Of a DNA stretch of 33,749 nucleotides, positions 1 through 33,749 are shown piece after piece. Position numbers and translations under genes: made by a program. The DNA is taken from assembly GCA_001725505.1 (NCBI GenBank), contig MEGM01000093.1, positions 1 to 33,749 of the forward strand. The letters run 5' to 3'. The notes beneath the pieces are model-generated. The model ran no database searches. It saw nothing but the letters and a program-made list of their open reading frames with translations, and was not told where the DNA came from. How positions within the stretch are numbered: the first letter of the stretch is position 1; each line of letters opens with the position of its first letter. The stretch comes from Rubrivivax sp. SCN 70-15 (lineage in GTDB: Bacteria; Pseudomonadota; Gammaproteobacteria; Burkholderiales; Burkholderiaceae_C).

Positions 1-381
1 CTCGGCCCCGACTGGGCCGCCCTGCGCCTGGCCACCGGCGCGGACCGGCGCATCGAGCTGCGTCTGCGCGCGCTGCGCGACCACCTGGCCGACTGCCTCG
101 TGACGCTGCCGGCGCTGTGCGAGCGCGGCGCGCCGGCCGCGATCCACTTCTGGTTCGCCAACCTCGAGGGCTTGCGGCTCGAGATGTTCCCGCGCCTGCA
201 GGCCGGCTACGCGGCCTGGCGCGCGGGCGACGGCGGGCGTGCGCTCGACGCCGCGGTCCGGGCCGGGCAGGAGCACTGGTCCGCGCTCGGTGCGCAGGCC
301 GTCGCGCTCTACCGGCGCGACGGCGAGCAGGCGCGCGAGCCGCTCGCCGCGCTGCTGACGGCGGCCACCGCGAACTGCTGA
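1..381 (+). CDS. C-terminal fragment of a GntR-family (FCD-like) transcriptional regulator, truncated by window start
   Basis: Frame 1 is open from base 1 to TGA at 381 (LGPDWAALRLATGADRRIELRLRALRDHLADC...); helical composition resembles FCD ligand-binding domains; no N-terminus available. Confidence 0.5.
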   Translation, partial: LGPDWAALRLATGADRRIELRLRALRDHLADCLVTLPALCERGAPAAIHFWFANLEGLRLEMFPRLQAGYAAWRAGDGGRALDAAVRAGQEHWSALGAQAVALYRRDGEQAREPLAALLTAATANC

Positions 382-384
382 TCC

Positions 385-1029
385 TCAGCTGCCCAGCGGG
401 TGCGGCATCAGGCTGATCTTGGTGCAGAACGCGAGCTGGTCGAACAGGCCGTAGACCGGCGTCGGGCCGCTGTAGGCGCTGGAGAAGATCACCTTGACGA
501 TGTCGGCCGACGCCGATGAATGGATCAGCGTCTGCCACGAGCCGTAGCCCGGGTCGCCGTAGGCGAGCGGGTAGTAGACGCGACCGAGCACCTTGCCGTC
601 GGCGTTGTAGGCCTCGAGGAAGGGGCGCGCGGTCGGCGTCGACATGAACTCGGGCGGTAGCACGATCTTGGCGTCGACCGAGACCCAGCGTTGCGGCCGG
701 GTGAAGCTGGCCTCGACGCCGCCCTGGCGGGCGTCGAAGAAGCCGAGCGCCGGCGGCGCGACGACCGAGACGCAGTTCGGTGCGCTCTCGACGCCCCAGA
801 CCGCGCGCGCGTAGGAACTCCAGCGCCGCGGCGGGTTGTTCGTCACCGACGCGAACGTCACGCCCTTGGACGCGTAATGGGTGTCGACGATGGCGCCGTC
901 GGCGACGTCGTCGAAGTCGATGACGGTGGCCTCGCCGAAATCGATCGGCGGGCGCAGGCCGGGCGGGCGCAGCCCGGGAGGACGCGGCTTGACGAGGCCG
1001 GTGTTGAGCAAGTCGACCACTCTGGTCAT
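385..1029 (-). CDS. Hypothetical protein, probable secreted/surface-type beta-sandwich (IDFDD..DGAIVDTHYASKGVTFASV)
   Basis: 214 aa ORF with GGGAG Shine-Dalgarno upstream; motif resembles beta-sandwich domains of PEP-CTERM-type proteins; N-terminal PPGLRPPGLRPP repeat; no obvious signal peptide. Confidence 0.6.
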   Translation of the reverse strand: MTRVVDLLNTGLVKPRPPGLRPPGLRPPIDFGEATVIDFDDVADGAIVDTHYASKGVTFASVTNNPPRRWSSYARAVWGVESAPNCVSVVAPPALGFFDARQGGVEASFTRPQRWVSVDAKIVLPPEFMSTPTARPFLEAYNADGKVLGRVYYPLAYGDPGYGSWQTLIHSSASADIVKVIFSSAYSGPTPVYGLFDQLAFCTKISLMPHPLGS

Positions 1030-1149
1030 GTCGGACTCCCATGAACTCGAACGAGTTCGATGGTGCCGGGCGCAGGATCCGGCGCGTTGCGCAGAATCAA
1101 GGCCGCTCTCGCACCGGCTTCCGGCCGTGCCGGGGCCGGCCCGCGTGGA

Positions 1150-2271
1150 TCAGGCGGCGCGTTCCTCGCGCCAGCTGATGTACTTCATCGTCGCGACCGC
1201 GCCGCCGATGATGCTCGCGAGCGCGAGGAACGATCCGACCGCCAGCGTCGAGACCCCGCTCAGGCCCTGGCCGATGGTGCAGCCCAGCGCAGTGACGCCG
1301 CCGAAGCCCATCAGCACCGCCCCGAAGAGCTGGCTGCGCAGGTCGGCGAACGACGCGAAGCCTTCCCAGCGGAACTTGTGCGTGTACAGCGCGTAGGCCG
1401 CCGAGCCGAGCACGACGCCGATCACGGTGGCGATGCCGAAGCTCGGATGCATGGACTGGTCGGTCCACAGCAGCAGCATCTCGAGCGAGTAGGCGGTCGG
1501 ACCGACGAAGCTCAGCGATTCGATCGTGTGCGAGTTGGTCGCGAAGTACCCGGTCTCGAGCGTGTCCGGGTTCTCGCCGTAGCCCAGGTGGCCCGACAGG
1601 TACCAGCCGAGCACGACGATCAGGCCGAGCGCGATCGCGCCGCCGATCTGCCAGCCGTTGCTGCGGAAGCGCTTGTCCTTGAAGACGAAGACCAGCAGCG
1701 CGACGGCGATCACGCCCGCCGTCGCGGCGAGCGCGGTGCCCGCGGGCAGCCCGGTCGCATGCGACACCAGCGAGGCCAGGCTTTCGTCCTTCAGCCCGAG
1801 CGAACCGAGGTTCAGCGCCACCGGGTCGAGGTAGCTCGCACGCCACTGGCCGAACAGGCCCTTCAGCGTCATGTAGGCCGAGATCGCGAGGAAGGTCAGC
1901 ACGACCAGCGAGCGCAGGCTGCCGCCGCCGAAGCGGACCAGGTTCTTGTTCGCGCAGCCGCCGGCCAGGCTCATGCCGACGCCGAACAGCAGCCCGCCGA
2001 CGAGCAGCGAGAGCCAGCGCACCGTGGGCTGCTGGTAGACCGACTTCATCAGGTCGACCTGGCCGGTGGCCTGCAGCGCGCTGGCGCCGATCAGCGCCAC
2101 CGCGATCGCCAGCAGCCACATCCGCATCCGGTTCCAGTGGCCGATGTTGACGATGTCGGAGACCGCTCCCATCGTGCAGAAGTTGGTCTTGTTGGCGACC
2201 GCGCCGAACACGAAGGCGAGCACGAATCCCCCCCAGACGACCAGGGCAGCGGGGTTGGCGGCAGAAGGCAT
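1150..2271 (-). CDS. YeeE/YedE-family sulfur (thiosulfate-type) transporter
   Basis: Multi-TM protein with NKTNFCTMGAVSD, GGCANKNLVRFGGGS and GCTIGQGLSG cysteine motifs typical of YeeE/YedE; start taken at MPSAANPAAL. Confidence 0.88.
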   Translation of the reverse strand: MPSAANPAALVVWGGFVLAFVFGAVANKTNFCTMGAVSDIVNIGHWNRMRMWLLAIAVALIGASALQATGQVDLMKSVYQQPTVRWLSLLVGGLLFGVGMSLAGGCANKNLVRFGGGSLRSLVVLTFLAISAYMTLKGLFGQWRASYLDPVALNLGSLGLKDESLASLVSHATGLPAGTALAATAGVIAVALLVFVFKDKRFRSNGWQIGGAIALGLIVVLGWYLSGHLGYGENPDTLETGYFATNSHTIESLSFVGPTAYSLEMLLLWTDQSMHPSFGIATVIGVVLGSAAYALYTHKFRWEGFASFADLRSQLFGAVLMGFGGVTALGCTIGQGLSGVSTLAVGSFLALASIIGGAVATMKYISWREERAA

Positions 2272-2317
2272 CGTCAGGTTCCTCGGGCTGTGCGGGCCGG
2301 CCAGGCCCGCCACGGAT

Positions 2318-3187
2318 TCAAGGGTTGCCGGCGACCCGGCCGAGCATCTGCTGGATCAGGTCGGGCGCGCGTGCGATGCGCATGAACTGGCCCAGGCCCA
2401 GCGCCGGCCAGGACAGCGCGATGCGGTAGCGAGCATACAAGGCATAGGCCTTGTTGCCGACGATGTAGATCTCGTACGGCAGCGCGGCCACGTTGTCGGG
2501 GCCGATCGTGCCCACCCACCAGGCCTCGCCATGCTCGGGGTCGTTCATCGCGACGCCGAAGAGCGCGAGCTTCGCGCCCGGCATCGTGACCTCGTAGACT
2601 GGCGCCGTCCTCGCGACGCCCTTGGCGAGGTTGTCGTGCACGGTGCGCACGGCGTCGTCGAAGCTCGCGAAGCTGGCCAGCTCGTTGCGCGACGACTCGA
2701 TGCGCTCCATGCCGAACATGTAGTGGTAGCTCGGCAGGTCGGCCGCCGGCACGTCGCCGCCGAACGGCGTGCCCGCGCCCAGCGCGTGCGCCAGCCGTGC
2801 CTGCACCGAGCGGATCGCCGGCTGCGCGGCGTCGAACGCGCTGCGCAGCGTCGCGCGGTACCAGTAGTCCGGGTTCATGTACGAGACCGTGCCGTCGCTC
2901 TTGATGCCCACGCGCAGCACGGCGGCGACGATCGCGACGCCGCCGGCGGCGCGCACGGCGTCGAGCATCGCCGGGTCGGTGACGACGACGCTGGCGTAGG
3001 CGTCGAGGCCGCGCGGACGGTGGCTGCCGACGACGGTGAAGCCGTCGGCGCGCAGCGCCTGCTCGACCCGGCTCACCAGCGCCGGCAGGTCGGCCGCGGG
3101 CAGCGGCGTGCCGGTGACGTAGGGCTGGACCGCGAAGGCAGCGGGCGCGAAGAGCAGAACGAACAGCGCCAGGAAGACCTGTCTCAT
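2318..3187 (-). CDS. DUF302-domain protein with signal peptide
   Basis: MRQVFLALFVLLFAPAAFA signal peptide; DUF302-like body; lies in the sulfur operon. Confidence 0.75.
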   Translation of the reverse strand: MRQVFLALFVLLFAPAAFAVQPYVTGTPLPAADLPALVSRVEQALRADGFTVVGSHRPRGLDAYASVVVTDPAMLDAVRAAGGVAIVAAVLRVGIKSDGTVSYMNPDYWYRATLRSAFDAAQPAIRSVQARLAHALGAGTPFGGDVPAADLPSYHYMFGMERIESSRNELASFASFDDAVRTVHDNLAKGVARTAPVYEVTMPGAKLALFGVAMNDPEHGEAWWVGTIGPDNVAALPYEIYIVGNKAYALYARYRIALSWPALGLGQFMRIARAPDLIQQMLGRVAGNP

Positions 3188-3289
3188 GCGGTCACCTCGT
3201 CGAAGGCAGTCTGTGGGAGGCGCTGCCCGGCCCCGCGACCTGGCGGCAGACGGTCCGGGCCCTGGTCACGGCAGCGCCGGACGCGGCGC

Positions 3290-3760
3290 TCAGATGAACA
3301 GGCAGACGTCGGTCTCGCCGGCGAACTTCATGAAGGTCGCTGCGCCGCCGTACTCGATGCCGTCGATGAAGTCGGACTTGTCGAACTCGAACAGGTCCAC
3401 CGTCATCTGGCAGGCGATGAACTTGACGTCGGCCTCCTGGCAGAGGTCGCGCAGCTCGGTCAGCGATGCGACGCCCTTCTTCTTCATCTTGGCCTTCATC
3501 ATCGACGTCGCCATCGCCTCCATGCCGGGCAGCATCGAGACCACCACCGGCATCGGCACCGGCATCGGCATCGCCGGGTTGCCGATCGGGCTGATCGCGA
3601 TCCCGCTCAGGTCCTTGCGCAGCAGCTGCAGGCCGTAGAAGGTGAAGAAGATCTGCACTTCCCAGCCCAGGGCGGCCGCGGTCGAAGCCAGGATGAGGGG
3701 AGGGTACGCCATGTCCAGCGCACCCTTGGTGGCGATGATCGCCATCTTCTTCGCAGCCAT
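3290..3760 (-). CDS. DsrE2-like (DsrE/F/H family) sulfur carrier protein
   Basis: MAAKKMAIIATKGALDMAYPPLILASTAAALGWEVQIFFTFYGL and C-terminal FIACQMTVDLF, characteristic of DsrE2. Confidence 0.88.
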   Translation of the reverse strand: MAAKKMAIIATKGALDMAYPPLILASTAAALGWEVQIFFTFYGLQLLRKDLSGIAISPIGNPAMPMPVPMPVVVSMLPGMEAMATSMMKAKMKKKGVASLTELRDLCQEADVKFIACQMTVDLFEFDKSDFIDGIEYGGAATFMKFAGETDVCLFI

Positions 3761-3796
3761 GAAGACTCCGTGCTCGTGTCGAGGCGCGCGGCGCCG

Positions 3797-4024
3797 TCAG
3801 GCCTTCTTGAGGAAGAAGACGTACTTGCTGTTCTCGGTGCTCTGCTCGAGCAGCGTGTTGCCGGTCTGCTCGGCAAAGGCCTGCATGTCGCAAACCGAGC
3901 CGGGATCGGTGGCGACGACGCGCAGGACCTGGCCCGAGGCCATGTCGGCGAGCGACTTCTTCGTCTTCACGATCGGCAGCGGGCAGGACAGGCCCGAGGC
4001 GTCGAATTCCTTGTCGAACTTCAT
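3797..4024 (-). CDS. tusA: TusA-family sulfurtransferase
   Basis: 75 aa; DASGLSCPLPIVKTKKSLADMASGQVLRVVATDPGS, with the CPxP motif of TusA. Confidence 0.93.
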   Translation of the reverse strand: MKFDKEFDASGLSCPLPIVKTKKSLADMASGQVLRVVATDPGSVCDMQAFAEQTGNTLLEQSTENSKYVFFLKKA

Positions 4025-4120
4025 TGCGTGTCTCCAGGTTGCCGTAGAACCGCGCTGGGCGGCAGGGCCATTATTGTTCGTCGGCGGCCGTTGCGCCGGG
4101 CACGGCGCGGACGCGGCTCC

Positions 4121-4181
4121 GGGCCGCCCATGGCATCTATTAGCGCGGTTGGGCCACCTTGGCGTCTATTACCGCGATGGG
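4121..4181 (-). promoter_or_regulatory. Pair of ~30-bp direct repeats upstream of the tusA-dsrE2-DUF302-yeeE operon
   Basis: GGGCCGCCCATGGCATCTATTAGCGCGGTT (4121-4150) and GGGCCACCTTGGCGTCTATTACCGCGATGG (4151-4180) are adjacent imperfect copies. Confidence 0.5.
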
Positions 4182-4350
4182 TGATGTTGCGTAGCCCATG
4201 TGGGTAGTGTGGTCTGGCACGGCCCGTGGGCGTGCAGCGAAGGGGCGAGGCCGTCGGCGCGGCAGCCCCTGCTTCGTCCGCGTCGGTGAGGCGGCAGTTC
4301 GGGCCGCAGGCCTGCACGGACCGTCCTCGGGCCGACGTTATAGTCGCGGC

Positions 4351-4405
4351 CCTGGAGATGGCATGCCTCCATGAACCGCCGCGTCAGCGGCTGATGATGC
4401 CTGCG
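4351..4405 (+). ncRNA. Fluoride riboswitch (crcB motif)
   Basis: GGAGATGGCATGCCTCCATGAACCGCCGCGTCAGCGGCTGATGATGCCTGC has P1 GGAG/CTCC, hairpin CCGC..GCGG, CTGATG and the GGCAT/ATGCC pairing of the crcB motif; ~70 nt upstream of crcB. Confidence 0.92.
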
Positions 4406-4475
4406 CTGGGCCGGACCGGTGCGCGGGTGGTGCGTCCGGGTCGGGTGTGTCGATCGCAAAGCAACGGACGCCTTC

Positions 4476-4859
4476 ATGTTCACCTCCATCCTTGCCATCG
4501 GCCTGGGCGCCGCGATCGGCGCCGTGCTGCGCTGGCAGCTCAGCGTCTGGCTCAATGCGCTGTTTCCAGCCATCCCGCCCGGCACGCTGGCGGCCAACCT
4601 GCTCGGCGCCTACATCATCGGCGTGGCGATCGCCCTGTTCGCGCGCCACCCGGCCTGGGCGCCCGAATGGCGGCTGTTCATCATCACCGGGATGATGGGC
4701 GGCCTGACGACGTTCTCGACCTTCTCGGCCGAGGTCTCGACGTTGTTGCAGCAGGGCCGCATCGCCTGGGCCGGCGCCGAGATCGCGGTCCACGTCGTGG
4801 GTTCGGTCATGCTGACCCTGCTCGGCATGGCCAGCGTCGTCGCCGTCCAGCGCCTGTGA
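4476..4859 (+). CDS. crcB: Fluoride channel CrcB/FluC
   Basis: 127 aa; [42 protein letters not shown] motifs. Confidence 0.95.
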
Positions 4860-4878
4860 TTCCCGCGGAGATTCGCCC

Positions 4879-5196
4879 ATGCAAGGCTTCCAGCTCACCT
4901 TCTACACGCAACAGGACCGCCGCCATGGCCACCAGCCGCTCGGCGAATGGCTGCTCGAGGAGGCCCGGCGCCTGGGCATCTCCGGCGCGACGCTGTCGAA
5001 CGCGGCCGAGGGCTATGGCCATGGCGGCAAGCTGCACTCGGCGCATTTCTTCGAGCTCGCCGAACAGCCGGTGCAGGTGATGATGGCGGTCGAATCGGCC
5101 GACGCCGACCGCTTCTTCGCGCGCCTGAAGGACGAAGGCGTCGACGTCTTCTACGTCAAGACACCGATCGAATTCGGCATGACCGGCGGCGCCTGA
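4879..5196 (+). CDS. DUF190 family protein
   Basis: MQGFQLTFYTQQDRRHGHQPLGEWLLEEARRLGISGATL; DUF190 is commonly linked to crcB. Confidence 0.88.
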   Translation: MQGFQLTFYTQQDRRHGHQPLGEWLLEEARRLGISGATLSNAAEGYGHGGKLHSAHFFELAEQPVQVMMAVESADADRFFARLKDEGVDVFYVKTPIEFGMTGGA

Positions 5197-6371
5197 TGTG
5201 GCAGGCGCTGCGCGCTCTGCCGCGCACGGTCTGGCTGATCGGACTGATCAGCCTGGTCAACGATTCGGCGTCGGAGATGCTGTACCCGCTGATCCCGCTG
5301 TACCTCGCGTCGGTGCTGATGTCCGGCCCGCGCGTGCTCGGCTTCATCGAGGGCGTCGCCGAGGCCACGGCCAGCCTGCTCAAGCTGTTCTCCGGCGTCG
5401 TCGTCGACCGCACCCGGCGCGGCAAGCCCTGGATCGTGGTCGGCTACGCGCTGGCCGGGCTCGGGCGCCCGCTGATCGCCTTCGTCGGCAGCTGGCCCTG
5501 GCTGTTCGTGATCCGCTTCTCCGACCGCGTCGGCAAGGGCCTGCGCACCTCGCCGCGCGACGCCTTGCTCGCCGCGAGCGCCGGGCCCGAGCGGCGCGGG
5601 CTGGCCTTCGGCGTCCATCGCGCGATGGACAACGCCGGCGCGGTGGTCGGGCCGGTGCTGGCGGCCACGCTCCTGGGCACCGGGATGGCGCTGCGCGACG
5701 TGTTCCTGTGGTCCTTCGTGCCGGGCGTGATCTGCTTGGCGCTCTCGCTCGCGATCCGCGAGCCGGCGCAGCCGCTGCCGCGCCAGGCGCGCCGCACGCG
5801 CTGGAAGTTCGGTGAGCTGCCCCCGGTGCTGCGCCGCTACCTGACGGTGGTCGCGTTGTTCACGCTCGGCAACTCGTCGAACATGTTCCTGCTGCTGCGC
5901 GCGCGCGAACTCGGGCTGACCGAGGCGCAGGTGCCGCTGCTGTGGGCCGGAGTCTCCGCGGTGGCGATGCTGCTGTCGACGCCGCTGTCCGGGCTGTCCG
6001 ACCGCTTCGGGCGCAAGCGCTTCCTGGTCGGCGGCTACCTCGCCTACGCCGCCGTCTATCTCGCGCTGGCACGGCTGCGCACCGACGGCGCGGAGATGCT
6101 CGCGCTGTACGCGCTCTACGGCGTGTTCCTCGGCGCCACCGAGGGCGTCGAGAAGGCGATGGTCGCCGACCTCGCGCCGGCCGACGGCACCGGTGCAGCC
6201 TTCGGCTGGTTCAACCTCGTCGCCGGCATCATGCTGCTGCCGGCTTCCATCCTGTTCGGCTGGCTGTACCAGACGTTCTCGGCCATGCTCGCCTTCAGCG
6301 TGTCGGGATGCCTGGCGCTCGCGGCGGCCGCACTGCTGCTGGCGTGGGTGCACCCGCCGGCGCGCGCCTGA
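5196..6371 (+). CDS. MFS transporter, translationally coupled to DUF190 (TGATG overlap)
   Basis: ATG at 5196 overlaps the upstream stop; multi-TM MFS with DRVGKGLRTSPRDALL and SDRFGRKRFLVGGY. Confidence 0.9.
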   Translation: MWQALRALPRTVWLIGLISLVNDSASEMLYPLIPLYLASVLMSGPRVLGFIEGVAEATASLLKLFSGVVVDRTRRGKPWIVVGYALAGLGRPLIAFVGSWPWLFVIRFSDRVGKGLRTSPRDALLAASAGPERRGLAFGVHRAMDNAGAVVGPVLAATLLGTGMALRDVFLWSFVPGVICLALSLAIREPAQPLPRQARRTRWKFGELPPVLRRYLTVVALFTLGNSSNMFLLLRARELGLTEAQVPLLWAGVSAVAMLLSTPLSGLSDRFGRKRFLVGGYLAYAAVYLALARLRTDGAEMLALYALYGVFLGATEGVEKAMVADLAPADGTGAAFGWFNLVAGIMLLPASILFGWLYQTFSAMLAFSVSGCLALAAAALLLAWVHPPARA

Positions 6372-6398
6372 CCGGCCGCGTGCCCGCGGGGCGGGCGT

Positions 6399-6887
6399 TC
6401 AGGACTTCGGTGCCGCCGGCCCGGCCGGCATCACCACCGGGGCCTTCGTGACGCGCACCTTGCCGCCGGTGGTGACGAGGATCACCGCGTCGCCCGGGTT
6501 GAAGGTCTCGCTGCCCTTGGCCTGGACGATCGCGCGCCGCTCGCCATTGCGCAGCTGAACCAGGATCTCCTCGGCCTGCTCGCGCGTGCCCATGCGCTCG
6601 GCCGCGTTGCCGATCACGCCGCCGACGACCGCGCCGATGACGCCGACCGCGAGCGACTCGCGGCTGCCGCCGACGCTGCTGCCGGCGACGCCGCCGACGA
6701 CGCCGCCGGCGGCGGCACCGATGCCGCTCTGCGAGCCCTCGACGACCACCGGCCGCACCGACAGCACGGTCGCGTCGAGCACCGTGCTCATGCGCTGCGC
6801 ATCGCGCGGGCTGATGACGTCCGGGCTCGTGGTGCTGCAGCCGCCGAACACGGCGAGCAGGGCAGCGACGGCGATCACGCGCTTCAT
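6399..6887 (-). CDS. Glycine-zipper outer-membrane lipoprotein (SlyB/PcpY-like)
   Basis: Lipobox LAVFGGC; glycine-zipper GIGAAAGGVVGGVAGSSVGG and GVIGAVVGGVIGNAAE. Confidence 0.87.
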   Translation of the reverse strand: MKRVIAVAALLAVFGGCSTTSPDVISPRDAQRMSTVLDATVLSVRPVVVEGSQSGIGAAAGGVVGGVAGSSVGGSRESLAVGVIGAVVGGVIGNAAERMGTREQAEEILVQLRNGERRAIVQAKGSETFNPGDAVILVTTGGKVRVTKAPVVMPAGPAAPKS

Positions 6888-7023
6888 CGAAAGATCTCCT
6901 TGACGGTCCATGGGGGCGATCGGGGCGCGCCCGATCCTGATGCGCAGGATGTTCGCAGATCGGCGCCGGCGTCGTCGCGTGCCGCGCGCCCCGGCCCGTA
7001 AAGTTGTGTTGCCTTTCGGCGCT

Positions 7024-7581
7024 TCAGCCGTGCAGCCGGCTGCTGCGCGGCACCGACGCGAGCAGGAAGTCCATCTGGTCGGCCAGGATGCGCCGGCCGC
7101 GCAGGATCATGTCCTCGTGCAGGCTGGGCACGTACGGCAGGTAGAGCAGGCTCATGCGTGCCTCCTCGGGCATCCGGCTGCCCTTGCGCCCGTTGCAGCC
7201 GCGGCAGGCGGTGATGCAGTTCATCCAGCTGTCGGCGCCACCGCGCGAGACCGGTCGGATGTGCTCGCGCGTCAGCTCGTCGAAATGGAAATGCCCGCCG
7301 CAATAGGCGCAGACATGGCGGTCGCGCACGAACAGCTTGGGGTTGCTCAGCGCCGGCGTCTGGCGCCAGGCGCGCGTGGGCACCGCGCCGCGCACCGCGA
7401 CGATCGGGTGCACCTCGATGCGCGACTGCAGCCCGGTCGTGCGCTGGATGCCGCCGCGCAGCACCTGGAACGCATGGCCCAGCGTCCACGCGACGCTGTC
7501 GCTGGCATACAGCAGCGCAGCCTCCTTGGCCGTGATCCAGGCCTGCGGGCGCCCGGAAACATCGAGTTGCAGCACGTCCAT
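7024..7581 (-). CDS. HNH endonuclease
   Basis: CAYCGGHFHFDELTREHIRPVSRGGADSWMNCITACRGCNGRKGSR is a classic HNH with CxxC pairs. Confidence 0.92.
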   Translation of the reverse strand: MDVLQLDVSGRPQAWITAKEAALLYASDSVAWTLGHAFQVLRGGIQRTTGLQSRIEVHPIVAVRGAVPTRAWRQTPALSNPKLFVRDRHVCAYCGGHFHFDELTREHIRPVSRGGADSWMNCITACRGCNGRKGSRMPEEARMSLLYLPYVPSLHEDMILRGRRILADQMDFLLASVPRSSRLHG

Positions 7582-7662
7582 CGAACGTTCTCCTGCACAA
7601 AGGATACCAAGACGACGATGACCGCTGCCATCGCCGCCCCGGCGCTTCGATGACAATGGCTC

Positions 7663-9018
7663 ATGCTGTCGATCGAGCGCTGTCGGCCGGCCCTGATCGG
7701 GGCCGGTCTCGTTTTCTGGGCCGCTCTCGCGGCCGCAGCGGCGGCCCCCGCGTTGCTGCCGCAGGCGCCCGCCGCCAGCGCGACCGACGGCAGCCAGCGC
7801 GCCTTCGCCGGCGCGCGCGAGAAGCTGCTCCAGGTGCGCACGCTGCTGCGCGGACAGGACAGCCAGGCCTCGGTCGGCTCGGCTTTCCTCGTCAGCGACG
7901 ACGGCCTGCTCGTCACCAACTACCACGTCGTCAGCCAGTACGCGCTGCAGCCGGCGCAGTACCGGCTGGTGTTCGCCACCGCCGACGGCCGCCAGGGCGC
8001 GCTGCAGCTGCTCGACGTCGACGTCGTGCACGACCTCGCGTTGCTCAGGCCGGCCGATCCGGCGCTGCTCGCCGGTCGCGGCAAGCTCGAGTTCCGGCCG
8101 GCCTCGGAGCCGCTGCTTCGCGGCGAGCGGATCCGCTCGCTGGGCAACCCGCTCGACGTCGGCTTCGCCGTCGTCGAGGGCGCCTACAACGGCGTCGTCG
8201 AGCGCAGTTTCCTGCCGACGATCTTCTTCGGTGGTTCGCTCTCGGCGGGCATGAGCGGCGGCCCGGCGCTCGACGACCAGGGCCGCGTGGTCGGCATCAA
8301 CGTCGCGACCCGGCGCGACGGCGAGCAGGTCAGCTTCCTGGTGCCGGCATCGTTCGCGCAGGCGCTGCTGCAGCGCAGCCGCGACGCCAAGCCGGTCACC
8401 GAGCCGATGTACCCGCGCCTGGTCGCGCAGCTCCTCGTGCACCAGGACGCGCTGACGAAGGCCTTCCTCGCCCAGCCCTGGCGGCCGGCGGGCAACGCGC
8501 ATTACCGGATCCCGGTGCCGCAGGAACAGTTCATGCGCTGCTGGGGGCGCAGCACGCCGCCCGAGTCGCGCGGGCTGCAGTTCGAGCGCTCGGACTGCGC
8601 GATGGACAGCCGCATCTACATCAACGGCGCGCTGCTCACCGGTTACCTCGCCGTGCGCCACGAAGCCTACGACGGCCGGCGCATCGGCGAGCTGCGCTTC
8701 CTCGAGCGCTATTCGCAGAGCTTTCGCAACGAGTTCTTCGGCACCGGCAACCGCCAGCAGACGCCGCCGCAATGCGAGGAGCGCACCGTCGCCGGCGACG
8801 GCCTGCCGCTGCGCGCGGTGCTGTGCCTGCGGGCGTACAAGAAGCTCGTCGGCCTGTACGACATGAGCCTGCTCGTCGCGACGCTGGACGGCACCGAGAC
8901 CGGCGCGCAAGGCCGCTTCGACGTCTTCGGCGTCTCGTTCGACAACGCGCAGCGGCTGGCCGCGCATTACCTGGCCGGCTTCGGCGTCGTCGGTGCCGGC
9001 CGCAAGGGGGCGCCATGA
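7663..9018 (+). CDS. Exported trypsin-like serine protease with a C-terminal extension
   Basis: Signal peptide; triad motifs VTNYHVV, VHDLALL, GMSGGPAL; ~200 aa C-terminal region of unknown type. Confidence 0.88.
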   Translation: MLSIERCRPALIGAGLVFWAALAAAAAAPALLPQAPAASATDGSQRAFAGAREKLLQVRTLLRGQDSQASVGSAFLVSDDGLLVTNYHVVSQYALQPAQYRLVFATADGRQGALQLLDVDVVHDLALLRPADPALLAGRGKLEFRPASEPLLRGERIRSLGNPLDVGFAVVEGAYNGVVERSFLPTIFFGGSLSAGMSGGPALDDQGRVVGINVATRRDGEQVSFLVPASFAQALLQRSRDAKPVTEPMYPRLVAQLLVHQDALTKAFLAQPWRPAGNAHYRIPVPQEQFMRCWGRSTPPESRGLQFERSDCAMDSRIYINGALLTGYLAVRHEAYDGRRIGELRFLERYSQSFRNEFFGTGNRQQTPPQCEERTVAGDGLPLRAVLCLRAYKKLVGLYDMSLLVATLDGTETGAQGRFDVFGVSFDNAQRLAAHYLAGFGVVGAGRKGAP

Positions 9019-10004
9019 CGGCGCCGCTGGCCCTCGTCGAGCTGCTCGACCGCGACGGGCGCGTGCGCCGCGCGCTGCCGGTCACGAACTGGCCGTTGCG
9101 CATCGGGCGCGCGATCGACAACGACCTCGTGCTCGACGACCCGCACGTCGCGCCTTATCACGCGCGCATCGAGGCCGGCGACGACGGGCTGCCATGGCTC
9201 GTGGCCCTGCCGAGCGTGAACGGGGTCCAGGTCGGCCGGCGCCGGCTCGCTGCCGGCGAGCGCACCCGGCTCACCGGCGCCGACCTGGGCTGGACCGTCG
9301 GTACCGCGAGGCTGCGCGCGCGGCTGGCCGGCGAACCGCTCGCACCCGAGCGCGCGCTGCACGTCGAGACCGGGCAGGGCGCGACGATCGGGTTCGCGCT
9401 GGCGCTGTGGGCCTGGCAGCTGGCGGCGCAGGCGATCCGGCTCGACCCCGGCGCCAAGCTCACCGAATGGCTCGCGCCGCTGTTCGGCGTGCCGGCCAGC
9501 GTCGCCGGCTGGTGCCTGGCCTGGGCGCTCGCGTCCAAGCTGTTCCAGCAGCGCTTCGACTTCTGGGCGCATGTCGCGGTGGCGGTGCGCTTCCTGCTCG
9601 GCATCGAGGTCGCCGGGTTCGTGCTCGACGGCGTCGCTGCGGTCACCTCCTGGGACGCGCTGTCGCGCATCAGCGGCGGCGTCGAGGCGGCGATCGGCGT
9701 CGCGATGATCTGGGCCCATGCGCGCCTGGTGCTGCCGGGCCGCGCCCGCGCACTCGCGCTGTTCGCGACCGCGGCCTACGTCGTCGGCGCCGGCATCGTC
9801 GTGACGCAGAACCTGCAGCGCAACGACCGCGTCTTCACCGAGCTGTATTCGGCGACGCTGCCGCCGCCCGGGCTGCTCTGGGCGAAGCCGGTCGCACCCG
9901 AGGTCTTCGTGCGCGATGCCGCCGCGCTGCGCGAGCGCCTGGACCGCAGCGTGCGCGACGCGCAGGCCGAGCAGAAGGGCAGCGAGGCCGACGCCGGCGA
10001 CTGA
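9015..10004 (+). CDS. FHA-domain membrane protein
   Basis: LRIGRAIDNDLVLDDPHVAPYHARIEAGDDG...SVNGVQVG FHA core, followed by several TM segments; ATGA overlap with the protease gene. Confidence 0.85.
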   Translation: MTAPLALVELLDRDGRVRRALPVTNWPLRIGRAIDNDLVLDDPHVAPYHARIEAGDDGLPWLVALPSVNGVQVGRRRLAAGERTRLTGADLGWTVGTARLRARLAGEPLAPERALHVETGQGATIGFALALWAWQLAAQAIRLDPGAKLTEWLAPLFGVPASVAGWCLAWALASKLFQQRFDFWAHVAVAVRFLLGIEVAGFVLDGVAAVTSWDALSRISGGVEAAIGVAMIWAHARLVLPGRARALALFATAAYVVGAGIVVTQNLQRNDRVFTELYSATLPPPGLLWAKPVAPEVFVRDAAALRERLDRSVRDAQAEQKGSEADAGD

Positions 10005-10090
10005 GCGTCGCGCCACGGGGCGGCCGTTTAGGACATCGCCCCTAAAAAATATTCGCCCTCGGGGAGCGCGCGAGCGTCCGTTCTCGGCAA

Positions 10091-10110
10091 AATAGAACGA
10101 TCGTTCGATT
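10091..10110. promoter_or_regulatory. 20-bp palindrome, candidate TetR operator
   Basis: AATAGAACGATCGTTCGATT: perfect GAACGATCGTTC core plus AAT/ATT flanks, ending 18 bp before the ATG at 10129. Confidence 0.7.
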
Positions 10111-10128
10111 CGCTCGGGTTTGCCATCC

Positions 10129-12564
10129 ATGACTGCTGCCGTCTCGCCCGCGCCCGCCGCGCCGCGCACCCTGCAAAAAGGGCAGCAGACGCGTGCCGCG
10201 ATCCTGGACGCCGCGCTCGGCCTGGCCTCGCACATGGGGCTCGAGGGCCTGTCGATCGGCGCGCTTGCCGAAGTCACGCGCATGAGCAAGTCCGGCGTCT
10301 TCGCCCATTTCGGCTCGCGCGAGGAACTGCAGATCTCGGTCGTGCGCGAGTACCACCGCCGCTTCGAGGACGAGGTGTTCTTCCCGGCGATGCGCGAGCC
10401 GCGCGGCCTGCCGCGGCTGCGCGCGCTGTTCGAGCGCTGGGTTCGCCGCGTCTCGCAGGAACTGGACTCGGGCTGCATCTACATCAGCGGCGCGGTCGAG
10501 TTCGATGACCGTCCCGGCCCGGTGCGCGACGCGCTGGCTTCGATGGTGCGCGCCTGGCAGCAGGCGCTCGAGCGCGCGATCGAGCAGGCGGTGGCCGAGG
10601 GCCATTTGCGCACCGACACCGACCCGGCACAGATGCTGTTCGAGATCCACGGCCTGATCCTCGCGCTGCACCACGACGCGCGCTTCCTGCGCAACCCCGG
10701 CGTCGTCGACCGCGCGCGCGCCGGCTTCGAGCGTGTCGTCGAGCATTACCAGGCGCCGGCGGCCGCCGTTCCCATGGCCCAGTACCACCCGCCGCTGCGC
10801 GACATGCAGTTCGTGCTGCACGAGCTGCTCGGCGCCGCCGACACGCTGAAGGCCTTGCCGCGCCACGCCGAGGTCGACGCCGAGACGATCAACGCGGTGC
10901 TCGAAGAAGCCGGCAAGTTCGCCGCCGGGGTCGTCTTCCCGCTCAACATCAGCGGCGACGAGGAGGGCTGCACCCTCGACAAGGCGACGCACGAGGTGCG
11001 CGCGCCCAAGGGCTTCAGGAAGGCCTACGCGAGCTACGTCGAGGGCGGCTGGCCGGCGCTGAGCTGCGACCCCGAATACGGCGGCCAGGGCCTGCCGATC
11101 GTGCTGAACCAGTGCCTGTTCGAGATGCTGAACTCGGCCAACCAGGCCTGGACGATGTACCCCGGCCTGTCGCACGGCGCCTACGAATGCCTGAAGGCGC
11201 ACGGCACCGACGAGCAGCGCCGCACCTACCTGCCCAAGCTGGTGAGCGGGGTCTGGACCGGCACGATGTGCCTGACCGAACCGCACTGCGGCACCGACCT
11301 CGGCCTGCTGCGCACCAAGGCGGAGCCGCAGCCCGACGGCCGCTACAAGCTCAGCGGCCAGAAGATCTTCATCTCGGCCGGCGAGCACGACCTGACCGAG
11401 AACATCGTCCACCTCGTGCTGGCCCGGTTGCCCGACGCGCCCGCTGGCAGCAAGGGCATCTCGCTCTTCGTCGTGCCCAAGTTCAGCGTCAACGCCGACG
11501 GCTCGCTGGGCGAGCGCAACGCGATCTTCTGCAGCGCGATCGAGCACAAGATGGGCATCCACGGCAACGCGACCTGCCAGATGATGCTCGACGGCGCGCT
11601 CGGCACGCTGGTCGGCGAGCCGCACCGCGGCCTGGCCGCGATGTTCGTGATGATGAACGCGGCGCGGCTGGGCGTGGGCAACCAGTCGCTCGGGCTGACC
11701 GAGGTCGCCTACCAGAATGCGGTCGCCTACGCGAAGGACCGCATCCAGATGCGCAGCCTGTCGGGCCCGAAGGCGAAGGACAAGCCGGCCGATCCGATCA
11801 TCGTCCACCCCGACGTGCGCAAGATGCTGCTCACCGCGCGCGCCTACGCCGAGGGCGGCCGTGCGCTCGCGATCTGGACCGCGCTGCAGATCGACCGGGA
11901 ACTCTCGAGCGACGACGAGGACGAACGCAAGGACGCTGCCGACCTGGTGGCGCTGATCACGCCGATCATCAAGGCCTTCCTCACCGACAACGGCTGGATC
12001 GCGACCTCGCACTGCATGCAGGTCTTCGGCGGCCACGGCTACATCCGTGAATGGGGCATGGAGCAGTACGTGCGCGACGCCCGCATCAACATGATCTACG
12101 AGGGCACGAACACGATCCAGTCGCTGGACCTGCTGGGGCGCAAGGTGCTGGCCGACAACGGCGCCAAGCTGAAGAAGTTCGGCAAGCTCGTCGCCGACTT
12201 CGTCGAGGCCGAAGGCGTGAACGAGGCGATGCAGGAGTTCGTCAACCCGCTCGCCGACCTCGGCGACAAGCTGACCAAGCTGACCACCGAACTCGGCATG
12301 AAGGCCTTCGCGAACCCCGACGAGGTGGGCGGCGCCGCGGTCGACTACCTGCGCGTCGCGGGCCACCTGGTCTTCGCCTACTTCTGGGCACGCATGGCCA
12401 AGGTCGCGCTCGACAAGCAGGCCTCGGGCGACCCGTTCTACACCGCCAAGCTGCACACCGCGCGCTTCTACTTCGCCAAGCTGCTGCCCGAGACCGCGGG
12501 GCTGATCCGCAGCGCGCGCGCCGGCGTCGCGCCGCTGCTCGCGATGGACGAAGCGCTGTTCTGA
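10129..12564 (+). CDS. Fusion ORF: N-terminal TetR-family regulator (~218 aa) and C-terminal acyl-CoA dehydrogenase (~597 aa)
   Basis: Continuous frame; TetR HTH (TRAAILDAALGLASHMGLEGLSIGALAEVTRMSKSGVFAHFGSREEL), then from M at 10774 MAQYHPPLRDMQFVLHELLGAADTL...CLTEPHCGTDLG...GGHGYIREWGMEQYVRDARINMIYEGTNTIQ. Confidence 0.85.
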   Translation: MTAAVSPAPAAPRTLQKGQQTRAAILDAALGLASHMGLEGLSIGALAEVTRMSKSGVFAHFGSREELQISVVREYHRRFEDEVFFPAMREPRGLPRLRALFERWVRRVSQELDSGCIYISGAVEFDDRPGPVRDALASMVRAWQQALERAIEQAVAEGHLRTDTDPAQMLFEIHGLILALHHDARFLRNPGVVDRARAGFERVVEHYQAPAAAVPMAQYHPPLRDMQFVLHELLGAADTLKALPRHAEVDAETINAVLEEAGKFAAGVVFPLNISGDEEGCTLDKATHEVRAPKGFRKAYASYVEGGWPALSCDPEYGGQGLPIVLNQCLFEMLNSANQAWTMYPGLSHGAYECLKAHGTDEQRRTYLPKLVSGVWTGTMCLTEPHCGTDLGLLRTKAEPQPDGRYKLSGQKIFISAGEHDLTENIVHLVLARLPDAPAGSKGISLFVVPKFSVNADGSLGERNAIFCSAIEHKMGIHGNATCQMMLDGALGTLVGEPHRGLAAMFVMMNAARLGVGNQSLGLTEVAYQNAVAYAKDRIQMRSLSGPKAKDKPADPIIVHPDVRKMLLTARAYAEGGRALAIWTALQIDRELSSDDEDERKDAADLVALITPIIKAFLTDNGWIATSHCMQVFGGHGYIREWGMEQYVRDARINMIYEGTNTIQSLDLLGRKVLADNGAKLKKFGKLVADFVEAEGVNEAMQEFVNPLADLGDKLTKLTTELGMKAFANPDEVGGAAVDYLRVAGHLVFAYFWARMAKVALDKQASGDPFYTAKLHTARFYFAKLLPETAGLIRSARAGVAPLLAMDEALF

Positions 12565-12596
12565 TTCCGTCACGACGTAAGCCCAGGAGACCGACG

Positions 12597-13028
12597 ATGA
12601 AGACCCCCCTTGCCGCGCTGCTGCTCGCCGCGGCCGCCCCGCTGGCCTGGGCCCAGGCCACGCCCGTGGGGCTGTGGAAGACGATCGACGACGAGACGCA
12701 TCAGGCCAAGTCGCTGGTGCGCATCGTCGACGACGGCGGCGTGCTCAGCGGCAGGATCGACAAGCTGCTCGACCCGGCCAAGCAGGACGCGAAGTGCGAG
12801 AAGTGCAGCGACGCGCGCAAGGACCAGCCGGTGCTCGGGATGACCATCCTCGACGGCGTGAAGAAGCATGCCGACGAGCCCTACTGGGACGGCGGCAAGA
12901 TCCTCGACCCGAACAACGGCAAGACCTACCGCGTGCGCCTGACGCCGATGGACGGCGGCAAGGAGCTGCAGGTGCGCGGCTACTTCGGCCCGTTCTACCG
13001 CAACCAGGTCTGGCAGCGGGTGGAATGA
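12597..13028 (+). CDS. DUF2147 secreted protein
   Basis: Signal peptide MKTPLAALLLAAAAPLAWAQA; TPVGLWKTIDDETHQAKSLVRI and GGKILDPNNGKTYRVRLTPMDGGKELQVRGYFG. Confidence 0.9.
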   Translation: MKTPLAALLLAAAAPLAWAQATPVGLWKTIDDETHQAKSLVRIVDDGGVLSGRIDKLLDPAKQDAKCEKCSDARKDQPVLGMTILDGVKKHADEPYWDGGKILDPNNGKTYRVRLTPMDGGKELQVRGYFGPFYRNQVWQRVE

Positions 13029-13030
13029 CG

Positions 13031-13108
13031 CCCCCACGCTCCCTCCCGGTCGCTGCCCCCCGAGGGGGCGTCTTGCTTCGGACCGGCGAAGCCGGGTCCG
13101 CGCAAGGC
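13031..13108. repeat. Multi-hairpin palindromic element, copy A (intergenic)
   Basis: GCCCCCCGAGGGGGC (13055-13069) plus CTTGCTTCGGACCGGCGAAGCCGGGTCCGCGCAAG (13072-13106); same layout as copies B-D. Confidence 0.8.
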
Positions 13109-13172
13109 CTTGATCGACGGGCGGGCTTACCGCGCCGGTGAACGACGAAGCATTGAACCCGAAGGAATGTCC

Positions 13173-15659
13173 ATGAGTCGATTTCTGGTCCGCAAGGTCG
13201 CCGTCCTCGGCGCCGGCGTGATGGGGGCGCAGATCGCCGCCCATCTGGCCAACTGCAACGTCCCGGTGGTGTTGTTCGACCTGCCGGTGAACCCGGGCCC
13301 CCAGGCGACGCCTTCGTCGTCGCCGCCCCCCGAGGGGGGCGGCTCGCCCGGCAAAGCCGGATCGAGCCAAGGTCCCAAGAACGGCATCGTCGCGAAGGCC
13401 GTCGAGGGGCTGAAGAAGCTCAAGCCCGCACCGCTGGGCGTGCCCGAGCTGGCGTCACGCATCCAGCAGGCCAACTACGAGGAGCACCTCGCGCTGCTCG
13501 CCGATTGCGACCTCGTGATCGAGGCGATCGCCGAGCGCATGGACTGGAAGCTCGACCTGTACCAGCGCATCGCGCCGGCGCTCGCACCGCACGCGATCGT
13601 CGCGTCCAACACCTCGGGGCTGTCGATCGGCAAGCTCGCCCAGGCGCTGCCCGAGGCGATGCGGCCGCGCTTCTGCGGCATCCACTTCTTCAACCCGCCG
13701 CGCTACATGGCGCTGGTCGAGCTGATCGCCACGCCTTCGACGCGGCCCGAGATCCTCGACCAGCTCGAGACCTTCGTCACCAGCACGCTCGGCAAGAGCG
13801 TCGTGCGCGCGAAGGACACGCCGAACTTCATCGCGAACCGGGTCGGCATCGCCGGCATGCTGGCGACGATGAAGGAGGCCGAGACCTTCGGCCTGAGCGT
13901 CGACGTCGTCGACGACCTCACCGGCAAGAAGCTGGGTCGCGCCAGCTCGGGCACCTTCCGCACCGCCGACGTCGTGGGCCTGGACACGATGGCGCACGTC
14001 GTCAGGACGATGCAGGACAACCTGAAGGACGACCCGTTCTACGCGACCTATGCCACGCCGCCGGTGCTGGCCACGCTGATCGAGAAGGGCGCGCTGGGTC
14101 AGAAGAGCGGCGCCGGTTTCTACAAGAAGGTGGGCAAGGACATCCTGCGCCTGGACCCGGCCGCGGGCGACCACGTGCAGGGGCAGCAAGCAGGCACTTA
14201 CGTGCCTGCGGGCAAGAAGGCCGACGAGATCGTCGCGCGCATGCTCAAGAAGCCCGCCGCCGAGCGTCTCAAGCTGCTGCGCGAGAGCAGCAACCCGCAA
14301 GCCCAGTTCCTTTGGGCGATCCTGCGCGACGCCTTCCACTACGCCGCGGTGCACCTGGCCGAGATCGCCGACAGCGCGCGCGACGTCGACTTCGCGATGC
14401 GCTGGGGCTTCGGCATGCAGCAGGGGCCGTTCGAGCTCTGGCAGGACGCCGGCTGGCAGCAGGTGGCGCAGTGGGTCAAGGCCGACATCGATGCCGGCAA
14501 GGCGCAGAGTTCGGCGCCGCTGCCTGACTGGGTCTTCGACGGGCGCACCGGGGTGCACACGCCCGAAGGCTCGTGGAGCCCGAGCCGCAAGACCTACGTG
14601 CCGCGCAGCACTCTGCCGGTCTACTCCCGCCAGCTCTTCCCCGAGAACGTCTCGGGCAGCGCGGCCGGCGCGCCGCTGAAGAGCGGCACCGAGGTCTTCA
14701 GGAACGACGAGATCCGCGTCTGGACGCCCGACGGCGAGGTGCTCGTCGCGAGCATCACGGCCAAGCTGCACCTGATCGGCCCGCTCGTCACCGAGGGCCT
14801 GCTGAAGGCGGTCGAGCTCGCCGAGACCGGCTACCAGGGCCTGGTGATCTGGTCGCCCGACGACGTGTTCTCGGCCGGCGCCAACCTCGAGGCGCTGATG
14901 CCGGTGTTCATGAAGTCCGGCGCGAAGGGCATCGCGCCGGAGGAGAAGAAGCTTCAGGACGCGATGCTGCGCATCCGCTACGCCCAGGTGCCGGTGGTCA
15001 GCGCGATCCGCGGCCTCGCGCTCGGCGGCGGCTGCGAGCTGGCGCTCTACAGCGCGCGCCGCGTCGCGCACATGGAGAGCTACATCGGCCTGGTCGAGGT
15101 CGGCGTCGGGCTGATCCCGGGCGGCGGCGGCCTGGCATGCATTGCGCGCCGCGCCGCCGAGATGGCGGCCGCGGGGAATGCGAACGCCGACATCCTGAAG
15201 TTCGTCACCGACGGCTTCACGAACGCGGCGATGGCCAAGGTCGGCACGAGCGCGATCGAATCGAAGAAGCTCGGCTACCTGCTCGACGGCGACGTCATCG
15301 TGCCGCACAAGGACGAGCTGCTGTTCGTCGCGATCACGCAGGCCAGGGCGATGGCCGCGAGCGGCTGGCGTGCGCCGGCGCGCGCGCCGTTCCCGGTGGC
15401 CGGGCGCAGCGCGATCGCAACCATCAAGGGCCAGCTCGCGAACATGCGCGACGGCGGCTTCATCAGCGCGCACGACTTCCACATCTCGACGCTGATCGCC
15501 GAGGTCGTCTGCGGCGGCGATGTCGACGCCGGCTCGCTGGTGACCGAGGAGTACCTGATGGCGATGGAGCGGCAGCGCTTCTGCGCGCTGCTCGAGCACC
15601 CGAAGAGCCAGGAACGCATCATGGGCATGCTGTCCACGGGCAAACCCGTGAGGAATTGA
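13173..15659 (+). CDS. 3-hydroxyacyl-CoA dehydrogenase/enoyl-CoA hydratase (FadB/FadN-like), carrying an in-frame repeat insertion
   Basis: KVAVLGAGVMGAQIAAHLAN Rossmann motif, SNTSGLSI, FCGIHFFNPPRYM, and crotonase-like C-terminus (RGLALGGGCELALYSARR); AAGGA SD before ATG 13173. Confidence 0.93.
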   Translation: MSRFLVRKVAVLGAGVMGAQIAAHLANCNVPVVLFDLPVNPGPQATPSSSPPPEGGGSPGKAGSSQGPKNGIVAKAVEGLKKLKPAPLGVPELASRIQQANYEEHLALLADCDLVIEAIAERMDWKLDLYQRIAPALAPHAIVASNTSGLSIGKLAQALPEAMRPRFCGIHFFNPPRYMALVELIATPSTRPEILDQLETFVTSTLGKSVVRAKDTPNFIANRVGIAGMLATMKEAETFGLSVDVVDDLTGKKLGRASSGTFRTADVVGLDTMAHVVRTMQDNLKDDPFYATYATPPVLATLIEKGALGQKSGAGFYKKVGKDILRLDPAAGDHVQGQQAGTYVPAGKKADEIVARMLKKPAAERLKLLRESSNPQAQFLWAILRDAFHYAAVHLAEIADSARDVDFAMRWGFGMQQGPFELWQDAGWQQVAQWVKADIDAGKAQSSAPLPDWVFDGRTGVHTPEGSWSPSRKTYVPRSTLPVYSRQLFPENVSGSAAGAPLKSGTEVFRNDEIRVWTPDGEVLVASITAKLHLIGPLVTEGLLKAVELAETGYQGLVIWSPDDVFSAGANLEALMPVFMKSGAKGIAPEEKKLQDAMLRIRYAQVPVVSAIRGLALGGGCELALYSARRVAHMESYIGLVEVGVGLIPGGGGLACIARRAAEMAAAGNANADILKFVTDGFTNAAMAKVGTSAIESKKLGYLLDGDVIVPHKDELLFVAITQARAMAASGWRAPARAPFPVAGRSAIATIKGQLANMRDGGFISAHDFHISTLIAEVVCGGDVDAGSLVTEEYLMAMERQRFCALLEHPKSQERIMGMLSTGKPVRN
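13298..13374. repeat. Multi-hairpin palindromic element, copy B, inside the FadB-like coding sequence
   Basis: GGCGACGCCTTCGTCGTCGCC (13304-13324), GCCGCCCCCCGAGGGGGGCGGC (13322-13343), GGCTCGCCCGGCAAAGCCGGATCGAGCC (13341-13368). Confidence 0.8.
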
Positions 15660-15663
15660 GCCA

Positions 15664-15738
15664 CCCCCGCAGCGCCTGCGGCGCTCCCCCTCGAGGGGGC
15701 GACGCCCGCGGACCGGCGGAGCCGGATCCGCGGCGTCC
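15664..15738. repeat. Multi-hairpin palindromic element, copy C (intergenic)
   Basis: AGCGCCTGCGGCGCT (15671-15685), CCCCCTCGAGGGGG (15686-15699), GACGCCCGCGGACCGGCGGAGCCGGATCCGCGGCGTC (15701-15737). Confidence 0.85.
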
Positions 15739-15761
15739 GCTGGTCAATTTGGAGCACTGAA

Positions 15762-16964
15762 ATGAGCACGAAACAAGTCCAGGACGCGTACATCGTCGCC
15801 GCCACCCGCACGCCGATCGGCAGGAGCGGCCGCGGATTCTTCCGCAACACCCGCCCCGACGACCTGCTCGTCGCCGCGGTGCGCCACGCGCTGGCCCAGG
15901 TGCCGACGCTGGACCCGAAGGCGATCGAGGACGCGATCGTCGGCTGCAGCTTCCCCGAGGGCGAGCAGGGCATGAACATGGCGCGAGTCGCGATGGTCCT
16001 CGCCGGCCTGCCGCACTCGGTGGCCGGCGTCACCGTGAACCGCTTTTGCGCGAGCGGCCTGACCGCGCTGGCGATGGCGGCCGACCGCATCCGCGTCGGC
16101 GAGGCCGACGTGATGATCGCCGGCGGCGCCGAGAGCATGAGCCTGGTGCCGATGGGCGGCAACAAGCCGAGCTTCAACCCCGAGGTCTTCGCCAAGGACG
16201 AGAACGTCGGCATCGCCTACGGCATGGGCCTCACTGCCGAGAAGGTCGCGGCGCAGTGGAAGGTCAGCCGCGAGGCGCAGGACGCGTTCGCGCTGCAGTC
16301 GCACCAGCGTGCGCTGAAGGCGCAGGCCGCGGGCGAGTTCAGCGACGAGACGACGCCCGTCACCGTGGTCGACCGTTTCCCCGACCTTGCCACCGGCGAG
16401 GCGGCGACGAAGACGCGCACCGTGACGCTGGACGAAGGCGCGCGCCCGGACACCAGCCTCGAAGGCCTGGCGCGGCTCAAGCCTGTCTTTGCGGCCAAAG
16501 GCAGCGTCACCGCCGGCAACAGCAGCCAGACCAGCGACGGCGCCGGCGCGCTGATCCTGGCCAGCGAGAAGGCCGTCAAGACCTTCGGCCTGACGCCGCT
16601 GGCGCGCTTCGTCAGCTTTGCGGTGCGTGGCGTGGCGCCCGAGATCATGGGCATCGGCCCGATCGAGGCCATCCCGGCCGCGCTGCGTTACGCCGGGCTG
16701 AAGCTCGACGACCTGGGCTGGATCGAGCTCAACGAGGCCTTCGCCGCGCAGTCGCTGGCGGTCATCGACACCCTCGGCCTCGATCCGGCGAAGGTCAATC
16801 CGATCGGCGGCGCGATCGCGCTCGGCCACCCGCTCGGCGCCACCGGCGCGATCCGCGCCGCGACCGTGGTCCACGCGCTGCGCCGCCACCGGCTGAAGTA
16901 CGGCATGGTCACGATGTGCGTGGGCATGGGGCAGGGCGCCGCCGGCATCATCGAACGCGTATGA
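15762..16964 (+). CDS. Acetyl-CoA C-acyltransferase (thiolase)
   Basis: VNRFCASGLTALAMAADRIRVGEADVMIAGGAESMS, NEAFAAQSLAVIDTLGLDPAKVNPIGGAIALGHPLGATGAI, MCVGMGQGAAGIIER. Confidence 0.96.
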   Translation: MSTKQVQDAYIVAATRTPIGRSGRGFFRNTRPDDLLVAAVRHALAQVPTLDPKAIEDAIVGCSFPEGEQGMNMARVAMVLAGLPHSVAGVTVNRFCASGLTALAMAADRIRVGEADVMIAGGAESMSLVPMGGNKPSFNPEVFAKDENVGIAYGMGLTAEKVAAQWKVSREAQDAFALQSHQRALKAQAAGEFSDETTPVTVVDRFPDLATGEAATKTRTVTLDEGARPDTSLEGLARLKPVFAAKGSVTAGNSSQTSDGAGALILASEKAVKTFGLTPLARFVSFAVRGVAPEIMGIGPIEAIPAALRYAGLKLDDLGWIELNEAFAAQSLAVIDTLGLDPAKVNPIGGAIALGHPLGATGAIRAATVVHALRRHRLKYGMVTMCVGMGQGAAGIIERV

Positions 16965-16974
16965 AGGAGTCGCG

Positions 16975-17748
16975 ATGAGCATCAAGACCGCAGTCCTGAA
17001 CGGCGTCGCGACGATCGAGATCGCGCGCCCGGAGAAGAAGAACGCGCTCACCGTCGCGATGTACCAGGCGATGGCCGACGCGCTGGTCGCCGCGACCGCC
17101 GATGCCGCGGTGCGCGCGGTGCTGATCACCGGCCAGCCCGGCATCTTCACCTCGGGCAACGACATCGAGGACTTCATGTCCCGCCCGCCCGGCCAGGGCA
17201 GCGACGCGGCGGACTCGCCGGTGTTCCGCTTCATGCGCGCGCTGCTCGACTGCGACAAGCCGGTCGTCGCGGCCGTCACCGGCGCGGCCATCGGCATCGG
17301 CACGACGATGCTGCTGCACTGCGACTTCGTCTACGTTTCCGACGAGGCGCGCCTGGCGATGCCCTTTGTCAGCCTGGGCCTCGTGCCCGAATTCGCGTCC
17401 AGCCTGCTCGTGCCGCAGCTGATGGGGCACGCGCGCGCGGCCGAGAAGCTGCTGCTCGGCGACCCGTTCACGCCCGAGCAGGCGGTCGAGTTCGGCCTCG
17501 CCAACGCGGTGCTGCCGGCGGGCGAGGTGGTGAACCACGCGCGTCGCGTCGCCGAGCGTTTCAACGCGCTGCCGCCGGGCGCGGTGCGCGAAGCCAAGCA
17601 GCTGCTGCGTGCGCCGCAGCGCGACGCGGTGCTGAACACGATCCGCACCGAAGGCGAGCGCTTCGCGGCGCGCCTGCGCAGCCCCGAGGCGATGGAGGCC
17701 TTCCAGGCCTTCTTCCAGAAGCGCAAGCCGGACTTCTCGAAGTTCTGA
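16975..17748 (+). CDS. Enoyl-CoA hydratase/isomerase family protein
   Basis: Crotonase fold; TGQPGIFTSGNDIEDF, KPVVAAVTGAAIGIGTTMLLHCDFVY. Confidence 0.93.
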   Translation: MSIKTAVLNGVATIEIARPEKKNALTVAMYQAMADALVAATADAAVRAVLITGQPGIFTSGNDIEDFMSRPPGQGSDAADSPVFRFMRALLDCDKPVVAAVTGAAIGIGTTMLLHCDFVYVSDEARLAMPFVSLGLVPEFASSLLVPQLMGHARAAEKLLLGDPFTPEQAVEFGLANAVLPAGEVVNHARRVAERFNALPPGAVREAKQLLRAPQRDAVLNTIRTEGERFAARLRSPEAMEAFQAFFQKRKPDFSKF

Positions 17749-17832
17749 TGGGCCGCCCCGGCGCGCACCTCATGGCTCGCCGCGACCTGCGTCCCGTGGC
17801 TGCTGTCGGCCCCTGGCGGCCGTTCGCGCCGC

Positions 17833-18210
17833 GTGCGGGCCTGGGCGACGTTCAGCGTGAGCCGGCAGCCCGGCGGTGCGTTCTCCGGTCCACGCTCGCG
17901 GGCGACCGGCTGCTGTCCCCTGCCGTGACCTCGTCAACGCCTTCTTCACTTGCCAGCGGGAGACGCGACCGCGAATGGCCCCTGCGCCCGCACCCCCGGG
18001 CCACCGTCTCCTGCCACCGCCGCGGCGTGCATCCGGAGTCGCAGGGCGGTGGTGGTACCCGCGGGCGCAGGGACCATTCGCGGTCGCCACGACGCGAGCA
18101 CGAAGAAGGCGGTGTTGAAGCCACCGCCAGTCGAATGCCGTGGCAGTGCCCCGCGAGCGAGGCCCGGAGAACGCGGGTGCCGCCGGCGACCTGCCGCAGC
18201 GGCGCCCGCA
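17833..18210. repeat. Long imperfect inverted repeat (arms ~17833-17991 and ~18061-18210) with ~70-nt spacer
   Basis: GCGACCGCGAATGGCCCCTGCGCCCGC (17965-17991) against the reverse complement of 18061-18087 (26/27 match); further matching blocks GCGTTCTCCGG, CGCTCGCGGG and TCAAC..GCCTTCTTC in both arms. Confidence 0.8.
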
Positions 18211-18312
18211 CGCGCGAGCCACGCATGTCCGCAACGGGGCGCCTGCTGTCGCTTGCAGGGGCCGGGCGTCGCTCCATATCGGGGCCCGGAGCGGGATGCA
18301 GGAGCCATTGAA

Positions 18313-19074
18313 ATGTCGCTGACGGCCAAGCTCCTGCTGAGCCCGCTGCTCGTCGCGCAGGCCTTGCACACGCGCCGGAAGCTGCCGCGGCTGCCCGAGG
18401 CCGAGGGCGAGCGTCGTGGCATGGTCGGCGAAGGCGTGCCGCTGCGCCTGCTGATCGCGGGCGACTCTTCGGCCGCCGGCGTCGGCGTCGTCAGCCAGCG
18501 CGACGCCCTGGCCGGGCAGCTGTCGGCGCGGCTCGCCGAGGCCTGCGTGGCGCGCGTGCATTGGCGCCTGGTCGCGCAGAGCGGGCTGACCACGGCGCAG
18601 ACGCTGCACCTGCTGCAGCGCGAGGTGTCGGGGCACGACACGCAGCGCGACGGGCCCCGGCACTTCGACATCGCCGTCGTCGTCACCGGCGTCAACGACG
18701 TCGTCGATCAGGTGCCCTCGCACCGCGCCGTCGGTGCGCGCGAGGCGCTCGCGAACTGGCTGCGCAATGCCCACGGCGTGCACCACGTCGTTTTCGCGCC
18801 GCTGCCGCCGGTGCACGAATTCCCCGGGCTGCCGCAGCCGCTGCGCTGGGTGGCGGGCAGCGACGCGCGCCGCCACGACGCCGCGATGGCGCGCTGGGCG
18901 GCCACGCGTGGCGACGTCTCGCGCGTCGAGATGGAAGTGCAGCTCAACCGGGGCGTGATGGCCAGCGACGGATTCCACCCCGGCGAGCCGGTCTACCGGC
19001 AGTGCGCCGGGGCCATCGCGCACCACATCGCCACCCGCGTGTGGCCTCACGTTCCCAAGGAGACCGCGTCATGA
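18313..19074 (+). CDS. SGNH/GDSL-type hydrolase
   Basis: LRLLIAGDSSAAGVGV (block I), AVVVTGVNDV, ASDGFHPGEPVYRQ (SGNH Asp/His block). Confidence 0.88.
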   Translation: MSLTAKLLLSPLLVAQALHTRRKLPRLPEAEGERRGMVGEGVPLRLLIAGDSSAAGVGVVSQRDALAGQLSARLAEACVARVHWRLVAQSGLTTAQTLHLLQREVSGHDTQRDGPRHFDIAVVVTGVNDVVDQVPSHRAVGAREALANWLRNAHGVHHVVFAPLPPVHEFPGLPQPLRWVAGSDARRHDAAMARWAATRGDVSRVEMEVQLNRGVMASDGFHPGEPVYRQCAGAIAHHIATRVWPHVPKETAS

Positions 19075-19907
19075 CCCGCAGCCTGCAAGGCAAGACCCTC
19101 GTCGTCACCGGCGCCAGCCGCGGCATCGGCCTGGCGATCGCGAAACGCGCCGCCGCCGACGGTGCCAACCTGGTGCTGCTGGCCAAGACCACCGAGCCGA
19201 ATCCGAAGCTGCCGGGCACGCTGTACAGCGCGGCGGCCGAGGTCGAGGCCGCCGGCGGCCAGGCACTGCCGGTGCCCACCGACATACGCGACGAGGCCGC
19301 GGTCGCCGCCGCGGTGCAGGCCGCGGTGGCTCGCTTCGGCGGCATCGACATCCTGGTGAACAACGCGAGCGCGATCAGCCTGACGCCGACGCCGGCAACG
19401 CCGATGAAGCGCTTCGACCTGATGTTCGGCGTCAACGTGCGCGGCACCTACTGCTGCACCCAGGCCTGCCTGCCCGAGCTGATCAAGAGCGCGCAGGCGG
19501 GCCGCAACCCGCACGTGCTGAACATGAGCCCGCCGCTGTCGATGCGCGAGCACTGGTTCAAGGGCCACGTCGCCTACACGATGGCCAAGTACGGCATGAG
19601 CGAGTGCACGCTCGGCCACGCCGGCGAGTTCCGCCCGCACGGCATCGCGGTGAACAGCCTGTGGCCGCGCACCGCGATCGCCACCGCCGCGCTGCAGATG
19701 ATCCCCGGCGTCGACCTGAAGCTGTGCCGCAAGCCCGAGATCCTGGCCGACGCCGCGTGGTGGATCCTGACCAGCGACGCGAAGGCCACGACCGGCAGGT
19801 TCTTCATCGACGACGAACTGCTCGCCCACCACGGCATCCACGACCTGGACCAGTACGCGGTGACGCCGGGGACGACGAAGTTCATCCCCGACTTCTTCGT
19901 CGATTAG
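19071..19907 (+). CDS. Short-chain dehydrogenase/reductase (HSDL2-like)
   Basis: VVTGASRGIGLAIAKRAAADGANLVLLAKT, NNASAI, NMSPPLSMREHWFKGHVAYTMAKYGMS; ATGA overlap with SGNH gene. Confidence 0.93.
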   Translation: MTRSLQGKTLVVTGASRGIGLAIAKRAAADGANLVLLAKTTEPNPKLPGTLYSAAAEVEAAGGQALPVPTDIRDEAAVAAAVQAAVARFGGIDILVNNASAISLTPTPATPMKRFDLMFGVNVRGTYCCTQACLPELIKSAQAGRNPHVLNMSPPLSMREHWFKGHVAYTMAKYGMSECTLGHAGEFRPHGIAVNSLWPRTAIATAALQMIPGVDLKLCRKPEILADAAWWILTSDAKATTGRFFIDDELLAHHGIHDLDQYAVTPGTTKFIPDFFVD

Positions 19908-19919
19908 GACCTGTTCACG

Positions 19920-20264
19920 CTACTCGAGCCGTGCGAAGAACGAGTCGTAGGCCAGCTCGCTGTAGCCGCGCAGCTGCTCGCCCTTGAACACGAGCAGTGG
20001 CACGCCACCGCCGCCGGCCGCGGCATAGGCGGCCTTGCCTTCCGGCGAGTCGATGTCCACGTCCTTGTACTTCACCCTCACGCGCGCCAGATAGGCGCGG
20101 GCCTGCCGGCAGTAGGCGCACCACGACGCGCTGAAGAGAACGACCTCGGTCGACGGTGCCGCGGCCGGGCGAACGAGCTGGGCCTGGGCGTCGGTCGGCG
20201 CGCGCGGCGTCTGGGCCGTGGCCGTGGTGGCCGCCAGCAGCAGGATCCATGGCAGTGGTTTCAT
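19920..20264 (-). CDS. Exported glutaredoxin-like protein
   Basis: Signal peptide MKPLPWILLLAATTATA; VVLFSASWCAYCRQARAYLARVRVKYKDVDID. Confidence 0.85.
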   Translation of the reverse strand: MKPLPWILLLAATTATAQTPRAPTDAQAQLVRPAAAPSTEVVLFSASWCAYCRQARAYLARVRVKYKDVDIDSPEGKAAYAAAGGGGVPLLVFKGEQLRGYSELAYDSFFARLE

Positions 20265-20466
20265 CGCGTGGACATCGCTCTGGGTGGGTTGCGTGAGGCT
20301 CGAGGTGGCGCAAGGCCGGCCTGCCGAAGGCCGGCCCGGTGCCATTTTGAGGCAGGCGTGCGTCAGGACAGGAGCCCGGGGTTGAGCCGCCAGACGGCGA
20401 ACGTCAATCCGAACCAGCCGACGAGGCCGGCCGCCTGGCGCGATATCGACGTTGGTACGGAGCGGT

Positions 20467-21180
20467 TCACCGGCGGCCTGGCTCCGAGCGGGCGGGCGCC
20501 ACGGCGCCGACTTCGGCGCTGGCCAGTGCGTAGCTCGTGCGGTAGATCGCGCTCGTCACGTCGCGCGCGCCGCGCATCGACGGCAGGCCCTGGGCGCACA
20601 GCCGTTGCGTCCAGTCTGCAACGGCACCGTCGTCGTAGCCGGTGACGATGATTGCCGAGTCGAGGCCGCGGTCGGCGCCGCGGATGCGCTGCTCGTGGGT
20701 CATCGCAGCGGGGCGTGCGCCGCGCAACAGATGCGCGCTGCCCAGGCCGGGCGATCCCGGAACGGCCGGAAGGGTCTCTTCCAGCAGCGCGCGCAGCAGG
20801 CTCGCAGCGCTGGCGTCGTCGGGGCTGAAGCGGATCAAGGCGGCGGTGCCGCCCTGGCCGCAGCCGAAGCTGCCGAGGACCGAGCACAAGCCCCGGCTCA
20901 TGCCGCGGTAGAACGGCATGACGCGCTGGGTCCAGGGCGTCGGATCGTTCAGCCTCGCGAGATAGGCCTCGGACGAGAGCGTCTCGAGATCCTGGACCTC
21001 GTAGACGACCATGTATCGCGGCGTACCTGCCGTGGCAACCCACCTCGTGCCGCGGAGGAACCCGGGGATCGACAGCCGTTCGGGGAGATGTTCGTGCGTG
21101 TGCCACCGATCGTGTTCGTCGATCGCCTCGGGGGCGACATCGAACGACAACAGCATGGCCGCGGAGCCGAGCAGGGGCAT
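20467..21180 (-). CDS. Hypothetical protein, possible dimeric alpha/beta-barrel type
   Basis: 237 aa ORF; DEHDRWHTHEHLPERLSIPGFLRGTRWV resembles EthD/antibiotic monooxygenase-like proteins. Confidence 0.65.
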   Translation of the reverse strand: MPLLGSAAMLLSFDVAPEAIDEHDRWHTHEHLPERLSIPGFLRGTRWVATAGTPRYMVVYEVQDLETLSSEAYLARLNDPTPWTQRVMPFYRGMSRGLCSVLGSFGCGQGGTAALIRFSPDDASAASLLRALLEETLPAVPGSPGLGSAHLLRGARPAAMTHEQRIRGADRGLDSAIIVTGYDDGAVADWTQRLCAQGLPSMRGARDVTSAIYRTSYALASAEVGAVAPARSEPGRR

Positions 21181-21197
21181 GAGGGTCCGGTGAAGGG

Positions 21198-21629
21198 TCA
21201 GGCGTCGGTCGGCGCCGGGCCGGCGTCCGGCTGAAACGGAACGACCTTGTCCTGCTCTGCGGGGTCGTTGCGGGCAATGACGGCGCGCGCAGCAAGGGTC
21301 GGACTCAGGTTCTGCGCTTCGTGAGGCACACCGGGCGGAACGAAGAGAAACTCGCCGGCCTCCGAGACCGTCTCGTGTTCGAGGTTCGGACCCCAGCGCG
21401 TGAGGACCCTGCCTTCAAGCACATAGATCCCGGTTTCGTGGCCGACGTGAACGTGGGGCTCGGCCTTGGCGCCCGGCGGGATGAGCACCAGATGCATGGA
21501 CAGGCCCCGGGAACCGACGGTCGCGCCCGAGATGCCGACGAAGTAGGGCAGGCGCTGGAGCGACAGGACCTCCCGCTCGGGGCGGACCGCGACGACGCGA
21601 TTCAGCGGCGACGAGTCATCGTCAGGCAT
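21198..21629 (-). CDS. Cupin-domain protein
   Basis: LIPPGAKAEPHVHVGHETGIYVLEGRVLTRWG and GEFLFVPPGVPHEAQNLS cupin motifs. Confidence 0.9.
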   Translation of the reverse strand: MPDDDSSPLNRVVAVRPEREVLSLQRLPYFVGISGATVGSRGLSMHLVLIPPGAKAEPHVHVGHETGIYVLEGRVLTRWGPNLEHETVSEAGEFLFVPPGVPHEAQNLSPTLAARAVIARNDPAEQDKVVPFQPDAGPAPTDA

Positions 21630-21701
21630 GGGTTTTGGGGCCGTGCGGGCGGGCGTTCGTTGTGGGGCAGGTCAGCGTCGCGGGTCAGCTCGGGCGAGAG
21701 G

Positions 21702-21995
21702 TCAAGTTTCGCTCTTGGCGCGTCGAACCGGGGTCTTGGCGAGGCGCTCCGCCATGCGGGTTTGCCAGCCCGGCCCGGTGGCGCGCCAACGGGCGACCAC
21801 TTCGGCCGGCAGCCGCAGACTGATGAGTTGACGCGGATTCGCGGAGCGCGGTCGACCCCCGCGCTTGACGACAGCTCGGGCGAGCATTTCGTCAGTGAGT
21901 TCGGGGAGTTCCTTGTACTCGGCTGGCTTGACGACGTGCGCATCCACGCGGGCCAAGTCAGAGCCCAAGGTACGGCGCGAGGCGGGTTTGCTCAC
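21702..21995 (-). CDS. brnA: BrnA-family antitoxin (GTG start)
   Basis: LPELTDEMLARAVVKRGGRPRSANPRQLISLRLPAEVVARWRATGPGWQTRMAERL; follows and overlaps brnT. Confidence 0.85.
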   Translation of the reverse strand: MSKPASRRTLGSDLARVDAHVVKPAEYKELPELTDEMLARAVVKRGGRPRSANPRQLISLRLPAEVVARWRATGPGWQTRMAERLAKTPVRRAKSET

Positions 21996-22233
21996 GATCG
22001 TTGGCCTTTCGCATGCTGAAGATGTGGCGCACCGAGCCACGCGGGGTGTAGCCGACCACGACGAGCCTGCCGGCGAGCAGGCCGAAGCACAGGATTCGGC
22101 GTTCACCATAGTTCTTGCGCGTGTCCTCGACCTCGACCGTCAGCCCCTGAAAGACCTCAACGGCGTCTTCGAAGTCCAGCCCACGCTCGGCAAGTGTCTT
22201 GTCGCGTTTGGCCGGATCGTAGGCGATGCGCAC
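21958..22233 (-). CDS. brnT: BrnT-family ribonuclease toxin (GTG start)
   Basis: MRIAYDPAKRDKTLAERGLDFEDAVEVF...YGERRILCFGLLAGRLVVVGYTPRGSVRHIFSMRKANDREQ. Confidence 0.92.
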   Translation of the reverse strand: MRIAYDPAKRDKTLAERGLDFEDAVEVFQGLTVEVEDTRKNYGERRILCFGLLAGRLVVVGYTPRGSVRHIFSMRKANDREQTRLAPYLGL

Positions 22234-22234
22234 G

Positions 22235-22256
22235 GGTTATTGTAGCTACGATAACC
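22235..22256. promoter_or_regulatory. 22-bp palindromic operator/promoter of brnTA
   Basis: GGTTATTGTAGCTACGATAACC: one mismatched base pair; on the minus strand it contains TACAAT, with TTGGCC 18 nt upstream. Confidence 0.75.
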
Positions 22257-22700
22257 AGCGCGGGCCAATGGGTCTGCGACGCCGAGGCCATACGCGTGCG
22301 GGGGCGGTGAAGCCAGAGTTCGAGCGTCGCTTGCCATAGTGCGTCGGATCGAGCGAATACGAAGGGTTTAGACAGCTTGTTGTCGCGACATGCTGAGCCA
22401 CACATGCCAGCCAACGGTCAAAGCAAACTATCGCCAAGTTCGAGCCACTCAGGCTGTGGAGTACGCGTAGGTCGTTCGCTCACGACGCATGACTTGATAT
22501 AGACGACAACCTTACGCCGCTTTGCGCGACGCTTGTCGTCCAACCCGGGGGCCAGAAGCGGCTGCAAGTCTTTGTCTCATCGGCACTTCTTCCCTGCTTG
22601 ACGGGATGTCCATCCGGTACTGACTTTCCTGCCGAAGGTGTCGCTCGCGGCAGCCCGGTCCTGCGCGGCGATGCGGCGCCGTCCGTCGCCCCGCCCCGCC

Positions 22701-23123
22701 TCAGCGCTGCAGCGGCCGCGGCACGCCCTGGGCGTCGATCGCGACATAGGTCAGCGTCGCCTCGGTGACCTTCACCACCTGCGGCTGCTCGGGGTTGCGC
22801 TCGGCATAGACCTCGACCTCGACGGTCACCGAGGTGTTGCCCACGCGCGTGACGCGGGCGTAGAAGCTGAGCAGGTCGCCGACCGAGACCGGCTGCTTGA
22901 ACAGGAACTGGTTCACCGCGACGGTGGCGATGCGTCCGCGCGCGATGCGCGCCGGCAGCACCGCGCCGGCGAGGTCGACCTGGGCCATGATCCAGCCGCC
23001 GAAGATGTCGCCATTGGCGTTCGCGTCCGCCGGCATCGGCATCACGCGCAGCACCAGTTCGCGCCCGCCGGACAGCGCGTTCGGGCCGCCCAGGGGCTGG
23101 AAGCGCGGGTCGGGTTCGGTCAT
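22701..23123 (-). CDS. YciA-like acyl-CoA thioesterase (hotdog fold)
   Basis: ELVLRVMPMPADANANGDIFGGWIMAQVDLAGAVLPARIARGRIATVAVNQFLFKQPV. Confidence 0.92.
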   Translation of the reverse strand: MTEPDPRFQPLGGPNALSGGRELVLRVMPMPADANANGDIFGGWIMAQVDLAGAVLPARIARGRIATVAVNQFLFKQPVSVGDLLSFYARVTRVGNTSVTVEVEVYAERNPEQPQVVKVTEATLTYVAIDAQGVPRPLQR

Positions 23124-23208
23124 CGGCGGCATCCCGGTGGCGCGGCGACAATTGCCGCATGTTCGAAGACACCACTGTAGCCGCTGTGCCGAGCGGCGCA
23201 GCGCGCTG

Positions 23209-25026
23209 ATGCGCTCGCAGGCGCGCACCCTGCCGGCGCTGCCCGCCGGCGACGAGCCTGGCGCCGCGCGCTCCGACTGGCACACGCTGGCCAAGCTGCT
23301 GCCCTACCTGTGGAACTACCGCTGGCGGGTCGGGATCGCGCTGCTGTTCCTGATCGGCGCGAAGGTCGCCAACGTCGGTGTGCCGCTGCTGCTGAAGAAG
23401 CTGGTCGACGCGCTGTCGATCAAGCCCGGAGACCCGCAGGCGCTGCTGGTCGTTCCGGTCGGGCTGGTGGTGGCCTACGGCGCGCTGCGGCTGTCGACCT
23501 CGCTCTTCACCGAGCTGCGCGAACTGACCTTCGCGAAGGCCACCGAGGGCACGGCGCGGACGATCTCGCTCCAGGTCTTCCGCCATCTGCACGCCTTGAG
23601 CCTGCGCTTCCACCTCGAGCGCCAGACCGGCGGCATGACGCGCGACATCGAGCGCGGCACGCGTGCCGTCCATTCGCTGATCTCGTACTCGATCTACAGC
23701 ATCTTCCCGACGCTGATCGAGGTCACGCTGGTGCTGACGCTGCTGGCGGTGAAGTTCGACGTCTGGTTCGCCGGCATCACGGTCGTCGCGCTGGTGTTCT
23801 ACATCGGCTTCACGATCAGCATCACCGAGTGGCGCACGCAGTTCCGGCGCCAGATGAACGAGATCGACTCGACTGCCAATTCGCGCGCGATCGACGCCTT
23901 GCTCAACTACGAGACCGTCAAGTACTTCAACAACGAGGACTTCGAGGCGAAGCGCTACGACGAGAACCTCGAGAAGCTGCGCCGCGCCGCGCTCAAGAGC
24001 CAGAGCACGCTGAGCCTGCTCAACGCCGGCCAGCAGATGATCATCGCGATCGCGCTGGTGACGATGCTCTGGCGCGCCACCGTCGGTGTTGCGGCCGGGC
24101 GGCTGACGCTGGGCGACCTGGTGATGATCAACGCCTTCATGATCCAGCTCTACATCCCGCTCAACTTCCTGGGCGTGATCTACCGCGAGCTCAAGCAGTC
24201 GCTGACCGACCTGGACAAGATGTTCCAGCTGCTCGCGAAGAACCGCGAGGTCGACGACCGGCCCGGCGCGCCGCCGCTGCGCGTCACCGAAGGCCATGTG
24301 CGCTTCGAGCGGGTCAGCTTTGCTTACGAGCCGGCGCGGCCGATCCTGCACGACGTGAGCTTCGAGATCCCGCCCGGCAGGACGGTGGCGGTGGTGGGCC
24401 CGTCGGGCGCGGGCAAGAGCACGCTGGCGCGGCTGCTCTACCGCTTCTACGACATCGACGCCGGCGCGATCACGATCGACGGCCAGGACATCCGCGGCGT
24501 CACGCAGACCAGCCTGCGCGCGGCGATCGGCATCGTGCCGCAGGACACGGTGCTGTTCAACGACACGGTCGAATACAACATCGCCTACGGCCGCCCGGGC
24601 GCGACGCACGCCCAGGTCGAGGCGGTCGCGCGTGCCGCCCACATCCACGACTTCATCGCCGCGACGCCCAGAGGCTACGAGACGGTGGTCGGCGAGCGCG
24701 GGCTCAAGCTCAGCGGCGGCGAGAAGCAGCGCGTCGCGATCGCGCGCACGCTGCTGAAGAACCCGCCGATCCTGATCTTCGACGAGGCGACCTCGGCGCT
24801 CGATTCGGCCAACGAGCGCGCGATCCAGGCCGAGCTGCGCCGGCTGTCGCAGGGCAAGACCGCACTCGTCATCGCGCACCGCCTGAGCACCGTCGTCGAC
24901 GCGCACGAGATCATCGTCCTCGAGGCCGGCCGCGTCGTCGAGCGCGGGCCGCACGTCGAACTGCTCGAGCGCGGCGGGCGCTACGCCGAGATGTGGCGGC
25001 TGCAGCAGAGCGGGCGCGATGACTGA
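23209..25026 (+). CDS. ABC exporter, ATM1/HMT1-like (TM plus ATPase)
   Basis: Walker [22 protein letters not shown], signature [43 protein letters not shown] typical of the ATM1 group. Confidence 0.95.
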
Positions 25027-25086
25027 CGCTGCAGGCTGCGAACCGATGCCCAAGGCGCGGGCGCGAGCCCTGCAAGGATCGAACCC

Positions 25087-26172
25087 TTGGCCACGCTGAT
25101 CGAGCTGCTGAGCCGCGAACCGGCCGACGCGCTATGGACTGCGCTCGCCGCCGCGGCGCTGCTGTTGCTGACGTTGATCACGATGCGCGTGCTGCGCGCG
25201 GCGGCGGTGCGCAAGGTCAGCCACCGGACGATCCTCGGCCTGGTCATTCGCCGCACCGAGGCGCCGGTGCAGGCCGTCGTCTCGCTGGCCGTGATGCACA
25301 TGGTCTGCCAGGCGGCGCCGCAGCGGCTGTGGCTGATCGGCTCGCTGCGCCACGTGACGTTGGTGCTGCTGATCGGCGCGATCACCTGGCTGCTGCTGCG
25401 TGTCGTGCGCGTGACGCGCGAGTCCGTGGCCGAGCTGAACCCCGTCGACACGGCCGACAACCTGCTCGCGCGCTCGCGCATCACGCAGGTGCGGGTGCTC
25501 ACGCGCACGTTGAATGTCGTGATCCTGTGCGTCGGGCTCGCGCTCGCGCTGATGACCTTCCCCAGCGTGCGCCAGATCGGTGCCAGCCTGCTCGCGTCGG
25601 CCGGCATTGCCGGGCTCGCAGTGGGCCTCGCGGCGCGGCCGGTGATCGGCAACCTGCTGGCCGGGCTGCAGATCGCACTGTCCCAGCCCATCCGCATCGA
25701 CGACGTTCTCGTCATCGAGGGCGAATGGGGGCGTGTCGAGGAGATCACGGGCACCTATGTCGTCGTCGCGATCTGGGACCAGCGCCGGCTCGTCGTGCCG
25801 CTGCAGTACTTCATCGAGAAGCCGTTCCAGAACTGGACCCGGCAGACCTCGGAGCTGCTCGGCAGCGTGATGCTGTGGGTGGACTACCGGATGCCGGTCG
25901 AGCCGGTGCGCGCCGAGCTGAAGCGGCTGTGCAGCGCGGACCCGGACTGGGACGGCCGCGTCGCGAACGTCCAGGTGACCGAGACCAGCGCGACGGCGAT
26001 GCAGCTTCGCATCCTCGTCTCGTCGGCAGACTCGGGGCGCAACTGGGACCTGCGCTGCCGTGTGCGCGAAGGCCTGATCGGCTTCATCGCGCGGGAGCAC
26101 CCGGCCTGCCTGCCGCAATTGCGCGCCGAACTCGTCGGCGCGCACGCGGCAACAGCGCCGCCACCGCCCTAA
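25087..26172 (+). CDS. MscS-family mechanosensitive channel
   Basis: QIGASLLASAGIAGLAVGLAARPVIGNLLAGLQIALSQPIRIDDVLVIEGEWGRVEEITGTYVVV; TTG start assumed. Confidence 0.9.
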   Translation: MATLIELLSREPADALWTALAAAALLLLTLITMRVLRAAAVRKVSHRTILGLVIRRTEAPVQAVVSLAVMHMVCQAAPQRLWLIGSLRHVTLVLLIGAITWLLLRVVRVTRESVAELNPVDTADNLLARSRITQVRVLTRTLNVVILCVGLALALMTFPSVRQIGASLLASAGIAGLAVGLAARPVIGNLLAGLQIALSQPIRIDDVLVIEGEWGRVEEITGTYVVVAIWDQRRLVVPLQYFIEKPFQNWTRQTSELLGSVMLWVDYRMPVEPVRAELKRLCSADPDWDGRVANVQVTETSATAMQLRILVSSADSGRNWDLRCRVREGLIGFIAREHPACLPQLRAELVGAHAATAPPPP

Positions 26173-26183
26173 ACTGCACGATC

Positions 26184-27098
26184 GTGGAAACCAAGTGGCT
26201 CGAAGACTTCGTGAGCCTGGCCGAGACGCGCAGCTTCTCGCGCTCGGCGCAGTTGCGCCATGTCACGCAGCCCGCGTTCTCGCGCCGCATCCAGGCGCTC
26301 GAGGCCTGGACCGGCATCGACCTCGTCGACCGCAGTTCGTACCCGACGCGGCTGACGCCGGCCGGCGAGACCTTCCACGCCCAGGCGCTGGAGGTGCTGG
26401 GCGCGCTGCAGGCGGCGCGCAACATGATGCGCTCGCACCAGGCGGCAGGGCACGACATGATCGAGTTCGCGGTGCCGCACACGCTGGCGTTCACCTTCTT
26501 CCCGCACTGGCTGATGGATCTGCGCCAGCGCTTCGGCGCGCTCAAGTGCCGGCTCACCGCGCTCAACGTGCACGACGCCGTGCTGCGCCTGACCGAAGGC
26601 GGCTGTGACCTGCTGATCGCCTACCACCACCCATCGCAGCCGCTGCAGCTCGCACCCGAACGCTACGAGATGCTCAGCCTGGGCAGCGAGACGCTGGCCC
26701 CGTACGCGAAGGCCGACGCCGACGGCGCACCGCTGTTCCGCCTGCCCGGCCGCGCCAGCGAGCGCGTGCCCTTCCTGAGCTACGCGTCGGGTGCCTACAT
26801 GGCGCGCCTGGTCGAGCTGATCCTCAAGCAGGCGAGCGAGCCGGCGGCGCTGGATTCGATCTACGAGACCGACATGGCCGAGGGCCTGAAGGCGATGGCG
26901 CTCGAAGGCCATGGCCTGGCCTTCCTGCCCGTCAGCTCGGTGCGCAAGGAACTGCGGTCGCGCCGGCTCGTGCCGGCCGCGCCCTCGGGCAGCTTCGAGC
27001 TGACGATGGAGGTGCGCGCCTACCGCGAGCGGCCCGAGGTGGTGCGGCACGCCAAGCCCGGCGCGGTCGCGCTCTGGGACTTCCTCAGCCGGTCGTGA
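26184..27098 (+). CDS. LysR-family transcriptional regulator (GTG start)
   Basis: KWLEDFVSLAETRSFSRSAQLRHVTQPAFSRRIQALEAWTGIDLVDRSSYPTRLTPAGE. Confidence 0.94.
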   Translation: METKWLEDFVSLAETRSFSRSAQLRHVTQPAFSRRIQALEAWTGIDLVDRSSYPTRLTPAGETFHAQALEVLGALQAARNMMRSHQAAGHDMIEFAVPHTLAFTFFPHWLMDLRQRFGALKCRLTALNVHDAVLRLTEGGCDLLIAYHHPSQPLQLAPERYEMLSLGSETLAPYAKADADGAPLFRLPGRASERVPFLSYASGAYMARLVELILKQASEPAALDSIYETDMAEGLKAMALEGHGLAFLPVSSVRKELRSRRLVPAAPSGSFELTMEVRAYRERPEVVRHAKPGAVALWDFLSRS

Positions 27099-27264
27099 GT
27101 GTGCGCCCCGACGCCGGCCGGAGCCGGCCGTCCGGCGCCGGAATCGCGGTAGGCGACGCCGTCAGGTGGCCCCGGGCCCGCGGGCTTCTACCGGGTTCTG
27201 GCTCATATATGGCTCCGTAGAATCAGAAATGGCTGTCACGCCAGGATTCGACGGAGAAATCACG

Positions 27265-28158
27265 ATGAAGAAGTCCCTGCTGTTCGTTGCCGCGCTGCTC
27301 GCGTTCGGTGTCCAGGCCCAGGCCGACACCCTGGCCAAGATCAAGGCGAGCGGTGCCGCCACGATGGGCGTGCGCGAGTCGTCGGGTGCGCTCTCGTACA
27401 CGCTGGGCGACGGCAAGTTCGCCGGTTTCCACGTCGAGATCTGCCAGCGCGTGCTGGCCGACGTGCAAAAGCAGCTCGGCCTGGCCAGGCTCGACGTCAA
27501 ATACCAGCCGGTGACCTCGCAGAACCGGATTCCGCTGGTCGCGAACGGCACCGTCGACATCGAGTGCGGCTCGACGACGAACAACGCGGCGCGCCAGAAG
27601 GACGTCGCGTTTGCCGTCACCACCTTCGTCGAGGAGGTGCGCATCGCGGTGAAGGCCGATTCCGGCATCGGCTCGATCGCCCAGCTCAACGGCAAGACGG
27701 TGGCCACGACGACCGGCACGACCTCGGTGCAGCTGCTGCGCAAGAACGAACGTGCCCGCGGCATCGAGTTCAAGGAACTGTTCGGCAAGGACCACGCCGA
27801 CAGCTTCCTGCTGCTCGAGTCCGGCCGCGCCGATGCCTTCGTGATGGACGGCCAGATCCTGGCCGGCAACATCGCCAAGGCGAAGAACCCGGCGGCGTTC
27901 AAGATCGTCGGCGAGCCGCTGTCGGTGGAGCCGATCGCGATCATGATCCGCAAGGACGACCCGGCGTTCAAGAAGGCGGTCGACGACAGCATCGTCGCGA
28001 TGATGAAGTCGGGCGAGATCGCCAGGCTCTACGACAAGTGGTTCATGCAGCCGATCCCGCCGACGAACACGCGCGTCGGCCTGCCGCTGAGCGACGCGAC
28101 GAAGGACGCCTGGGCGCACCCGAACGACAAGCCGGTCGAGGACTACGCGCAGAAGTAA
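27265..28158 (+). CDS. gltI: Glutamate/aspartate-type ABC transporter substrate-binding protein
   Basis: Signal peptide MKKSLLFVAALLAFGVQAQA; GVRESSGALSYTLGDGKFAGFHVEICQRV...QNRIPLVANGTVDIECGSTTNN. Confidence 0.93.
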   Translation: MKKSLLFVAALLAFGVQAQADTLAKIKASGAATMGVRESSGALSYTLGDGKFAGFHVEICQRVLADVQKQLGLARLDVKYQPVTSQNRIPLVANGTVDIECGSTTNNAARQKDVAFAVTTFVEEVRIAVKADSGIGSIAQLNGKTVATTTGTTSVQLLRKNERARGIEFKELFGKDHADSFLLLESGRADAFVMDGQILAGNIAKAKNPAAFKIVGEPLSVEPIAIMIRKDDPAFKKAVDDSIVAMMKSGEIARLYDKWFMQPIPPTNTRVGLPLSDATKDAWAHPNDKPVEDYAQK

Positions 28159-28224
28159 GGGCGCGCCAGCGTCGGCGGCGCGGCCCGCACCGCGGGCCGG
28201 CCCCGGCCGCACTCGCGAAGGAGC

Positions 28225-28941
28225 TTCTGCAAGGAGACGACCAGCGGCCGCCAGGTCGCGGGCTGCTTCGGCCATGGCGGCGACGTCACCTACCTGGACT
28301 GGCTGCTGTCGTCCTGGGGCTGGACGATGTCGGTCGCGGTGCTGGGGATGCTCGTCGCGATCGTGTTCGGCACGCTGGTCGGCATCGCACGCACCACGCC
28401 CGACCGGCGTCTGGTCTTCGTCGGCAACGCCTGGACCGAGCTGTTCCGCAACATCCCGCTGCTGGTCCAGATCTTCCTCTGGTACCACGTGCTGCCGTCG
28501 CTGTTCCTGCCCTTGCGTGCGCTGCCCGGCTTCGTGCTCGTGGTCTTCGCGCTGGGCTTCTTCACGTCGGCGCGCATCTCCGAGCAGGTGAAGGCGGGGA
28601 TCCAGAGCCTGCCGCGCGGCCAGCGCGAGGCCGGGCTGGCGATGGGGCTGACGCTGGCGCAGACCTACCGCTACGTGCTGCTGCCGCGGGCGTTCCGGAT
28701 CATCGTGCCGCCCCTCACGAGCGAGGCGATGAACATCGTCAAGAACTCGTCCGTCGCGTTCGCGGTGAGCATCGCCGAGCTGACCATGTTCGCGCTCCAG
28801 GCCGGCGAGGAGACCGGACAGAACATCGAGATGTACCTGGCGGTGACGCTGCTGTACTTCGTCTCCGCGTTCGCGATCAACCGCGGCATGCTGGTCGTCG
28901 AGAGCCGCGTGCGCGTGCCCGGAATGATCGGCGCCAAGTGA
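28225..28941 (+). CDS. gltJ: Glutamate/aspartate-type ABC transporter permease; 5' end appears to lack its start codon
   Basis: Frame encodes FCKETTSGRQVAGCFGHGGDVTYLDWLLSSWGWTMSVAV...NAWTELFRNIPLLVQIFLWYHVLPSLF; no ATG/GTG/TTG in frame between 28159 and 28327; start given is where conserved sequence begins, not a known codon. Confidence 0.85.
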   Translation, partial: FCKETTSGRQVAGCFGHGGDVTYLDWLLSSWGWTMSVAVLGMLVAIVFGTLVGIARTTPDRRLVFVGNAWTELFRNIPLLVQIFLWYHVLPSLFLPLRALPGFVLVVFALGFFTSARISEQVKAGIQSLPRGQREAGLAMGLTLAQTYRYVLLPRAFRIIVPPLTSEAMNIVKNSSVAFAVSIAELTMFALQAGEETGQNIEMYLAVTLLYFVSAFAINRGMLVVESRVRVPGMIGAK

Positions 28942-29606
28942 TGGACCTGGACTTCGGCTTCCTGACCTGGGGCGTGATCCAGAGCTTCGTGCTCAAGGGC
29001 CTGGTGTTCTCGGTCCAGCTCACGATCGTCGCGATGGTCGGCGGCATCGCGCTGGGCACGCTGCTCGCGCTGATGCGGCTGTCGGGCCGGCGCGCCCTCG
29101 TGACGGGGGCCGCGGCCTACGTCAACACGATGCGCTCGATCCCGCTCGTGATGGTGATCCTGTGGTTCTTCCTCCTCATCCCGCTGCTGCTCGGCCGGCC
29201 GCTGGGGGCCGAACTGTCGGCGGTGGTGACCTTCACGCTGTTCGAGGCGGCGTACTACTCGGAGATCATGCGCGCCGGCATCCAGAGCGTGCCGCGGGGC
29301 CAGGTCCACGCCGGCTACGCGGTGGGCATGAGCTACGCGCAGACGATGCGGCTGATCGTCCTGCCGCAGGCCTTTCGCAACATGCTGCCGGTGCTGCTGA
29401 CGCAGACCATCATCCTGTTCCAGGACACCTCGCTGGTCTATGCGATCGGCGCCTACGATCTGCTCAAGGGCTTCGAGATCGCGGGCAAGAACTTCAACCG
29501 CCCGGTCGAGACCTACCTCGTCGCGGCCGTCGTCTATTTCGTGATCTGCTTTTCGCTCAGCCTGCTGGTGCGCCGGCTTCAGGCCAGAATCGCCATCATC
29601 CGCTAG
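28941..29606 (+). CDS. gltK: Glutamate/aspartate-type ABC transporter permease
   Basis: [40 protein letters not shown]. Confidence 0.94.
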
Positions 29607-29616
29607 GGTTCCTCCG

Positions 29617-30351
29617 ATGATCGACATCCGCAACGTCAGCAAGTGGTACGGCAGCTTCCAGGTGCTGACCGACTGCACGACGAGCATCCGCAAGGGCGAG
29701 GTCGTCGTCGTCTGCGGGCCATCGGGCTCGGGCAAGAGCACGCTGATCAAGACCGTCAACGCGCTCGAGCCGTTCCAGAAGGGCGACATCGTCGTCGACG
29801 GCATCAGCCTCAAGGACCCGAAGACGAACCTGCCCCGCTTGCGTGCACGCGTCGGCATGGTGTTCCAGCATTTCGAGCTCTTTCCGCACCTGAGCGTGAC
29901 CGAGAACCTGACGCTGGCGCAGGTCAAGGTGCTCGGCCGCAGCCCGGCCGACGCGCTCGAACGCGGGCTGAGGATGCTCGAGCGCGTCGGGCTGACGGCG
30001 CACAAGGACAAGTTCCCGGGTCAGCTCTCCGGCGGCCAGCAGCAGCGCGTGGCGATCGCGCGCGCGCTGAGCATGGACCCGATCGTGATGCTCTTCGACG
30101 AGCCGACCTCGGCGCTCGACCCCGAGATGGTCGGCGAGGTGCTCGACGTGATGGTCGGCCTCGCCCAGGAGGGCATGACGATGATGGTCGTCACGCACGA
30201 GATGGGCTTCGCGAAGAAGGTCAGCCACCGCGTGGTCTTCATGGACGCCGGCCGCATCGTCGAGGACTGCCGCAAGGAAGACTTCTTCGGCGACCCCGAC
30301 GCGCGCACGCCGCGCGCACGCGACTTCCTGTCCAAGATCCTGCAGCACTGA
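29617..30351 (+). CDS. gltL: Glutamate/aspartate-type ABC transporter ATPase
   Basis: [62 protein letters not shown]. Confidence 0.96.
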
Positions 30352-30441
30352 AGGCCCGGGCGCGTCCCGCGCGCACGGGCGGGTCCGAGCGGCCGCCTGC
30401 GCGCCGCGGCGAACGATTGCGGCAATGGGACAATCGCGCCC

Positions 30442-31471
30442 ATGGCCCAGACGCTAACGATCACCCGCCCCGACGACTGGCACCTGCACCTGCGCGACGG
30501 CGCGGCGCTGGCCGCCGTGCTGCCGTTCACCGCGCAGCAGTTCGCACGTGCGATCGTGATGCCCAATCTGCGCCCGCCGGTGACGACGACGGCGCAGGCG
30601 CAGGCCTACCGCGAGCGCATCGTCGCCGCGCTGCCGGCCGGCGCGGCGTTCGAGCCGCTGATGACGCTGTACCTCACCGACAACACGCCGCCCGACGAGA
30701 TCCGGCGCGCGAAGGCGGCCGGCATCGTCGCCGTCAAGCTCTACCCGGCCGGCGCGACGACGAACAGCGACGCCGGCGTGACCGACCTGAGCCGCTGCCG
30801 CACGACGCTCGAGGCGATGCAGCGCGAAGGCCTGCTGCTGCTCGTGCACGGCGAGGTCACCGACCCCGAGGTCGACGTCTTCGACCGCGAGGCGGTGTTC
30901 ATCGAGCGCGTGATGCAGCCGCTGCGGCGCGACTTCCCCGAACTGAAGGTCGTGTTCGAGCACATCACGACGCAGGACGCCGCCGACTACGTGGCCGGCA
31001 GCGACGCACACACCGCGGCGACGATCACCGCGCACCACCTGCTGTACAGCCGCAACGCGCTTTTCGCCGGCGGACTGCGGCCGCATTACTACTGCCTGCC
31101 GGTGCTCAAGCGCGAGCGGCACCGGCGCGCGCTCGTCGCCGCCGCGACCTCGGGGTCGAACAGGTTCTTCCGAGGCAACGACAGCGCATGCCGCGGCGAT
31201 GAAGGAGCAGTCGGTCTGCGGCGCCGGCTGCTTCACGGCACCGGCGGCGCTGGAGCTGTACGCCGAGGCCTTCGAAGCTGCCGGCGCGCTCGACAGGCTC
31301 GAGGGCTTCGCCAGCTTCCACGGCCCCGACTTCTACGGCCTGGCGCGCAACCGGGGCAGCGTGACGCTGCGCCGCGAGCCCTGGGTCCTGCCCGAGGCGC
31401 TGCCCTTCGGCGACGCGCTCATCAAGCCGCTGCGCGCCGGCGAAACCCTGAACTGGAAACTGCCATCATGA
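30442..31471 (+). pseudogene. pyrC: Dihydroorotase PyrC, frameshifted at about 31182-31195
   Basis: Frame 1 gives [20 protein letters not shown]...[13 protein letters not shown]...[37 protein letters not shown]; homology continues in frame 2 as [25 protein letters not shown]...[15 protein letters not shown]. Confidence 0.88.
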
Positions 31472-31473
31472 AA

Positions 31474-31547
31474 CCCCCAAGCCCACTTCGTTCGCGCCCC
31501 CCCGAGGGGGAGGTCGATGCCCTTCGGGTGGCCGGACGGGCATCGAC
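31474..31547. repeat. Multi-hairpin palindromic element, copy D (between pyrC and the NYN gene)
   Basis: CCCCCGAGGGGG (31499-31510) plus GTCGATGCCC (31513-31522) pairing with GGGCATCGAC (31538-31547). Confidence 0.75.
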
Positions 31548-32462
31548 ATGACGACCGAACGCGTGATGCTCCTCATCGATGCCGACAACGTCTCGGTCGA
31601 CGTGATGGAGCAGGCGGTCAAGCTGCTGCTCAACCAGCACGGCGCCTTGCACGTGCGCCGCGCCTACTGCACCGCCGAGAGCGCGGTCAAGCACCAGGCG
31701 ATCTTCAAGCGGCTGTCGATCAAGCCGATGGTCAACCTGGCCGCGGGCAAGAACTCGACCGACATCGCGCTGGCGGTCGACGCGATCGACCTCGTGCTCG
31801 CCGAGCGCCCCGACGTGGTCGTCATCGCGTCGTCGGATTCCGACTTCGCGCCGCTGGTGGCGCGGCTGCGCGAGAAGGGCTGCGTCGTGCGCGGCATCGG
31901 CCAGCGCGGCAAGACCGGCGACGAGACGCAGGACGCCTACGACGATTTCACGGTGCTCGAGCACCACCCGGCCAGCACCGGCACCGTGCGCGCCCCGGCC
32001 AAGCGGGCGGCGGCGAAGGCGCCGGCGGCGAAGAAGGCCGCCGCGAAGAAGGTCCCGGCCAAGAAGACGGCGGCGACGAAGGCCGCGGCGAAGAAGTCGC
32101 CGGCACGCAAGACCGCAGGCCGCAAGACCGCAGCGCCGGCGGTCGACATCAAGCCGCCGGCGGTTGTCGAGGACGCACCACCCGCCGCGGCGCTGCGCAA
32201 CCCGACCACCCGTCCCGAGCCGCTCGAGACCGATCCGGGGCCGTCGGGCCGGCGCGGCAGCGCATCGGTCACTGCAGTGCTGGCCTGCCTGCCCGAGCTC
32301 GCCGCGGGCCAGGCGCTGGCGCTCAACGTGGCCGTGCAGCGGCTGCGCGAGGCCCAGCTGCTGGGCAAGAACAGCTCGTCGCTGAAGCTGTTCTCGCAGC
32401 TGGAGGATCGCTTCGAGCTGCTGCCGCCGGACAAGCCGTCGCAGGTCCGGCTGCGGCGCTGA
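31548..32462 (+). CDS. NYN-domain (PIN-like RNase) protein with Lys/Ala-rich linker and possible OST-HTH/LOTUS-like C-terminal domain
   Basis: [69 protein letters not shown]; then [34 protein letters not shown]; then [53 protein letters not shown]. Confidence 0.88.
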
Positions 32463-32573
32463 TCCAAGCCCCTTCACGGCCCGGGCCCGACGGCGGCCGG
32501 GGCTTGAATCGAGCCTCGGCGCCCTAACATCCGCGCTGTGTTCCTGAGGGGCGTCGTCGCCGACGCCGTGACC

Positions 32574-33446
32574 ATGAAGCGCGTGATCCTGTTCCTCGTG
32601 ACCAACCTGGCCGTGATGCTGGTGCTGGGCATCGTCGCCAACCTGCTCGGCGTGAACCGCTTCCTGAGCGCCAACGGGTTGAACCTGGGCCAGCTGCTCG
32701 GCTTTGCGCTCGTGTTCGGCTTCGGCGGCGCCTTCGTCTCGCTGCTGATGAGCAAGCCGATCGCCAAGTGGAGCACCGGCGCGGTCGTCATCAACGACTC
32801 GACCGACCCGACGCACCGCTGGATCGTTGGCGTCGTGCAGCGCTTCGCGGGCAAGGCCGGCATCGGCATGCCCGAGGTCGCGATCTTCGAGGGCGAGCCG
32901 AACGCGTTCGCGACCGGCGCGTTCCGCAACTCGGCGCTCGTCGCCGTCTCGACCGGGCTGCTGCGCAACATGAGCCGCGACGAGGTCGAGGCCGTGATCG
33001 GGCACGAGGTCAGCCATGTTTCGAACGGCGACATGGTGACGATGACGCTGATACAGGGCGTGATGAACACCTTCGTCGTCTTCCTGTCGCGCGTGATCGG
33101 CTACTTCGTCGACAAGGTCGTGCTGCGCAACGAGCGCGAAGGCCCGGGCGTCGGCTACTACATCACGACCGTCGTGCTCGACATCGCGCTGGGCGTGCTC
33201 GCCGCGATCATCGTCGCCGCCTTCTCCCGCCACCGCGAATACCGCGCCGATGCCGGTGCCGCGGCGCTGATGGGCAGCAAGCAGCCGATGATCAACGCGC
33301 TCGCGCGGCTGGGCGGTCTCGACCCCGGCCAGCTGCCGCAGTCGGTGGCGACGATGGGCATCAACAGCCGGCCGAGCGGGCTGATGGCGCTGTTCGCGAG
33401 CCATCCGCCGATCGAGGACCGGATCCGCGCGCTGCAGCAGGCCTGA
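32574..33446 (+). CDS. htpX: Membrane metalloprotease HtpX
   Basis: [40 protein letters not shown] (HExxH), [18 protein letters not shown]. Confidence 0.96.
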
Positions 33447-33466
33447 GCGCGGGCGGTGCCGTCCGC

Positions 33467-33691
33467 ATGGACGGCATACTCGAGGCGATGTCGGTCTCGC
33501 GCTGGATCTGGTGGCTGGGGGTCGTGCTCGCGTTCGCCGCCGGCATGGCGCTCGCGCTGCACTGGGCGCCGCGCACCGTCAGCATCCCGGCCGCGGCACA
33601 GCCGGCGGCGTCGGCACCGCGGCCCTTCGTCGCGCCGCCGGCCGAGGCCGCACGGCGCGTTCCGGGGCGACGCCTGGTGGCCGGCGCCTGA
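33467..33691 (+). CDS. Small single-TM hypothetical protein
   Basis: MSVSRWIWWLGVVLAFAAGMALALHW TM helix followed by an Ala/Pro-rich tail; start uncertain. Confidence 0.4.
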   Translation: MDGILEAMSVSRWIWWLGVVLAFAAGMALALHWAPRTVSIPAAAQPAASAPRPFVAPPAEAARRVPGRRLVAGA

Positions 33692-33749
33692 TACCGACTT
33701 GCGATCGATCGAGCAGGAACGAGGGGCCGCTCGCGGCCCGGAGCGGCCG

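Follow-up and report, generated by a model that had tools for sequence, protein, structure and literature searches.

An in-frame, three-hairpin palindromic repeat in a FadB-like gene of Rubrivivax belongs to a family dispersed between and within genes

How did a run of palindromic DNA come to lie in frame within a conserved metabolic gene, and what kind of DNA is it? The question is raised by a plus-strand gene at positions 13173-15659 of the stretch analysed here (the window), 33,749 nt of contig MEGM01000093.1 from Rubrivivax sp. SCN 70-15, whose genome is a draft of 267 contigs. The gene encodes an 828-aa fusion of 3-hydroxyacyl-CoA dehydrogenase and enoyl-CoA hydratase, as judged from its Pfam domains (3HCDH_N, 3HCDH, and ECH_1) and from congener orthologues that share 76-86% identity with it. 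An earlier note on this DNA had called the enzyme FadB-like. This label holds for the type of enzyme and is kept here as fadB, with a correction to the domain order: the 3HCDH part comes first and the enoyl-CoA hydratase second, an arrangement that we take to be that of FadN-type enzymes and not of E. coli FadB. The adjacent frames were read by inspection as acyl-CoA dehydrogenase, thiolase, and enoyl-CoA hydratase, and the gene is thus regarded as part of a beta-oxidation cluster.

Around the insert the protein reads FDLPVNP-GPQATPSSSPPPEGGGSPGKAGSSQ-GPKNGIV, where the peptide GPQATPSSSPPPEGGGSPGKAGSSQ occupies residues 42-66 (G42-Q66) and is encoded by a net insertion of 75 nt, or 25 codons, at 13296-13370 of the plus strand, delimited by orthologue comparison and by a covariance model (R1). 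The insert follows strand beta-2 and residue D36, presumably the acidic residue that binds the NAD ribose in Rossmann folds generally; a single-sequence structure prediction of this N-terminal domain returned a pLDDT of 37 and was unusable. The inserted DNA consists of three adjoining plus-strand hairpins, the first defined from the sequence and covariation and the other two from the sequence and the alignment of copies. Hairpin 1 (GGCGACGCCTTCGTCGTCGCC, 13304-13324) has perfect 7-bp arms that covary across copies, hairpin 2 (13322-13343) has a near-invariant core, CCCCCCGAGGGGGG, with extended arms, and hairpin 3 (GGCTCGCCCGGCAAAGCCGGATCGAGCC, 13341-13368) has an imperfect stem whose internal loop is conserved and whose outer arm is variable and covarying. 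The folding energy of the insert is -47.9 kcal/mol, with z = -3.3 relative to dinucleotide shuffles. Model R1 was built from 13 copies and matches the insert, itself one of the 13, at 13295-13370 with 80.2 bits (E 3.4e-13). Three intergenic relatives on the plus strand of the window were outside this training set: one in the gap that separates the host gene from the upstream stop codon (13028-13105, 25.2 bits, E 0.004), one just past the stop codon of the host gene and ahead of the thiolase gene (15662-15735, 31.4 bits, E 2.8e-4), and a weaker one at 31472-31545 (19.7 bits, E 0.039) with an exact core at 31498-31510. The 25-codon in-frame insert, the positions of its hairpins, and the two flanking relatives had all been described in the earlier note, and all are present. 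Both flanking copies are wedged tightly between neighbouring stop and start codons, a fit that suggests either some role at operon junctions or tolerance there.

An alignment of orthologues, which the earlier note had proposed as the way to look for a gap of about 25 residues, found the insert to be absent from 66 of the 73 orthologues in Rubrivivax genomes with a readable site. These have the ungapped form FDLPAKEGPKNGI (for example VLFDLPAKEGPKNGIV...LKKLKPAPLG), so the empty form expected in the note (FDLP-xx-GPKNGI) was correct. In genome G026 the same site holds a 26-residue insert that is a diverged copy of the element family, and the orthologues in G088 and G103 retain just the first element residues, reading LPAGPGPQASAS-GPKNG and LPTDAGPQTSGSKSG, respectively. 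These two short segments still start with the 5' end of the element and are read, as candidates only (n = 2), as putative scars of in-frame deletion. No orthologue was seen to carry the 25-residue segment without recognisable repeat DNA, an outcome that would have refuted insertion. An assembly or binning artefact might be suspected in a draft genome, but the diverged G026 copy was assembled independently, and in-frame copies are also present in the assemblies of two named strains, Rubrivivax albus ICH-3 (in UvrA) and Aquabacterium humicola RJY3 (in Lpd), leaving this explanation with negligible credibility. Between G000 and G026, dN/dS for fadB was 0.26 outside the insert and 0.69 within it, the latter value coming from only 27 codons; from the value outside the insert, the host gene appears to be under purifying selection.

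The element is not confined to this locus. Its core, CCCCYCGAGGGGG, has 57 matches on both strands at approximately 44 sites of its own genome, mostly intergenic, and the reversed control has none. The covariance model detects the three-hairpin family, again largely in intergenic DNA, in 66 of 81 Rubrivivax genomes (E up to 0.01) and in nine of 251 sampled genomes of the bacterial family (E up to 1e-5). When 85,462 species were scanned for exact matches to the subtype, nine stretches were returned; eight are titled Rubrivivax or Aquabacterium and the ninth, titled "Proteobacteria bacterium," is G022 of the Rubrivivax genus, and exact copies among these species are thus found only in Rubrivivax/Aquabacterium-type genomes. 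Members measure 64-79 nt and comprise three adjoining hairpins. The element had no Rfam match at E values up to 1, and identity with a known structured RNA family was rejected. Tandem pairs of the element occur between genes at L129/L155 (G021:C329:5740-5887) and at L188, and at L179 (G014:C143) a gene with a GGDEF-like end seems to have its C-terminal tail and stop codon supplied by the element.

The earlier note predicted further in-frame copies, and at least about 28 intragenic in-frame copies were found, distributed over 25 gene families in 19 genomes. The set was compiled from search matches and the stretches around them, the 90 best hits of the genus and those of the bacterial family being classified by codon-position G+C in their flanks, and all counts are lower bounds. 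The subtype with the fadB spacing lies within a transglutaminase-like gene of the same genome in the frame PPPPEGxxSPGxAGST, and in this frame within genes of relatives encoding Rep helicase, HtpG, LigA, M3 peptidase, UvrA, indolepyruvate oxidoreductase, a serine-acetyltransferase-like protein, a DUF4178 protein, malate synthase G, and an AMP-forming ligase. The covariance model added gamma-glutamyltransferase (Ggt), GMC oxidoreductase, acyl-CoA dehydrogenase, aromatic amino acid lyase, XdhC, GyrB/ParE, a beta-propeller protein, arginine deiminase, acetyl-CoA synthetase, a methyltransferase, and a UvrD-type helicase, hosts that Pfam confirms, the insert lying between two domains in XdhC and GyrB/ParE. 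Two further in-frame copies are antisense, in RarA and Lpd. Pattern matches with two to three mismatches and no clear in-frame host gene (G017, G023, G027, and G087) and two doubtful antisense frames (L164 and L147) were not counted, and several carrier assemblies are draft metagenome bins. The UvrA frame of R. albus (L102:1210-6951, 1914 aa) is apparently a double-length UvrA, with the element in its first half. This breadth bears on the notion that the fadB segment is a native low-complexity linker whose G+C-rich codons form hairpins by chance: such a linker would fit a peptide that is Pro/Gly/Ser-rich like natural ones in a very G+C-rich genome, but the segment is missing from most congener orthologues and the same covarying-hairpin DNA recurs in intergenic regions as well as in 24 further, unrelated gene families, so that the notion is already refuted and retains hardly any weight.

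Most intragenic sites were seen occupied in a single genome only. The HtpG site is empty in 16 congeners and one outgroup, the Ggt site is empty in 21 orthologues or paralogues, and LigA lacks the segment in G079, G016, and G076. In relation to solved homologues, the inserts of HtpG, LigA, Rep, malate synthase G, M3 peptidase, and Lpd correspond to gaps or weakly aligned regions. They lie between the N-terminal and middle domains of HtpG (about residues 213-216 in E. coli), directly past GDVIPEIV and ahead of the zinc-finger cysteines in LigA, immediately N-terminal of DEDNIDEERR in Rep, within a loop of malate synthase G, immediately ahead of GEPTL..HEFGH in M3 peptidase, and in a variable loop of Lpd; the UvrA alignment around the insert is only piecewise, and its exact context is less certain. 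Together, the comparisons of filled and empty sites and the solved homologues put the inserts at loops and linkers. In G022 the insert-bearing LigA is the sole LigA hit in an assembly that is 85% complete. This, with the purifying selection at fadB, argues that host proteins work with the insert in place, without proving it; since the evidence is the conservation of host genes (the single LigA hit and the dN/dS of 0.26) and there are no proteomic data, both translation of the insert and activity of the product are inferred.

We therefore consider it highly probable that the fadB insert is a copy of a small, non-autonomous palindromic mobile element of Rubrivivax/Aquabacterium-type Burkholderiales that persists in frame in genes. 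In the course of events that we propose, copies would reach new sites, as the filled and empty sites show, by means of an enzyme that has not been identified, and the majority would survive between genes. A stop-free subtype would survive within genes where the net length added is divisible by three and the site is a surface loop or interdomain linker; position and frame are observed in these cases, and tolerance is inferred. The insert would then be translated, again by inference, as a flexible segment rich in Pro, Gly, Ser, and Ala. Its arms remain complementary while their letters change, an observation that quasi-palindrome correction or selection for mobility might explain, and removal may proceed through in-frame internal deletions that leave short scars, for which there are the two candidates at fadB.

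The maintenance of the hairpins is apparent from the alignment of copies, in which 95.9% of cells are paired under the imposed three-hairpin structure and 29 cells have double changes, where shuffles give 7.5 (sd 2.2) and slid partners no more than 7. The outer arm of hairpin 3 is different in most copies with its complementarity kept, and copies occupying the same site (Ggt in G073 and G099, fadB in G000 and G026) differ in their arms, the pairing of hairpin 3 being largely kept. We infer that complementarity is kept either through correction of the quasi-palindrome as the DNA is replicated or through selection for mobility, two causes that cannot be separated; template switching has been discussed as such a correction for other coding palindromes (PMC6649704).

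The copies within genes also show a bias in length and frame. One length class modulo three accounts for 21 of 22 intragenic copies versus 36 of 59 intergenic ones (Fisher p 0.002). Of 26 sense copies, 21 (20 from the frame analysis plus the AMP ligase) are in one core frame and encode the Pro/Gly/Ser-rich peptide PPPPEGxxSPGxAGST, with four in a second frame (APRGGxxSPAEPD) and one in the third. The preference for one frame carries no p-value, because the copies are partly non-independent and the model was seeded almost wholly with copies in frame 0. Of the 20 copies in core frame 0, 13 have no stop codon in any forward frame, so stop codons alone are insufficient to produce the bias and were rejected as its sole cause. 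The peptide of the preferred frame is flexible and of low charge, and a second frame is arginine-rich; we infer selection against harmful peptides, with an effect of targeting not excluded. The APRGGxxSPAEPD subtype (L160, L161, L137, and L189) is found in G017, G076, and G080, with hosts that include the UvrD-type helicase and arginine deiminase. Both the retained complementarity, seen across copies and between copies at one site, and the strong favour for one frame where others are open would be expected if the element were kept for a function, either through mRNA hairpins that affect pausing, stability, or co-translational folding or through a useful peptide. We find this very unlikely, as the element is sporadic and mostly genome-specific, scars exist, dN/dS is higher within the insert, and quasi-palindrome correction yields paired changes without selection.

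How the mobile element we favour might move is less apparent. Proteins of the RAYT/Y1 transposase family (PF01797) occur in 34 of 81 genomes and are absent from several carriers of coding copies, including G065 (R. albus), G073, G089, and G099; beside eight PF01797 loci there was no exact element core and one near-match. This transposase was rejected as mobiliser, having no association with element carriers or element copies with PF01797 neighbourhoods. The alignment of copies has no terminal inverted repeat, and the 13-copy alignment has no invariant GTAG, with CGTC in some arms only. A 9-bp imperfect direct repeat, GGCCCCCAG / GGTCCCAAG, lies on either side of the fadB insert and lends only partial support to the earlier idea that the site of insertion is marked by the duplicated GP codons; it does not extend to the Ggt or HtpG sites, where nothing resembling the repeat is present. 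For this reason the repeat is probably microhomology, and a general target-site duplication was rejected, none being seen consistently across the fadB, HtpG, and Ggt sites. The fadB target, GGCCCCAAG, is similar to the element 5' end, GGCCCCCAG, and this likeness may, by inference, account for a preference for the site.

A comparison with described systems shows both likenesses and disparities. Rickettsia palindromic elements (RPEs; Ogata 2000, 2002, as described in PMC10969869, PMC2229807, PMC3733652) are single long stem-loops of 105-146 bp in obligate intracellular alphaproteobacteria; these small palindromes occupy intergenic DNA and also many unrelated conserved genes, in which they lie in frame and encode a conserved peptide that the host protein tolerates. 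The Rubrivivax element likewise is a dispersed palindrome found between genes and in frame in unrelated conserved genes. The RPE parallel drawn in the earlier note thus stands for the mode of working and fails for the architecture, as 64-79 nt in three hairpins does not meet the criterion of a single stem-loop of approximately 100-150 bp. The Rubrivivax element further differs in residing in G+C-rich betaproteobacteria that include cultured strains, and its arms covary, unlike those of RPEs, in which the identity of the repeats is reported to decay with time (PMC6649704). Wolbachia palindromic elements (Ogata 2005, cited in PMC2229807) are also bacterial protein-coding palindromic repeats, but from Rickettsiales. 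Enterobacterial ERIC/RU and Neisseria Correia MITEs form in-frame gene fusions (Delihas 2007, PMC2759123, PMC2229807) and are similarly small mobile repeats with open frames fused to genes; unlike the Rubrivivax element, in which neither feature is evident, these MITEs end in inverted repeats and are often flanked by target-site duplications. REP/BIME elements and GTAG/CGTC-tagged palindromes are short imperfect hairpins, mostly extragenic (PMC3733652), which are resembled in the many dispersed intergenic copies and the imperfect, REP-like stem of hairpin 3; no link to a RAYT-type transposase was seen here, and a constant tag was not evident in the 13 aligned copies, some of whose arms do carry CGTC. 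In nematomorph mitochondria, coding inverted repeats are kept complementary and template switching has been proposed (PMC6649704), but those repeats are far longer, lie in mitochondrial genes, and form no dispersed bacterial family. By analogy, and without evidence of homology, the Rubrivivax element is a putative protein-coding palindromic element that is RPE-like in working and different in architecture.

In-frame palindromic elements have so far come mainly from Rickettsia, Wolbachia, and a few other bacteria (PMC10969869, PMC2229807, PMC2759123, PMC3733652). A 2002 title called them unique to Rickettsia (PMC10969869), and a 2024 review considered a similar process in other prokaryotes merely conceivable (PMC10969869). 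Our literature search, which left most subscription journals outside its scope, found no earlier account for Rubrivivax, Comamonadaceae, or Burkholderiales. A large family in G+C-rich betaproteobacteria would make the conversion of selfish DNA into protein segments more general than the Rickettsiales, and approximately 28 natural insertions with empty orthologues and scars, in thoroughly studied enzymes such as LigA, HtpG, UvrA, and malate synthase, would be a resource on insertion tolerance that is also usable for the co-evolution of hairpin arms.

Some sites are filled alike in distant lineages. GMC oxidoreductase carries the element at one common site in two genera (G021 and G280; L158 and L302), Ggt does so in G073 and G099 (L157 and L165), and element-bearing fadB alleles are scattered on the fadB-like gene tree. 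A single origin of the fadB insert was rejected, as these alleles do not group, with transfer remaining possible; because of this scatter, recurrent insertion at the site and horizontal exchange of segments between lineages cannot be told apart, and either may apply. The shared sites in fadB, Ggt, and GMC oxidoreductase could be taken more broadly to mean that many copies reached their sites within gene segments that were filled beforehand and were passed on by horizontal transfer and recombination, and not by movement of the element to each site. As a general account this seems unlikely, since the 25 gene families carrying the element require many original insertions and most sites are filled in one genome only. 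A stronger form of the mobile-element reading, to which we attach only tentative and limited belief, holds that the element is adapted to coding sequence: a stop-free subtype would have evolved for insertion in one phase with a benign linker as its product, its preferred sites being hit again in distant lineages (fadB, Ggt, and GMC oxidoreductase) and its hairpins kept perfect through lasting mobility. Separately from the element, the fadB genes of G035, G084, and G099 (L003, L324, and L325) have at the same place a different, mutually similar 10-aa in-frame insert, KDxDGxGxPxS, and the lineages that carry it do not group on the fadB tree.
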